Assembly: GCF_023721835.1 (NCBI RefSeq)
Contig: NZ_JAMKFE010000005.1
Span: 1 to 64,000, forward strand
Reading direction: 5' to 3'
Length of the DNA: 64,000 bases
From: Caldimonas mangrovi
GTDB taxonomy: Bacteria; Pseudomonadota; Gammaproteobacteria; Burkholderiales; Burkholderiaceae_C
Position 1 is the first letter of the stretch. Each line of letters begins with the position of its first letter. Below are positions 1 to 64,000 of the stretch, piece by piece. The position numbers and the translations under genes are program-made. The notes below the pieces were generated by a model. The model did not search any database. It worked only from the letters and a program-made list of their open reading frames with translations, and was not told the DNA's origin.

Positions 1-74
1 CCGAACAGGACAGTGAAACGCCTCAGCGCCGATGATAGTGCGGATTCCCGTGTGAAAGTAGGACATCGTCAGGC
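1..74 (+). rRNA. rrf: 5S ribosomal RNA, 3' part
   Basis: The first 74 bases match the 3' two thirds of a betaproteobacterial 5S rRNA, including the conserved GATGATAGTG and GTGTGAAAGTAGG blocks and a 3' end in GTCAGGC. The 5' end lies outside the window, so an rRNA operon must run in from the left. A strong intrinsic terminator follows directly. Confidence 0.93.
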
Positions 75-86
75 TATTACACCAGC

Positions 87-122
87 AAACCCCCTCATTC
101 CCAGTGAATGCAGGGGGTTTTT
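87..122 (+). terminator. rRNA operon terminator
   Basis: A 9-bp stem (AAACCCCCT with AGGGGGTTT) encloses a second 5-bp stem (CATTC/GAATG, loop CCAGT), separated by one bulged C, and ends in a run of T. It lies about 12 bases after 5S rRNA and is the expected end of the rRNA transcript. Confidence 0.92.
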
Positions 123-234
123 GCTTTTAGGTTCTGACAAAAGAGAATCAACACTCGCTGATTTCTGCTTGGCGTGGAACGCTCGCTGTTGGCAGGACTC
201 TTACTGGCACCATGTCTACCGTTCGAGGGTGTTG

Positions 235-2970
235 ATGCTCCGTCGCCTGTTCGTCCTTGTTTCGACCTTGATGCTCGCGTTCGTACTGCCCGTGAGCGCG
301 CAGACGGCGAAAGAAAAGAATCTGCCGTCAGGCATCAAGGAAATCGTATCGGTAGAAGGTATCAACGAATACCGCCTTGCCAACGGTCTCCAGGTGCTGC
401 TCGCGCCGGATGCTTCAAAGCCGACCACCACGGTGAATCTTACCTATCGGGTGGGCTCGCGGCACGAGAACTACGGCGAAACCGGTATGGCGCACCTGCT
501 TGAGCACTTGATTTTCAAGGGCTCACCTCGCCATCGCGATGTTTGGGCAGAGTTCACCAAGCGCGGGTTGCGGGCGAACGGCTCGACTTGGCTTGATCGA
601 ACGAACTACTTTGCGAGCTTCTCGGCCGACGACGCGAATTTGCGCTGGTATCTCGGCTGGCAGGCGGATGCGATGGTAAACAGCTTTATCTCCAAGCGAG
701 ACCTCGATACCGAGATGACGGTGGTGCGCAACGAGATGGAGCGAGGGGAGAACAGTGCGGGCCGTATCCTGTTGGAGAAGGGCTTGGCGGCCATGTACCA
801 GTGGCACAACTACGGCAAAAGCACGATCGGTGCCCGCAGTGACGTCGAGAACGTCGACATCGAGCGCCTGCAAGCGTTCTATCGGCGCTACTACCAGCCC
901 GACAATGCCACCTTGATCGTCGCGGGCCGGTTTGAACCGGCGCAGGTGCTGCGCTGGGTCGCCGAATCGTTCGGCAAGCTGCCCAAGCCGGAACGGAAAC
1001 TGCCGGCACTGTATTCCCTGGATCCCGCGCAAGATGGCGAACGCAGCGTGACGCTACGTCGCGTCGGGGGGGCGCCCATGGTCTATGCGATGTACCACGT
1101 TCCCCCGGGGGCGCATCCTGACTACGCGGCGGTGGAGATGCTCGACCTGCTGCTGACCGACACACCGTCGGGGCGGCTGCACCGAGCACTCGTCGATGCC
1201 AAACTTGCCGCCGGTGTCTTCGGCTTCACTCAGGCGCTGGCCGATCCGGGCTTTGCCGTCTATGGCGCTCAGCTGGGCGCAGGTCAGGAGGTGAAGCAGG
1301 CGCAGGAGGCGCTCCTCGCGACTGTCGAATCGTTCGCGCAGACGCCGGTAACGCAGGAGGAACTGCAGCGCGCTCGCACCAAATGGCTCAAGGACTGGGA
1401 CATGACCTTCTCCGACCCCGAGCGCGTCGGCGTGGCCCTGTCCGAGGCGATTGCCGCAGGTGACTGGCGATTGTTCTTCTTGGCACGGGACCGGATCCGT
1501 ATGGTCGATGTCGCCGACGTGCAGCGTGTCGCCAAGGAGCGCCTGCTGCGCTCGAATCGTACCCTCGCAACGTATATCCCGACCGAAGATCCGCAACGCG
1601 CGCCAGCGCCGGCACGAGTGGATGTGAGCGCGCTACTGCAGGGATATGTCGGCGATCCCGCCGCTGTGGAGGTCGAGGCATTCGATGCCACGCCGGGGAA
1701 CATCGAACGGCGCACCGAGCGCTTCACCCTCGATAGCGGTCTGCAAGCCGCGGTGCTGCCGAAAGGCACGCGCGGCGCCATGGTGCGCGCCGAGCTGCGC
1801 CTGCGTTTCGGCACGGAGCAGAGCTTGCAGAACCTGTCCACAGTGGGGCAACTGACTGCTGCCTTGCTCGACAAAGGCACGGCCCGGTTGTCGCGCCAGC
1901 AAGTCCAGGACCGGCTCGATGAACTGCGAGCAGAAGTATCGATCGCCGGCAGCGCGACCGGGGTTGCGGTCTCGATCACGACGAAGCGCCAGTACCTGCC
2001 CCAGGTGATTGAGCTCGTGTCCGAATTGCTGCAGAGGCCGTCGTTCCCGGCCGATGGACTGGAGGAAATTCGACAGCAGGCGCTGGCGGCGCTGGAGTCG
2101 GAGCGGAAGGATCCGGAAGCCCAGGTCGACCTGCTGCTCGATCAGCGTTTCAGCCCCTATCCGCAGCACGATGTGCGGCACGTGCCGTCGTTCGACGAGC
2201 GGCGCCGCGCTCTGGAACGCGTGACGCAAGACGATATTCGGGCCTTCCACCGCCGCTTCTATGCGGCCTCGCATGGACAGTTCTCCGCGGTGGGTGATCT
2301 CGACGCCCGGGCCGTCCGCGCTGCACTCGAGAGCGGATTCGGTTCCTGGCGTGCGAAAGAACCGTACGCGCGCGTCACTCGGCCTTTCGTGGAGGTGGCG
2401 CCCGAACGCGTCGTGGTGCGCACCCCTGACCGCCAGAATGCCTATTTGCGCATCGGCCTGGCCATGCCGGTAAAGGAGATGCACCCCGACTACCCGGCGC
2501 TGACCATGGCCAACTACCTGCTCGGTCAGGGCGGCAATTCGCGTCTGTGGGCCCGGGTGCGCGAAGCGGAAGGCCTGTCCTACAGCGTCTACTCGATGGT
2601 CGAGTGGAATGTCTGGGAGCCCTATTCCGTCTGGAGCGCCAGCGCCATCTTCGCGCCACAGAACCTCAAGCGTGTCGAGACCGCGATGCGCGAGGAGATC
2701 GACCGGGCGCTGGAGCGCGGCTTCACCCAGCAGGAGCTTGAGCAGGGACGGCAGGGGCTGCTGAATTTCCGCCGGCTGTCCCGCGCCCAGGACCGTAACC
2801 TGGCGGCGGCGCTGGTCGAGAATCTCTATCTCGGGCGGGACTTTCTCGTTTCGCAGCGCGTCGACGAGGCGCTGGCCCAGCTGACTGTGGCGGACGTCAA
2901 CGCTGCCTTGCGGAAGTACCTGCAGCCGGAGCGATTTGTCATCGGTGCGGGCGGCGATTTCAAGGAGTGA
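235..2970 (+). CDS. M16 family zinc metallopeptidase, secreted
   Basis: A 911-residue protein with a Sec signal peptide (charged MLRR start, hydrophobic stretch, AQ cleavage region near residue 24) and two tandem M16 (insulinase/pitrilysin) repeats. The N-terminal repeat carries the inverted zinc motif H87-L-L-E90-H91 and a downstream ERG-E region typical of the active half; the C-terminal half has no HxxEH and is the usual inactive clamp. A periplasmic peptide-degrading role is inferred from the family. The ATG at 235 has GAGG six bases upstream. In-frame GTG and TTG codons lie immediately before it, but farther upstream the frame runs into 5S rRNA and cannot be coding. The 3' end overlaps the converging glycosyltransferase by 11 bp. 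Confidence 0.9.
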   Translation: MLRRLFVLVSTLMLAFVLPVSAQTAKEKNLPSGIKEIVSVEGINEYRLANGLQVLLAPDASKPTTTVNLTYRVGSRHENYGETGMAHLLEHLIFKGSPRHRDVWAEFTKRGLRANGSTWLDRTNYFASFSADDANLRWYLGWQADAMVNSFISKRDLDTEMTVVRNEMERGENSAGRILLEKGLAAMYQWHNYGKSTIGARSDVENVDIERLQAFYRRYYQPDNATLIVAGRFEPAQVLRWVAESFGKLPKPERKLPALYSLDPAQDGERSVTLRRVGGAPMVYAMYHVPPGAHPDYAAVEMLDLLLTDTPSGRLHRALVDAKLAAGVFGFTQALADPGFAVYGAQLGAGQEVKQAQEALLATVESFAQTPVTQEELQRARTKWLKDWDMTFSDPERVGVALSEAIAAGDWRLFFLARDRIRMVDVADVQRVAKERLLRSNRTLATYIPTEDPQRAPAPARVDVSALLQGYVGDPAAVEVEAFDATPGNIERRTERFTLDSGLQAAVLPKGTRGAMVRAELRLRFGTEQSLQNLSTVGQLTAALLDKGTARLSRQQVQDRLDELRAEVSIAGSATGVAVSITTKRQYLPQVIELVSELLQRPSFPADGLEEIRQQALAALESERKDPEAQVDLLLDQRFSPYPQHDVRHVPSFDERRRALERVTQDDIRAFHRRFYAASHGQFSAVGDLDARAVRAALESGFGSWRAKEPYARVTRPFVEVAPERVVVRTPDRQNAYLRIGLAMPVKEMHPDYPALTMANYLLGQGGNSRLWARVREAEGLSYSVYSMVEWNVWEPYSVWSASAIFAPQNLKRVETAMREEIDRALERGFTQQELEQGRQGLLNFRRLSRAQDRNLAAALVENLYLGRDFLVSQRVDEALAQLTVADVNAALRKYLQPERFVIGAGGDFKE

Positions 2971-3778
2971 GAGCGTTGCGCTGCAGGTTCCCCAACTGAG
3001 CTGCGTACGCATCCAGCCAGTCGATCACCTTAGGAGGCAGATGCTCTTGCAGTGAGTGCCTGCGGTCGGCGTCGAGATCAGTCCACCACCATGCCAGCCG
3101 CACCAGCAGCGGCTCCAGGCGTTTGCTTTCCGGTGGCGGTGGTTCTCCAAGGGCCTCGTACGCAGCGGCCCAGCGGCAGGTGTAGCCGACGGTGGGTGCC
3201 TCGAGTGCGACATGTGGCAGGCCTTTGGCGCGCAGTTGTTCCCAGAAGACGCGGTCGCCGATGCATGCGAGTTCGCGCGGCACCGTGGCCCAGCGAATGA
3301 CTTCGTGCAGGGCCGCGCCGAACAGCACGAAGCAGTTGGTATCCACATGGAGGAGTTCCCGGTCCTCGAGGCTGGCCAGCGGGAGAAGGGATCCATCTGG
3401 CCGCAGGAGGCGACGCCGGGCCACCACCACCGGAGCGCCGCTGCTGCGGTGCAGTGCGTGTGCCTGCGCAAGGTGGGTGTTGTCGAGCAGGTTGTCGGCA
3501 TCGAGGAACATCAGTCCGGTGCAACCACCTCGCAACGCGAGCTGCGCACCGATGTGGCGTGGCGTGTCGCCGCAGTCGTCATAGCGGTGCGGCAGGTTCA
3601 GTCGGACGAGCCCCCGGGCTGTGGGCAGTTCACGCGCCGGGTCGTCGCAGACGAGGTACTGGCGCACAGGCCACTCCACTTGCTGGGCACTCACGCTGTC
3701 GAGACAGCGCTGAAGTACGGAAAGGGGCTCGTCGAAGCAGGCCGTGACGACCGCGAAGAAGGGGGCCGCCATGCTCAC
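2960..3778 (-). CDS. Glycosyltransferase family 2-like protein
   Basis: A 272-residue GT-A type protein without TM segments. The N-terminus FFAVVTACFDEP is the nucleotide-binding beta strand of family 2 glycosyltransferases, and FLDADN around residue 95 is the DxD-like metal and sugar-nucleotide site. Acceptor and sugar cannot be read from the sequence. The GTG start at 3778 overlaps the stop of the upstream acyltransferase gene (GTGA), showing translational coupling; an ATG two codons later is the alternative start. Pairing with a FemAB-like acyltransferase suggests a cell-envelope modification unit, which is inference. Confidence 0.72.
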   Translation of the reverse strand: MSMAAPFFAVVTACFDEPLSVLQRCLDSVSAQQVEWPVRQYLVCDDPARELPTARGLVRLNLPHRYDDCGDTPRHIGAQLALRGGCTGLMFLDADNLLDNTHLAQAHALHRSSGAPVVVARRRLLRPDGSLLPLASLEDRELLHVDTNCFVLFGAALHEVIRWATVPRELACIGDRVFWEQLRAKGLPHVALEAPTVGYTCRWAAAYEALGEPPPPESKRLEPLLVRLAWWWTDLDADRRHSLQEHLPPKVIDWLDAYAAQLGNLQRNALTP

Positions 3779-4988
3779 CGTCCCGGTTCGCTCTTGAACG
3801 GCGAGCGCTCGGCGAGTTCGTCGACATACGCTTGCACGCCCTGGCCCTCGCGCTCGAGGAAGCGCGCGACGGCGTCGGAGAACACCGGGTGGCTAAGCCA
3901 GTGTGCGGACCACGTCTGTACCGGCATCAATCCCCGTGCCATCTTGTGCTCGCCCTGCGCACCACCTTCGAAGGCCTCGTAACCGTGCTCGATGCACCAA
4001 GCGAGCGGTTGGTAGTAGCAGGCTTCAAAGTGCAGGCAGGGCACCCATTCCAGCGCGCCCCAGTAGCGACCGAAGGCACGGCGGTGCCGCGGATCCAGAG
4101 CGACGAGCGACGATGCGATACGGCGTCCACCCCGCGTTGCGATGAACAGCAGCCAGTGCTCGGGCATGCGCTCGGACATCAGGGCGAAGAAGCGGCGCGT
4201 CAGGTAGGGCGTCGAGTGGTGGGCGCGGTAGGTGGCGCCATAGCACTCGTAGAAGAAATCCCAGTCGGGCTGGGTGATGTCCGCGCCTGTCAACGCGGAA
4301 AATTCGATGCCGGCATCGGCGACGTGGCGCCTGTCCTGCAGAATCTTTTTGCGCTTGTCGCGTTGCAATCCCGCAAGGAACTCGTCGAAGTCGCGATACG
4401 GCAATGGCGTACGGTTGCGCCAGTGGAACTGCACAGTGCTGCGTATCAGCCAGCCCTGCGTGCCCGCAGCCTCGAGATCTGCCTCGTCGACGAACAACAA
4501 GTGGGCCGAGGACAGGTCGTTGTCCCGCGCGATGCTCTCGATCGCCGCCAGCAGTGCGCGGCGTGCGGGGGCATCACGGGCCAACAGACGCGAGCCGGGA
4601 ACAGGCGTGAAGGGTACCGCGGCGAGCAGCTTCGGGTAGTACGCGAGGCCGTGCCGCTCGTAAGCATCGGCCCAAGCCCAGTCGAACACGTATTCGCCGT
4701 AAGAGTGGGCCTTCAGGTAAAGGGGGCAGGCGGCCACCAGCTTGCCGGTCCTCTCCAGCGTGAGGAAATGCGGGGCCCAACCGGCGTCCTCGGTGGCGCT
4801 GCCTGAAGCGTGCAGCGCATCGAGATAGGCATGCGACAGGAAGGGCGTGGGGCGAAGCGACGCGGCCAGCAACGCGTCCCAGCCCGGCGCGTCCACACTC
4901 GCCACATCGTGGTGGAGGCGAATGACATAATCGTCCGGCGCCTCCCCCTTGTGGTTTTCTTCGGCGTTTGTCGCTTCTGCTTTCTTCG

Positions 4989-4995
<7 letters not shown>
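3775..4995 (-). CDS. FemAB/GNAT-like acyltransferase (DUF482 family)
   Basis: A 406-residue protein of the FemAB-like DUF482 type. It has the family's aromatic pattern PTPFLSHAYLDAL near residue 50, a YGEYVFDWAWADAY block near residue 115, and the conserved HWRNR and FEGGAQGEHK blocks toward the C-terminus. Family members are tentatively tied to peptidoglycan or lipid aminoacylation; no substrate is established. It is coupled to the glycosyltransferase downstream. The first 22 residues are polar and poorly conserved in style, and the ATG at 4995 overlaps the nadE start on the other strand by 7 bp, so the true start may be internal. No standard in-frame start appears before the GTG around codon 31. 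Confidence 0.78.
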
Positions 4996-7062
<2,067 letters not shown>

Positions 7063-7064
7063 GC

Positions 7065-7079
7065 GGGGGGGGGGGGGGG
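7065..7079. repeat. 15-nt poly-G tract
   Basis: Fifteen consecutive G residues lie between the P-II stop codon and the shared terminator. Such tracts are prone to length change and to sequencing error, so the exact length is uncertain. Confidence 0.85.
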
Positions 7080-7093
7080 CGCACACCCGCAGG

Positions 7094-7113
7094 AAGCCCG
7101 CGACAGCGGGCTT
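7094..7113. terminator. Bidirectional terminator between P-II and LOG genes
   Basis: A perfect 8-bp stem AAGCCCGC/GCGGGCTT with a GACA loop sits between two converging genes. Flanking T content is weak on the plus side, so efficiency may be moderate. Confidence 0.7.
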
Positions 7114-7126
7114 CTCTGCATCTGGC

Positions 7127-7711
7127 TCAGATGCGCTCGTAGTCGTCCGGACCCGTTGCTGCTGCTGCGGCGGCGGCCAGCCGGGCGAGCAGCGCATCGG
7201 CGGTGTCGTCGACTTGCAGCAGTTCGACCTGCGACGATGAAACGAAGCCTTCCTGCATCGTGTGTTGCATGAAGGCAAGCAGCCCGTCGTAGTAGCCGCC
7301 GGTGTTGAGCAGTCCGAGCGGCTTGTCGTGGTAGCCGAGCTGGCGCCATGTCCACACCTCGAAAAGCTCCTCGAAGGTGCCGATGCCGCCGGGTAGCGCC
7401 AGAAAGGCGTCAGCCCGCTCGGCCATCATCTTCTTGCGCTCGTGCATCGTCTGCACGATGTGCAGCTCCGTCAGGCCGCGGTGGCCGAGCTCCCGATCGA
7501 GCAGGGCTTGGGGAATCACGCCGATGGCCGTCCCGCCGGCGGCCAGCGTGGCATCGGCGATGCAACCCATCAAGCCGGCGCGGCCGCCACCGTAGACGAG
7601 CTGCCAGCCCATGCGGCCGATCAGGGTGCCTGCTTCCCATGCGATCTGCTCGTAGGCCGGCGAGGCACCGAGTCGCGAGCCGCAGTAAACACAGACAGAA
7701 AAAACAGCCAT
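7127..7711 (-). CDS. LOG family protein (TIGR00730), nucleoside-monophosphate phosphoribohydrolase
   Basis: A 194-residue Rossmann-like protein with the LOG signature PGGIGTFEE around residue 107 and the YGGGRAGLMG nucleotide-binding loop near residue 40. LOG enzymes hydrolyse cytokinin riboside 5'-monophosphates or AMP-like nucleotides; the bacterial physiological substrate is often unknown. It is the last gene of the minus-strand sigma-factor operon, 18 bp after the diacylglycerol kinase gene, with a GGAAGA ribosome-binding site. Confidence 0.9.
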   Translation of the reverse strand: MAVFSVCVYCGSRLGASPAYEQIAWEAGTLIGRMGWQLVYGGGRAGLMGCIADATLAAGGTAIGVIPQALLDRELGHRGLTELHIVQTMHERKKMMAERADAFLALPGGIGTFEELFEVWTWRQLGYHDKPLGLLNTGGYYDGLLAFMQHTMQEGFVSSSQVELLQVDDTADALLARLAAAAAAATGPDDYERI

Positions 7712-7729
7712 GTGAATGTCCGTCTTCCT

Positions 7730-8131
7730 TCAGGCGACGAAGCGCTGGTAAAGCGCCGCCAGCCAGACGCCTGAACAGCTGAGGACCGAAAGGAAGACAG
7801 CTGCGCTGCCCAGGTCCTTGGCCCGCTTGGACAGATGATGAAGTTCGAACGAGACGCGATCGATGGCGGTTTCGACGGCGGAATTGAGCAGTTCGACGAC
7901 CAGTACCAGCATGACCGAGCCGGCGAGCAAAGCCACTTCCACCCATGACCGGCCCACCCACCAGGCGGCGGGCAGCATCAAGGCAGCGAGCCAGGCTTCC
8001 TGGCGAAACGCGCTCTCGCCTTGGTAGGCGGTCTTCAGTCCCTCGCACGAATAGCGGGTGGCATACAGAACGCGTGCCAGGCCCGTGCGGCCCTTGTACG
8101 GGTTGTCCATGCCGGGATTCTGGGTCTGCAC
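7730..8131 (-). CDS. dgkA: Diacylglycerol kinase
   Basis: A small integral membrane kinase of up to 133 residues that phosphorylates diacylglycerol to phosphatidic acid in phospholipid turnover. It has three TM segments and the family motifs ELLNSAVETAID (around residue 80) and the AKDLGSAAV segment of the active site. The GTG at 8131 has AAGG upstream at a long distance; the ATG at 8110 would remove seven residues outside the conserved part. It belongs to the same minus-strand transcription unit as the RDD and LOG genes. Confidence 0.92.
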   Translation of the reverse strand: MQTQNPGMDNPYKGRTGLARVLYATRYSCEGLKTAYQGESAFRQEAWLAALMLPAAWWVGRSWVEVALLAGSVMLVLVVELLNSAVETAIDRVSFELHHLSKRAKDLGSAAVFLSVLSCSGVWLAALYQRFVA

Positions 8132-8146
8132 GATGTCAATGCCTTG

Positions 8147-8701
8147 TCATGTCGGGGTCCCAGATGTCGCGAACGCGGGCTCCCATGAGACGAGTTGCGT
8201 GCCACATAGCGCATCGTGCCAATACTGCCGTCGCGGGTGCAGGAAGGAGAGTACGGCGTAGAAGAGTATCCACCCCGCGATGGCCACGAAAACGAGGCCG
8301 CCGCTGCGCGTGTACCCGAGTTGCCAGGCGGCCAACAGCGGCGGGACGAACCACACCCAACTGCATGCGAAGCGGGCAACGGCGCGGCTCACGCCCAGCG
8401 GCTGCCCGCTGTCGGTGAGCACGCGGATGCGCCATGTCTGCATGGCGAGCGTCTGGCCCGAGTGCGTCCACAGCCATACGAAGTAAATGCCGGCCACGAC
8501 GAACAGCACAGCGGCAAGCCCCAGGCGGCCCCGCAGCGCATGCTGCTGGTTGACGGCCACGGAATAGACAAGTGCGGCCGTGAAGGTGACGCCGAACAGC
8601 AGCACACTTTCGTAGAGAAAGCAGGCCAGCCGCCGACGCAGCGGCGGCGCGACTTGCCGTGCCGTGGCGGGCATCATTCCGGCAGGACCGGGCACCGTCA
8701 T
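8147..8701 (-). CDS. RDD family membrane protein
   Basis: A 184-residue protein whose RDD domain starts at PLRRRLACFLYE, with about three or four hydrophobic segments. RDD proteins are small membrane proteins of mostly unknown role; some are implicated in ion transport. The ATG at 8701 overlaps the DUF3106 stop as ATGA, so translation is coupled to the sigma operon upstream. Confidence 0.85.
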   Translation of the reverse strand: MTVPGPAGMMPATARQVAPPLRRRLACFLYESVLLFGVTFTAALVYSVAVNQQHALRGRLGLAAVLFVVAGIYFVWLWTHSGQTLAMQTWRIRVLTDSGQPLGVSRAVARFACSWVWFVPPLLAAWQLGYTRSGGLVFVAIAGWILFYAVLSFLHPRRQYWHDALCGTQLVSWEPAFATSGTPT

Positions 8702-9444
8702 TTGCGGCGCGGAGCGGAAGCGGCAGGCAACGGGGCGACGGCCTGCGGACCTACTTTAGGCAGCAGGGTGTGAGAGTCGACGAACTGGGGTGTGGCGGCG
8801 ATCTTGGGCATGCCTGGCTGCTGGTGCCACGGCGGAGCCGGGCGCTTGGTGATGGAGGTGGTGGTAGCGCCCGGCCGGGCTTGCAGCACTGCGGGTGCCA
8901 CCGGCTTCGGTGGTGAGGCGGATTTTGCCTGCTGCGCGCCGCCCTTTGAAGCGGCTTTTCCCGCAGGCTTCTTGGCGTTGGCAGCCCGCTCGCGCGCAGC
9001 CTTGCGCGCCAGTTGCCTGCGTTCGTCCTCGCTGAGCGCCTGATAGGCCTCCCAGCTGCTGAGACGCTCCTGCGGCGACACGTCCTTCGCTTCGCGATAA
9101 TTCATGCGGGCGGTGAGGCGTTCCTGGGGCGACAGCCGTGCCCACTCGGTCATGCGGTCCTGGAGTCGAGCCCGTTCCTGAGCATTCATGGAGGGGAATC
9201 GCGCAGCGATCTCCAGCCATTTGCGCTTGCGCGCCGCATCGATGCGCGGCCACTCGCGTTCCAGCGGACCCAGGGCCAGGCGCTGCGCGGGAGTCAGCTC
9301 CCTCCAGGACTGTCCTTCGGTCACTGTCGGCTCGGCGGTGGCTCGCTTCGGCTGGGCAGTCGCCGGCACGCACGCGAGCGCCGCCAGCAGCGCCGTGCTC
9401 AGCAGCACGGCCGCCGTGGGTCGGCACCGGGATCGTCGCGTCAT
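8698..9444 (-). CDS. DUF3106 protein, secreted
   Basis: A 248-residue protein with a signal peptide (RRSRCR n-region, hydrophobic core, cleavage near TAQ at residue 31). Residues 40-140 are helical with repeated L-[ST]-P-x-[EQ]-R units (LTPAQR, LSPQER, VSPQER, LSEDER). They recall the LTxxQ repeats of periplasmic CpxP/Spy/ZraP stress proteins, a resemblance seen by eye and not proven. The C-terminal third is Ala/Pro/Lys-rich and probably disordered. ATG 9444 overlaps the DUF3619 stop as ATGA; a longer frame upstream would overlap that gene and lose the signal peptide. Confidence 0.8.
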   Translation of the reverse strand: MTRRSRCRPTAAVLLSTALLAALACVPATAQPKRATAEPTVTEGQSWRELTPAQRLALGPLEREWPRIDAARKRKWLEIAARFPSMNAQERARLQDRMTEWARLSPQERLTARMNYREAKDVSPQERLSSWEAYQALSEDERRQLARKAARERAANAKKPAGKAASKGGAQQAKSASPPKPVAPAVLQARPGATTTSITKRPAPPWHQQPGMPKIAATPQFVDSHTLLPKVGPQAVAPLPAASAPRRK

Positions 9445-9878
9445 CGGTGCGGGGATTTCAGGAAGGCCGCGAACCCGGGATCGGCGTAGGCGGCGGGCGG
9501 CAGGTCGTCGGCGAGTAGCGCGGCGTCGATGTCTGCCGCATCCTTCACCTGACGTGCCAGATGCCCCTCGTGAATGAAGAACAGGCCGGCGAAGAGCAGC
9601 AGCCACGGTAGCGCGGAGGCGATGAGCCACAACAGGCGCCTGGGCGCCTGTCCCCCGACGAGCGCAGTGGCCGCCCCCATGGCGACCACCTCGGAGGCAA
9701 CCTCCGGTTTTGCATGTTTGCGACGGCCGAGCGCCTGCTCGCGAGCGAAGCGCAGGCGCTCGGAGACATCGGCCGGCAACTGCGCGGCGGATTCGGACAG
9801 AGCCGAACCCAGGCGCAGCGCAAAGCGAGCTTCGAGCGCTTCGAGTTCGGCGGTTTGCTGGGGCGACAGTGATTTCAT
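9441..9878 (-). CDS. DUF3619 protein, one-TM candidate anti-sigma factor
   Basis: A 145-residue protein with a charged helical N-terminal region (residues 1-80), one TM helix (about 82-102) and a short polar C-terminal part. It is coupled by 4-bp ATGA overlaps to the sigma factor upstream and to DUF3106 downstream. This arrangement, with a cytoplasmic N-terminus and a single TM beside an ECF-like sigma factor, is the usual layout of membrane anti-sigma factors. That function is inference: no zinc anti-sigma HxxxCxxC motif is present. Confidence 0.75.
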   Translation of the reverse strand: MKSLSPQQTAELEALEARFALRLGSALSESAAQLPADVSERLRFAREQALGRRKHAKPEVASEVVAMGAATALVGGQAPRRLLWLIASALPWLLLFAGLFFIHEGHLARQVKDAADIDAALLADDLPPAAYADPGFAAFLKSPHR

Positions 9879-10441
9879 GGTGCGATTCCCTTGGCTCTCA
9901 GGGCGCGCGCCAAGGCATGCACCGCTCTGGAGCAGTGCGTCTTGACGCTGCCTTCCGAGCAGCCCATGACAGCAGCAGTCTCGGCGACGTCGAGCTCTTC
10001 CCAGTAACGCATCAAAAACGCCTCGCGTTGACGCGGAGGCAACTTCTCCACCTCGATCTCGATGGTGCGCAGGAGCTGTAGGCGCGACACCGAGTCGGAA
10101 GCGCTTTCCGTGCCAGCCGACGCATCGAGCGATTCCAGCGTTTCAAGCAGATCGAAGTCTCCGTCCGGATCGCTCGACTCGAAGCTCGAAAAGCTTTGAA
10201 CCACGGCGTCACGCACCTTCTGACGGCGAAACCAGTCGGTGGTGGCGTTGGAAAGGATACGTTGGAACAGCAGGGGCAATTCTGCCGTCGGGCGGTCGCC
10301 GTACTTTTCGGCCAGCCGAATCATGGCATCCTGCACGATATCCAGTGCAGCGTCGGCGTCGCGCACGGCGTAGAGCACCCGCTTGAAGGCCCGCTTGTCG
10401 ACGCTCTTGAGGAAATCAGACAGTTCTCGTTCGCTGGCCAA
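9875..10441 (-). CDS. RNA polymerase sigma factor, ECF-like
   Basis: A 188-residue sigma-70 family protein with region 2 (RDADAALDIVQDAMIRLAEKY and the DWFRRQKVRD block) and region 4 (LPPRQREAFLMRYWEELDVAETA followed by GCSEGSVKTHCSRA). There is no region 1 or 3. The TTG at 10441 places the start just before ASERELSDFL, the expected beginning; a GTG seven codons upstream is possible, and the longer frame upstream is non-coding. It heads the operon with DUF3619, DUF3106, RDD, dgkA and LOG genes and diverges from ilvB across about 260 bp that hold no other recognisable gene. Confidence 0.88.
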   Translation of the reverse strand: MASERELSDFLKSVDKRAFKRVLYAVRDADAALDIVQDAMIRLAEKYGDRPTAELPLLFQRILSNATTDWFRRQKVRDAVVQSFSSFESSDPDGDFDLLETLESLDASAGTESASDSVSRLQLLRTIEIEVEKLPPRQREAFLMRYWEELDVAETAAVMGCSEGSVKTHCSRAVHALARALRAKGIAP

Positions 10442-10700
10442 AGGCAGAGGGTGCGGGCGCACCGGAAGGGCAACCGAAAAATTATCGCATTGCACCGTAA
10501 CTACGCGGAAACCCGGCGGCCAGAGCGCGTAAAAGTGCGCCGCAATGCCATAATGCTGCTTTGCACAACATACGGGTCTCGACTCGGACGCCCGACCTGG
10601 GCCTCCTCGTTCATGACCGCGCAGGCTCCACACCCGCCTCACGAGGGCGCGGAAAGGAGCACCGATCGTTTTTCGTTAGAGAAATTCAGAAAGGTTCGAA

Positions 10701-12494
10701 ATGGACATGTCTGCCGCGGAACTCAAGCGTGCCGCCGCCTCGACGGATGGCAAAGCCTCCCCGCAAAATACATCTCATCAAGAAGAGCTGAACGGCTCCG
10801 ACATCCTGGTGCGCTGCCTCCAGGAGGAGAACGTCAAGTACATCTGGGGCTACCCCGGAGGTGCGGTCCTCTACATCTACGACGCGCTCTACAAGCAGAA
10901 GACGATCGAGCACGTGCTCGTGCGGCACGAGCAGGCCGCGGTCCACGCGGCTGACGGCTATGCGCGAGCCACCGGTGAAGTCGGCGTGGCGCTGGTCACC
11001 TCGGGCCCGGGCGTGACGAACGCGATCACCGGCATCGCGACCGCCTACATGGACTCGATCCCGATGGTGATCGTGACCGGGCAGGTGCCGACCCCTGCCA
11101 TCGGCCTCGACGCCTTCCAGGAGTGCGACACCGTCGGCATCACACGCCCGATCGTCAAGCACAACTTCCTCGTAAAGGACGTGCGTGACTTGGCCAGAAC
11201 GCTGAAGAAAGCCTTTCACATCGCACGCACCGGTCGCCCCGGCCCGGTGGTGGTGGACATCCCGAAGGACGTGTCGCTGAAGACCACGGCCTTCGAGTAC
11301 CCCGACACGGTCGAGATGCGCTCGTACAACCCGGTGCGCAAGGGCCATGGCGGGCAGATCCGCAAGGCGGTGCAATTGCTGATGAGCGCGCGCCGGCCGT
11401 ACATCTACACCGGCGGCGGCGTGATTCTCGGCAATGCGTCGGCCGAGTTGCGCGAACTCGTCGACCTGCTGGGTTACCCCTGCACCAACACGCTGATGGG
11501 GCTGGGCGCCTATCCGTCGAGCGATCCGAAGTTCCTCGGCATGCTGGGCATGCATGGTACCTACGAAGCCAACATGACCATGCAGAACTGCGACGTTCTG
11601 CTGGCCGTGGGGGCGCGCTTCGATGACCGCGTGATCGGCAATCCGAAGCATTTCTCGTCGGTCGAGCGCAAGATCATTCACGTCGACATCGACCCGTCGT
11701 CGATCTCCAAGCGCGTGAAGGTCGACATCCCTATCGTCGGCGACGTGAAGGACGTGCTGCAAGAGTTGATCGCTCAGATCAAGGAGCAGCAGTCGCGGCC
11801 CGAGGCGCAGGCTTTGTCGGCGTGGTGGGGGCAGATCAACGAATGGCGCAAGCGTGAGTGCCTGAAGTACAAGCGTTCCACCGAGGTCATCAAGCCCCAG
11901 TACGTGGTCGAGACGTTGTGGGAGCTGACAAAGGATCGCGAGACGTACATCACGTCCGATGTCGGCCAGCATCAGATGTGGGCTGCGCAGTTCTACCGCT
12001 TCGAGGAGCCGCGTCGCTGGATCAACTCGGGCGGCCTGGGCACGATGGGCGTCGGCCTGCCGTATGCGATGGGCATCAAGCTCGCCAAGCCCGATGCCGA
12101 CGTGTTCTGTATCACCGGCGAGGGTTCGATCCAGATGTGCATCCAGGAGCTGTCGACCTGCCAGCAATACCAGACGCCGGTGAAGGTCGTGTCGCTGAAC
12201 AACGGCTATCTCGGCATGGTGCGCCAGTGGCAGCAGCTCGACTATGGCGGCCGCTACTCGCACAGCTACATGGATGCGCTGCCCGACTTCGTGAAGCTCG
12301 CCGAGGCGTATGGCCACGTCGGGCTGCTGGTCGAGAGGCCGCAGGACGTGGAGCCCGCGTTGCGCGAGGCGATGAAGCTGAAGGACCGCACGGTCTTCCT
12401 CGACGTGCGTACCGATCCGACCGAGAACGTCTGGCCGATGGTCCAGGCGGGCAAGGGCATCACGGAGATGCTGCTGGGATCCGAGGACCTCTGA
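10701..12494 (+). CDS. ilvB: Acetolactate synthase, large (catalytic) subunit
   Basis: A 597-residue ThDP- and FAD-dependent enzyme for the first common step of valine, leucine and isoleucine synthesis (2 pyruvate to acetolactate; pyruvate plus 2-oxobutyrate to acetohydroxybutyrate). The ThDP-activating Glu lies in RHEQAAVHAADGYAR. The ThDP/Mg2+ domain has GEGSIQMCIQEL followed by NNGYLGMVRQWQ. The first 30 residues are polar and poorly conserved. The ATG at 10701 has AGAAAGG six bases upstream. ilvN and ilvC follow. No leader peptide rich in Val/Leu/Ile was found in the 260 bp upstream. Confidence 0.96.
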   Translation: MDMSAAELKRAAASTDGKASPQNTSHQEELNGSDILVRCLQEENVKYIWGYPGGAVLYIYDALYKQKTIEHVLVRHEQAAVHAADGYARATGEVGVALVTSGPGVTNAITGIATAYMDSIPMVIVTGQVPTPAIGLDAFQECDTVGITRPIVKHNFLVKDVRDLARTLKKAFHIARTGRPGPVVVDIPKDVSLKTTAFEYPDTVEMRSYNPVRKGHGGQIRKAVQLLMSARRPYIYTGGGVILGNASAELRELVDLLGYPCTNTLMGLGAYPSSDPKFLGMLGMHGTYEANMTMQNCDVLLAVGARFDDRVIGNPKHFSSVERKIIHVDIDPSSISKRVKVDIPIVGDVKDVLQELIAQIKEQQSRPEAQALSAWWGQINEWRKRECLKYKRSTEVIKPQYVVETLWELTKDRETYITSDVGQHQMWAAQFYRFEEPRRWINSGGLGTMGVGLPYAMGIKLAKPDADVFCITGEGSIQMCIQELSTCQQYQTPVKVVSLNNGYLGMVRQWQQLDYGGRYSHSYMDALPDFVKLAEAYGHVGLLVERPQDVEPALREAMKLKDRTVFLDVRTDPTENVWPMVQAGKGITEMLLGSEDL

Positions 12495-12651
12495 AGGCTG
12501 GCAAGCCCGGCAAGGGTGCACCCGTTACCGCGGGGCGCCAGGCGCCGGGTGGACAGTCCACAAGGCTCGGACGAATCTTTCCATCGATCGAAAGGCGTGG
12601 CCAAGGGCCTGCGGTTACCGCCGCCGGCCTGAAGAGCGCGAACAACGACAC

Positions 12652-13143
12652 ATGAAACACATCATCGCAGTGCTGCTGGAGAACGAGCCGGGCGCTCTCT
12701 CCCGCGTGGTGGGCCTGTTTTCGGCCCGCGGCTACAACATCGAGAGCCTCACGGTCGCACCGACCGAAGACCCGTCGCTATCGCGCATGACGATCGTCAC
12801 GACCGGCTCGGACGACGTGATCGAGCAGATCACCAAGCACTTGAACCGGCTGATCGAGGTGGTGAAGGTCGTCGACCTGACCGAGGGCAGCTACACCGAG
12901 CGCGAACTCATGCTCATCAAGGTGCGCGCGGTCGGCAAGGAGCGCGAGGAGATGAAACGCATGGCCGATATCTTCCGCGGGCGCATCGTCGACGTGACCG
13001 AGAAGACCTACACGATCGAACTCACCGGCGACGCGAGCAAGCTCGACGCCTTCATCGAGGCGATCGATCGCACCTCGATCCTCGAGACCGTGCGCACCGG
13101 CACCAGCGGCATTGGCCGCGGCGAGCGCATCCTGCGCGTCTGA
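12652..13143 (+). CDS. ilvN: Acetolactate synthase, small (regulatory) subunit
   Basis: A 163-residue regulatory subunit with an N-terminal ACT domain (MKHIIAVLLENEPGALSRVV, valine-binding) and the C-terminal domain that activates the large subunit. It stimulates IlvB and confers valine feedback. It follows ilvB after 157 bp that contain short inverted repeats (GGCGCC twice, GTGGACAGTCCAC) but no open frame. In many species the gene is named ilvH. Confidence 0.95.
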   Translation: MKHIIAVLLENEPGALSRVVGLFSARGYNIESLTVAPTEDPSLSRMTIVTTGSDDVIEQITKHLNRLIEVVKVVDLTEGSYTERELMLIKVRAVGKEREEMKRMADIFRGRIVDVTEKTYTIELTGDASKLDAFIEAIDRTSILETVRTGTSGIGRGERILRV

Positions 13144-13153
13144 ACCCCTTACC

Positions 13154-14285
<1,132 letters not shown>

Positions 14286-14304
14286 TCGCCACACGGTGCG
14301 ACGA

Positions 14305-14333
14305 AAAGCCGCGGCCCCGTCCGCGGCTTTTTT
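14305..14333 (+). terminator. ilvC terminator
   Basis: A perfect 10-bp stem AAAGCCGCGG/CCGCGGCTTT with a 6-base loop and a TTTTTT tail lies 19 bp after ilvC. It separates the ilv genes from pssA. The following 200 bp to pssA hold no recognisable gene. Confidence 0.93.
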
Positions 14334-14539
14334 GTTGCGGGGCTGTTGTATTCTCGCGCCCATGACCTTTCCAGTATGGCGACCCTGGTGCTCCGGTGCG
14401 GGCGCACCCTTTGCTAGCTACTCGGAGGCGAGACCTCGAACGAGCGCCGACGCAGCCGACGCGCTGTGACGGCGGCTGAACGGGCGCGGGCCTCACGCGG
14501 GCGCCGCGCGTTCTCTTCCTTCCACGCCGGAAGACCGAC

Positions 14540-15364
14540 ATGAACGATATGCAGGATCCTCAGCCGAGCCCCTCCGCCGAGGTGATACGGCCCCGCCGCA
14601 AGGGCATCTACATCCTTCCGAACCTGTTCACGCTGGCGGCGCTGTTCGCCGGCTTCTACGCGGTTGTGATGGCAATGAACGGGCGTTTCGACCTGGCGGC
14701 TGTCGGCATCTTCAGCGCGGCCGTACTCGACAGCCTCGATGGCCGGGTCGCGCGCATGACCAACACGCAGAGCACCTTCGGCGAGCAGATGGACAGTTTG
14801 TCGGACATGGTGTCCTTCGGCGCTGCGCCCTCGCTCATAATCTACGAGTGGGCGCTGCAAGGCCTCGGCAAGCTGGGCTGGCTCGCGGCCTTTGTCTACT
14901 GCGCGGGGGCCGCGCTGCGGCTGGCGCGCTTCAACACCAACATCGGCGTCGTCGACAAGCGCTTCTTCCAGGGTCTGCCCAGCCCGGCTGCTGCCGCGAT
15001 GGTGATCGGGCTGGTCTGGGTGATGGACGACATGGGCTACAAGGGGGTCGAGCACATCGCGTGGCTGGCCTGGACGGCCTTCGGCTTCACCGTCTATGCC
15101 GGGCTGACGATGGTGACCAACGTGCCGTTCTACAGCTTCAAGGACGTGAGCTTCAAGCGGACCGTGCCGTTCATTGTGATCGTCGCGATCGCGCTCGGCT
15201 TCGCCGTCGTGGCCTACGACCCGCCGCGGGTGCTGTTCGGGCTGTTTGTTGTCTATGGGGTGTCGGGTTATGTGGTCTATGCGATCCGCAAGTCGAAGGG
15301 CACGCCCGTCAGCGTGATCGCGACGTCGACCGAAGAGCCCGACGAGAAGGGCCTGCATCAGTGA
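14540..15364 (+). CDS. pssA: CDP-diacylglycerol--serine O-phosphatidyltransferase
   Basis: A 274-residue polytopic membrane enzyme that makes phosphatidylserine from CDP-diacylglycerol and serine. The CDP-alcohol phosphatidyltransferase motif is complete: D67-G-x2-A71-R72-x8-G81-x3-D85-x3-D89. Six to eight hydrophobic segments follow, and the C-terminal tail is short and polar. In many Burkholderiales psd (phosphatidylserine decarboxylase) lies between ilvC and pssA; here there is only about 250 bp of non-coding sequence. Confidence 0.95.
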   Translation: MNDMQDPQPSPSAEVIRPRRKGIYILPNLFTLAALFAGFYAVVMAMNGRFDLAAVGIFSAAVLDSLDGRVARMTNTQSTFGEQMDSLSDMVSFGAAPSLIIYEWALQGLGKLGWLAAFVYCAGAALRLARFNTNIGVVDKRFFQGLPSPAAAAMVIGLVWVMDDMGYKGVEHIAWLAWTAFGFTVYAGLTMVTNVPFYSFKDVSFKRTVPFIVIVAIALGFAVVAYDPPRVLFGLFVVYGVSGYVVYAIRKSKGTPVSVIATSTEEPDEKGLHQ

Positions 15365-15389
15365 GCCGCCGGGGAGTTGCCGCGCGTCG

Positions 15390-15416
15390 TTGTACCGGTT
15401 GCGTGCGTGGTATATT
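15390..15416 (+). promoter_or_regulatory. Predicted leuA leader promoter (extended -10)
   Basis: The -10 element TATATT (15411-15416) is preceded by TG-n, giving an extended -10. A -35-like TTGTAC lies at 15390-15395 with a short 15-bp spacer. The A of the leader ATG is the eighth base after the -10, so transcription could begin at or next to that codon. Confidence 0.62.
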
Positions 15417-15423
15417 GGCCGCC

Positions 15424-15483
15424 ATGTCGATACACATGGCCGCCATCTCGCTAGGACTTCTAGGAGTGCTTCGGGCGCGCTGA
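15424..15483 (+). CDS. leuL: leu operon leader peptide
   Basis: A 19-codon frame, MSIHMAAISLGLLGVLRAR, ends in TGA. Its four leucine codons are CTA, CTT, CTA and CTT, all rare in this GC-rich genome where CTG and CTC dominate, and two GGA codons and an ATA add slow codons. It lies just after a promoter-like element and 27 bp before an intrinsic terminator that precedes leuA. This is the classic layout of transcription attenuation by leucine supply. No Shine-Dalgarno is seen; initiation at 15424 could be leaderless, and an in-frame ATG at 15436 is an alternative. Confidence 0.75.
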   Translation: MSIHMAAISLGLLGVLRAR

Positions 15484-15510
15484 TGAGACACGTCTAGGTT
15501 TTCAAGCATC

Positions 15511-15545
15511 AACGGCCCGCAAGCGCACAGCTGGCGGGCCGTTTT
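15511..15545 (+). terminator. leuA attenuator terminator
   Basis: AACGGCCCGC (15511-15520) pairs perfectly with GCGGGCCGTT (15534-15543) around a 13-base loop, ending in TTTT. It stands between the leucine-rich leader peptide and leuA. The leader's CGGGC (in ctt-cgg-gcg) could pair with the GCCCG of the left arm and act as antiterminator when ribosomes stall at the Leu codons; that pairing is inferred. Confidence 0.82.
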
Positions 15546-15588
15546 GCATTGGTTCTCGCAATCCCGGCATCCACATACGGAGTTCATC

Positions 15589-17130
15589 ATGGCCGACAAG
15601 CTGATCATTTTCGACACGACCTTGCGTGACGGCGAGCAGTCGCCCGGCGCCTCGATGACGAAGGACGAGAAGCTGCGGATCGCCCGCCAGCTCGAGCGGA
15701 TGCGTGTCGACGTGATCGAGGCGGGGTTCGCTGCCTCTTCCAACGGCGACTTCGAGGCGGTCAAGGCGATTGCGGACGTGGTGAAGGAGTCGACGGTGTG
15801 TTCGCTGGCTCGCGCCAACGATCGCGACATCGCCCGCGCGGCCGAGGCGCTGAAGGGCGCCCGCTCGGCACGCATCCATACCTTCATCGCGACCAGCCCG
15901 TTGCACATGGAGAAGAAGCTGCGCATGACGCCTGATCAGGTGTTCGAGCAGGCCAAGCTGGCGGTGCGCTTCGCGAAGAACCTGACGGGCGACGTCGAGT
16001 TCTCGCCTGAGGACGGCTACCGTTCGGAAGTCGACTTTCTGTGCCGGGTGCTCGAGGCCGTGATTGCCGAGGGCGCAACGACGATCAACATCCCTGACAC
16101 CGTCGGCTATGCGATTCCCGAGCTCTATGGCAACTTCATCAAGACGCTGCGCGAGCGCATTCCCAACGCCGACAAGGCGGTGTGGTCGGTGCACTGCCAC
16201 AACGATCTCGGCATGGCCGTCGCGAACTCGCTGGCCGGCGTGAAGATCGGCGGTGCACGCCAGATCGAATGCACGATCAACGGCCTGGGCGAGCGCGCGG
16301 GCAACTGCGCGCTCGAAGAGGTGGTGATGGCGATGCGCACGCGGCGCGACTACTTCGGGCTGGAACTCGGGATTGATACCTCGCAAATTGTGCCGGCCTC
16401 GCGGCTCGTGTCGCAGACAACGGGCTTCGTCGTGCAGCCGAACAAGGCCGTGGTCGGTGCGAACGCCTTCGCGCATGCTTCGGGCATTCACCAGGACGGC
16501 GTGCTGAAGGCGCGAGACACCTACGAGATCATGCGTGCCGAGGACGTCGGCTGGGCGGCCAACAAGATCGTGCTGGGCAAGCTGTCGGGCCGCAATGCAT
16601 TCAAGCAGCGTCTGCAGGAGTTGGGGATCGAACTCGATTCCGAAAGCGAGATCAACGCTGCGTTCGCCAAGTTCAAGGAACTGGCAGACCGCAAGAGCGA
16701 GATCTTCGACGAGGACATCATCGCGTTGGTGAGCGACGAGAGCGTGACCAGCGAACACGAGCACTATCGGCTGTTGGCACTGTCGCAACGCTCCGAAATG
16801 GGGGAGCGGCCACATGCCAAAGTGGCGTTTGCCGTCGGCGAGCAGGAGTTTCACGCCGAAAGCGACGGCAACGGCCCGGTTGATGCGAGCCTCAAGGCGA
16901 TCGAGACCAAGGTGCAAAGTGGCGCCGAAATGCTCCTCTATTCGGTCAATGCAATCACCTCTGGCAGCACAGAATCGCAGGGTGAAGTGACGGTCCGGCT
17001 GCAGCATGGCGGGCGGGTCGTCAACGGTGTCGGTGCGGATCCGGACATCGTGGTGGCGTCGGCCAAGGCCTATCTGGCGGCGCTGAACAAGTTGCACAGC
17101 AAGTCCGAACGCGTGGCGGCTCAGGGTTGA
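15589..17130 (+). CDS. leuA: 2-isopropylmalate synthase
   Basis: A 513-residue first enzyme of leucine synthesis: acetyl-CoA + 2-oxoisovalerate to 2-isopropylmalate. The N-terminal TIM barrel has [11 protein letters not shown] (catalytic Arg/Asp), the metal ligands in HCHND, and GIHQDG. The C-terminal LeuA dimer domain mediates leucine feedback. The ATG at 15589 has CGGAG six bases upstream; an earlier start at 15544 would overlap the attenuator and is rejected. Confidence 0.97.
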
Positions 17131-17190
17131 CCCGGTGTGAATTTTTGACGTTCACCCGAGACTTGAGAAAGAACGTGTAAGTTTTTGATC

Positions 17191-17219
17191 TTGCGCGGCT
17201 TTTTCCCTTCGCCTACACT
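17191..17219 (+). promoter_or_regulatory. Predicted promoter of pbpG
   Basis: TTGCGC (17191-17196) and TACACT (17214-17219) are separated by exactly 17 bp. The element lies 28 bp upstream of the predicted GTG start. Confidence 0.55.
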
Positions 17220-17246
17220 CGGTTCGCCAAGCTGTTGGAGGTTGCC

Positions 17247-18362
17247 GTGTCGGCGTTGGGCAAGTTGTTCGGGTTTCGTTGGTGGGCTTCACTGATGGTC
17301 GCATGCATGTTGGCCACCGGCTCGGCCTCGGCCGCAGCGGCGGCCAAGAAGTCCGAATCGAAACGGGCCACCGCGACCAGCGTGGCCAAAAAGCCGGCCG
17401 GCAAGCGGTCGACCTCGGTCAACCGGGCGGTTCGGGTGAAGGCGTCGAGCCGCGCCAAGCAGCGTGTGCGCTCGGCGGCCCGGGGGGGCGCGAATGTGCG
17501 CCGTGCCTCGGTCGTCGTTCCCGCGCGGTTGTCGTATGGGCAGGTCTATGGTCTGCATGAGACGGCAGACCCCCTCGATCTGAAATCCAGCGTTGCGCTG
17601 GTGCTCGACCAGGAGACCAATGAGGTCCTGCTCAGCAAGAATTCCCAGGCGGTGCTGCCGATCGCGTCTCTGACCAAGCTGATGACCGCGCTGGTCGTCA
17701 TCGAGGCGCAACAGCCGCTCGACGAAGTCCTCACGATCACGGCGGAAGATATCGACACCGAGAAGGGCAGCAGCTCACGGCTGGCGCTCGGCACGGAGCT
17801 CACTCGTGGTGAGATGCTGCACCTGGCGTTGATGTCGTCCGAGAACCGGGCTGCCAATGCACTCGGTCGGCACTTTCCCGGCGGCTTGGCGGCTTTCGTT
17901 ACCGCGATGAACCACAAGGCGGCCGAGTTGGGCATGCAAGATACGCGCTACGTCGAGCCGACGGGCCTGTCGAGCCGCAATCAATCGAGCGCCCGGGATC
18001 TGGCAACCCTGGTGAAAACTGCGCACCATTACCCCTTGATCCGTGAACTCTCGACCTCCCCGGAGTACGAGGTGGCGGTCGGCAAGCGCCACCTGCAGTA
18101 CCGCAATACCAACGGGCTGGTGTTCAATCCGACCTGGGAGATCGGCCTGCAGAAGACGGGCTACATCTCTGAAGCAGGGCGTTGCCTGGTCATGCAGGCC
18201 CAGTTGGCGGGACGCAAGCTGATCATGGTGTTCCTGGACTCGACAGGCCGCTATTCCCGCATCGGCGATGCCGAGCGGGTGCGCAAGTGGCTCGAAGAGC
18301 TGTCGTTGTCCGAAGAGCCGGAGATGCCGGATACCGAAGTGTTGCCCCGCGTCACCTCGTGA
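17247..18362 (+). CDS. pbpG: D-alanyl-D-alanine endopeptidase, PBP7/8 type
   Basis: A 371-residue periplasmic serine peptidase that cleaves D-Ala-meso-DAP cross-links in peptidoglycan (S11 family). All three active-site motifs are present: S141-L-T-K144, S198-E-N200 and K303-T-G305. An N-terminal signal peptide (hydrophobic around residues 12-30, A-rich cleavage region) is followed by a basic Lys/Arg/Ser-rich linker to about residue 90 that is longer than in E. coli PBP7. The GTG at 17247 has TTGGAGG five bases upstream; a TTG at 17235 would start inside that ribosome-binding site. Confidence 0.92.
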   Translation: MSALGKLFGFRWWASLMVACMLATGSASAAAAAKKSESKRATATSVAKKPAGKRSTSVNRAVRVKASSRAKQRVRSAARGGANVRRASVVVPARLSYGQVYGLHETADPLDLKSSVALVLDQETNEVLLSKNSQAVLPIASLTKLMTALVVIEAQQPLDEVLTITAEDIDTEKGSSSRLALGTELTRGEMLHLALMSSENRAANALGRHFPGGLAAFVTAMNHKAAELGMQDTRYVEPTGLSSRNQSSARDLATLVKTAHHYPLIRELSTSPEYEVAVGKRHLQYRNTNGLVFNPTWEIGLQKTGYISEAGRCLVMQAQLAGRKLIMVFLDSTGRYSRIGDAERVRKWLEELSLSEEPEMPDTEVLPRVTS

Positions 18363-18387
18363 CCCAGCTCCAGAAGATCGATCAGCG

Positions 18388-18417
18388 CAAGCCCGGCCGC
18401 CGCCGGGCTTGTTCGTT
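18388..18417 (+). terminator. pbpG terminator
   Basis: A 9-bp stem AAGCCCGGC/GCCGGGCTT with a CGCC loop is followed by a T-rich tail (GTTCGTTTTC). It lies between converging pbpG and the IclR gene. Confidence 0.8.
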
Positions 18418-18427
18418 TTCCGGCGCT

Positions 18428-19195
18428 TCAGCGCCGGTGGCCAAGTGACGCGGAGATTTGCGCTGCCGTCGCCGTCAGGCGCTCCATCCAGCTTTCCTCC
18501 AGGCGGTCGGCAGGCGCCGAGATCGACAGCCCGGCCACCAACTTGCCCTGGTCGTCATGGATGCCGGCGGCCATGCAGCGCACGCCCAGCTCCAGTTCTT
18601 CGTTGTCGCGCGCGGTGCCGTACTGCTTGACCTTCGACAACTCGCGCTCCAGCGCCGCCAGGTCGGTGATGCTGTTGCGCGTGTGCCCGGCGAGACCGGT
18701 CCGGGTCGCATAGGCGCGCACCCGCTGCGGGTCGTCGTTGGCCAGGAAGAGCTTGCCGACGGAGGTCAGGTGCAAGGGCGCGCGCCCACCGACAGCGCGC
18801 ACCACCTGCATGCCGGAGCGCTCGCTGTAAGTGCGCTCGATGTAGACGATTTCATCGCCCTGGCGTACCGACAGGTTGACCGGTTGGTGCGTCAGCTTGT
18901 GCAATTCGCGCATCGGCGCCAGCGCGGCATCGCGCACGTCCAGCCGCGCTTTCACCAGGTTGCCCAGTTCCAGCAGCCGCATGCCGAGCCGATAGCTGCC
19001 GGCCTCGGGCCGGTCGACGAAGCGGCCGAGTGCAAGGTCGTTCAGGATGCGGTGTGCGGTCGACGGGTGCAGGCCCGTTTGCTCGCTGATCTGCTTCAAC
19101 GAGACGGGATCCTGGTGTGCGGCAAGCACATCCAGCAGTGAAAACATCCGCTCCAGGACCTGGATGGTAGGGGAACTGCCCTCGGTCTTTTTCAT
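18428..19195 (-). CDS. IclR family transcriptional regulator
   Basis: A 255-residue regulator. Its N-terminal winged helix (SLKQISEQTGLHPSTAHRILNDL, about residues 30-55) precedes a C-terminal IclR effector domain with the family end motif GLSISAPADR. It is divergent from lutAB over an 88-bp gap that holds a perfect palindrome, so it probably controls lutAB and itself. The effector is not readable from the sequence; lactate or a related 2-hydroxyacid is a guess from the neighbours. Confidence 0.9.
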   Translation of the reverse strand: MKKTEGSSPTIQVLERMFSLLDVLAAHQDPVSLKQISEQTGLHPSTAHRILNDLALGRFVDRPEAGSYRLGMRLLELGNLVKARLDVRDAALAPMRELHKLTHQPVNLSVRQGDEIVYIERTYSERSGMQVVRAVGGRAPLHLTSVGKLFLANDDPQRVRAYATRTGLAGHTRNSITDLAALERELSKVKQYGTARDNEELELGVRCMAAGIHDDQGKLVAGLSISAPADRLEESWMERLTATAAQISASLGHRR

Positions 19196-19196
19196 G

Positions 19197-19213
19197 TGAG
19201 AGATTTTCTCTCA
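19197..19213. promoter_or_regulatory. Candidate IclR operator palindrome
   Basis: A perfect 7-3-7 palindrome TGAGAGATTTTCTCTCA lies 1 bp upstream of the IclR start codon in the divergent IclR/lutA intergenic region. Size and placement suit an autoregulatory operator. A weaker palindrome, CCTCGGGTGC-CAA-GCACGAGG, lies closer to lutA. Confidence 0.55.
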
Positions 19214-19283
19214 GTTTGGGCGTTTTTTGCATCGCGAAAACCTCGGGTGCCAAGCACGAGGCGCGCACCCATAATCGACCGGC

Positions 19284-20006
19284 ATGAAAGTCGGTTTTTT
19301 CATCACCTGCCTGGTGGATCTCATGCGTCCCGGAATCGGGCTGGCCGCTGTGCGGCTGATCGAGGCGGCGGGCTTCGAGGTCGAGGTGCCGATGGCGCAG
19401 ACCTGCTGCGGCCAGCCGGCGTACAACTCGGGCGACCGCGAGACGGCGCAGGCACTGGCGCGCAAGCTGCTCGACGAGTTCGAGCGCCACGACTATGTCG
19501 TGATGCCGTCAGGCTCGTGCGGCGGGATGGTGCGCACGCACTACGCTGACCTGTTCGCCGACGATCCGGAACTCAGCTACCGCTACGCGCAGCTGCAGCC
19601 CAAGGTCTACGAATTGGCGCAGTTCCTGACAGAGGTGGCGTGCGTCGCGAGCGTGCCGGGGCGCTTCGAGGGCGCCGTGACGTATCACGACTCCTGCGCG
19701 GGCTTGCGGGAATTGGGGGTCAAGCAGCAGCCGCGTGCGCTGCTGAAGCTGACCGGCGCGACGCTGAAGGAAATGGAGCACTGCGAGCAGTGCTGCGGTT
19801 TCGGCGGGACCTTCTCGGTGAAGTACGGCAACATTTCGTCGGCGATTGTCGATGAGAAGTGCGAGCACATCGTTGCCAGCGGCACGCAGGCGGTCGTCCT
19901 CGGCGATCTGGGCTGCATGCTGAACATCGAAGGCCGGCTGCGGCGCCGGGGCAACGAGAGCACCCGCGTGATCCACATCGCCGAGATCCTGGCAGGGGAG
20001 TGCTGA
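19284..20006 (+). CDS. lutA: LutA-type (Fe-S)-binding protein, L-lactate oxidation
   Basis: A 240-residue protein with two cysteine-rich CCG domains (TCCGQPAYNSG near residue 40, CEQCCGFGGTFS near residue 170) of the LutA/heterodisulfide reductase type. With LutB and LutC it forms an iron-sulfur complex that oxidises L-lactate to pyruvate. lutB follows after 3 bp. lutC is not found next to it, nor is a lactate permease. Divergent from an IclR regulator. Confidence 0.88.
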   Translation: MKVGFFITCLVDLMRPGIGLAAVRLIEAAGFEVEVPMAQTCCGQPAYNSGDRETAQALARKLLDEFERHDYVVMPSGSCGGMVRTHYADLFADDPELSYRYAQLQPKVYELAQFLTEVACVASVPGRFEGAVTYHDSCAGLRELGVKQQPRALLKLTGATLKEMEHCEQCCGFGGTFSVKYGNISSAIVDEKCEHIVASGTQAVVLGDLGCMLNIEGRLRRRGNESTRVIHIAEILAGEC

Positions 20007-20009
20007 AGC

Positions 20010-21425
20010 GTGCAGGTCCAATCGATGCATTTCCAGGCGCGCGCCGGCCAGCGGCTGGCCGACCAGCGCCTGCAGAAGAACCTTAAGAAGCTGTCGACGA
20101 AGTTCGTTACGGCGCGGGCCGAGGCAGTGCGCGAACTGCAGGAGTTCGAGATCATTCGTGACGAGGCGGTGCGCCGGCGCAAGGCGGCGCTTGCGAAGCT
20201 CGATGTGTGGCTGGAGCGCTTCGAACGTGAGGCGACACGGCGCGGTGCCTCCGTGCTGTGGGCTGAAACGCCGGCCGAGGCGGCTGCGCTGGTCGTGCAG
20301 ATTGCACGCCAGCACGAGGTGCGGCGTGCCACCAAGACCAAGAGCATGGTGACCGAGGAGATGGCGCTCAACAAGGCGCTGGAAGCCGCCGGTGTGCAGG
20401 TGACCGAGACCGACCTCGGCGAGTACATCCTGCAGATCAACGACAGCGAACCGCCGAGTCATATCATCGCCCCGGTGGTGCACAAGGACAAGGAAGAGAT
20501 CTATCAGCTCTTCGTGAAGACGCATCAGCTGCCGCGCGAGTCGGGGCGGGTGCCCGAAATCCCCGAGATGACACGCGAAGCGCGCGAAGTGCTGCGATCG
20601 CGCTTCCTCGCCAGCGAAATGGGCATCACAGGAGGCAACTTCCTCATCGCTGAAACCGGATCGGTCGCCCTCGTCACGAATGAGGGCAACGAAGGCATGT
20701 GCACGGCGGTGCCGCGCGTGCATGTCGCGATCACCGGCGTCGAAAAGGTGCTGCCGACGCTGGAAGACCTGGCGACGGTGATGCGATTGCTGCCGCGCTC
20801 GGCCACAGGCCAAGTCATCAGCAACTACTTCTCGTTGCTGACGGGGCCGCGCGGAGCCGATGACCGTGATGGGCCCGAGCACATGTACTTCATCCTCGTC
20901 GATGGCGGACGCACCGGTCTGCTGGGAGGCGATTTCGAGGAAATGCTGCGCTGCATCCGTTGCGGGGCCTGCATGAACCACTGCCCGGTCTACCAGAAGA
21001 TCGGCGGGCACAGCTACGGCTGGGTCTACCCCGGCCCGATGGGCTCGGTGCTGACGTCGAGCTACGTCGGGCTCGAGAAGACGCTGGACCTGCCTCAGGC
21101 CGCCACGATGTGCGGGCAGTGCCACGTCGTGTGTCCGATGAAGATCCCGCTGCCGGACCTGTTGCGCAAGCTGCGCGAGCGCCAGTTCGAGCGCGGCCTG
21201 AGGCCGTGGCGCGAGCGCTTCGCGTTGCGAGCTTGGGGCTACGCCGCGCAGCGGCCCCGGCTGTACCGGGCGATGAGTCGGGTGGGCGTGCGTCTTCTCA
21301 GATGGCTGAGCGAAGGCGGCCGCATCCGCAGGCTGCCGTTCGGCTCGGCCTGGACCGCGACGCGCGACATGCCGTCCCCGGCTGGCATGACCTTCAAGGA
21401 GCTCTACGCTGAGCGCCGGCGCTGA
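20010..21425 (+). CDS. lutB: LutB/LldF-type L-lactate oxidation iron-sulfur protein
   Basis: A 471-residue protein with an N-terminal LUD domain and two ferredoxin-type [4Fe-4S] motifs, CIRCGACMNHCP (around residue 315) and CGQCHVVCP (around residue 370), the LutB arrangement. The GTG at 20010 has GGGGAG upstream; the ATG at 20025 is an alternative. The next gene is a TIGR03790 protein and not lutC, so the usual three-gene set is incomplete here. Confidence 0.9.
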   Translation: MQVQSMHFQARAGQRLADQRLQKNLKKLSTKFVTARAEAVRELQEFEIIRDEAVRRRKAALAKLDVWLERFEREATRRGASVLWAETPAEAAALVVQIARQHEVRRATKTKSMVTEEMALNKALEAAGVQVTETDLGEYILQINDSEPPSHIIAPVVHKDKEEIYQLFVKTHQLPRESGRVPEIPEMTREAREVLRSRFLASEMGITGGNFLIAETGSVALVTNEGNEGMCTAVPRVHVAITGVEKVLPTLEDLATVMRLLPRSATGQVISNYFSLLTGPRGADDRDGPEHMYFILVDGGRTGLLGGDFEEMLRCIRCGACMNHCPVYQKIGGHSYGWVYPGPMGSVLTSSYVGLEKTLDLPQAATMCGQCHVVCPMKIPLPDLLRKLRERQFERGLRPWRERFALRAWGYAAQRPRLYRAMSRVGVRLLRWLSEGGRIRRLPFGSAWTATRDMPSPAGMTFKELYAERRR

Positions 21426-21453
21426 TGCGGGCAGGCGGAGGCGGCTTGCCCGC

Positions 21454-22548
21454 ATGCTGGCTCTGAGCGTGGCGTTGTTGCCGGTGGTCTCGGCGGCACA
21501 GGAGCGCCCGGTTTCGACGGCGAGCGGAGCTTCGGCCCCCACGGCTGCCGCAACCTGGATCAAGGCGCCGCGTGTGCGGGGAAGGCTGGCGCCGGCGGAA
21601 CTCGGGTTGGTGATCAACACCGCTGACCCGTATTCCGTCGAGGTCGGTGCCTTCTACGCGCAGGCGCGGCAGTTGAAGCCGGAGCAGATCCTGCGGGTGG
21701 AGTTGCCGGTGAAACCGGCGCTGACCGCCACCGAATTCGAGCAACTCGCGGCCCAGGTGCGTGAACACTTCGGAACGCCCGGCGACGGCCCGATCCAGGC
21801 GCTCGCGCTCGCATGGCGCCAGCCGTATGCCGTCGCGTGCCATTCCATCACAGGGGCGCTGGCGCTCGGCTTCGACGCTGGCTTGTGCCGCCGCACGTGC
21901 GCGCCGTCGCAGCCGTCGACCTACTTCAACTCGGCGTCCGCGCGCCCGGCCACCGACCACGCGCTGCGGCCCTCGATGTTGCTGGCGGCGTCGAATGTCG
22001 AGGCCGCGAAAACCTTGATCGAGCGGGGTGTCGCGGCGGACGGCCGGCTCGGGCTGCGCGGTGCGCCACCGGTGATCGCGCATTTCGAAGTGACCGACGA
22101 CCGGGTGAGGTCAGTGCGGCAGCGACTGTTCCCGCCCAGCGGCACACTGCCACGCTTGGGGGTGCAAATACGCTCCGGGGTGCACCAGCCACCTTCGCCG
22201 GACGACCGCGTGCTGCTGTATCTGACCGGTGCTTCGCGAGTGTCGGGGCTCGACGACATCGAATTCGTCCCCGGCGCGCTGGCCGACCATCTGACGTCCT
22301 TCGGCGGCTGGCTCGAGGGCGGGCAGGGGCAGATGAGCGTGCTGGCCTGGATCGCGGCGGGTGCCACTGCCAGCTACGGCACCGTGAGCGAACCCTGCAA
22401 TCACCTGCAGAAATTTCCCCACCCGCAGGTGCTGCTGCTGCACTACCTGCAGGGCAGCACCGCCATCGAGGCCTACTGGAAGAGCGTCGCGTGGCCGCAG
22501 CAGGGGCTGTTCATTGGCGAGCCCCTGGCAGCGCCGTTCGCTCGCTGA
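21454..22548 (+). CDS. TIGR03790 family protein, exported
   Basis: A 364-residue protein resembling the TIGR03790 group of unknown function found mainly in beta- and gammaproteobacteria. A short hydrophobic start (MLALSVALLPVVSAAQ) suggests a signal peptide, though its n-region lacks basic residues. Readable blocks include GLVINTADPYSVEVGAFY near residue 50 and, in the C-terminal half, GGWLEGGQGQMSVLAWIAAGA followed by EPCNHLQKFP. The ATG at 21454 lies 28 bp after lutB, and no better in-frame start exists upstream. Function unknown. Confidence 0.72.
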   Translation: MLALSVALLPVVSAAQERPVSTASGASAPTAAATWIKAPRVRGRLAPAELGLVINTADPYSVEVGAFYAQARQLKPEQILRVELPVKPALTATEFEQLAAQVREHFGTPGDGPIQALALAWRQPYAVACHSITGALALGFDAGLCRRTCAPSQPSTYFNSASARPATDHALRPSMLLAASNVEAAKTLIERGVAADGRLGLRGAPPVIAHFEVTDDRVRSVRQRLFPPSGTLPRLGVQIRSGVHQPPSPDDRVLLYLTGASRVSGLDDIEFVPGALADHLTSFGGWLEGGQGQMSVLAWIAAGATASYGTVSEPCNHLQKFPHPQVLLLHYLQGSTAIEAYWKSVAWPQQGLFIGEPLAAPFAR

Positions 22549-22551
22549 GCG

Positions 22552-23823
22552 TCACGCGAGCACGAGACGGGCGGCATGCACGCCGGACCGAACTGCGCCT
22601 TCCAGCGTGGCGGGGTAGGGGCCCTCGATATAGTCACCCGCAGCCCACAGGCCTTGGGCTATCGAAGCGCCAGGCCGCTGCAACTGCGGCGTGCAGCGCA
22701 GCGCGGCGCGTGCCTCAAGCATCGTGCGTACGAGACGTAGCGGCGGGCGGTAGAGGCGGCCGAGTTCGCGTTCGGCCTGTTGCAGGACGGCCTGGGCCGT
22801 CGCATCGAGCCCGCGCTCGGCCCATGGGCTTGCAGCGCTGACGACGAAGGCAAGCAGGCCGAGCGGTCCATCGAGTTGACCGTGATCGAAGACGAACCGT
22901 GCAGGCGCTTCGGCACCTGCATGTAGCGCCAGCATCGGCACTGGCAGGCGGGCGCCGTCGCCGCGCATGTAGACCGTGATGACAGGCTCGAATCGCAGGG
23001 CTGCGGCACACGCCGCCCAGTCCGGCGCAACGCGTTGCGCCAGCCGGGCTGCCTCGGGGGCGCAGGCGGCCAGCACGACGGCGTCGTAGCGTTCGCCGTC
23101 AACGCGCCACGCAACGCCTTCCGATTCAACGCGGTCCACGCGGCACGACAGCCGCACCGTGGCCCCTGCCTGCAGGAGCCAGTCGGCCGCGGCCTCGGGA
23201 AACAACGTGCTCAGGTTGGTGCGCGGCAGCAGGAGGTCGGAGGCGCCGGCCGCGCTGAACACGCCGTCCTTCAGCACGCGCAAAAAGACGGCGGCACTGG
23301 CTTCACCGGGCAACGTGTTGAGCGTCGCGACGCACAAGGGGTCGAGCAGCTCCGCGCGCACGCGGGGAGCAAGCGACCCGCACAGCCGATCGACGGTCCA
23401 CTCCGGTGGGCAGCGAAAGCCCGTGGCCATCCATGCCGCGCCCGCGCGCAGCAGCGAGAGCTTCTCGCTGAAACTCCAGTCGGCATGGCGCAGCACGCCG
23501 CGCGTGAGCGACGATCGCGGTGCGCCCGGCTCGACGAAAAAGCCGCTGCCGTCGGCGAAGATCAGCTGCAACGGCGTGCGCAGCATGTCCAGCGTCGTCC
23601 TGACGCCGACCAGCCGCATCAACCGCAGGGCCTCGGTACATGCACCGATCAGGATGTGCTGACCGTTGTCGAGCGGAAAGCCTTCCACGTCGACGCGGCG
23701 CGCGCGGCCGCCCAACTGCTCCGCCATTTCGAACAGGACAACGTCATGGCCTTCGTCGACCGCCTGCACGGCGGCCGCGCAACCGGCCCACCCGCCACCG
23801 ATGACGGCCAGTCGTTTCGCCAC
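22552..23823 (-). CDS. hpnE: Hydroxysqualene dehydroxylase
   Basis: A 423-residue FAD enzyme with an N-terminal dinucleotide-binding motif (VIGGGWAGCAAAV), GGRARR and DNGQHILIGA blocks, and a C-terminal FAD motif (GLWAAGDYIEGPYPATLEGAVRSG). HpnE reduces hydroxysqualene to squalene, the last step of the three-enzyme bacterial route to hopanoid precursors. The GTG at 23823 follows the hpnD stop by 4 bp; the longer in-frame start would overlap hpnD. Last gene of hpnC-hpnD-hpnE. Confidence 0.9.
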   Translation of the reverse strand: MAKRLAVIGGGWAGCAAAVQAVDEGHDVVLFEMAEQLGGRARRVDVEGFPLDNGQHILIGACTEALRLMRLVGVRTTLDMLRTPLQLIFADGSGFFVEPGAPRSSLTRGVLRHADWSFSEKLSLLRAGAAWMATGFRCPPEWTVDRLCGSLAPRVRAELLDPLCVATLNTLPGEASAAVFLRVLKDGVFSAAGASDLLLPRTNLSTLFPEAAADWLLQAGATVRLSCRVDRVESEGVAWRVDGERYDAVVLAACAPEAARLAQRVAPDWAACAAALRFEPVITVYMRGDGARLPVPMLALHAGAEAPARFVFDHGQLDGPLGLLAFVVSAASPWAERGLDATAQAVLQQAERELGRLYRPPLRLVRTMLEARAALRCTPQLQRPGASIAQGLWAAGDYIEGPYPATLEGAVRSGVHAARLVLA

Positions 23824-23827
23824 TGGC

Positions 23828-24664
23828 CTACCGCCCCTGCCAGTGCGTGCGCCACGCAATCCACAGTTTGCGCAGCGGCGTCAGCGAGATGCGTTGATGC
23901 AACACCTGGAAGTTTTCGCGCTCGATTTCGCGCAGCAGCGTGCGGTAGATGTGGGCCATCATCAGCCCCGGCTTCTGAGCGCGCCGGTCGGCTTCGGGGA
24001 GCAGGGCGAAGGCCTCGTCGTAGAAGGCATGTGCGCGCTCGGCCTGGAACTTCATCAACGCTTTGAAGCGCTCGCTGTAGCCGCGGTTGAGTACTTCATG
24101 CGCCTTCACGTCGAAACGCTGCAACTCGTTGATCGGCAGATAGATGCGACCGCGGCGCGCATCGTCGCCGACGTCGCGGATGATGTTGGTCAGCTGCAGC
24201 GCGAGGCCGAGCTTGTGCGCGTATTCGACGGTGGCCGGCTCGGTGCGGCCGAAGATGGCAGAAGCCACCTCGCCGACCACGCCGGCGACCAAGTGGCAAT
24301 ACTTCTGCAGCCCGGCGAAGTCGAGGTAGCGCGTCTGTTCGAGGTCCATCTGGCAGCCGTCGATGACGGCCTGCAGGTGCCCGGCTTCGATGCCGTAAGC
24401 GGCGGCATGCGGAACGAGTGCGTGCATGGCGGGGTGGCTCGGCTGTCCGGCGTAGGCCTGCGCGACCTCTTTGCGCCACCACAGCAGCTTGGCTTGTGCG
24501 ACGTTCGGGTCGCTGACCTCGTCGACGACGTCATCGACCTCACGGCAAAAAGCGTAGAAAGCGGTGATCGCTGCGCGCCGCGGAGGCGGCAGAAAGAGGA
24601 ACGCATAGTAGAAGCTGGACCCGCTGGCGGCCGCCTTGTCCTGCACGTATTTTTCTGGGTTCAT
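23828..24664 (-). CDS. hpnD: Presqualene diphosphate synthase
   Basis: A 278-residue squalene/phytoene synthase family enzyme. Both Asp-rich prenyl-diphosphate motifs are intact: CREVDDVVDE near residue 48 and LTNIIRDVGDDARRGR near residue 165. HpnD condenses two farnesyl diphosphates to presqualene diphosphate. The ATG at 24664 overlaps the hpnC stop as ATGA. Confidence 0.92.
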   Translation of the reverse strand: MNPEKYVQDKAAASGSSFYYAFLFLPPPRRAAITAFYAFCREVDDVVDEVSDPNVAQAKLLWWRKEVAQAYAGQPSHPAMHALVPHAAAYGIEAGHLQAVIDGCQMDLEQTRYLDFAGLQKYCHLVAGVVGEVASAIFGRTEPATVEYAHKLGLALQLTNIIRDVGDDARRGRIYLPINELQRFDVKAHEVLNRGYSERFKALMKFQAERAHAFYDEAFALLPEADRRAQKPGLMMAHIYRTLLREIERENFQVLHQRISLTPLRKLWIAWRTHWQGR

Positions 24665-25515
24665 CGGGGAGAGGTGTTGTTCGTCGGAGCGGGCATGCGC
24701 CGGCGCAGCGCGCGCCACAGCAGCAAAGGGCCGTCCCAAGCGCGCAACGCCGGCCGCTCATGCAGTGTGGCGTAGTCCAGGCGGGCGATTTTCTCAAGAA
24801 TCCGCAAGCCGCCCAGGACGACCAGCTTCAGCTCCCACCCGAGCCGCCCGGGCAGCCGCGCCGACAGCGGCAGACCTTGGATCAGCAGCTCGCGCGTCCA
24901 CTCGACCAGCTCACGCACGAGCGCGTGCGTGGCCGGCGTTTCCTGCTGCGCGATCAGTGAGGCGACCGGCACGCGATGGCGGCGGCACACGTCCAGCGGC
25001 ACATAAAGCCGGCCCCGACGGGTGTCGACGCTGAGGTCGCGCCAGAAGTTGGCAAGCTGCAGCCCGGTGCAGATGGCGTCCGACTCGTGTTGTGCTTGTT
25101 CGTCGTGGATGCCGTAGACCTGCAGCAGCAGGCGTCCCACCGGGTTGGCCGCGCGCCGGCAGTACTCCAGCAGTTCTTCCTGGCTGACGTAGCGGTTCTT
25201 CGCGACGTCCTGCTCGAAGCCGCTCAGCAGGTCGTCGAGGGGCGCCTGCGGTAGCCCGAACTCTCGGCACGCCTGCGCCAGCGGGCCGAACACCTGGGGC
25301 CAGCGAGGCGACGGCGAGCGCTCTTCATAGATGGCATGCAGATCGGCCCGGTAAGCCTGCAAGTCGGTCAGGCGCTCCAGGGGTGCACGAGGACCTTCGT
25401 CGGCCAAGTCGTCGGCGGTTTTGGCATACCGGTAGATCGCGGCGACGGCGGGCCGCAACCGGGGCGGGCAGAGGGCGGAGGCGACGGGAAAGCGCTCGTA
25501 GGCAGATACGGTCAC
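24661..25515 (-). CDS. hpnC: Hydroxysqualene synthase
   Basis: A 284-residue squalene/phytoene synthase family enzyme with the motifs KTADDLADE and LANFWRDLSVDTRRGR. HpnC converts presqualene diphosphate to hydroxysqualene. The GTG at 25515 begins at the conserved TVSAYERFPVAS; the longer frame to 25611 runs into the RND promoter region and is not family-like. It is the first gene of hpnCDE. A squalene-hopene cyclase gene is not in the window. Confidence 0.9.
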   Translation of the reverse strand: MTVSAYERFPVASALCPPRLRPAVAAIYRYAKTADDLADEGPRAPLERLTDLQAYRADLHAIYEERSPSPRWPQVFGPLAQACREFGLPQAPLDDLLSGFEQDVAKNRYVSQEELLEYCRRAANPVGRLLLQVYGIHDEQAQHESDAICTGLQLANFWRDLSVDTRRGRLYVPLDVCRRHRVPVASLIAQQETPATHALVRELVEWTRELLIQGLPLSARLPGRLGWELKLVVLGGLRILEKIARLDYATLHERPALRAWDGPLLLWRALRRRMPAPTNNTSPR

Positions 25516-25597
25516 GGCGGCGATTGTCCTCGCTCGGCCCTGGCGGCACTTGTAAGCGGCGGTGATCGGTCGACGGCAAGTACCGATGCTCAGCGGT

Positions 25598-25626
25598 TTG
25601 ACATCCCGCAAAAACCCTCATACATT
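25598..25626 (+). promoter_or_regulatory. Predicted promoter of the RND efflux operon
   Basis: A consensus -35 TTGACA (25598-25603) and -10 TACATT (25621-25626) are separated by 17 bp, the best sigma-70 promoter in the window. Confidence 0.8.
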
Positions 25627-25640
25627 ACTGACCGGTCAGT
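25627..25640. promoter_or_regulatory. TetR-type operator palindrome
   Basis: The perfect 14-bp palindrome ACTGACCGGTCAGT begins right after the -10 element and covers the expected transcription start. Such TGACCGGTCA-type palindromes are typical of TetR-family repressors of efflux pumps. No TetR gene lies next to it. Confidence 0.7.
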
Positions 25641-25676
25641 CAGTTAATGGTTCTGTCACTCCCCAAGGATGCCTCC

Positions 25677-26801
25677 ATGCGCCGCTTCTCCTTGACCCTG
25701 CTTGCCCCCGTCGCGCTCACACTCGCGTTGGCGGCCTGCTCCAAACCCCAGCCGGCCGCAGAACCGGTGCGTGCGGTACGCACCCTGACGGTCTCGGACG
25801 CGACCGCTTCTGCATCGCTCGAATACGCGGCAGAGGTCCGTGCGCGGACAGAGTCGCGCCTTGGATTCCGCGTGCCCGGCAAGATGGTGCGTCGCGCGGT
25901 GGACTTGGGCGACAGCGTGCACAAGGGGGAGGTGCTGGCCCAGCTCGACCCGCAGGACCTGCGTCTGGGCCAGGAGGCTGCGCTGGCTGCGCTGTCGGCT
26001 GCCAAGGCGAATCTGGATCAGGCGAGCGCAGATTTCAAGCGCTTCAAGGAACTGCGCGACCAGGATTTCATCAGCTCCGCCGAACTCGAGCGCCGCGAGA
26101 CGGCGCTGAAGTCGGCGCAGGCGCAATACCAGCAGGCACTTGCGCAGGCGGGAACGCAAGGCAACCAGGCCGCGTACGCGGCGCTCACGGCCGATGCAGC
26201 GGGCGTGATCACCGCGGTGGAGGCCGAACCCGGCATGGTCGTCGGTGCCGGCACACCGGTGCTGCGGCTCGCCCATGACGGCCCGCGGGACGTGGTGTTC
26301 TCGGTGCCCGAGGACAAGATCGGGCTCATCAAGGCGCTGGCCCAGCAGGGGGCGGAACTGCAAGTGAAGCTGTGGAGCAATCAGGCCGAGCCGCTGCCCG
26401 CCAAGGTGCGTGAGCTGGCCGTCGCTGCCGACCCGGTCACCCGCACCTATCTCGTCAAGGCCGACATCGGGCGACCCGACGTCAAGCTCGGACAGACAGC
26501 CACCGTGCAGGTGAATCTGCCGCAAGCTGCGGGCGTGTCCAAGCTGCCGTTGTCGGCGCTGGTCGAGCACCAGGGCAAAAGTTCGGTGTGGCTGGTTGAT
26601 ACCGGCTCGATGACGGTGAAGCCGCAGCCGGTGAAGGTTGCCGGCGCCGAAGGCAATCAGGTGCTGGTGGCCGATGGGCTTCAGCCCGGCCACGTGGTGG
26701 TCACGGCCGGCGTGCACGTGCTGACGTCAGGGCAGAAGGTCCGCTTGTACCGCGACGCCGCCGTGGCATCGTCCGACACCGCCGCTGCGCAGCAGAACTG
26801 A
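25677..26801 (+). CDS. RND efflux periplasmic adaptor, lipoprotein
   Basis: A 374-residue membrane fusion protein with a lipoprotein signal peptide ending in the lipobox LAAC (Cys 21). A barrel-sandwich hybrid with a helical hairpin (about residues 60-170) is followed by beta-barrel and membrane-proximal domains. It links the inner-membrane pump to an outer-membrane channel. The ATG at 25677 has AAGGA upstream and gives a proper signal peptide; the ATG at 25647 lies almost on the operator and adds ten unneeded residues. No outer-membrane channel gene follows in the window. Confidence 0.9.
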   Translation: MRRFSLTLLAPVALTLALAACSKPQPAAEPVRAVRTLTVSDATASASLEYAAEVRARTESRLGFRVPGKMVRRAVDLGDSVHKGEVLAQLDPQDLRLGQEAALAALSAAKANLDQASADFKRFKELRDQDFISSAELERRETALKSAQAQYQQALAQAGTQGNQAAYAALTADAAGVITAVEAEPGMVVGAGTPVLRLAHDGPRDVVFSVPEDKIGLIKALAQQGAELQVKLWSNQAEPLPAKVRELAVAADPVTRTYLVKADIGRPDVKLGQTATVQVNLPQAAGVSKLPLSALVEHQGKSSVWLVDTGSMTVKPQPVKVAGAEGNQVLVADGLQPGHVVVTAGVHVLTSGQKVRLYRDAAVASSDTAAAQQN

Positions 26802-26816
26802 TTCCCGGGGCCGTTC

Positions 26817-29800
26817 GTGAACAGCAACGACAACATCCCGACCTCACGTTTCAACATTTCCCGCTGGGCCCTTGAGCATCCGGCGCTGACGCGCTACCTG
26901 ATGGTGGTGCTGCTGGTGCTGGGCGCCGCGGCTTACTTCCAGCTGGGTCAGGATGAGGACCCGCCGTTCACCTTCCGGGCGATGGTGGTACGGGCGTTCT
27001 GGCCCGGTGCCACTGCGCTGCAGATGTCGGAGCAGGTGACCGACAAGATCGAAAAGACGCTGCAGGAAGTGCCGTACGCCGACAAGATCCGCAGCTACTC
27101 CAAGCCCGGCGAAGCGCTGATCATCTTCCAGATCAAGGACTCCTCGCCGCCGAAGGAGGTGGCCAATGTCTGGTACCAGGTGCGCAAGAAGATTGGCGAC
27201 ATGCGCGGCAGCCTGCCGCAGGGCGTCGTCGGCCCCTTCTTCAACGACGAGTTCGGCGACGTCTATGGCTCCATCTACGCGCTGTCGGCCGACGGCTTCA
27301 GTTACGAGGAATTGCGTCAGCACGCCGACCGCGTGCGCCAGCGGCTGTTGAAGGTGCCCGATGTCGCAAAGGTCGAATTCTTCGGCGTCCAGGATGAAAA
27401 AATCTTCGTCGAGGTGTCTCAGCGACGCCTTGCGCAGATGGGCATCGATTTCAACCAGGTGATCGCGCAGATCGGCGCTCAGAATGCCGTTGAAGGCAGC
27501 GGCGTGCTGTTGGCCGATGGCGACAGCCTGCAGGTGCGCATTGGGGGGCAGTTCAATTCTGAAGCCGACCTGCGTGCGTTGCCGATCCGGGCCACCAACT
27601 CTGCGACCGGTGCGGCGAACACCATCCGCCTCGGCGACATCGCCGAGATCCGACGCGGCTATGTCGACCCGCCGCAGGTGAAGGTGCGTCACCAGGGGCA
27701 GGAGGTCATCGCGCTGGGCATCTCCATGGCCAAGGGCGGCGACATCATCGCGCTCGGCGAGCGACTGCGTGCTGCGGTGGCCGATATCCAGAAAGAGTTG
27801 CCGGTCGGCATTGAGATGAGCCGAGTGCAGGATCAGCCGCAGGCAGTGTCGCGTTCGGTCGGCGAGTTCGTGAAGGTGCTGTTCGAAGCGGTGGTCGTCG
27901 TGCTCGCGGTGAGTTTCATCAGCCTGGGCTTGCATACTCGCCCGTTGCGCATCGACGTCTGGCCGGGCCTGGTGGTGGCGATCACCATACCGCTGGTGCT
28001 CGCGATCACCTTCGTGACAATGCTCTACTGGGGTGTCGGGCTGCACAAGATATCGCTCGGTGCGCTGATCATCGCGCTCGGCCTGCTGGTCGACGACGCC
28101 ATCATCGCGGTGGAGATGATGGTGCGCAAGCTCGAAGAGGGCTACGACAAGATGCGCGCCGCGACCTTCGCCTACGACGTGACTGCGATGCCGATGCTGA
28201 CGGGCACGCTGATCACCGCGGTCGGCTTCCTGCCGATCGGGCTCGCGCAGTCGACCGTCGGCGAATACACCTTCGCGATCTTCGCGGTGACCACGGCGGC
28301 GCTGCTGATCTCGTGGGTCGTCTCGGTGTATTTCGTGCCCTACATCGGCGCCCGTCTGCTGAAGGTCAAACCCCAGGTCGAGGGCGAGGCGCACGAGCTG
28401 TTCGACACGCCGTTCTACAGCCGTTTCCGGTCGGCGGTGAACTGGTGCGTGCAGCACCGCTGGATCACCATCGGCGTGACCCTCGGCATGCTCGCGCTCG
28501 GCGTGGTCGGCATGGGCAAGGTGCAGCAGCAGTTCTTCCCCGATTCGAGCCGGCCCGAGATCCTGGTCGACCTGTGGATGCCCGAAGGAACGAACTTCAG
28601 GGCCACCGAGGAGGTCGCCAAGCGCTTCGAGGCGCGGGTGATGAAGGAGGCCGGCGTCGAGAGCGTGACGACCTGGGTCGGCAGCGGTGTGCCGCGTTTC
28701 TACCTGCCGCTGGACCAGATCTTCCCGCAGACCAACGTCAGCCAGGCCATCGTGCTGCCGAAGGACCTGGATCAGCGTGAGGCCTTGCGCAAGCGCCTGC
28801 CGGACATTCTGGCGAATGAATTCCCCGAGGTGCGCACTCGCGTCAAGCTGTTGCCCAACGGCCCGCCTGTACCCTACCCGGTGCAGTTCCGCGTGATGGG
28901 TTCCGACGTGCAAGAACTGCGCAAGTGGGGCGACGAGGCCAAGGCGCTGCTGCGTACACACCCCGACATCCGTCAGGTCAACGACAACTGGAACGAGTCG
29001 GTCAAGGTGCTGCGGCTGGAGGTCGACCAGGACAAGGCGCGCGCGCTCGGTGTCACCAGCCAGAGCATCGCGCAAGCTTCGCGCACCATCCTGACCGGCA
29101 CCACCATCGGCCAGTACCGCGAGGACGACCGGCTGATCGACATCGTGCTGCGACAGCCGGAAGACGAGCGCGACGCGATCACCGATATCGCCAACGCCTA
29201 CCTGCCCACGGCGAGCGGCCGGGCGATCCCGTTGACGCAGATTGCGAAGGTCGGCTACGCCTGGGAGCCCGGAGTGCTGTGGCGTGAGAACCGCGACTTC
29301 GCTGTCACCGTGCAAGGCGACGTCGCCGAAGGCGTTCAGGGCCCCACGGTCAGCTCCGCACTGTGGCCCAAGATGCAGGAACTGCAGTCGCGCATGCCGC
29401 CGGGTTACCACATCGAGCTGGCCGGCACTGCCGAGGAAAGCAGCAAAGGGCAGGGGTCCATCTTCGCCAACGTGCCCTTGATGCTGTTCCTGACCTTCAC
29501 CTTGCTGATGCTGCAGCTGCAGAGCTTCTCGCGCTCGGTGCTGGTGTTCCTGACCGGACCGATGGGAATTGTGGGGGTGGCCGCGGCGCTGCTGCTGCTG
29601 GGGCGGCCGTTCGGCTTCGTCGCGATGCTCGGGGTGATCGCACTGATGGGCATGATCATGCGCAATTCGGTGATCCTGATCGACCAGATCGAGCAGGACC
29701 GTTCTCGCGGGGTGCCGACCTGGACCGCGATCGTCGAGTCGGCGGTGCGGCGCTTCCGGCCCATCGTGCTGACGGCCGCGGCAGCGGTGCTTGCGATGAT

Positions 29801-29963
29801 TCCGCTGTCGCGCAGTGTGTTCTGGGGGCCGATGGCGGTGGCCATCATGGGGGGGCTGATCGTGGCCACCGCACTCACGTTGCTGGCCTTGCCGGCCATG
29901 TATGCCGCCTGGTTCCGGGTGAAACGCCCCGAGGACGAGAGCACAGCCCCGACAGCCGGCTAA
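26817..29963 (+). CDS. RND efflux transporter, inner-membrane pump
   Basis: A 1048-residue HAE1-type AcrB/MexB superfamily pump, with 12 TM helices in the usual 1+5 / 1+5 layout and two large periplasmic loops. The proton-relay Asp pair is in TM4 (GLLVDDAIIAVE). Each half shows FxP-like porter segments. The substrate is not predictable. The GTG at 26817 follows the adaptor gene by 15 bp. The order adaptor-pump under one promoter/operator indicates an inducible operon. Confidence 0.93.
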   Translation: MNSNDNIPTSRFNISRWALEHPALTRYLMVVLLVLGAAAYFQLGQDEDPPFTFRAMVVRAFWPGATALQMSEQVTDKIEKTLQEVPYADKIRSYSKPGEALIIFQIKDSSPPKEVANVWYQVRKKIGDMRGSLPQGVVGPFFNDEFGDVYGSIYALSADGFSYEELRQHADRVRQRLLKVPDVAKVEFFGVQDEKIFVEVSQRRLAQMGIDFNQVIAQIGAQNAVEGSGVLLADGDSLQVRIGGQFNSEADLRALPIRATNSATGAANTIRLGDIAEIRRGYVDPPQVKVRHQGQEVIALGISMAKGGDIIALGERLRAAVADIQKELPVGIEMSRVQDQPQAVSRSVGEFVKVLFEAVVVVLAVSFISLGLHTRPLRIDVWPGLVVAITIPLVLAITFVTMLYWGVGLHKISLGALIIALGLLVDDAIIAVEMMVRKLEEGYDKMRAATFAYDVTAMPMLTGTLITAVGFLPIGLAQSTVGEYTFAIFAVTTAALLISWVVSVYFVPYIGARLLKVKPQVEGEAHELFDTPFYSRFRSAVNWCVQHRWITIGVTLGMLALGVVGMGKVQQQFFPDSSRPEILVDLWMPEGTNFRATEEVAKRFEARVMKEAGVESVTTWVGSGVPRFYLPLDQIFPQTNVSQAIVLPKDLDQREALRKRLPDILANEFPEVRTRVKLLPNGPPVPYPVQFRVMGSDVQELRKWGDEAKALLRTHPDIRQVNDNWNESVKVLRLEVDQDKARALGVTSQSIAQASRTILTGTTIGQYREDDRLIDIVLRQPEDERDAITDIANAYLPTASGRAIPLTQIAKVGYAWEPGVLWRENRDFAVTVQGDVAEGVQGPTVSSALWPKMQELQSRMPPGYHIELAGTAEESSKGQGSIFANVPLMLFLTFTLLMLQLQSFSRSVLVFLTGPMGIVGVAAALLLLGRPFGFVAMLGVIALMGMIMRNSVILIDQIEQDRSRGVPTWTAIVESAVRRFRPIVLTAAAAVLAMIPLSRSVFWGPMAVAIMGGLIVATALTLLALPAMYAAWFRVKRPEDESTAPTAG

Positions 29964-29989
29964 AATACCCGGTTCGCCGAATTACCCAG

Positions 29990-30015
29990 GAGGGGAGCGC
30001 AGGCTTCCCTCTTTT
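29990..30015 (+). terminator. RND operon terminator
   Basis: A 9-bp stem GAGGGGAGC/GCTTCCCTC (one G-U pair) with a GCAG loop is followed by TTTT, between the pump gene and tRNA-Leu. Confidence 0.75.
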
Positions 30016-30020
30016 GATTT

Positions 30021-30107
30021 GCGCGGGTGGCGAAATTGGTAGACGCACCAGGTTTAGGTCCTGACGCCAGCGATGGTGTGGGGGTTCGAGTCCCCCCCCG
30101 CGCACCA
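30021..30107 (+). tRNA. tRNA-Leu (UAG)
   Basis: Acceptor GCGCGGG/CCCGCGC pairs fully, the D arm has the GGTAGACGC pattern, a long variable arm is present, the T arm has GGTTCGAGTCC, and CCA is encoded. The anticodon loop TTTAGGT gives anticodon TAG, which reads CUN including the CUA codons used in the leuA leader. The outermost anticodon-stem pair is a C-A mismatch. It directly precedes tig. Confidence 0.95.
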
Positions 30108-30129
30108 CATTCAAACGAGAGAGATCACC

Positions 30130-31437
30130 ATGGCCGTGACTGTTGAAACCCTCGACAAACTGGAACGCAAGATCACGCTGACGCTGTCGGCGGATCTCAT
30201 CAACAACGAGGTGGAGTCCCGCCTGAAGCGTCTGGCCCGCACCGTGAAGGCCGATGGTTTCCGTCCCGGCAAGGTGCCCATGAGCATCGTGGCGCAGCGG
30301 TACGGCTACTCGGTGCAGTACGAGGTGATGAACGACAAGGTCGGCGAAGCCTTTGCACAAGCCGCTTCCGAAGCGCAGCTGCGCGTCGCCGGCGCTCCAC
30401 GCATCACCGAGAAGGAAGAGGCGCCCGAGGGGCAACTGGCCTTCGACGCCACCTTCGAGGTCTATCCGGAAGTCAGGATTGCCGACCTGTCGACGGCTGA
30501 AGTCGAGCGCGCCAGCACCGAGGTGACCGACGCCGCGATCGACAAGACGCTGGACATCCTGCGCAAGCAGCGCCGCACCTTCGGCCAGCGTCCGGCCGCT
30601 GAAGCCGCGACCGACGGTGATCGCGTGACGATCGACTTCGAAGGCAAGATCGACGGCGAAGCCTTCGCCGGCGGCAAGGCCGAGGACTTCCAGTTCATCC
30701 TGGGCGAAGGCCGCATGCTCGAAGAGTTCGAGAAGGCGGTGCGCGGCATGAAGGCCGGCGAGTCGAAAACCTTCCCGCTGAAGTTCCCCGAGGACTATCA
30801 CGGCAAGGACGTGGCCGGCAAGGAAGCCGATTTCCTCGTGACGCTGAAGAAGGTCGAACTGCAGAACCTGCCCGAGATCGACGAGGCTTTCGCGAAGTCG
30901 CTGGGCATCGCCGACGGCACCGTGCAAGCGCTCCGTGCCGACATCAAGAAGAACCTCGAGCGTGAGGTCAAGTTCCGTGTGCTGGCACGCAACAAGAACG
31001 CCGTGATGGACGCGCTGATCAAGGCAGCCGAACTCGACCTGCCGAAGTCGCTGGTGCAAAACGAGGTGGACCGCATGGTCGCCGGCGCCCGCGCCGACCT
31101 CAAGAACCGGGGCGTCAAGGATGCCGAAAACGCGCCGATCCCGGCCGAGGTGTTCCAGCCGCAGGCCGAAAAGCGTGTGCGCCTGGGCCTAGTGGTGGCC
31201 GAGCTGGTGAAGACCAACGAGCTGCAGGCCAAGCCCGAGCAGATCAAGGCCCACATCGAAGAGCTGGCACAGAGCTATGAGAAGCCCCAGGAAGTGGTGC
31301 GCTGGTACCTCAGCGACAACCAGCGCCTGGCCGAAGTCGAAGCGGTGGTGTTGGAGAACAACGTCACCGACTTCGTGCTCGCCAAAGCCAAGGTCACCGA
31401 CAAGGTGCTGCCGTTCGACGAACTGATGGGTGCCTGA
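30130..31437 (+). CDS. tig: Trigger factor
   Basis: A 435-residue ribosome-associated chaperone and peptidyl-prolyl isomerase. The N-terminal ribosome-binding signature GFRPGKVP (residues 41-48) is followed by an FKBP domain (about 160-245) and a long helical C-terminal chaperone domain. An earlier in-frame start lies within tRNA-Leu and is impossible. It heads the tig-clpP-clpX-lon proteostasis block. Confidence 0.97.
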
Positions 31438-31460
31438 TCCAGCGCGCTTGGTTCTCTGAC

Positions 31461-31487
31461 AAAGGCGCCGGCACCCCGGCGCCTTTT
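31461..31487 (+). terminator. tig terminator
   Basis: A perfect 11-bp stem AAAGGCGCCGG/CCGGCGCCTTT with a 4-base loop and a T run lies 23 bp after tig, so clpP likely also has its own promoter. Confidence 0.92.
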
Positions 31488-31561
31488 GTCGTTTCTACGG
31501 GGCCGCTCTTGTCGCCCCATAATCCATCCCCAGATTCGTGAAGACCGATCGGAAGGATTCC

Positions 31562-32170
31562 ATGAGCGCACTGGACACGCAGAACCTGGGCATGGTGCCC
31601 ATCGTCATCGAACAGTCGGGCCGCGGCGAGCGCGCCTACGACATCTACAGCCGCCTGCTGCGCGAGCGTGTGGTGTTCCTGGTAGGGCCGGTCAACGACC
31701 AGACTGCCAACCTCGTCGTCGCGCAGTTGCTGTTCCTGGAAAGCGAGAACCCCGACAAGGACATCTCGCTCTACATCAACTCGCCGGGTGGCTCGGTGAG
31801 TGCCGGCATGTCGATTTTCGACACGATGCAGTTCATCAAGCCGGACGTGTCGACACTGTGCATGGGCATGGCCGCTAGCATGGGCGCGTTCCTGCTGGCC
31901 GCTGGCGCCAAGGGCAAGCGCTACGCGCTGCCGAATTCCCGCATCATGATCCACCAGCCGCTGGGGGGCGCACAGGGCCAGGCGACCGACATCGAGATCC
32001 AGGCGCGCGAAATTCTGAAGCTGCGTGAAAACCTGAACAAGATCCTGTCGGAACGCACCGGCCAGCCGTTGGACAAGATCCAGAACGACACCGAGCGCGA
32101 CTTTTTCATGGCACCCGACGACGCGAAAACTTATGGTCTGATCGATCAGGTGCTCGAGAAACGAAGCTGA
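31562..32170 (+). CDS. clpP: ATP-dependent Clp protease proteolytic subunit
   Basis: A 202-residue serine protease with catalytic triad S106 (GMAASMGA), H131 (MIHQPLGG) and D180; the spacing equals that of E. coli ClpP. The tetradecamer degrades substrates fed by ClpX or ClpA. The ATG at 31562 has GGAAGGA upstream; a GTG at 31538 would start before that site. Confidence 0.97.
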
Positions 32171-32250
32171 ACCCCTTCTCGACAGCGGGTATTCCCTGCC
32201 TCGCCACGTGAAAGACCGTGCGGTATTTGGTAAGGGAAAACAGGGCGCGC

Positions 32251-32284
32251 AACGGGGCCTTTTTCCCACCGAAGGCCCCGTTTT
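32251..32284 (+). terminator. clpP-clpX intergenic terminator
   Basis: A perfect 11-bp stem AACGGGGCCTT/AAGGCCCCGTT with a 10-base loop ends in TTTT. It lies between clpP and clpX and should partly uncouple their expression. Confidence 0.88.
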
Positions 32285-32329
32285 CATTTGACTTATCATC
32301 CCCCTCAGAACCCAGCCCTCAAGACGCCC

Positions 32330-33604
32330 ATGCCCGAGAAAAAAGGCTCTTCCAGCGAGAAAGTCCTGTACTGCTCCTTTTGCGGCAAGAGCCAGCACGA
32401 GGTGAAGAAGCTCATTGCCGGCCCGTCAGTGTTCATCTGCGATGAATGCATCGACCTGTGCAACGACATCATCCGAGACGAGGTACCGTCTGAAGGGGCC
32501 GACTCCAAGACCTCCCGGGGTGATCTGCCGGTGCCGTCCGAGATCAAGAGCATCCTGGACCAGTACGTCATCGGTCAGGACCCTGCCAAGCGCACCCTGT
32601 CGGTCGCCGTCTACAACCACTACAAGCGGCTCAAGCACATGGGTGGCGCCGGCAAGAAGGATGAGGTCGAGCTCGCCAAGAGCAACATCCTGCTGATCGG
32701 CCCGACCGGCTCCGGCAAGACGTTGCTGGCGCAGACGCTGGCGCGGCTTCTGAACGTGCCGTTCGTGATTGCCGACGCGACCACGCTCACCGAAGCGGGC
32801 TACGTCGGCGAAGATGTCGAGAACATCATCCAGAAGCTGCTGCAGAACTGCAATTACGACGTCGAAAAGGCGCAGCGGGGCATCGTCTACATTGACGAGA
32901 TCGACAAGATCTCGCGCAAGGCCGACAACCCCTCGATCACGCGTGACGTCTCCGGCGAGGGCGTGCAGCAGGCGCTGCTGAAGCTGGTGGAGGGCACGAT
33001 GGCGTCGGTACCGCCGCAGGGCGGGCGCAAGCATCCCAATCAGGACTTCCTGCAGATCGACACGACGAACATCCTGTTCATCTGCGGCGGCGCTTTCGAC
33101 GGACTGGAGAAGGTGATCCAGAACCGCTCCGAGAAGTCCGGCATCGGTTTTGGTGCCATGGTCAAGAGCAAGACCGAACGCAAGGTCAGCGAGGTGTTCC
33201 GCGAGGTCGAGCCGGAAGACTTGATCAAGTTCGGCCTGATCCCCGAGCTGGTTGGCCGCCTGCCGGTGGTCGCGACGCTGGGCGAACTGACCGAAGACGC
33301 CCTGATCCAGATCCTCACCGAGCCGAAGAACGCGCTGGTGAAGCAGTACCAGAAGCTGTTCTCGATGGACGGCGTCGAGTTGGAGATCCGTCCGTCGGCA
33401 TTGGCCTCGATTTCGCGCAAGGCGCTGGCCCGCAAGACCGGGGCACGCGGATTGCGTTCGATCATGGAGCAGGCGCTGATCGATACGATGTTCGATCTGC
33501 CCGCGATGGACGGCGTGCAGAAGGTGGTGGTGGACGAGCACACCATCGAGGAAAACACCAAGCCGCTGCTCGTGTACCGCGAGCAGGCCAAGGCGAGCGC
33601 GTGA
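32330..33604 (+). CDS. clpX: ATP-dependent Clp protease ATP-binding subunit
   Basis: A 424-residue AAA+ unfoldase. The N-terminal zinc-binding domain has C15, C18, C37 and C40. Walker A is G124-PTGSGK-T131, Walker B is IVYIDEIDK, and the IGF loop (SGIGFGA) docks to ClpP. The ATG at 32330 begins at the zinc domain; the longer start at 32288 lies just behind the terminator and is rejected. Confidence 0.97.
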
Positions 33605-33654
33605 ACGGCAGCGTGAGCGTTGCAGTCCACGTCGGCTGATCTTGTAAAGAAACG

Positions 33655-33678
33655 CTCAAGCCTCACATCGGGCTTGAG
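33655..33678 (+). promoter_or_regulatory. Hairpin in the lon 5' region
   Basis: CTCAAGCC and GGCTTGAG form a perfect 8-bp inverted repeat with an 8-base loop just upstream of the lon ribosome-binding site (GAGAGAGG). No T run follows. A loose heat-shock-like promoter (CTTGTAA, 13 bp, CCTCACAT) overlaps it. Confidence 0.45.
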
Positions 33679-33692
33679 AAAGAGAGGTTGCG

Positions 33693-36119
<2,427 letters not shown>

Positions 36120-36144
36120 AAGTAAAAAAGCCGCCGCGCACCCC

Positions 36145-36174
36145 TTGCGCGGTGGCAAAAAAATGGCATAGAAT
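36145..36174 (+). promoter_or_regulatory. Predicted promoter of tRNA-Gly
   Basis: TTGCGC (36145-36150) and TAGAAT (36169-36174) with an 18-bp spacer lie about 64 bp upstream of tRNA-Gly. A hairpin GCCGCCGCGCA/TGCGCGGTGGC overlaps the -35 and is flanked by A tracts, so it could act only as a minus-strand terminator. Confidence 0.65.
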
Positions 36175-36237
36175 GTGAGCTTCAGCGCAACGCAAGACGT
36201 TCACCAAAACGTCAAACCGAAGCGAAGCTGGAACCAT

Positions 36238-36313
36238 GCGGGAGTAGCTCAGTTGGTAGAGCGCAACCTTGCCAAGGTTGAGGTCGCGAGTTCGAGACTC
36301 GTCTCCCGCTCCA
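36238..36313 (+). tRNA. tRNA-Gly (GCC)
   Basis: A full cloverleaf: acceptor GCGGGAG/CTCCCGC, D arm with AGCTCAGTTGGTAGAGC, anticodon loop TTGCCAA (anticodon GCC), T loop TTCGAGA and encoded CCA. Its last 13 bases plus one following A recur 3.6 kb downstream, marking it as an integration site. Confidence 0.97.
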
Positions 36314-36314
36314 A
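36301..36314. repeat. Left attachment-site repeat (attL) in tRNA-Gly 3' end
   Basis: GTCTCCCGCTCCAA is identical to the copy at 39919-39932. It is the 3' end of the tRNA gene, the usual core for P4-type integrases. Confidence 0.75.
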
Positions 36315-36358
36315 ATACCGATCTACGGAGTTCCACAGAAGTCCGTAAGTTGTTGAAT

Positions 36359-36382
36359 AAAGGGACTTTTGGTCCCTTTTTT
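36359..36382 (+). terminator. Terminator at island left end
   Basis: An 8-bp stem AAAGGGAC/GTCCCTTT with a 5-base TTTTG loop, followed by TTT, lies 45 bp after tRNA-Gly and should end its transcript. The 160 bp from here to the integrase remnant show no gene. Confidence 0.85.
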
Positions 36383-36543
36383 CGTCTGGCGAGTTCTACC
36401 CGCAGCCAGGCTCAGCCACCGCTCGGTAGTATATTTATTGGTACATCAATCGGGGGCGCCCGCTGGACCACATTGAGAGCCGCGCGCGCTTCGCCTCATC
36501 GGTACATCTCCTCCTCTCAACTCACGAGACCCGGAGATGTTCG

Positions 36544-36747
36544 ATGCCACTCACCGGTACGTCGCTCCGCCAAGCTCGCACGACGGTCCGGAACTACACG
36601 CTGCCCGACACCGACGGCCTATTGTTGTTTGTGAGCCCCTGCGCCCTGGTCGCTCAAGGCATTGATCCCCGTGAGCAGCGGAAGAGAGATTGGGTTGCGG
36701 CGCATCGCGCTGCTGAGAGGACCTTTGAAGCCGTGTTCCGACGTTTG
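36544..36747 (+). pseudogene. P4-type integrase fragment, internally deleted
   Basis: The reading starts MPLTGTSLRQARTTVRNYTL-PDTDGLLLFV, the N-terminal domain of P4-type tyrosine integrases (usually MPLTDxxIRxAKP...YKLxDGGGLxLxV). It then jumps straight to QGIDPREQRKRDW...RTFEAVFRRL, which in intact proteins lies some 50 residues later. After that, homology stops. The core-binding and catalytic RHRY parts are absent, so the gene is inactive. The frame itself stays open past the homology, with no integrase-like sequence. Confidence 0.8.
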
Positions 36748-36778
36748 GACTGCCCCTGGTCAGGTAGACAGCCTGTCC

Positions 36779-37450
36779 CTATCCTTGGGCTTGCGCTGGC
36801 CGGGCTGCCGCCGTCGAAGGCGCGCGCTCGCGCAGCCATTGGGCAAAGGCCTGTGGCCGGCCGAGGAAGCGTTGTGCATCGACGCGGCTCCAGGTGCCTT
36901 GCGTTTCGAGCACAAAACCGGGGACTCCGGTCGCGCCCGTTCTCGCCATCAAGGTGCGCGTGGCGGCGATGTGGATCGCCACCTCCGCCGCCTTGATGCG
37001 TCGCAACGCTCGTACGAACGCGCCGCCTTCCAGACCCTAGGCGATCGCCTGTTGTTCCAGCACGGCATCGTCCGCGATCCGCTGCCCTTCGACATAGTGA
37101 GCCTCCTGCAGCCGCGCCAGCAGGTCGAGGCCGTGCCCCGACACCTCTTCGGCGGCCAGCACGGCCACGGTGGGCGGCTCGGAGTCGAACACGGCCGTCG
37201 TGTCGTGCAGCAGGCCTTCCGCATAGGCCTTGCCGAACGGCTGGCCGGTGAGCAGGGCGATCCGACGGTCGTGCGGCAGCACGTAGCTACGCAGCCCGGC
37301 GCTGACGCGCTGGCGCTGCGCGCCCGCCATCATGCCCCCGCCGTGCGCTCGCACCGGAAGCACCTCGCGGGCCGCCTTCACGAGCGGTGCGGCGCCCGAA
37401 CACCAGCCGCAGAACGGGTCATAGATGTAGTGCAGCATTGCCCGGCTCAT
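36779..37450 (-). pseudogene. DsbA-family thioredoxin-like protein with in-frame amber codon
   Basis: The frame encodes a DsbA-like cytoplasmic protein of about 220 residues: MLHYIYDPFCGWCSGAAPL with redox motif C14-G-W-C17 near the N-terminus, and after the stop the family's C-terminal block GATGVPGFVLETQGTWSRVDAQRFLGRP with the cis-Pro loop (GVPGF). A single TAG at 37037-37039 interrupts codon 138; both sides stay in the same frame, so one C-to-T change (CAG to TAG) explains it. The upstream 137 residues retain the active site but lack the cis-Pro strand. Probably cotranscribed with the MBL gene. Confidence 0.78.
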
Positions 37451-37535
37451 GGCACATCCCGATCAGTCCATCGGCCGCTGGTCGGGCGCGTTGGCGGGAA
37501 CGGCCCTGCCACGACGCTCCAACGCTCGGCGATCC

Positions 37536-38426
37536 TCACCATTTGATCTCGCCTTTGTTGACCTTGGCGCCGATGTCCAGTGCCACGCCCAGGCCGGCTT
37601 GCGGGTAGGCCCTGCGCATCGCCGCGATCAAGGCGGCGCTGTTCGCGGCCTGGCGCAGCTCGGCTTCGAAGTGCTTCAGGTAGTCGCGTGTGTAGGCAAT
37701 GGTGCTTGCGTCCTGCGGGGTGCCGACGGCCATGTGACCCGGCACCACGAGCGCGGGTTGCAGGATCAGCATCTCGTCGAGCTGGGCCAGCCAGGCCTGG
37801 CGTTCGCTCGCCTTTTGCGTATCGGCCGTCCACACGTGCAGATTGCCGAATATCGCGATGTTGCCGACGATGGCCTTGATCGAGGGAATCCAGACATAGG
37901 GCCGCGCGGCCAGTTCGCCCATGGTGCCGCGCACCTCAAGGGTTTCGCCGTCCACCGTGAGCGTGGCGCCGTCCAGCACGTCCGGCACGATCGGCTGCTT
38001 GGGCGCGTTCTGACCCATCTTCGGGCCCCAGACGGCCATCTTCGCAGCTAGCTTGGCCTGGATCTTCTCGCGCACGGCAGGCGTGGTGAGCACCTGCACC
38101 TGCGGGAAGATGGTCTTGAGCGTTTCGGCGCCGAAGTAGAAGTCCGGGTCCGCGTTGCTGATGAAGATGGACTTCAACGTCTTGCCGCTGTCCAGCACGT
38201 TGGCCGCCACGCGCAGTGCATCCGCCCGTGTGAAGCCGGTATCGATGACCAGGGCCTCGGTCTTGCCGCTGACCACCACGGCGTTCACGTGGAAGCTCTG
38301 GGCGTTGGCGTTGTAGACGGTTACCGTGAGCGGCGCGGCGGTTTGGGCCGTTGCGCCGCCGGCGGCGACCACGCCCAGCGTCAAAGCCGGGACCAACTGG
38401 CGGAACAACTTGATCGGGTTCGACAC
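37536..38426 (-). CDS. MBL-fold hydrolase-like protein, exported
   Basis: A 296-residue metallo-beta-lactamase-fold protein with a signal peptide (KLFRQLVPALTLGVVAAGGATAQ). The GTG at 38426 has AAGAGG five bases upstream; the ATG at 38477 is less likely because it reaches into the divergent promoter region. The metal motif that is normally HxHxDH reads SNADPDFYFG here, so the first zinc ligands are missing; relatives often keep SHADPDFYFG, so the His-to-Asn change is notable. A later VPGH (PALVVPGHMAVG) is intact. Substrate unknown. Divergent from the LysR gene, which probably regulates it. Confidence 0.8.
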   Translation of the reverse strand: MSNPIKLFRQLVPALTLGVVAAGGATAQTAAPLTVTVYNANAQSFHVNAVVVSGKTEALVIDTGFTRADALRVAANVLDSGKTLKSIFISNADPDFYFGAETLKTIFPQVQVLTTPAVREKIQAKLAAKMAVWGPKMGQNAPKQPIVPDVLDGATLTVDGETLEVRGTMGELAARPYVWIPSIKAIVGNIAIFGNLHVWTADTQKASERQAWLAQLDEMLILQPALVVPGHMAVGTPQDASTIAYTRDYLKHFEAELRQAANSAALIAAMRRAYPQAGLGVALDIGAKVNKGEIKW

Positions 38427-38546
38427 GGCGGCCTCTTGCAGTGGAGTGGATGGGTGTTCACACTCTATTTCCGTCAATCGGATAGATAAACATAACTTAA
38501 GTAGAATGCTTGTTGCGAATATCGTCGGAATCGAATCGGCTCACTC

Positions 38547-39488
38547 ATGGATCGCCTCACCGCTACCCGCGTGTTCATCACCGTCGTCGAACAAGGCAGC
38601 CTGACCCGAGCCGCCGACACCCTGGACATGTCCACGGCCATGGTCAGCCGCTACCTGGCGGCCATGGAAACCTGGCTCCATGCTCGGCTGCTGCACCGCA
38701 CGACGCGCCGCATCAGCCTGACCGATGCCGGAGAGTCGGCGCTGTCGTCGTGCCGGCATCTGCTGGAGTCGGCAGAGGACGTGGAGAGCCGGGCCCAGGC
38801 GGCGGGTCGCGAAGCCAGCGGCCGGCTGCGAGTGGCCAGTTCACCTTCGTTCGCCGAGGCCCAGCTCGCGGCAGCGCTGGTGGAGTTCCAGCGACTGCAC
38901 CCCAAGGTCAGTGCCTCGCTTCTGACTGCCGAGCACAGTGTCGATCTTGCCGCCGAGCGAATCGACCTTGCCGTGCGTATCACCAACACGTTGGAGCCCA
39001 CACTGATCTCGCGACGCCTGGCCACGTGCCGTTCGGCGCTGTGCGCCTCGCGCGAGTACCTGCAGGCGCATGGCACGCCGCGCAGGGAGGAGGACTTGCG
39101 CGGGCATCGCTGCCTGAATCATGCGCTGGTCACCACGGCGCAGTTTCGCGTCGGTGCGGGGCCGGCAGAGCTGGCGGGCACCGAGGCCTTTACGTCCAAC
39201 GACACCGCGGTGCTGCGGCGCGCGGCGCTGGCGGGCGCGGGCATCGCCATCCTGCCGACCTATCTGGTGGGTGCCGACCTGCGCGAAGGGCGCCTGAAGC
39301 GTGTGCTGCCCAGCCTGGAGCCGGATCCGCTGGGCATCCATGCGATCTTTCTTTCGCGGCAGCATCTGCCCCTGGCGCTGCGGCTGCTGATCGACTTCCT
39401 GGCGCAGCGGTTTGGCGGGAGCGCGGCGCCCTGGGATCGGGGTGCGACCGGTCGACGAGCGTCCCCTTCTGCGTCTTCCACGGGCTGA
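38547..39488 (+). CDS. LysR family transcriptional regulator
   Basis: A 313-residue regulator with an N-terminal winged helix-turn-helix (TRVFITVVEQGSLTRAADTL...VSRYLAAME) and a type 2 periplasmic-binding-like effector domain; the last 25 residues are low-complexity. It diverges from the MBL-fold gene across an AT-rich gap of about 120 bp. Such pairs are usually regulator and target. The inducer is unknown. It is the only gene of the island that appears fully intact. Confidence 0.9.
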   Translation: MDRLTATRVFITVVEQGSLTRAADTLDMSTAMVSRYLAAMETWLHARLLHRTTRRISLTDAGESALSSCRHLLESAEDVESRAQAAGREASGRLRVASSPSFAEAQLAAALVEFQRLHPKVSASLLTAEHSVDLAAERIDLAVRITNTLEPTLISRRLATCRSALCASREYLQAHGTPRREEDLRGHRCLNHALVTTAQFRVGAGPAELAGTEAFTSNDTAVLRRAALAGAGIAILPTYLVGADLREGRLKRVLPSLEPDPLGIHAIFLSRQHLPLALRLLIDFLAQRFGGSAAPWDRGATGRRASPSASSTG

Positions 39489-39514
39489 GTGCAGCGCCGA
39501 GCCCTCCCATGCGG

Positions 39515-39680
39515 TCAGGAGCACTGGACGCAGCGCATGGCCCGCTGCCCCATGCCGCGCAAGGTCGGTGCGTGGCCACGCATCGTTTTGCGCAGGTCGT
39601 GCACCACGTTGCCGCTGCCGAGAATCAGCACGCGCTCGTCGCGCAGCGCCGCGACGAGCGCCCTATTCCAAACACGAACG
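39515..39680 (-). pseudogene. Fragment of a DODA-type extradiol dioxygenase
   Basis: On the minus strand the reading RALVAALRDERVLILGSGNV-VHDLRKTM matches the conserved C-terminal core of 4,5-DOPA dioxygenase (YgiD/LigB-like) proteins, in which LRDEGVLxxxSGNVVHNLR is typical. The N-terminal two thirds are missing. A second frame just upstream (GVPAISLCLSVERVPAP) may be the preceding strand after a frameshift. No start or complete domain remains. Confidence 0.6.
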
Positions 39681-39918
39681 GAAGGATCGCGTTGGCAACC
39701 CAGCGGGTGGATGCCGGGTCGTGGCCGAGCACGGGAGCTGGCACGCGCTCCACGCTGAGGCACAAAGAGATGGCTGGAACTCCATGGCTCGGTATAGACT
39801 GAAAAGCTGCTCCGGTTGCGGGCCATTGTCCGGTTAGTACATAATTCGGCGCATGGGCCGTGCCCAAACAGAATAAAGTTGGACGCTGACAAGGAGTTGG
39901 CGCAGGAGTACCGGTCCG

Positions 39919-39932
39919 GTCTCCCGCTCCAA
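39919..39932. repeat. Right attachment-site repeat (attR)
   Basis: An exact 14-bp copy of the tRNA-Gly 3' end (GTCTCCCGCTCCAA), 3618 bp downstream of the first. No other part of a tRNA-Gly is present. The roughly 240 bp between the dioxygenase fragment and this repeat hold no recognisable gene. Confidence 0.75.
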
Positions 39933-39938
39933 GTCCCG

Positions 39939-39983
39939 AAGGGAAGCTTCTTCAGATCTCTGATCCAAGCAGCTTCCCTTTTT
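39939..39983 (+). terminator. Terminator downstream of attR
   Basis: A 10-bp stem AAGGGAAGCT/AGCTTCCCTT encloses a 22-base loop (itself able to fold TCAG-ATCT-CTGA) and ends in TTTTT. It is probably the original tRNA-Gly terminator, displaced from its tRNA by the island. Confidence 0.85.
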
Positions 39984-40042
39984 CATTGGTACCATCACGG
40001 CCTCTGTCGCATCTGTGGTCTTCGCAGACGGCAGCACCCCAG

Positions 40043-40116
40043 GGCGGGGTAGCAAAGTGGTTATGCAGCGGCCTGCAAAGCCGTCCACGCCGGTTCGATT
40101 CCGGCCTCCGCCTCCA
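40043..40116 (+). tRNA. tRNA-Cys (GCA)
   Basis: A full cloverleaf: acceptor GGCGGGG/CTCCGCC, anticodon loop CTGCAAA (anticodon GCA), T arm GCCGG-TTCGATT-CCGGC and encoded CCA. It lies between the decayed island and the T6SS locus. Confidence 0.96.
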
Positions 40117-40273
40117 TCTCTTTCCTTCCCCGATTTCCTTTCTTTTGCAGTCAGGGTGCGCCTGCTGTACGCAACGCATGCCCCCTGGATGAGGGCCTCC
40201 GGGAATCACTTTGTAGCGGCGCAGCAGGGGTCGCTTCGGTATCCTTGCGCACGTTTTGAGTAGCTTGTTGCCC

Positions 40274-41356
40274 ATGGATGCGAATCTGCTAGACCCAATC
40301 TCCGAACCCTTGCCGTGCGGCCGCGACATGTCGTTCTCTCCGGAATTCGACGCGATTCAGGAGATGCGGCGCGAAGACGACCCGAGCCTGGATCAGGGCG
40401 CATGGGTCACCTCGCTGAAGGTGGCGGACTGGAAAGGCGTCGAGGCCCTGGCTGCCAAGCTGCTGCAGACGCAGACCAAGGACCTCCGCCTGGCGATGTG
40501 GTGGTGTGATGCAGCCGCGCGCAATCGCGGGTATGCCGGCCTGGCCGAGGGGCTGGAGCTCGGTGCGCAGCTTTGCGAGCGCTACTGGCTTGAGATGCAC
40601 CCGCTTGACGAAGACGGCGAATGGGATCAGCGCATCGGCAATCTGGGCTGGCTGTTGCAACGCGTGAGCTATCTCGCTCAACTGCTTCCCGTGACGCAGG
40701 CAGCGGCGGGTAGTTTCACGCTGGTCGACCTTGCCTCGGCGCGGGCGCTGCAGACACAGATCGACAAGCACCCCGACGAGGCCGAGCGCCTCGCCGACGA
40801 CCGCATCACGCTCGAGCGCTACATGCGAGCGCTGCGCGATACTGCCAAGCCCTGGCTGCTGGAAACATTGGCGGCGGCGCGTCGCTGCGAGACAGCCTTG
40901 GACAGGCTGCAGCAGATCGTCGACAACCGCCTGGGTGACGCAGGCCCAAGCTTCTCCGCAGCGCGCGAGGCACTGTCCTCTGCAGTGCACGATATCGAGC
41001 GTTTGGCAAAAGAGGCAGGAGCCGTCGTGACCCCGACCCCGGCTTATTCGCTCGCTGTGGCAGGAGGCGCCGCGACGGCAGAAGGCGAGGTCGCGCAGCT
41101 CGCCGCGTCGACGGCGGGGGCGGGCGGCCCGATCCGATCGCGCGCACAGGCATTGCTTCAGTTGCGTGAGGTTGCCGACTACTTCCGTCGCACCGAGCCG
41201 CATAGCCCTGTGGCCTATCTGGCAGACAAGGCGGCGCACTGGGGCGAGATGCCGCTGCACCAGTGGCTGCGCACGGTGCTCAAGGACCCTGGCGCGCTGT
41301 CCCACGTCGAGGAACTGCTAGGGCTGGATGCGGCGAACCCCGACACGCCGGCTTGA
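40274..41356 (+). CDS. tssA: Type VI secretion system protein TssA
   Basis: A 360-residue TssA with the N-terminal ImpA domain (PISEPLPCGRDMSFSPEFDAIQEMRR and ADWKGVEALAAKLL...DLRLAMWW). TssA organises baseplate and sheath/tube assembly. The short C-terminal region (RSRAQALLQLREVADYFRRTEPHSPVAYL) is the type linked to non-ring TssA classes, by inference. The ATG at 40274 is preferred to a TTG at 40256. It converges on the OmpA/tagF/tssM operon and is separated from the other plus-strand tss genes by about 12 kb. Confidence 0.92.
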   Translation: MDANLLDPISEPLPCGRDMSFSPEFDAIQEMRREDDPSLDQGAWVTSLKVADWKGVEALAAKLLQTQTKDLRLAMWWCDAAARNRGYAGLAEGLELGAQLCERYWLEMHPLDEDGEWDQRIGNLGWLLQRVSYLAQLLPVTQAAAGSFTLVDLASARALQTQIDKHPDEAERLADDRITLERYMRALRDTAKPWLLETLAAARRCETALDRLQQIVDNRLGDAGPSFSAAREALSSAVHDIERLAKEAGAVVTPTPAYSLAVAGGAATAEGEVAQLAASTAGAGGPIRSRAQALLQLREVADYFRRTEPHSPVAYLADKAAHWGEMPLHQWLRTVLKDPGALSHVEELLGLDAANPDTPA

Positions 41357-41408
41357 CGGCGGTCACACGGCGTTGTCGGCCCCACCGGGCGCGCACGACC
41401 CGCCCGGC

Positions 41409-42209
41409 TCACTGACTGATGCGGAACTCGATTCGCCTGTTGCGGGCACGTCCTTCGGCCGTCTGGTTGCTTGCGACCGGGCGATCCGGCCCGGCGCCGG
41501 AGACGCTGATGCGAGAGGCGGCAATGCCCTTGCTTTGCAGATAGTCCTTCACGGCGTCTGCACGGGCAAACGACAGGGCGATGTTCGCGTCGCGCGCACC
41601 AATGGCGTCGGTATGGCCGATCACCTCGACTTTGCGTGCCGACATCCTGGCGAGCGTCGGCAACATTTCGTCGAGTATGCGCAGCCCCTCGGGCTTGATC
41701 ACTGAGCTGCCCGGCTCGAATTCGATGAGGCGATTGCGCAAGGCATCGTCGATCAGGTTTTGCTCGCTCGCCGCAACGCGCAGCCCGTTGCGGATCGTGT
41801 AGGTCGGGTTCAGGCTGGTGGCCATCGTGCTCGCAACCTGTTGCCGCACGGCTTCATTGGCGACCTCGCCTTTCAGATCGATCTGGTTGCCCTGAATCGA
41901 CAACTCGCCGCGACTGACCTGTTTGAGATCGGGCCCCAACATCTTCTGCACGTAACCGGCCCAGTTCGGTGGTGCGACGACTGCGCCCACCGAGATCTGG
42001 TCGACGACGCGGTCGCTGCCGTAAACCTCACGCAGACGTTGCAGCACGGTGGCGCGCGTCGCTTCATCGGGCACGGTGCCCGTGGCGACCACCTGATTCG
42101 GCGCGGCGGAGCCCGGCGTGACGGTGGCGGCGTGCTGCTGCGGCCACACCAGGGCCGGCAGCAGCGTTGCGATGCCGCCGAACCACTGCATGAAGTGTCG
42201 TGCCTTCAT
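41409..42209 (-). CDS. OmpA-family protein of the T6SS locus
   Basis: A 266-residue protein with a signal peptide (MKARHFMQWFGG... cleavage after about residue 26), a middle region with BON-like beta/alpha units, and a C-terminal OmpA peptidoglycan-binding domain (IEFEPGSSVIKPEG...VIGHTDAIGARDANIALSFARA...NRRIEF). It probably anchors the apparatus to peptidoglycan, as TagL or extended TssL proteins do; TssL here has no such domain. The ATG at 42209 lies 7 bp after tagF. Confidence 0.87.
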   Translation of the reverse strand: MKARHFMQWFGGIATLLPALVWPQQHAATVTPGSAAPNQVVATGTVPDEATRATVLQRLREVYGSDRVVDQISVGAVVAPPNWAGYVQKMLGPDLKQVSRGELSIQGNQIDLKGEVANEAVRQQVASTMATSLNPTYTIRNGLRVAASEQNLIDDALRNRLIEFEPGSSVIKPEGLRILDEMLPTLARMSARKVEVIGHTDAIGARDANIALSFARADAVKDYLQSKGIAASRISVSGAGPDRPVASNQTAEGRARNRRIEFRISQ

Positions 42210-42216
42210 CGTCTCT

Positions 42217-43203
42217 TTACTCCCCGAGAAATGCTTCGTGGTAGGTGTCCACCGCCTGCCGCAGCGACAACTGCGGCTCGCGCAGGTAGCTCGACAGCTT
42301 CTTGATGCCGTAGTCTTCGTCGACGTAGTCCTCGACCCACTGACTCTGCGTGAACTCGACGTTGTCATTGCCGCAGGCCTGGACGTCGAGCACGGCGCGC
42401 AGCGTGCGCGGCGAAGCGCCGTTGAAGCCGATCACCAGCGATGGCATGCCCTGCAATCGGGTCACGAAGACGGCCAGTTCGAAATCGCCGCGCCTCAGGA
42501 AGCGCACCACAAGTTCGAGCCACAGCGTGGCGACGAAAGGGCGGTACAGCGGGTCATTGACCAGCGGCAGCACCAGCCCCTTGTCGAGCCGCGCCGCGCC
42601 TTGGGCAAGTACCGGTTGCAGCAGCATGCCGAGCGCAAGCATGGTCTGGCGCAGCGAGATCCGATGCCCGGCTTGTTCGAGCATCTGTTCGACGCTGCCC
42701 AGACTCTGCATCTCGAGGAAGTCGACGAAATTGGCCTCATAAGCTCGGGGGGCGATCTCGAGATCGACGCTGGTGTGTGCGAGTTGCTCCTGGACCTCGG
42801 AGACGTCGGATGCTGCGTGCGCAAGACGCGTGGAATTCTCGAAGCGTGTCCACAACCGCGTCAGCGCGAGCGGGCTGCGCGCCATGAACTCGGGTGGCTC
42901 CTGCACGTTGAACGAGCCGGCCGTGATGAACGGGAAGCGCCGGCCGGAGCTGTCCTGGCTGGGAATCAGGTGCCCCGCCAAGCCGACCGCGCTGCGCGAG
43001 CCGAGAAAGGCGAACTGCACCGGCGGCGCGTCGTCGTAGACGATCTTCCAGCGCGGGTCAGTTGCCATCAGTTCGATCGTCTGGGACAACCAGTGATCGA
43101 GTGTGTGGATGAGGGAGGTATGGTTGGCGCTGCGGATGAAGTCACCGCGCGACGGCACCTTGCCGAAGTAGACGAGATTCACGGGAACGCTTTGCGGGCT
43201 CAT
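42217..43203 (-). CDS. tagF: T6SS-associated protein TagF
   Basis: A 328-residue TagF (DUF2094) protein with the N-terminal family block VNLVYFGKVPSRGDFIR. TagF is a post-translational repressor of T6SS activity that in Pseudomonas acts with the Fha/PpkA pathway; here no Fha, PpkA or PppA gene is in the window. The ATG overlaps the tssM stop as ATGA. Confidence 0.9.
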   Translation of the reverse strand: MSPQSVPVNLVYFGKVPSRGDFIRSANHTSLIHTLDHWLSQTIELMATDPRWKIVYDDAPPVQFAFLGSRSAVGLAGHLIPSQDSSGRRFPFITAGSFNVQEPPEFMARSPLALTRLWTRFENSTRLAHAASDVSEVQEQLAHTSVDLEIAPRAYEANFVDFLEMQSLGSVEQMLEQAGHRISLRQTMLALGMLLQPVLAQGAARLDKGLVLPLVNDPLYRPFVATLWLELVVRFLRRGDFELAVFVTRLQGMPSLVIGFNGASPRTLRAVLDVQACGNDNVEFTQSQWVEDYVDEDYGIKKLSSYLREPQLSLRQAVDTYHEAFLGE

Positions 43204-46200
43204 GGCGCTGTTCCTGCGTTGGGGGCTGCCGCCGGGGTACCGCCCGGCGTGGTGGAGGAGGGGTCGCCGGCGACGAGACCGGGCAGGACGGCACCACGCA
43301 GGGCAGTGCCGGACGACGCGCCGGCGCTGTCAGGCGCAGGTGCAGGTGCGGGGGAGCTCGGGGTGCTGATGATCTTCAACTGCACCGCAACGGCGAGGTT
43401 GCCCTGGGTCCATCTCAGTTCATGCAGGCCGCTGGGCAGTTTGCGCCGCTGTGCGCTGTTGACCATTTTCTCCAGGCCGAAGCGACCTGGGTGGTTGACG
43501 AACTCGACGGTGCTGCCGTCGAAGGCGACGCCGGTGACGCGCACGCCGGGCGCGCCCTGTGTCGAGGGCCAGACGAAATGCGTCCAGCTCGCCGCGGTGT
43601 TGCGGTAACGCATGACCTGGCCATCGATCTCCACGGTGTATTCGGTGAGTCCGGGCGCGGCCTGCGGCAGCAGCTGGAAGACGGTCTGCGGTTCCGTCGC
43701 CGCGGCGCTGCCGGCGGCCGCGCTGGCACCCGACAGCGGTGCAACCCAGCTTGAGAACTGCGTCGTAAACTCGGGCCGCAGACGCACGCCCATCTCGGCC
43801 CAGGTGCGCGACGTCAAGGTATCGCCGCGGCGGGTGACCAGCGGCCCCAGCGTCTGCTCCGAGAACTTCGCAATCGCGCCCTCGGGCCCGAAGATCTTCG
43901 CGATGTCGGTCGGCGTTGCCTCGGTCTTGGCGTCGCGGGAGAACGGGTACTTGTTCGCGAGCGTGCGCTGGAACGGTTCGTACACCTGCGCATGCCAGAC
44001 CCGGTTGAGTTCGCCTTCGGTAGGCGGCACGACAACGGCGTAGGCCTGCATCAGCGGTCGCACCAGCAGCGGTCTCAGCGTGGCCTTGGCGGTATCGGTC
44101 ATGCCGTTCAGCATCTGCTCGTCGACCAGCCGAAGCGCTTCGGCAAGCTCGGACGTTCCGCCTTCCAGGGTCTGCTGCATCAGCTGACGGCTCGCTGGTC
44201 CGGCGTCGCCCTGGTTCTTCATTTGGTTGAAGCGGCTGCGCACCTTGGCCAATGCCTCCAGGTAGTTGCGCATCAGCGTGGGGGTGTTGTCGCGCGCCAT
44301 CATCAACCGCGTGAGGCCTGCGAACTCCTTGCCGATCGGCCCGACAGGGACTTCGGCTTGGCCCGCGTTCAAGTTCACATCAAGCTGCATGCGTGGCGGC
44401 GCCTGACGCAGGATCGTCTGCTTGAACCAGGCGACGAAGCCTTTCTGGGTGCGATCGAGCCGCTCGTTGAGCAGTGACGGGTTGTCCCACGAAGTTTCGT
44501 CGTACAAGGTCTGCATCAGGCGCCCGATCGGCGAGGCAGCGGGGTCGCCTAGACGATTCATGCGGGAGACGGCCTGATCGAAGCTGCCGAACTGCTGCAC
44601 CGTGACGCCCTGCATGAACTTCTGCCACTCGCGCACGTATTCGGTCTTGTACATCGCGATCAACGCTTTCTGGATCTGCTCCGGGCTTCCTTCGAGCGTG
44701 AGGTCGTCGTTGAGCCGGCTCTTGAGCACCCAGTCGTCGCTTTGCAGCTCCTTGTGGGCGGCGTCCTTGATGGCGCTTTGCACATAGTCGTCCCATGCCG
44801 CGCGCGTGAACGTGCCCGAGACGGCATAGCTGCCTGCGACGATGTCCTTGTCGACGTCGCCGACGATGCGAGCGACGGTGACCGGCGCATAGCGGGTCGA
44901 CGCGCGCGCCTTGATCTCGGCGTACACGCGTTCCCGGGCCGGCATGCCTTTGACCACGCGGCGGAGGTTCTCGCGCGTCTGGTCGAGCAGCGCCAGGTTG
45001 TTCTGCACCTGCGGGAAGTCCGGGTCGCCGAGCTGCGTGATCGTGAACGAGATCAGGCTTTCGGCGCTGCGGATCATCTGCTCGCGCGGCATCGAGCCCC
45101 GGTTCATCTCGAGCCACCCACGCCAGAAGCGGGTGAACTGGTCGCTGAGGTGACCGGCTTCTGCACGGGTGGGGTCGGCCAGCATGACGTAGGTCTTCAG
45201 CGCGTTGTACGCATCGGTCACATTCGACGCAGACGCCGCGGTGTACGGCGTGAAACCGGTTTGTGCACGAACGCTGACCGGCTTGGGGGGCGAAGCTCCT
45301 GACGCGGACGGTTCGGCGCCGGGCGGCAAGGGCTGCAGGTGGTCGGCATTGACGTTCACCTCGGTCAGATAGCTCTCGATGCTGGTTGCAACGGGCTGCA
45401 GCAGCACTTCGCGGACGCCCGCGAAGTATTCCTGCCGCAGTTGCTCCTCGATGCGCTGACCCTGATACAAGCCCAGGCTCAACGACCATGGCCGGTTGTC
45501 GCGGTGCGCCTGCAGCTGCGCAAGGCGGTCGCGCAGCACTTCGAGTGCTTCCAGCCGTGACTGCAGGTCGGTCTTGTCGGCTTGCAGCCGGACCACCTTG
45601 TCGAGGTCGGCCTGGACGTTTTCGACCAGTTGCCGGTTGCCGACATAGGACCAAGTCCAGGCCGACAGAACCAGCCCGAGCGCGACGACACCGCCAAAGA
45701 AGGCGGCGTAGCGCCAGCGCAGCTTGGTGCGGCTCGCATACTGCCTGACGAGTTGCCTGTCGGCGAAAACGACCTTGGAGAACAAGTCCTTCAGGAAAAA
45801 GCCAGTCTGCGAAAACACCGCTGCCGTGGTGCCCGCCTGCAGTTGCAGTGCAAAGCGTTGCGCGACCCGCTCGCTCGAACGGCTGGTCGAGGCTCCTTGC
45901 TGCACCGCGCTGGTGAAATAGAAGCCCCGGAAGATCGGACGGAACTGGTAGGGGTTTTCCTCGAACAGCGTCGTCAGGAAGGTGCGCAGCACCGGCTTGA
46001 GCGACGAGAACTCGAGCGGGAAGGTCAACACGCCGGGAGGCAGCTGCTCGCCACGATGCAGCGACATGCGAGCGATCGACGACGCTTTCAGGCCTTCGTA
46101 CAGCTTGTCGAAATGCTGTTCGAACGCTCCGACCGCATCGATCTTGCCGTCGGCGGCGTAGGGCAGGGTGGCGCCCCAGACACGGTCGCGTTCGGCGCGA

Positions 46201-47021
46201 TCGCGGTCTTCGAAGAATTCGACGAAGCCCGAGATCAGGTCGGCCTTCGTGAACACCACATAGACCGGTGCGAACACCTCGAGCTGCTCGGTCAGTTCCT
46301 GGACGCGCTGTCGCAGCTGTTTCGCGAGCTGGATCGAGAACTCGGGCTTGTTGCCGGACAGCTCCGCAAGGCTGGCGGCGATCAGGATGCCGTTGATCGG
46401 CGCCTTGGAGCGATGCTTCTTCAGCAGCGACAGGAAGCCGCGCCATTCATTGCGGTCCTCCTCGTGCACCGAGTAGCGCCCGGCAGTGTCGAGCAGGATA
46501 CCTTCGGTCGTGAAAAACCAGTCGCAGTTGCGAGTGCCGCCGATGCCCTGGATGATCGCGCCGCTGTTGTCGGCGAACGGGAACTGCAGGCCCGACTTGG
46601 CAATCGCCGAGCTTTTACCGGCGGCGGGGTTGCCGATGACGATGTACCACGGTAGCTCGTACAGCGCAGCGGTGCCGGACGTCTCGCCCAGGCGTGAGGT
46701 CTTGATCGTCTTGACAGCTTCGAGCATGCGCTCGCGCAGCGCTTCGGTTTCCCCGCGCTGCGCCTTGGGGGCATTCTTTACGGCGCGGTCGGCCTGCTCC
46801 TGCAATGCTTGTTCGAGCCCTTCGGCGGCGCGCTTCGCACGTCGGCGGCGCACCCCCCAGACCACCAGCCACACCAGCCCGCCGGCGCCAAGGACGATCG
46901 CGACCCAGAACAAGGCGAGTTGCAGCGTGCTGGCGCCGAGCAGCAAAAAGGCTGCCAGCGCGGTGAGGCCGATCAGTCCCAGGACTCTGGGGTCGAGCAG
47001 GTAGTCTCGAAGTCTTCGCAT
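43200..47021 (-). CDS. tssM: Type VI secretion system membrane protein TssM (IcmF)
   Basis: A 1273-residue inner-membrane core subunit. TM helices lie at about 13-30 and 35-56, and a third at about 435-455. Between them is a cytoplasmic ATPase-like domain with an intact Walker A (G130-NPAAGK-S137). The long periplasmic part reaches the C-terminal domain that contacts TssJ. The C-terminus is Pro/Ala/Gly-rich. With TssL and TssJ it forms the membrane complex. It is followed directly by tagF and OmpA genes. Confidence 0.95.
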   Translation of the reverse strand: MRRLRDYLLDPRVLGLIGLTALAAFLLLGASTLQLALFWVAIVLGAGGLVWLVVWGVRRRRAKRAAEGLEQALQEQADRAVKNAPKAQRGETEALRERMLEAVKTIKTSRLGETSGTAALYELPWYIVIGNPAAGKSSAIAKSGLQFPFADNSGAIIQGIGGTRNCDWFFTTEGILLDTAGRYSVHEEDRNEWRGFLSLLKKHRSKAPINGILIAASLAELSGNKPEFSIQLAKQLRQRVQELTEQLEVFAPVYVVFTKADLISGFVEFFEDRDRAERDRVWGATLPYAADGKIDAVGAFEQHFDKLYEGLKASSIARMSLHRGEQLPPGVLTFPLEFSSLKPVLRTFLTTLFEENPYQFRPIFRGFYFTSAVQQGASTSRSSERVAQRFALQLQAGTTAAVFSQTGFFLKDLFSKVVFADRQLVRQYASRTKLRWRYAAFFGGVVALGLVLSAWTWSYVGNRQLVENVQADLDKVVRLQADKTDLQSRLEALEVLRDRLAQLQAHRDNRPWSLSLGLYQGQRIEEQLRQEYFAGVREVLLQPVATSIESYLTEVNVNADHLQPLPPGAEPSASGASPPKPVSVRAQTGFTPYTAASASNVTDAYNALKTYVMLADPTRAEAGHLSDQFTRFWRGWLEMNRGSMPREQMIRSAESLISFTITQLGDPDFPQVQNNLALLDQTRENLRRVVKGMPARERVYAEIKARASTRYAPVTVARIVGDVDKDIVAGSYAVSGTFTRAAWDDYVQSAIKDAAHKELQSDDWVLKSRLNDDLTLEGSPEQIQKALIAMYKTEYVREWQKFMQGVTVQQFGSFDQAVSRMNRLGDPAASPIGRLMQTLYDETSWDNPSLLNERLDRTQKGFVAWFKQTILRQAPPRMQLDVNLNAGQAEVPVGPIGKEFAGLTRLMMARDNTPTLMRNYLEALAKVRSRFNQMKNQGDAGPASRQLMQQTLEGGTSELAEALRLVDEQMLNGMTDTAKATLRPLLVRPLMQAYAVVVPPTEGELNRVWHAQVYEPFQRTLANKYPFSRDAKTEATPTDIAKIFGPEGAIAKFSEQTLGPLVTRRGDTLTSRTWAEMGVRLRPEFTTQFSSWVAPLSGASAAAGSAAATEPQTVFQLLPQAAPGLTEYTVEIDGQVMRYRNTAASWTHFVWPSTQGAPGVRVTGVAFDGSTVEFVNHPGRFGLEKMVNSAQRRKLPSGLHELRWTQGNLAVAVQLKIISTPSSPAPAPAPDSAGASSGTALRGAVLPGLVAGDPSSTTPGGTPAAAPNAGTAP

Positions 47022-47058
47022 GGTTCGGACGGGATAAGGCTAACGTTGACGGTGGCGA

Positions 47059-48504
47059 TCAGGCCGTGGCCGCTTCGGATGTGGGCAAGGGGGTGACGGC
47101 GACCGCAGCCCGGTCGAGCGCATGCATGGCGCTCATCATCAGCACCGGTTTTTTCTCGGACTGTGCGTGCGCGGCGGCCAGGGCCACACAGCACAGGCCT
47201 GCGGCCAGGCCAACGTCGCCGCAGGCCAGCCCGAGGCGGTAAGACTGAGCGGCGGCATCCACGCCGGGGAGCAACTGCGTGGCCACATCGGCCATTTCGG
47301 TGGACCGCGTGGCGCGCAGATCGATGTCGGTCACGAAGCCTGCGTAGTCGGCTGCGGGCAGGCCGGCGTGCGCCAGTGCGTCGTGTGCCGCGCGGTGCAG
47401 CATGCTCGCATCGAGGCGACCCGCCGCATCGGCTGACTTGTCGCGACGCGTCATTGCAAGGCGATGCAGCCGCGTCAGCGAAGGACGCGTCAGGTCGAGT
47501 CCAGGCCAGTCGTGTGTGGCGAACAGGGCTGTCGCGGCGGCTTCCCCGGGGACGCAACCCTTGGGATTGCGCGATGTGCAGAGCAACTGCCGTTGCAACA
47601 GAGGTCGCACGCGGGCTTCGTCGACCAACGAGTCGCATGCGAGCGTCATCAACAGGCCCGGGCGTTGCTTCTGCTGCCACGCGGCTAGCTGCTGGTCGGC
47701 CTTCAGGAGCAGGGCCTCGGCGCTGGCCAACGGCTCGACGATGAGGTGCCATCCGTCTTGAGGCAGCGGTGTCGCCTTGAGCCAATGCGCGAGCCAGGTC
47801 CGTGCAAGGGCCTGCTCGTGCTCGGACCAAGTGAGCGGCAAACCCCAGACGAGCGCGAGCCCAGGGGGCGCGACAGGGTTCGTCGACCCGGTGGACGAGG
47901 CGGGCGCTGCGTCGCTCAGCGCTTGCCATTGCTGCACGCAGTTTTCGATCGTTGCCGCCAGCGGTGTTGCCAGCAGCGTCAGCGAACGCAACAGCGAGTC
48001 GGATGGCTGCAGCCCCTGCCACCGAGGCTGCTTCGCGGCCACCGCGGGCAGCAGCAAGGCCAGCGCCTCCTCGGTTTCGCGGGTGTCGAGATCCTTGACG
48101 CGAGCGGTCGGCAACGGGTAACCCTCGTCGTCGCGCAGCTCGTCGTCGAGGTCCGGCTGCGTCGTGCCTTCGGCGAGCACGGAGAGCACGGACGGCGCGT
48201 CGCGGCCGATCGACAGCACGAGCTGGGTGTCGAGCACCAGAGCATGCTCCGGGGGCTGCGCTTGCGCGGCAGGCGCAGCCGGAGCGGTGGCCGCTGTTTC
48301 GTGAGCGGCCGCCTTGCGTCTGGCAAGGGCCCACCCAACGAAGAGCACGAGTACAAAGGCGAGCACGGGGAGCGCGACGAGGTAGAGCACCACGTCGTCC
48401 GTGCCGATGAGATGGCGAGTGCTCTGCCAGCGCCAGATGGTCACACCCCACACGAGGGCCGTGATCGCGGCCAGCAAGGCCGTGAGTTTCAGGAATTTCG
48501 CCAT
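47059..48504 (-). CDS. T6SS-locus membrane protein of unknown function
   Basis: A 481-residue protein not recognised by family. Two TM helices (about 5-25 and 35-57) frame a short loop. An Ala/Pro-rich linker leads to a large soluble domain with repeated hydrophobic alpha/beta segments, including a Gly/Ala/Cys-rich stretch (LACGDVGLAAGLCCVALAAA) near the C-terminus that recalls thiolase-fold proteins. The resemblance is weak. It lies between tssM and PAAR in one operon. The ATG at 48504 starts right before the first TM helix. A structural or regulatory accessory role in T6SS is inferred from position only. Confidence 0.75.
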   Translation of the reverse strand: MAKFLKLTALLAAITALVWGVTIWRWQSTRHLIGTDDVVLYLVALPVLAFVLVLFVGWALARRKAAAHETAATAPAAPAAQAQPPEHALVLDTQLVLSIGRDAPSVLSVLAEGTTQPDLDDELRDDEGYPLPTARVKDLDTRETEEALALLLPAVAAKQPRWQGLQPSDSLLRSLTLLATPLAATIENCVQQWQALSDAAPASSTGSTNPVAPPGLALVWGLPLTWSEHEQALARTWLAHWLKATPLPQDGWHLIVEPLASAEALLLKADQQLAAWQQKQRPGLLMTLACDSLVDEARVRPLLQRQLLCTSRNPKGCVPGEAAATALFATHDWPGLDLTRPSLTRLHRLAMTRRDKSADAAGRLDASMLHRAAHDALAHAGLPAADYAGFVTDIDLRATRSTEMADVATQLLPGVDAAAQSYRLGLACGDVGLAAGLCCVALAAAHAQSEKKPVLMMSAMHALDRAAVAVTPLPTSEAATA

Positions 48505-48527
48505 GCGACGGTGCCGGGTCCGTGGCT

Positions 48528-48797
48528 TCAGACGTCGGTGCTGGCGCTCTGGCTCGCGATCAGCGTCGCGCCGCAGGCCGTCTTGTCGCCATGGCGGGCC
48601 GCCGGCTGGCCGTCGATCAGCATGGTCGCGTCGCCGGTGGCGATCACCGTGATGCGGCCGTGACCCTTCTTGGGGCAAGTGACCTTGTCGCCCACGCGCG
48701 CGATGCGCTTGCCGTGCGTGTCGGTCATGCCAGAAGCCTCGATCACCGTGCCGCCATGGCTGGTCGAATCACCGAGGACTATGAATGGTCGTCCCAT
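48528..48797 (-). CDS. PAAR domain protein (T6SS spike tip)
   Basis: An 89-residue stand-alone PAAR protein. The motifs MGRPFIVLGDSTSHGGTVIE, VGDKVTCPKKGHG and DGQPAARHGDKTACGATL are typical, with metal-binding His and Cys. PAAR caps the VgrG spike and can carry effectors; no extension domain is present. No vgrG gene is in the window. The ATG at 48797 is followed directly by the family start; upstream in-frame sequence is antisense-like. Confidence 0.92.
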   Translation of the reverse strand: MGRPFIVLGDSTSHGGTVIEASGMTDTHGKRIARVGDKVTCPKKGHGRITVIATGDATMLIDGQPAARHGDKTACGATLIASQSASTDV

Positions 48798-48855
48798 CTC
48801 CGTTTTCTCCCTGTTCAATGATTCTTCGAATGCGCGAAGTCTATCGATCTCATCA

Positions 48856-49716
48856 TCATTCCGGTTGTTGCCGGTGTCGCGTTGCGACACCGGCGCGCCG
48901 CAGTTCGATGTGGCCGAAATCGCGCATCCTCCATCGGCCGCCCCATGTGAGACCGACCGATTCGGCCACCTGGCCATAGAGTTCGTAGCCACGCATGGCC
49001 CAAGGATCTTTCTCGCTGATGACGATGCGGCCTTCGCGATAGAAGGCGGTGTCGGCTGCGAGCCCGTACTGGTGATAGCTCTGGAAGGCGCCGGCATTGG
49101 TCACATGCGGCCCCATCGTCTGCAGCATGGCCTGGCGCTCGGGGCTGCGATAACCTTCGAGCAGTGCCAGTTCATAGCCGTGCTGCTCCTTCATGATCTT
49201 GAAGACCAGCAGCAGGCGCTGACGAAACTCGGGGTCGAGCAGTTCCCATTTGCGGTCGGCGTCGGCGAGCATCGGCCGCAGCAGTTCCACTTCGGCGGTC
49301 GTGAACACCTCAGGCGGCAGCGGAGGCGGCGGCACGAGTTGTTCGCCTTGCAGCAGCTTCGCGACCAGCGAGCCGGTGTCCAGGGGCGTCTCGGCGTAGC
49401 CATCGAGTACATGCAGGTCCCGCAGCAGATAGACGGCCAGCGGGGGTAGCAGCACGAGGGCGAGCGCGGCGCTCCACAGCGGCCACCGCTCGGTGATCCA
49501 CGCCCAGCCCGCCGTGCGCGCATCGGTGATGTCGCGCGCTGCAGCACCATACCGACGCGACCAGCGCGAGCGGGTCTGACCCAGCGATTGCCGCAATCCC
49601 CATACGAGCCCCGCCAGGCGCGACAGCACCCACGCACGCGGCTCTGGCAGGAACACCAGGCTCAGCACCGCGCAGGCCAGCAGGAAGTAGGAAAACAGGA
49701 CGACCGGCAGCATCAT
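48856..49716 (-). CDS. M15 peptidoglycan peptidase, membrane-anchored (TagX-like)
   Basis: A 286-residue protein with an N-terminal TM helix (about 3-22), a basic cytoplasmic stretch, a second TM helix (about 78-100) and a periplasmic M15/VanY-type peptidase domain. The domain has the zinc motif SYHQYGLAADTAFY (SxHxxGxAxD) and GGRWRMRDFGHIEL with the third zinc His. Acinetobacter TagX, a peptidoglycan endopeptidase needed for T6SS assembly, has the same domain type, so a local wall-opening role is likely. It diverges from the 290-residue unknown gene. Confidence 0.85.
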   Translation of the reverse strand: MMLPVVLFSYFLLACAVLSLVFLPEPRAWVLSRLAGLVWGLRQSLGQTRSRWSRRYGAAARDITDARTAGWAWITERWPLWSAALALVLLPPLAVYLLRDLHVLDGYAETPLDTGSLVAKLLQGEQLVPPPPLPPEVFTTAEVELLRPMLADADRKWELLDPEFRQRLLLVFKIMKEQHGYELALLEGYRSPERQAMLQTMGPHVTNAGAFQSYHQYGLAADTAFYREGRIVISEKDPWAMRGYELYGQVAESVGLTWGGRWRMRDFGHIELRRAGVATRHRQQPE

Positions 49717-49824
49717 GGTGTAACGAAGCTTTTCGGGTCTGCGTGCCCACGGCCGGCATCGATAGAATCGCCCGGACCTGCCGGGGGGTCGCCGTGGCGG
49801 GAAGATTTCGAGGGAGAGAGTGGC

Positions 49825-50697
49825 TTGAACCACGACACAACGAGCGCCAAGCGCCGCCCCACGCTGCTTTCGAGCGAGCGCAACGGGGCAGACGAATCAC
49901 GTGAACCCGACTGCGGGCCCGTCAGCATCCTTTCAAGCATCGATGCACCACCTCGCGGCTTGCGCAAGCGGCATGAAGCCTCAAAGTCGCGCCGGCCATG
50001 GGCGACGATAGCCGTGGCCATCGCCGCGGTTTCACTGGCAGTGGCCGGCCTTGCGTACATTGACGAGCAAGATTTCGGTTCGTGGGCGATAGCGCCCGCG
50101 GTGCCGCGCGCGGTTGCCGTGACGCCGACGCCACCACCGATCGTCCCGGTGGCCGAAGCGGGTGCAGCCGCTGCCTCCAAGGTGAAGGCCGTCGAGCCGC
50201 AAAGCGCCGTGATCGAGGTGGTCGCTGAGGCGGCACCCGCAGCAGCATTGACAGACGTTGCGGCGACCGGTGCAACTATCGCATCGAAGCCTGCGTCCCC
50301 GGTCAAGGCATCGCCGCGCCAGCCCGATCGTGCGTCCAAACCTTCGAAGCGGGCAGTGTCGCCGACGAAGCGCGGCGATACGAAGCTCGCGAAGGCCGCT
50401 TCCGCGCAGAAGGACCCGGACGTCGACCTGATCGAGGCGTTGGTCTCGCACGTCGCCGGCAAGGACGCCGCCGCCGCTCGGGTCAGGGTCGCTGATGCCG
50501 GCACGCCGAAAGCGGGCGCGCGCGACGTCGTGTTGCAGCAGCAGCCTGCCCTTCCGACCAGTGAGTTGGTGCGGCGCTGCATGACATTGGGCTGGCTCGA
50601 GTCGCAGCTGTGCCGGGCACGCATTTGCTCGGGCCAGTGGGGCCAGGACTCGGCCTGTCCTTCTGCCCAGCAGCAGAGCGCCGAATTCCGTCGCTGA
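49825..50697 (+). CDS. Membrane protein of unknown function, Cys-rich C-terminus
   Basis: A 290-residue protein starting at TTG with GGAGAG upstream. It has a polar, basic N-terminal 55 residues, one TM helix (about 63-82), a long Ala/Pro/Lys/Ser-rich spacer, and a compact C-terminal motif with four Cys (RRCMTLGWLESQLCRARICS then GQWGQDSACP). It is not a recognised family. It lies alone on the plus strand between two minus-strand T6SS operons, divergent from the M15 peptidase. The topology suggests a periplasmic C-terminus reaching across the periplasm through the spacer. Confidence 0.7.
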   Translation: MNHDTTSAKRRPTLLSSERNGADESREPDCGPVSILSSIDAPPRGLRKRHEASKSRRPWATIAVAIAAVSLAVAGLAYIDEQDFGSWAIAPAVPRAVAVTPTPPPIVPVAEAGAAAASKVKAVEPQSAVIEVVAEAAPAAALTDVAATGATIASKPASPVKASPRQPDRASKPSKRAVSPTKRGDTKLAKAASAQKDPDVDLIEALVSHVAGKDAAAARVRVADAGTPKAGARDVVLQQQPALPTSELVRRCMTLGWLESQLCRARICSGQWGQDSACPSAQQQSAEFRR

Positions 50698-50782
50698 CGC
50701 GACGCACGCAGCCGGGCGTGCCGTGCTGACGAAGTCGTCCGGCGTGCGGAGCAGAAGACGAGAGTCGGCATCGCGTGACTCG

Positions 50783-51565
50783 TCAGGGCAGCGTGATGGT
50801 CAGGTGCGCAGCCCGTGGCGGCAGCTTGATCAGTTGCTGGTAGGCCGACAAATCGGCGTGCGTCGACCGGTCGAGCGACCAGCGCAGGCCTAGAAAAGCG
50901 ACCAGCCCCAACAGCGCAAACACCGAGCCGATGACCCACAACGGCACTTCGTTCTTCAGCGTGTGTGCGACCTGATCGGGTGGCGCCCAATGCGGTGCGA
51001 ACGATGCTCGCTGGCCCTTCAGGTGGGCAATCTCGTCGCCCAGGCGTGCCGTGAGGTAGTTGAGCTTCTCGGTGCCTTCGAGCAGGTACTTGCCCTGGAA
51101 CCCCAGCAGCAGGCACATATGGAAGACCTCGAGGGCCTGGACGCGTGAGGCCCCCTGGCGACGCAACTCCTCAAGCCGTTTGAAGAAGTTTTCGCCGGCG
51201 AGCTGCTCGCCGAAGAACTGCAACTGCAACGGTTGGCGTTCCCAGGCGTCGCGTATCTTGAATTGCGACATCAGCACCGCCTCGTCGACGAGCGCACAGA
51301 ACGCGTACTTCGCAAGGTAGACGTCTTCGGCCGGGGCGCGCAGCCGGTCAGCACCTCGCTCGAATTCGCGCAAGAACTCCTTGACCTGCTCGCGGAAGGC
51401 ATCCGGGTCGACCGGCGCATGCTTGTTCTTGAGCAGGAACAGCATGTAGAAGCCGTCGTACATCAGGTCGAGCAGGCTGTGTGCTTCCACCGGCGCGCTG
51501 GCGCGCGCGGCAGGTGACGTCGCGTTGCCGAAGAGTGAGGGAGGGATCGTGGCGTTCGGGTTCAT
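50783..51565 (-). CDS. tssL: Type VI secretion system protein TssL (DotU), short form
   Basis: A 260-residue inner-membrane subunit with the cytoplasmic DotU domain (LLDLMYDGFYMLFLLKN...YAKYAFCALVDEAVL) and one C-terminal TM helix (LWVIGSVFALLGLVAFLGL). There is no OmpA extension; a separate OmpA gene lies in the neighbouring operon. The ATG at 51565 overlaps the tssK stop as ATGA. Confidence 0.94.
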   Translation of the reverse strand: MNPNATIPPSLFGNATSPAARASAPVEAHSLLDLMYDGFYMLFLLKNKHAPVDPDAFREQVKEFLREFERGADRLRAPAEDVYLAKYAFCALVDEAVLMSQFKIRDAWERQPLQLQFFGEQLAGENFFKRLEELRRQGASRVQALEVFHMCLLLGFQGKYLLEGTEKLNYLTARLGDEIAHLKGQRASFAPHWAPPDQVAHTLKNEVPLWVIGSVFALLGLVAFLGLRWSLDRSTHADLSAYQQLIKLPPRAAHLTITLP

Positions 51566-52911
51566 GAATTCACCGCAATCAGCTCGAGCTTGAGTTCGGA
51601 CCAACCCTGCGGAACGTAGATCGACACGGCCTGTGCCTGCAGCATGCGCTCATACAGCGCGCCGCGTGGCTCGAGCGTGAAGTAATAGCTGCCCGGTCGC
51701 ACGGGGATCGCCGCCGGCACTTGCGGTGCGTGCACCAGTCGCACGCCAGGCATGGCCGACAGCACCAGCTTGTCGACGTCGTCGGGGGCGCCGAGCTTGA
51801 AGCGCATCGGTACCGACTCGACGAGTTCTGCAGGGGGCATTGCAGCGCCCACGCCGAGGTAGAGGTGGGTCGATGGCGTCAGTTGCTCCGAGTCCAGCCG
51901 TCCAAGGTGGAAGGAGGGCTTGGTTTCGCTGAGCGCGATCGAGAAGTAGCGCGTCGAGATCACGGTCTCGAGCAGCTCCCGGATGATGTGGTCGAGACGA
52001 GCGAACGCCGGGCCCGGGTTGCCGTGCTCGTAAGTCGGCAGGTCGGCGAGCGTGTAGCCTTTCGAGAAGGTCATCAGTGCGCCGGCGAGTTCGAGCAGGT
52101 TCTGGAACAGCCGCTCGGGATGCAGCCCGGGATGCCGCAGCAAGTGCGACAGCGATGCAAAGCTGGAACTCGCGGTATGCAGCAACCAGAACGATGCCAC
52201 GTCGCCCGAGCGGAACTCGATGATGTTCTTCGACGGCTCGCGGTGGAAACCATAGAGTGCGTCGACCTTCGCCTGCAGTACGTCCAGCAGTCGCCGCAGC
52301 ATCAGGTTCAGCGCAGGTGACGACTGCAGTGTCACGCAGGGCGGCATGAAGCGGCCGTCCACTTCGAAACTGCCCGTCGACGTGCGACGCAGGCGCAGGG
52401 CCGGCAGGCTCACGAGGTGGTCCCGGGGCTCGTGCTCGGCGACGAGCCGCGGGCATTTGCGCAAGACCGCCACCTCGGCCTCGACCGCGTCGGTGTACCA
52501 GTCGGGGGCCTTTTCGTTGCGCTGGAAATAACGCACGCCGGAGTCGGTGTTCTCCTGCTCGGTCGCGAAGTTGCTTCCGACGCTGCGCAGCGGCGCAATC
52601 GCGAGGTGGAAGACCGTCTCGGTACTGGCGCCGGGCAGCGATTCGAGCGACACCGGCGGCGGCAGGTCGTCTTCGCCCGGGGCGCTATAAAGCTCGCCGT
52701 CAGGAAACACCGCCTGCAGCTCGAGCACGCGCAGCACACCAGCCTGCAGTGCATCGGTGTCGAGCTTCAGGTGACGCACGCCCCAGGCATACGGATGCAG
52801 CATGCGCGCGGTCTGCGACAGGCGCCATTCGTGATACGCGTCCTGCCGCTGGAAGTGCTGCGGTCGAAGGAAGAGGCCTTCGCCCCACAGAAGTTTCGGT
52901 GAATGGATCAA
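51562..52911 (-). CDS. tssK: Type VI secretion system baseplate subunit TssK
   Basis: A 449-residue TssK with the family N-terminus (KLLWGEGLFLRPQHFQRQDAY). TssK trimers link the baseplate to the TssL/TssM membrane complex. It lies 27 bp after tssJ in the order tssJ-tssK-tssL, the usual module. Confidence 0.95.
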   Translation of the reverse strand: MIHSPKLLWGEGLFLRPQHFQRQDAYHEWRLSQTARMLHPYAWGVRHLKLDTDALQAGVLRVLELQAVFPDGELYSAPGEDDLPPPVSLESLPGASTETVFHLAIAPLRSVGSNFATEQENTDSGVRYFQRNEKAPDWYTDAVEAEVAVLRKCPRLVAEHEPRDHLVSLPALRLRRTSTGSFEVDGRFMPPCVTLQSSPALNLMLRRLLDVLQAKVDALYGFHREPSKNIIEFRSGDVASFWLLHTASSSFASLSHLLRHPGLHPERLFQNLLELAGALMTFSKGYTLADLPTYEHGNPGPAFARLDHIIRELLETVISTRYFSIALSETKPSFHLGRLDSEQLTPSTHLYLGVGAAMPPAELVESVPMRFKLGAPDDVDKLVLSAMPGVRLVHAPQVPAAIPVRPGSYYFTLEPRGALYERMLQAQAVSIYVPQGWSELKLELIAVNS

Positions 52912-52938
52912 AGCTGTTCTCGCTACGGTATCGTCGTT

Positions 52939-53574
52939 TCAGGGGCACAGGCCCGGGCTCATGGACGCGACGTGCGACGAGGCATTGACCGGCTCGCCCA
53001 TCGAAACGCTCAGGCTGCAGGCATGCGCGCCGAGCGTGATACCGGTCTTCTGCGCGGTCTCTGCGGCGAACGCGTACTTCCAGCGTTGCGGTGCTGGCGC
53101 GCGGAACAAGGCAACGATGCCGATGAAGCCCGCTTCGCGTGCCACCTTGTCCTGCACTTCGTAGCGCTGCCCGGGCACGAGTTGGAGGTCTCGTACCTCG
53201 ACGATGTCTTCGCCGAGGTGATCCTTCTCGCGGGCGACATTGCCGAAGGCTTCATAAGGCGTGTTGAGGAAGGCCTGGGCACTCTTCAGCTTGTAGACGC
53301 GCGTGACCAGTGCTAGCGACCGACCGGATGCGTCGACGTTCAGCGACTCGCTCGCCTGGATGCGCAGCGTCACCTTGCGTGCAGGCAGCGCACTTTCGGG
53401 CAGCTCGGGAACCTCGGGCTTCTTGAGACCGACCACTTCGAGCGCCTTGTCCTTGACCGCACCGACGGCTTCGACCGCGTTGCCCGCGGTTTCGCAGCCC
53501 GCGAGCGTGAGCAGACATGTGACTGCCACGGCTCGGATCACCATGTGATCGAGTGGCCTCTTCTCTGCCTGCAT
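52939..53574 (-). CDS. tssJ: Type VI secretion system lipoprotein TssJ
   Basis: A 211-residue outer-membrane lipoprotein with lipobox LAGC after a hydrophobic stretch, and a transthyretin-like domain (KVTLRIQASESLNVDASGRSLALVTRVYKLKS). It contacts the TssM periplasmic end. The ATG at 53574 has a strong GGGAAGGG ribosome-binding site; the ATG at 53544 also leaves an intact signal peptide. Confidence 0.92.
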   Translation of the reverse strand: MQAEKRPLDHMVIRAVAVTCLLTLAGCETAGNAVEAVGAVKDKALEVVGLKKPEVPELPESALPARKVTLRIQASESLNVDASGRSLALVTRVYKLKSAQAFLNTPYEAFGNVAREKDHLGEDIVEVRDLQLVPGQRYEVQDKVAREAGFIGIVALFRAPAPQRWKYAFAAETAQKTGITLGAHACSLSVSMGEPVNASSHVASMSPGLCP

Positions 53575-53721
53575 AAGCGCGACCCTTCCCTGTGCCAAAT
53601 CTTTGTTCTCAGACGTCAACGGCGCCGTAGTGTAGTGGCGTGCGGCCCAGTGCTGACCCCCTCCAATGAATGGCCGAGTGTGTCCCGAAGTACCCATCGG
53701 TAAACGCGTGTAACACACCTA

Positions 53722-53750
53722 TTGAGGGGGGTGCGCTGCCTCGGAAATAT
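53722..53750 (+). promoter_or_regulatory. Possible promoter of the lipoprotein-tssBC-hcp operon
   Basis: TTGAGG (53722-53727) and AAATAT (53745-53750) with a 17-bp spacer lie in the 261-bp divergent region between tssJ and the lipoprotein gene. The match is loose. Confidence 0.35.
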
Positions 53751-53777
53751 GCGTTCTAATCCGCGCCATTCGAAGTA

Positions 53778-53808
53778 CATGACCTTGCCCGCATCGTTGG
53801 CGGTCATG
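53778..53808 (+). promoter_or_regulatory. Hairpin in the 5' leader of the tssB operon
   Basis: CATGACC and GGTCATG form a perfect 7-bp inverted repeat with a 17-base loop that can add a GCC/GGC inner stem. It ends 27 bp before the TTG start of the lipoprotein gene. No T run follows, so a regulatory site (protein or RNA) is more likely than a terminator. Confidence 0.5.
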
Positions 53809-53835
53809 GGTAGAAGCAACAGGTGAGGGGTCTCC

Positions 53836-54519
53836 TTGACAGGCGATCGAACAATTCAACGTGTGGCCGTCGTCGCGATCATGGCGACGGTATTCATGGC
53901 CGCGTGCACCAGCGCTCCCAAGCTTGATCAAGCCCGGGTCGTCGACCTGCAGCAGGCGCTTGAACAGGCGACGGCTGCACAAGAGCGCGGCGACATCTCG
54001 CAAGCGCTCACGCTGCTCGATGAGGCTGCCCGCGCCCACCCCGGTAGCAAGCAGCCGTGGCTGCGCTCGGCACAGGTTCATTTCGATGCCATGAACTATG
54101 GCGCGGCCATCATGGCCGCACAGGAAGTCCTGCAGCGGGACACGTCCGACATCACCGCGCGCAGCATTCTCGCGGTCAGCGGATTGCGCGTCTCGGCTGC
54201 GGCACTCGCTCATCTGAGGCAGGCCAATTCGGTCTCGGGCTCGACGCGCGGTGAGGCCGAAGGCTTGGCGCGCACGATCCGCGATGCGCTGGGTGAGCCG
54301 ATACTCGTTCCTCCGCCCGCTGCATCGACCGCATCTTCTCGCGCACCCGCCGCCGCTTCGGGCGAGCGGTCGGCCGCCGGCGCGACTGCGCCGGCTTCCA
54401 GTGGCACCGCTGCACCCACTTCCACCAGGACGCGTCGCGCGACGCGACCCGCGTCCGCGACGGCAGAGCCGTCTTCCGTCAGCACCGGGGGGCGCAATCC
54501 CTTCGAAGCCTTGCAATAA
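53836..54519 (+). CDS. T6SS-locus lipoprotein with TPR-like region
   Basis: A 227-residue predicted lipoprotein (lipobox MAAC, Cys 24) with a helical TPR-like region (QQALEQATAAQERGDISQALTLLDEAARAHPGSKQPWLR, then AAIMAAQEVLQRD) and a low-complexity Ala/Ser/Thr/Pro tail ending GRNPFEALQ. The TTG start has GGTGAGGGG five bases upstream. It is the first gene of the tssB-C-hcp-E-F-G-H operon. Such lipoproteins occur beside tssB in several Burkholderiales loci; its role is unknown. Confidence 0.8.
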   Translation: MTGDRTIQRVAVVAIMATVFMAACTSAPKLDQARVVDLQQALEQATAAQERGDISQALTLLDEAARAHPGSKQPWLRSAQVHFDAMNYGAAIMAAQEVLQRDTSDITARSILAVSGLRVSAAALAHLRQANSVSGSTRGEAEGLARTIRDALGEPILVPPPAASTASSRAPAAASGERSAAGATAPASSGTAAPTSTRTRRATRPASATAEPSSVSTGGRNPFEALQ

Positions 54520-54540
54520 CTCTCTGATCTGAAGGACACC

Positions 54541-55056
54541 ATGGCCAAGAAAGACAGCGTCCAGAAGCGGCTCGAGAAGGTTCGTCCGCCGCGTGTGCAA
54601 CTGACCTACGACGTCGAGATCGGTGACGCGATCGAGCAGAAGGAAATCCCGTTCGTGGTGGGGGTGCTGGGCGACTTCACCGGCCAGCCGGATGCGGACA
54701 AGCCGCAGCCGCGCTTGAAGGACCGCAAGTTTGTCAATGTCGATCTCGACAACTTCGACGAGGTGATGGCCGGCATGGCGCCGCGCGCCTCCTACCGCGT
54801 GAAGAACAAGCTGAGCCCCGAAGGCGGTGAGTTCGCGGTCAACCTCGAGTTCAACAAGCTTGAAGACTTTCGTCCCGAGGCCGTGGTCGAGCAGGTCGAG
54901 CCGCTGCGCAAGCTGCTCGAAGCCCGCACCAAGCTCGCCGACCTGCGCAACAAGCTGGCCGGCAACGAGAAGCTGGAAGACCTGCTGGGCGAGGTGTTGT
55001 CGAACACCGAACGCTTGCAACAGTTGGGCCAGGAAACGCAGCAGGACAAGGAGTAA
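54541..55056 (+). CDS. tssB: Type VI secretion sheath small subunit TssB
   Basis: A 171-residue VipA/TssB protein with the family N-terminus (KKDSVQKRLEKVRPPRVQLTYDVEIG) and FVVGVLGDFTG. With TssC it forms the contractile sheath. The C-terminal helix LLGEVLSNTERLQQL is typical. tssC follows after 3 bp. Confidence 0.97.
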   Translation: MAKKDSVQKRLEKVRPPRVQLTYDVEIGDAIEQKEIPFVVGVLGDFTGQPDADKPQPRLKDRKFVNVDLDNFDEVMAGMAPRASYRVKNKLSPEGGEFAVNLEFNKLEDFRPEAVVEQVEPLRKLLEARTKLADLRNKLAGNEKLEDLLGEVLSNTERLQQLGQETQQDKE

Positions 55057-55059
55057 CCC

Positions 55060-56553
55060 ATGAGTGCGCAAGTCGCCGCCGCGTCGGACGCGGGCCACCA
55101 GGTTCTCGAGCAAGACAGCAGCCTGCTCGATCAGATCGTCGGTCAAAGCAAGGTGGCCAAGTCGGCCACCGAGCATGCACGCGCAAAGGACATCATCGCG
55201 GAACTCGTCCGTGAGGTGTTGCAGGGCACCGTGGTCGTTTCCGAGAATCTCTCTGCCACCATCGACGCCCGTGTCGCGGAGATCGACGAATTGATCTCGG
55301 CGCAACTCAGCGAGGTGATGCACGCCGCCGAATTTCAGAAGCTCGAGGGCTCGTGGCGAGGCCTGCACTATCTGAGCAAGCACACATCGACCGGCTCGAT
55401 GATGAAGATCAAGGTGCTCAACGCCACCAAGAAGGACCTCGTCAAGGACTTCAACACCGCGATCGACTTCGACCAGAGCTCGCTGTTCAAGAAGGTCTAC
55501 GAGGAAGAGTTCGGCACCTTCGGGGGCTCCCCCTTCGGGGCCCTGATCGGCGACTTCGACATCACGCGTCAGCCCGAGGACATGTACTTCGTGGAGCAAA
55601 TGTCCCACGTGGCGGCCGCGGCGCATGCGCCGTTCATCGCGGCCGCGGCACCGGAACTGTTTGGTCTTGAGTCGTTCACGGAACTGGGCAAGCCGCGTGA
55701 CTTGTCGAAAGTGTTCGACACCGTCGAGTACGCGAAGTGGAAGTCCTTCCGCGAGGCAGAGGATTCCCGCTACGTCGGGCTCACGTTGCCCCGCTTCCTG
55801 GGCCGGTTGCCGTACAACCCGAAGGATGGCACCACTGTCGAAGGCTTCAACTTCGTCGAGGATGTCGACGGCAGCAACCACCAGCGCTACCTGTGGGTGA
55901 ACACCGCTTATGCGATCGGCGCACGTCTGACGGCAGCCTTTGAGAGTTACGGCTGGTGTGCCGCGATCCGCGGCGTCGAGGGCGGCGGCCTGGTCGAGGA
56001 TTTGCCGACGCACACCTTCAAGACCGACGATGGCGAGATCGCGTTGAAGTGCCCCACCGAGATCTCGATCACCGACCGGCGTGAGAAAGAGTTGAGCGAC
56101 CTCGGCTTCATCCCGCTGGTGCATTGCAAGAACACCGATTACGCGGCCTTCTTCGGCACACAGTCGACACAGAAGCCGAAGAAGTACGACTCCGATGCGG
56201 CCAACGCCAACGCGTCGCTGTCGGCCCAGTTGCAGTACATGTTCGCCGTGTGCCGCATCGCGCACTACATGAAGGCGATGATGCGCGACAAGATCGGCAG
56301 CTTTGCTTCCGCAGCCAACGTCGAGGAGTTCCTGAACCGCTGGATCTCCCAATACGTGACCTCGGACGACGCTGCCTCACAGGAAACCAAGGCGCAGTTC
56401 CCGCTTCGCGAGGCCTCGGTTCAAGTGTCTGAAGTACCTGGTCGTCCGGGCGTGTACCGGGCGGTCTCGTTCGTTCGTCCGCATTTTCAGTTGGACGAAC
56501 TCTCGGTCTCCTTGCGCCTTGTGGCTGAACTGCCTCAGGGCGGCAAGGGTTAA
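55060..56553 (+). CDS. tssC: Type VI secretion sheath large subunit TssC
   Basis: A 497-residue VipB/TssC protein with the signatures FQKLEGSWRGLHYL, GALIGDFDI and DRREKELSDLGFIPL. It builds the contractile sheath with TssB. The adjacent spacing to tssB ensures balanced synthesis. Confidence 0.97.
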   Translation: MSAQVAAASDAGHQVLEQDSSLLDQIVGQSKVAKSATEHARAKDIIAELVREVLQGTVVVSENLSATIDARVAEIDELISAQLSEVMHAAEFQKLEGSWRGLHYLSKHTSTGSMMKIKVLNATKKDLVKDFNTAIDFDQSSLFKKVYEEEFGTFGGSPFGALIGDFDITRQPEDMYFVEQMSHVAAAAHAPFIAAAAPELFGLESFTELGKPRDLSKVFDTVEYAKWKSFREAEDSRYVGLTLPRFLGRLPYNPKDGTTVEGFNFVEDVDGSNHQRYLWVNTAYAIGARLTAAFESYGWCAAIRGVEGGGLVEDLPTHTFKTDDGEIALKCPTEISITDRREKELSDLGFIPLVHCKNTDYAAFFGTQSTQKPKKYDSDAANANASLSAQLQYMFAVCRIAHYMKAMMRDKIGSFASAANVEEFLNRWISQYVTSDDAASQETKAQFPLREASVQVSEVPGRPGVYRAVSFVRPHFQLDELSVSLRLVAELPQGGKG

Positions 56554-56592
56554 CTCTCTACCACCAAGTAATCACAGCGGAGGTTTTTTCGT

Positions 56593-57132
56593 ATGGCAAA
56601 GGACATATACGTCGAGTTCAAGGGCAGCGACCTGAAGGGCGACTCGCGTGACACCAAGCACAAGGACACGGTCGAGGTGTACTCGTGGAGCCACGTGGTT
56701 CGCCAGCCGAAGTCCTCGAGTTCGTCCACCTCCGGCGGGCACACCGCCGAGCGTTGCGAGCACGGCGAAATGGTCTTCACGAAGGACATCGACGGCTCCA
56801 CGCCCAAGCTGCTCCAGGCATGCTCGGCCGGCACGGTGGTCAACGACGTCATCATTTATTTCTACCGCGCTCATGGCGGCAAGAACAACGTCGGCAGCCC
56901 TTCGAACTCGCAGAACCGTCACCAGTACCTGAAGGTCGAGCTGAAGAACGTGATCATCGCCTCCGTGGCGCCGACCGTCTCCGGCGAAGGCATCCCCGCC
57001 GAGACCTTCACGCTGAAGTACTCGGCCGTGCGCTGGACGTACGACGAGTTGAACATCTCCGGCGACAAGTCGGGCAAGGTGAACATCACCGGTGCCTGGG
57101 ACCTCGCCAAGAACGTTCCCAACTTCAGCTGA
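56593..57132 (+). CDS. hcp: Hcp tube protein (TssD)
   Basis: A 179-residue Hcp1-family protein that forms the hexameric inner tube and is secreted. MAKDIYVEFKG...DLKGDS at the start and VRWTYDEL near the C-terminus are typical. It has a Ser-rich loop (KSSSSSTSGGHTAERCEHGE) that makes it slightly longer than the shortest Hcps. A strong ribosome-binding site (GGAGG) precedes the ATG and a terminator follows it, fitting high expression. Confidence 0.96.
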   Translation: MAKDIYVEFKGSDLKGDSRDTKHKDTVEVYSWSHVVRQPKSSSSSTSGGHTAERCEHGEMVFTKDIDGSTPKLLQACSAGTVVNDVIIYFYRAHGGKNNVGSPSNSQNRHQYLKVELKNVIIASVAPTVSGEGIPAETFTLKYSAVRWTYDELNISGDKSGKVNITGAWDLAKNVPNFS

Positions 57133-57150
57133 TCGCCCGTTCACGGCAAC

Positions 57151-57177
57151 AAAGGCGGATTCGTCCGCCTTTTTTTT
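57151..57177 (+). terminator. hcp terminator, UUCG tetraloop
   Basis: A perfect 9-bp stem AAAGGCGGA/TCCGCCTTT is closed by a very stable TTCG tetraloop and ends in eight T. It sits between hcp and tssE inside the operon and should give hcp more transcript than tssE-H. Confidence 0.95.
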
Positions 57178-57191
57178 GGCCTTGCAGTTCC

Positions 57192-57680
57192 ATGTCCCGC
57201 TACAACCCCAGCCTGTTCGAAAAGCTGCTCGACGATGAACCGCATGTTGCGTCCGAGTACGCGATCGTGCAGATGTCGCTCGAGCAACTGAAGGACAGCG
57301 TGGCGCGCGACGTTGAAGCGCTGCTCAACAGCCGTTGTGGCTTGCCCGACGGGCTGCTTCAGAACTACGTGCAGTGCCGCACTTCGATCCTGTCGTTCGG
57401 CATGATCGACTTTGCCGGACTCACGCTGGCGAGTCCGCGGGACCGAGCGCTCATCTGCCGTTCGATCGAGGACGCGATCCGTGCGCACGAGCCGCGGCTG
57501 CGAGAACCGAAAGTGAGCCTGGAACTTCCGGACGAGGGGGGACACAAGCTGCACTTCTCGATCCAGGCGCTGCTGGTCACGGACCTTGCGCGCGAGCCGG
57601 TCAACTTCGACGCGCTGCTGCAGCCCACCACCCAGCAGTACTCGGTGCACCGCGCGCGACGTGCGGCCGCCACGGCCTGA
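57192..57680 (+). CDS. tssE: Type VI secretion baseplate subunit TssE
   Basis: A 162-residue gp25-like protein (SRYNPSLFEKLLDD start; SRCGLPDGLLQNYVQ, SILSFGMIDFAGL; C-terminal gp25/lysozyme-like region with EPRLREPKVSLEL). It initiates sheath polymerisation on the baseplate. It begins 15 bp after the hcp terminator; tssF follows after 9 bp. Confidence 0.94.
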   Translation: MSRYNPSLFEKLLDDEPHVASEYAIVQMSLEQLKDSVARDVEALLNSRCGLPDGLLQNYVQCRTSILSFGMIDFAGLTLASPRDRALICRSIEDAIRAHEPRLREPKVSLELPDEGGHKLHFSIQALLVTDLAREPVNFDALLQPTTQQYSVHRARRAAATA

Positions 57681-57689
57681 GGAGCACGC

Positions 57690-59546
57690 ATGGAAGAGCT
57701 GCTGCCTCACTACGAACGCGAGCTTGCCTTCCTGCGAGGGCATGCGAAGGACTTCGCGCAGCGTTATCCGAAGATCGCCAGCCGGTTGATGATGTCCGGC
57801 GACGTTTCCGAGGACCCCCATGTCGAGCGTCTGATCGAATCATTCGCGCTGCTGGCGGCACGGGTCCACAAGCGGCTGGACGACGATTTTCCGCTGTTCA
57901 CCGAAACGCTGCTCGAGGTGTTGTACCCGCACTATCTGCGGCCCTTTCCATCCTGCTCGATCGCGCAATTCCAACTGGGGGCAAGTGCTGCCCAGATGAG
58001 CACCCCGGGCCGTATCGAGCGTCACACGGCCTTGACGACACGCCCGGTGCGCGGCGTCTCGTGCAAGTTCCGTACAGCGGCTGCCGTCGACCTGCTGCCG
58101 TTGCGTATTCCGGCGGCCGGTTTCAAGTTGGCGTTCTCGGCACCAGACGGCACCCGTGTGCCGCCACGAGCGACATCGATGCTCTCGGTGCAGCTCGAGC
58201 TGCTGTCGCCTCAGATGTCCTTCGAGGCCCTGGCCGGACGCGCCCTGCGCGTGTACCTGGACGGCGAGGCGTCGCAGGTCAGCGTGCTGAGGGAAGTGCT
58301 GTGCTCTCGCGTCGTGGGCATGATGGTGCAGGCGGCACCGACCGGCCCCTGGCATGGGCCGCATCGGCAACCGATGGCAATGGCCGGTTTCCGGGACGAT
58401 GAAGCGCTGATCGACTACGACGCGCGCTCGCATCCTGCCTATCGGCTGCTGACGGAGTATTTTGCGTTTCCGGAGAAGTTCAACTTCATCGACGTTCCTC
58501 TGCCCGGCGCAGCCGCCGTGATGGGTGCGGGGCGCAGCATCACACTGCACTTGATGCTGGCCGGCATACGCTCGGATTCCGACGAGGCCCGCCTGCTCGA
58601 AACCATCGGCCCGCAAAATTTCCAGCTTGGTTGCACGCCGGTGGTCAATTTGTTCGAGCAGAACGCCGACCCGATACGCGTGACGCACACCAGCACGAGC
58701 TACCCACTGCTTACCGACGGCCGGCGCGCCTACGCCTACGAAGTCTCGGCGGTGAGCCGAGTGTTCCGTGTGCGCCAGACGCCGCACGGTGAATCGGTCG
58801 AAGAGTTCCGGCCCTTCTACTCGCTGCGCCACGACGACCTTGCCCCCGATGGCGCAAGCGGCGTGGGGGGGCGTTACTGGTACACGCACCGTGACGCCGT
58901 GGTGGCCGAACACAGCCCGGGCTACGAGATGGAGCTCTCGATCGTCGATGTCGACTTTGATCCGGTGGCGCCGCAGACCGACACGCTGTCGATCGAGGTC
59001 ACGGCGACCAACCGCGATCTGCCCACCCTGCTGTCGGTCGGCAACCCGGGCGGCGACCTGTTCCTCGAGGGCGGCGGCTTGGCGCGCGAGATCCGCATGC
59101 TGCGCAAACCCTCGCCGACCTATCGTTTCGAGCGCGGTCGCGGCGCGCTGTGGCGCCTGATCTCGCACCTGTCGCTGAACCACTTGTCGCTGACGGCCGG
59201 TGGCATCGACGCACTGAAAGAGATGATGCGCTTGTACGACCTGCCGAACAGCGCAGCGAACCAGCGCCAGATCGACGGCATCGTCGCGATCGAATACCGC
59301 CCAGCCACAGCGTGGCTGCAGGGAAATCCCTTTGCCACCTTTGTCAGAGGCAGCGAAGTGCGCCTCACGGTGGACGAAGAGAATTACGTTGGAACGGGCC
59401 TTCGGTTGCTTGCGGAGGTGCTCGACCATTTCTTCGGTCTGTACGTGCACGCCAACAGTTTCACGCAACTGACGCTGGTGTCTGCGCGCACCCAGGAAGA
59501 GATCTTCAGATGCCCGCCCCGCAACGGCGACAGATTGTTGGTGTAG
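57690..59546 (+). CDS. tssF: Type VI secretion baseplate subunit TssF
   Basis: A 618-residue TssF with the family N-terminus (LLPHYERELAFLRGHAKDFAQRYPKIASRL...DPHVERLIESFALLAAR...LLEVLYPHYLRPFPS). With TssG it forms the baseplate wedge. Its last 37 bp overlap the start of tssG. Confidence 0.96.
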   Translation: MEELLPHYERELAFLRGHAKDFAQRYPKIASRLMMSGDVSEDPHVERLIESFALLAARVHKRLDDDFPLFTETLLEVLYPHYLRPFPSCSIAQFQLGASAAQMSTPGRIERHTALTTRPVRGVSCKFRTAAAVDLLPLRIPAAGFKLAFSAPDGTRVPPRATSMLSVQLELLSPQMSFEALAGRALRVYLDGEASQVSVLREVLCSRVVGMMVQAAPTGPWHGPHRQPMAMAGFRDDEALIDYDARSHPAYRLLTEYFAFPEKFNFIDVPLPGAAAVMGAGRSITLHLMLAGIRSDSDEARLLETIGPQNFQLGCTPVVNLFEQNADPIRVTHTSTSYPLLTDGRRAYAYEVSAVSRVFRVRQTPHGESVEEFRPFYSLRHDDLAPDGASGVGGRYWYTHRDAVVAEHSPGYEMELSIVDVDFDPVAPQTDTLSIEVTATNRDLPTLLSVGNPGGDLFLEGGGLAREIRMLRKPSPTYRFERGRGALWRLISHLSLNHLSLTAGGIDALKEMMRLYDLPNSAANQRQIDGIVAIEYRPATAWLQGNPFATFVRGSEVRLTVDEENYVGTGLRLLAEVLDHFFGLYVHANSFTQLTLVSARTQEEIFRCPPRNGDRLLV

Positions 59547-60613
59547 TCGACCGGCTGCTGGCCGACCCGCACCGCTTCCAGTTTTTCCAGGCCGTGCGGC
59601 TGCTGGAGCGATGGTTCGAGCAGAACTCGGGAGAGTCGTCGACGCAGGCGCTCGGCCGCAGGTTGCAGTTCCGCAACTCGGTGTCACTGTCTTTCCCGCC
59701 CAGCGAAATCGAACAGTTGACAGTGCACCGGCGCGCAGCAGGAGAGGGCGCGCCTGGCGGGCAGGACGCGCTTGACGGGATCGAGCGCGTCGAGATCACG
59801 CCTGCCTTCATGGGCCTGCTCGGCAACGGTGGCACGCTGCCGCTGTATTACACCGAGACGCTGGCGCGTCGCGAACTGTTCCAGAAAGACACCGCGGCAC
59901 GCGCGTTTCTCGACGTCTTCCAGCAGCGCGCGGTCAGCCTGTTCTACCAGGGCTGGAAGAAACATCGATTGGCGCTGCAATACGAGACGGACCGTCAGAA
60001 CCGATTCCTGCCGGCGGTGCTCGCGATCGCCGGTCTGGGGCAGAAGGCTTTGCGCGACCGGTTGCATCAAGAAGGTGACGGCGTCCACGACGAGTCGCTC
60101 GCCTACTTCGCCGGCACGCTGCAGCAACGCCCGGTGTCTGCTCGGCAGCTGCAGAAGCTGCTCGGCGAGTATTTCAACGTCCGGGCAGAAGTCGAGCAGT
60201 TCGTGGGGCGCTGGTACGCCTTGCCCGAGGCCGGGGTCACCCGTCTGGGCGCACTCAACGGCGTGCTGGGCATGAACGCGGTGATGGGCGAGCGCGTGTG
60301 GCAACGCGACCTGCGCGTGCGCGTGGTGTTAGGCCCGCTCGACCGCGCTGCGTTTCAGCGCTTTCTGCCTGGGGCACCGGGCGCCAGAGCGTTGCAGAAA
60401 CTGCTGACGCTGCTGACCGGTGTGACGCTCGAATACGAGGTCCGGCTGCGCCTGCGCAAGGAGGACGTGCACGGCCTGCAGCTGAGCACGCGCGGGCCGG
60501 CAGCCGCCAACGATGGCTCGGCCGGTCGGCTGGGCTGGAGCGTCTTCCTCAAGACACGTCCGGTACAGGCCGACCGGGAAGACGTGGCCTACGAAATCCA
60601 CGCCGCTGCCTGA
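59510..60613 (+). CDS. tssG: Type VI secretion baseplate subunit TssG
   Basis: A 367-residue TssG with the N-terminal signature (LLADPHRFQFFQAVRLLERW), FRNSVSLSFPPSEI and GLLGNGGTLPLYYTE. The ATG at 59510 lies inside tssF, giving a 37-bp overlap; the much longer in-frame extension upstream is a shadow of tssF. The overlap suggests coupled translation of the two wedge subunits. Confidence 0.95.
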   Translation: MPAPQRRQIVGVVDRLLADPHRFQFFQAVRLLERWFEQNSGESSTQALGRRLQFRNSVSLSFPPSEIEQLTVHRRAAGEGAPGGQDALDGIERVEITPAFMGLLGNGGTLPLYYTETLARRELFQKDTAARAFLDVFQQRAVSLFYQGWKKHRLALQYETDRQNRFLPAVLAIAGLGQKALRDRLHQEGDGVHDESLAYFAGTLQQRPVSARQLQKLLGEYFNVRAEVEQFVGRWYALPEAGVTRLGALNGVLGMNAVMGERVWQRDLRVRVVLGPLDRAAFQRFLPGAPGARALQKLLTLLTGVTLEYEVRLRLRKEDVHGLQLSTRGPAAANDGSAGRLGWSVFLKTRPVQADREDVAYEIHAAA

Positions 60614-60668
60614 GCCCGTCGCGCTGACGCCGCCCACCGATCATCAGAACTTACACGCTGTCATCACC

Positions 60669-63356
60669 ATGTCGACCCATCTCAAGACGCTGATCTCCAA
60701 GCTGAATTCGACCACCCGCCGCGCCGCCGAGCGCGCGGCCAATCTGTGCATGTCGCGCGGGCACTATGAGGTCGATCTCGAACACCTGTTTCTCGCGCTG
60801 CTCGAAGAACCGCGTTCGGACTTCGCCATCCTGTGCCGGCGCTTCGAGGTGTCGGCGACTCAGCTGCAGCGCGATCTGGAACATGAATTGGGGCAGTTCA
60901 AGACGGGCAACGCTCGCACCCCGGTGTTCTCGGCGCACCTGCCGGTGCTGTTCGAGCACGGCTGGCTGATCGCTTCACTCGATTCGCACACGGCGCGCGT
61001 GCGCAGCGGCCATCTGCTGCTGGCGCTGTTGACCGAACCGGGGTTGAGCCAGCTGGCGCTGCGCGGCTCCAGCCTGTTCTCGAAGTTCCTGCCTGAGGAC
61101 CTGAAGCACCGACTGGCCGAGCTGACGCAGGGATCGGAAGAAACCGCCGATGCGGCAGGCGCGACCAGCGCGCCGGAGGTGGCTGCCGACGAACCTGTCG
61201 TGCCCGGGGCCGGCAAGACCCCGGCGCTCGACCAGTTCACGACCAACCTGACGCAACGCGCCAAGGACGGGAAGGTGGATCCGGTGATCGGCCGCGACGC
61301 CGAGATTCGGCAGATGATCGACATCCTGATGCGTCGGCGGCAGAACAACCCGATCCTCACCGGCGAGCCGGGCGTCGGCAAGACGGCGGTCGTCGAAGGG
61401 CTGGCGTTGCGTATCGCGCGGGCCGATGTGCCGCCGCCTCTGCAGGGCGTCGAGCTTCACGTGCTCGACATGGGCCTGTTGCAGGCGGGCGCGTCGGTCA
61501 AGGGCGAGTTCGAGAGCCGGCTGAAGAACGTGATCGACGAGGTCAAGCGCAGCCCCCACCCGATCATTCTCTTCATCGACGAGGCACACACGATGATCGG
61601 CGCGGGCGGGCAGGCCGGGCAGAACGACGCCGCCAACCTGCTGAAGCCAGCGCTGGCGCGCGGTGAACTGCGCACGATCGCGGCGACCACGTGGAGCGAG
61701 TACAAGAAGTACTTCGAGAAGGACGCCGCGCTCGCTCGCCGCTTTCAGGTCGTCAAGGTCGAGGAGCCCAGCGAACCGGTCGCGGCCGCAATGCTGCGCG
61801 CCATGGCCCACTTGATGGAGCAGCACTTCAAGGTACGCATCTTCGAGGAGGCGATCACCGAGGCGGTTCGCCTGTCGGCGCGCTACATCAGCGGGCGTCA
61901 ACTGCCGGACAAGGCGATCAGCGTGCTCGACACCGCCTGTGCAAAAGTCGCTTTGGGACAGAGCGCGACGCCGGCGGCGATCGAAGACGCGCGCAAGCAG
62001 CTGGAACAGCTTGTCCTGGAGGCCGGTGCGCTGGAGCGCGAGGCGGCCGTTGGCGTGGTGAACAGCGCCAGGCTGAATGAGTTGCGTGCCCGGCGCGAGG
62101 CGATCGAATCGACGCTGGCCGAAGACGAAGCGCGTTGGGAACAAGAGAAGTCGCTCGTGCAGGACATCCTGCGCATGCGCACCGAACTCGAGCGTGCACC
62201 CGCGCCTGCAGCCACCGAAAGCAAGCCCGAGCCCAAGGGCCGGAGGAAGCCCGCGTCGGCCGCCGCAGTGCCCCCCGAGCTGCAGCGCAAGCTCGACGAA
62301 CTCGCCACGCTGCAGGGCGAGGCACCGCTGGTGCCCATGCAGGTGGACGCCCATGTCGTGGCCGAAATCGTCGCTGCCTGGACCGGCATTCCGCTGGGCA
62401 AGATGGTCAAGGACGAGATCAAGACCGTGCTGCGCCTGCAGCCGGCCCTCGAAGAGCGCGTGATCGGCCAACCGCACGCGCTGCACGCGGTGTCGCAACG
62501 CGTGCGCACCGCGCGGGCACAGCTCGAAGACCCGAACAAGCCCAAAGGCGTGTTCCTGTTCGTCGGCCCGAGCGGCGTCGGCAAGACCGAGACGGCGCTG
62601 GCGTTGGCTGACATCCTGTACGGCGGTGAGCGCAACATCATCACGATCAACATGAGCGAGTACCAGGAGGCGCATACCGTCTCCGCGTTGAAGGGCTCGC
62701 CCCCGGGCTACGTCGGTTACGGCGAAGGCGGCGTGCTGACCGAAGCGGTTCGGCGCAAACCTTATAGCGTGGTGCTGCTCGACGAGGTCGAGAAGGCCCA
62801 TCCGGACGTGATGGAGCTGTTCTTCCAGGTCTTCGACAAGGGCCTGATGGACGACGCAGAAGGTCGTGAGATCGACTTCCGCAACACGGTCATCATCCTG
62901 ACCTCGAACGTAGGCTCCTCGGCCATCATGCAGGCCTGCCTGAACAAGCCGGCCGAGGAGATCCCCGTGGCGGACACGCTGACCGAGATGCTGCGCCCGC
63001 AGCTCTACAAGGTCTTCAAGCCGGCCTTTCTCGGCCGGCTGAAGGTGGTGCCGTACTACCCGCTGTCCGACGAGATGCTCGAGCGCATCATCCGCCTCAA
63101 GCTCGATCGCATCGCACAGCGCGTTGGCGAGAACCACCAGGCCCGGTTCGAGTACGACGATGGCCTGGTCGAGGCCGTGCTCGCGCGCTGCACCGAAGTG
63201 GACACCGGCGCTCGCAACGTCGATCACATTCTCAACGGCACGCTGCTGCCCGAGATCGCGGAAACCGTGCTGGCCCGCATGGCGGAAGGCGCCGCTTTCG
63301 CCAAGATCAAGGTCACGGCGTCCAAGGACGGGCAATTCAAGTACCGCGTCAGCTGA
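60669..63356 (+). CDS. tssH: Type VI secretion ATPase TssH (ClpV)
   Basis: An 895-residue ClpB-like AAA+ ATPase that disassembles contracted TssB/C sheaths. It has an N-terminal ClpV domain (about 1-165), AAA1 with Walker A G232-EPGVGK-T239, a middle coiled-coil region (about 430-530) and AAA2 with Walker A G633-PSGVGK-T640. The ATG at 60669 begins at the family start; longer frames overlap tssG. Last gene of the T6SS operon. Confidence 0.96.
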   Translation: MSTHLKTLISKLNSTTRRAAERAANLCMSRGHYEVDLEHLFLALLEEPRSDFAILCRRFEVSATQLQRDLEHELGQFKTGNARTPVFSAHLPVLFEHGWLIASLDSHTARVRSGHLLLALLTEPGLSQLALRGSSLFSKFLPEDLKHRLAELTQGSEETADAAGATSAPEVAADEPVVPGAGKTPALDQFTTNLTQRAKDGKVDPVIGRDAEIRQMIDILMRRRQNNPILTGEPGVGKTAVVEGLALRIARADVPPPLQGVELHVLDMGLLQAGASVKGEFESRLKNVIDEVKRSPHPIILFIDEAHTMIGAGGQAGQNDAANLLKPALARGELRTIAATTWSEYKKYFEKDAALARRFQVVKVEEPSEPVAAAMLRAMAHLMEQHFKVRIFEEAITEAVRLSARYISGRQLPDKAISVLDTACAKVALGQSATPAAIEDARKQLEQLVLEAGALEREAAVGVVNSARLNELRARREAIESTLAEDEARWEQEKSLVQDILRMRTELERAPAPAATESKPEPKGRRKPASAAAVPPELQRKLDELATLQGEAPLVPMQVDAHVVAEIVAAWTGIPLGKMVKDEIKTVLRLQPALEERVIGQPHALHAVSQRVRTARAQLEDPNKPKGVFLFVGPSGVGKTETALALADILYGGERNIITINMSEYQEAHTVSALKGSPPGYVGYGEGGVLTEAVRRKPYSVVLLDEVEKAHPDVMELFFQVFDKGLMDDAEGREIDFRNTVIILTSNVGSSAIMQACLNKPAEEIPVADTLTEMLRPQLYKVFKPAFLGRLKVVPYYPLSDEMLERIIRLKLDRIAQRVGENHQARFEYDDGLVEAVLARCTEVDTGARNVDHILNGTLLPEIAETVLARMAEGAAFAKIKVTASKDGQFKYRVS

Positions 63357-63414
63357 GCATGTGGCACGGAGGCGCCGGCGGCGCGGCCCGGTAAACTGAC
63401 CGGCTTGCACGTCT

Positions 63415-63506
63415 GCCCGGGTGGTGAAATAGGTAGACACAGCGGACTTAAAATCCGCCGCTTGCTGAAAGGCAGCGTACCGGTTCGATTCCGGTTCCGG
63501 GCACCA
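63415..63506 (+). tRNA. tRNA-Leu (UAA)
   Basis: Acceptor GCCCGGG/TCCGGGC (one G-U pair), D arm with AGGTAGACAC, anticodon loop CTTAAAA (anticodon TAA), long variable arm, T arm CCGG-TTCGATT-CCGG and encoded CCA. It follows tssH by 58 bp and has the anticodon of E. coli leuZ. Confidence 0.95.
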
Positions 63507-63596
63507 CCTCAGGCGCCGCTGTCATCGCCGCGCCGCACCTCGTCTGGCATCATCCTCCGCCAGGCCGGCACCCGTCCGGCGAGGAGACACACGAGC

Positions 63597-64000
63597 ATGA
63601 GCTGGTTCCCCCAAGCCGCACTCAACGAGGGGGTGCGCAAGCGCGAGGTGTTCGCGTGGGCGATGTACGACTTCGCCAATTCGGGCTACACCACGGTGGT
63701 GCTGACGGCGGTGTTCAACGCCTACTTCGTCGGGGTCGTGGCCGGCAATGCCGAATGGGCCACGCTGGCATGGACCGGGTCGCTTGCAGTGTCGTGCGCC
63801 CTGGTGATGCTGACGATACCGACGCTGGGTGCCTATGCGGACCTGCGCGCCGCAAAGAAGCGGTTGCTCGCCTTCACGACTGCTGGCTGCGTGCTGAGCA
63901 CGCTGGCGTTGGCTCTGGTGGGCAGTGGCGACGTCACGTTCGCGGTGATCGCCATCATCCTGTCGAACAGCTGCTATGCCTACGGCGAATCGCTGATCGC
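63597..64000 (+). CDS. MFS transporter, UMF1 family (partial)
   Basis: The first 134 codons of a major facilitator protein; the rest lies beyond the window. AWAMYDFANSGYTTVVLT-AVFNAYF near the N-terminus is the hallmark of the UMF1 (ATG22-like) family, followed by TM helices and the loop GAYADLRAAKKR (the MFS loop 2-3 pattern). GAGGAG lies upstream of the ATG at a somewhat long distance. Substrate unknown. Confidence 0.88.
   Translation, partial: MSWFPQAALNEGVRKREVFAWAMYDFANSGYTTVVLTAVFNAYFVGVVAGNAEWATLAWTGSLAVSCALVMLTIPTLGAYADLRAAKKRLLAFTTAGCVLSTLALALVGSGDVTFAVIAIILSNSCYAYGESLI

Follow-up and report, generated by a model that had tools for sequence, protein, structure and literature searches.

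What do the short Leu-rich reading frame and the terminator do that lie between pssA and leuA in Caldimonas mangrovi? We addressed this question in a stretch of 64,000 nt (the first positions of contig NZ_JAMKFE010000005.1, assembly GCF_023721835.1; ‘the window’ below) and in related genomes. Judging from sequence, we consider it highly likely that leuA is under a ribosome-mediated transcription attenuator which senses leucine through a leaderless leader; leuA would very probably be switched on when leucine is low. The observations behind this reading are the anatomy of the locus, its conservation, the enrichment of CTA codons in the leader, compensatory changes in the terminator and the spacing of the promoter.

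The features of the locus are collected in Table 1. The first-pass annotation, made from the letters of the window, had described a TATATT box with a TG extension before leuA, a 19-codon leader with Leu codons CTA, CTT, CTA and CTT, a 27-bp gap between leader and stem, and a tRNA-Leu(UAG) gene further downstream; all are present, the promoter box by direct reading of the sequence. Its ‘perfect 10-bp stem’ followed by TTTT had to be recounted: the stem stands, and two T had been used twice, which leaves either 8 bp with TTTT or 10 bp with TT. It had missed the leaderless start and the wider distribution of the leader. A generic promoter and terminator scan of positions 9500–17300 found no promoter, and the leuA terminator was absent from its 11 terminator-like sites, probably because the scan has a loop limit of 3–8. 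As both elements were missed, a consensus scan alone would not support the attenuator claim.

Table 1. Features of the leuA locus of C. mangrovi and the matching tRNA gene (positions in the window)
Feature	Position	Strand	Remarks
pssA	14540–15364		Over NCBIfam cut-off
Extended −10 promoter, TGGTATATT	15408–15416	+	TG 15408–15409, TATATT 15411–15416; predicted transcription start ~15423–15424
Leader ORF, 19 codons, MSIHMAAISLGLLGVLRAR, probably leaderless	15424–15483	+	ATG 15424, TGA 15481–15483
Control codons 10 (CTA), 12 (CTT), 13 (CTA), 16 (CTT)	15451–15453, 15457–15459, 15460–15462, 15469–15471	+	
Region 2, predicted antiterminator 5′ arm, GTGCTTCGGGC	15466–15476	+	Core CGGGC 15472–15476
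Inner antiterminator helix, 5′ side, TGATG (predicted)	15481–15485	+	Predicted pairing with CATCA 15507–15511
Leader–terminator gap, 27 nt	15484–15510	+	
Inner antiterminator helix, 3′ side, CATCA (predicted)	15507–15511	+	
Intrinsic terminator	15511–15545	+	Stem AACGGCCCGC 15511–15520 / GCGGGCCGTT 15534–15543; T-run 15542–15545
Region 3, GCCCGCAAGCGCAC	15515–15528	+	Pairs with region 2 (antiterminator); first part pairs with region 4 (terminator)
GGAG, Shine-Dalgarno-like, of leuA	15579–15582	+	Leader itself without one
leuA, 2-isopropylmalate synthase, 513 aa, presumed regulated gene	15589–17130	+	NF002087 (E 2.3e-273) and TIGR00973, both over cut-off
tRNA-Leu(UAG)	30021–30107	+	Reads CUA; sole UAG anticodon among 10 long tRNAs examined (50 tRNA matches)

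As close loci we took the best 80 of at least 585 confirmed LeuA-encoding stretches from named genomes, which together with the window makes 81; the best matches among those listed came from Piscinibacter, a Burkholderiales MAG, Ideonella, Methylibium and Rubrivivax. Candidate ORFs were searched for in two ways, by Leu content alone and by Leu content plus a −10 box score. The clear leaders directly before leuA number 57, window included. No ORF was obtained in 18 of the 81 loci, the start in L041 was set by hand, and the ORFs in L005, L008, L053, L057, L063 and L080 were judged not to be the leader. The search by Leu content alone, which ignores the promoter, gave a best ORF with the same stop codon in 55 of the 57, missing L007 (GTG start) and L041.

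A covariance model of leader and terminator without the promoter (R1), trained on 56 of the 57 leaders, was run on 26 loci. It found again L007 and L041, added a leader before leuA in L080 and 18 leaders located ~1.7–2.1 kb upstream of leuA, and matched L029 in part (E 7e-4). Counting this partial match, a leader is present in 77 of the 81 close loci; R1 had no match in L008, L034 and L073, and the upstream DNA of L017 is too short to tell. In the window's family, R1 matched 141 of 150 genomes with a cut-off of E ≤ 0.01 and 127 with one of E ≤ 1e-6, the window's genome being one of the 150 and containing a single match. Both counts are given because matches with E above ~1e-6 are mixed: among 10 such regions fetched, a LeuA homologue came next in seven (L203–L206, L209, L211 and L212) and not in three (L207, L208 and L210). 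At the Rfam gathering score the window matched only tRNAs and 12 relatives matched nothing; the window stretch and 20 more distant loci (see below) had sub-threshold matches only.

After the start codon the 57 leaders contain 256 Leu codons (CTA 128, CTG 76, TTG 25, CTT 20, CTC 5, TTA 2), with at least one CTA in every leader. In leuA of the same loci CTA makes up 0.28% of 2109 Leu codons; at that rate 0.7 CTA codons would be expected in the leaders versus the 128 present, an excess of ~180-fold (50% versus 0.28%). CTA accounts for 48 of the 81 Leu codons in the 19 further leaders located by the model, and the window's ilvB, ilvN, ilvC, pssA and leuA use CTA once and CTT once among 154 Leu codons. 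At the sequence level, then, codons for the end product sit in the leader of leuA.

Reading of the 10 long tRNAs among 50 tRNA matches in the window's genome identified five Leu tRNAs, with anticodons CAA, CAG, GAG, UAG and UAA. By wobble, tRNA-Leu(GAG) may also read CUU. The proposal that rare-codon choice ties the sensor to tRNA-Leu(UAG) therefore holds for CUA and applies to CUU only in part: with tRNA-Leu(GAG) present in the genome, strict dependence on tRNA-Leu(UAG) is confined to CUA. The rare-codon principle itself is already established for the leu attenuator of Salmonella, where change of the rare CUA control codons to CUG lowered sensitivity (Carter 1986, as cited in PMC1183508).

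To characterize the promoter, we took as reference the first ATG met going upstream from the Leu cluster, whatever the position of the promoter; L007, with its GTG start, was set aside, leaving 56 leaders. The distance from the end of a TAnnnT box to this ATG is 6, 7 or 8 nt in 27, 23 and 2 leaders, respectively (52 of 56), with a background of 0.004 per position, and TG plus TAnnnT occurs in all 57 close leaders. Shine-Dalgarno-like sequence (AGGA, GGAG or GAGG in the Shine-Dalgarno place) was seen in none of the 56 leaders versus 49 of 57 leuA starts. For the 19 leaders found by the promoter-free model, the −10 box lies at 6–10 nt in 16, and L056, L070 and L080 have none at the chosen start. 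A box 10 nt from the start, as in L066, L072 and L079, would mean a 5′ UTR of 3–4 nt.

In the usual promoter geometry a −10 box at this spacing puts the first transcribed base at or within ~4 nt of the start codon. Promoter and start codon lie too close together for a Shine-Dalgarno sequence to fit between them, and the position of the box together with the absence of Shine-Dalgarno-like sequence indicates that the leader mRNA is probably leaderless, with transcription starting at or within a few bases of the ATG at 15424. If this is true, ribosomes would load at the very 5′ end of the sensor; we infer that only RNA begun at the leader's own promoter should be translated and sense leucine.

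An intrinsic terminator lies between leader and gene in 57 of 57 cases, the hairpin folding with a mean energy of −18.8 kcal/mol and a mean z of −4.43. The window's own 31-nt hairpin has −24.1 kcal/mol and a short U-tract of four T. On alignment A1 (56 rows; L040, which is the same as L038 over this stretch, is excluded) 96.6% of terminator cells are paired versus 88.7% in shuffles, and 36 cells carry a two-sided change versus 14.1. Two of the five measures were no higher than in shuffles, namely pairs with two-sided change (2 versus 1.9) and further pair types (5 versus 5.9). The other three are higher than in shuffles; compensatory changes are thus present in the terminator. One check that the first-pass annotation had named for its proposal was conservation in relatives; the leader frame, its Leu codons and the stem of the terminator all show it.

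With the terminator 3′ arm left out, the antiterminator CGGGC:GCCCG that had been proposed for the window is predicted in all 49 leaders holding both words, the window included; the remaining 8 of the 57 do not hold both. CGGGC of region 2 is the same word as in the terminator 3′ arm. The longest complement of region 2 to the terminator 5′ arm and loop has a mean of 5.89 nt versus 4.49 nt in shuffled sequences and reaches at least 5 nt in 52 of 57 leaders. CGGG[CT] is read in one frame in 39 leaders and in another in 10, which argues for selection at the level of RNA, not of the peptide. Folded without the terminator 3′ arm, the 49 leaders holding both words have a mean region 2:3 pairing probability of 0.98 versus 0.78 with the middle shuffled, the native value being higher in 49 of 49. 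In L007, L014 and L019 the inner helix is formed by TGATC with GATCA.

Tests for covariation of the antiterminator arms gave mixed values. Its column counts on A1 were no better than those of slid controls, region 2 being one base out of register between subgroups. Own duplexes compared with swapped ones in energy gave p 0.56 in one test and p 0.02 in another (own lower in 29 of 49), comparison with shuffled region 2 gave p 0.02, and shuffling of the spacer gave p 0.21.

The geometry of the leader fits a ribosome-operated switch. In 46 of the 57 leaders the match includes GGG, and there 14–25 nt (median 19) separate the first CTA from region 2 downstream of it; the median distance from the end of region 2 to that of the stop codon is 11 nt, close enough for a ribosome at the stop to cover region 2. 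For the stall states of the window, folding assumed a ribosome edge 12 nt downstream of the A site's first base. The predicted antiterminator has −26.9 kcal/mol when codon 10 occupies the A site (GTGCTTCGGGC with GCCCGCAAGCGCAC and TGATG with CATCA), and −17.0 or −16.6 kcal/mol when codon 12 or 13 does. No antiterminator is left when the ribosome is stalled at codon 16, and with the ribosome at the stop the terminator alone remains (−25.6 kcal/mol). Prediction (in the 49 testable leaders of the 57), geometry and window folds thus all point to a mutually exclusive antiterminator that a stalled ribosome would free. When region 4 is added, the terminator has the lowest energy in all stall states that were folded; antitermination would therefore have to be kinetic. 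No clear protector (1:2) hairpin was seen. The antiterminator also forms before region 4 in ribosome-free RNA, and untranslated RNA may for this reason read through.

The steps that we infer are transcription start, leaderless translation, stalling and read-through. RNA polymerase would start at or a few bases from the A of the ATG at 15424, giving a leader mRNA with no Shine-Dalgarno sequence, and a ribosome would initiate on the 5′-terminal AUG. With ample leucyl-tRNA the ribosome would reach the stop codon (15481–15483) and cover region 2; regions 3 and 4 would pair and transcription would end at ~15545. With leucine, above all charged tRNA-Leu(UAG), scarce, the ribosome would stall at codon 10, 12 or 13, region 2 would be free to pair with region 3 before region 4 is made, and leuA would be transcribed.

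To see how far the leader extends across the order, we searched 150 of its genomes for LeuA. At E ≤ 1e-150, 128 gave a match, and from these we picked 80 upstream stretches so as to span the families (one of them, L100, has only 91 bases). Of the 80 stretches, 48, from 29 of 46 sampled families, contain a Leu-rich leader that closely follows a −10 box; L119 was dropped from this deep set as a false pick, and L122 and L127 have Leu-rich ORFs that are not counted. The −10 spacing in the deep set is partly circular, as the loci were chosen with a −10 box 4–10 nt before the start. A −35-like TTGC lies 17 nt before the −10 box (T 0.94, T 0.83, G 0.85, C 0.90) and was not a selection criterion. Leu codons of the deep leaders are mostly CTG (190 of 345, with 31 CTA), and many of these leaders end LLLR-x-AR. 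R1 matched 7 of 200 genomes of the order at E ≤ 1e-6, five belonging to the window's family and two to family f10 (L203 and L204).

In 34 of the 48 deep leaders no hairpin with a T-run was found before leuA, and seven have one with −10 kcal/mol or lower (L083, L112, L124, L132, L134, L142 and L155). The leader ends of 44 deep leaders (alignment A2, without L083, L132, L133 and L134; each row folded) all form a hairpin of −5 kcal/mol or better, with a mean z of −1.93 versus −0.19 in 368 control windows. G and C average 9% and 44% over the first 20 nt downstream of the stop codon, versus 28% and 28% further on (47 loci); in the window's family the same 20 nt have 18% G and 39% C. At most two G occur in these 20 nt in 34 of 47 deep loci (L087–L160), several of which continue with CAATTCG, and the tract had no Rfam match in 20 deep loci searched. 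A C-rich tract after the leader stop was argued to mean Rho for mycobacterial cys leaders (PMC1262725), and by this analogy the tract suggests that the deep leaders may act through Rho.

Some loci of this set have other arrangements. In L091, L105, L128, L135, L148, L157 and L158 (six families) a short gene stands before leuA instead of the leader; by eye its product looks like a small helix-turn-helix protein. In L096 the leader is followed by what appears by eye to be a long AT-rich inverted repeat before leuA.

In the 18 tandem loci, where R1 placed the leader well upstream (e.g. L003, leader at 618–737), the gene after the leader is of a second leuA type and precedes leuA. Its products are 63–82% identical to that of L209 (BLAST) and 26–29% identical to LeuA; the counterpart in L205 scores over the cut-off of NCBIfam leuA_yeast (checked for L205 only). 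The leader also stands before a distant LeuA homologue in L203, L204, L205 and L209, with L203 and L204 assigned by 28% LeuA identity only. It seems that the leader accompanies the first leuA gene of a locus, whatever the type of that gene. A second LeuA homologue, 31% identical, is encoded in the window's genome (G000:C5:139435-140988).

The terminator could simply end pssA/ilv transcripts, with the short ORF arising by chance. It does sit between pssA and leuA, and the region has other terminator-like sites (11 versus 5.3 in shuffles). Chance would not explain a start, a Leu run and a CTA enrichment that are conserved, a promoter spacing that is nearly fixed, or a leader that goes with the first leuA gene (in the 18 tandem loci and in L203, L204, L205 and L209), and we regard this explanation as highly unlikely. 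Equally improbable to us is control at leuA translation. Such control has been proposed for the LEU element of actinobacteria, a putative pseudoknot in which the Leu codons and the Shine-Dalgarno sequence of leuA form the base stem (PMC1262725). A leaderless leader before leuA has indeed been reported in Streptomyces lividans (PMC8079986), but here a strong intrinsic terminator with compensatory changes follows the leader. Moreover, the LEU-element pairing gave no signal where it was sought: the longest complement between the Leu run and the leuA start region was 5.55 versus 5.70 in shuffled sequences (deep set only, 47 loci).

The terminated leader RNA or its peptide might also act in trans, as is reported for rnTrpL and peTrpL of Sinorhizobium meliloti; this would add to attenuation, not replace it. 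The layout is the same, a leaderless small mRNA ending at a terminator (PMC7298713), yet by eye little of the peptide seems conserved beyond the Leu run and CGGGC, and we find such an additional role quite unlikely. The reading we prefer remains transcription attenuation of leuA by a leaderless, leucine-sensing leader.

That arrangement shares with enteric leuL (Salmonella and E. coli) the Leu-rich leader, the rare CUA control codons, the choice between terminator and antiterminator and the control of leuA. In enteric bacteria, leuL lies before leuABCD and its 5′ UTR includes a Shine-Dalgarno sequence, whereas the Caldimonas leader appears leaderless and the window stretch and 12 relatives have no Rfam match. 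Proteobacterial attenuators were reportedly surveyed by Vitreschak in 2004. The trpL RNA of S. meliloti likewise has the leader peptide's ATG at its 5′ end and a terminator at its 3′ end (PMC7298713), but it senses tryptophan, belongs to an alphaproteobacterium and controls trpE(G). The actinobacterial leader (LeuL1 of S. lividans) is a leaderless Leu leader before leuA, described in PMC8079986 as being without a typical Rho-independent terminator; most of the deep betaproteobacterial leaders are similar to it in having no terminator. The leaderless leader of Corynebacterium glutamicum ilvBNC also uses a terminator and an antiterminator, there with mutational support, but controls ilvBNC through control codons CUU (Leu) and GUA (Val) (PMC11857589).

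Published accounts thus already exist of leuA attenuation by ribosomes, of CUA control codons and of leaderless leader peptides. In the open-access literature we found no description of their combination in Betaproteobacteria; subscription journals fell mostly outside this search. A start-site study of Burkholderia cenocepacia reports leaderless transcripts, and a search of its main text gave no word starting with ‘leu’ (PMC4603805).

A tentative picture, which we hold possible rather than probable, is that a leaderless leucine leader has served leuA in Betaproteobacteria since early on and that its termination step was later exchanged. Most families that have the leader would combine the Leu run with a small GC hairpin and a C-rich, G-poor tract and use Rho or another terminator-free route, and the window's family would have gained the rare-codon sensor, the intrinsic terminator and the matching antiterminator. 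Families that share the leader and differ in the terminator would offer a natural series on how the termination step of attenuators changes. Sensing through one rare isoacceptor has, to our knowledge, been argued mainly from enteric bacteria so far; the large CTA excess gives it comparative support. With the leader described here, leucine control of leuA in this betaproteobacterial group becomes testable from sequence.
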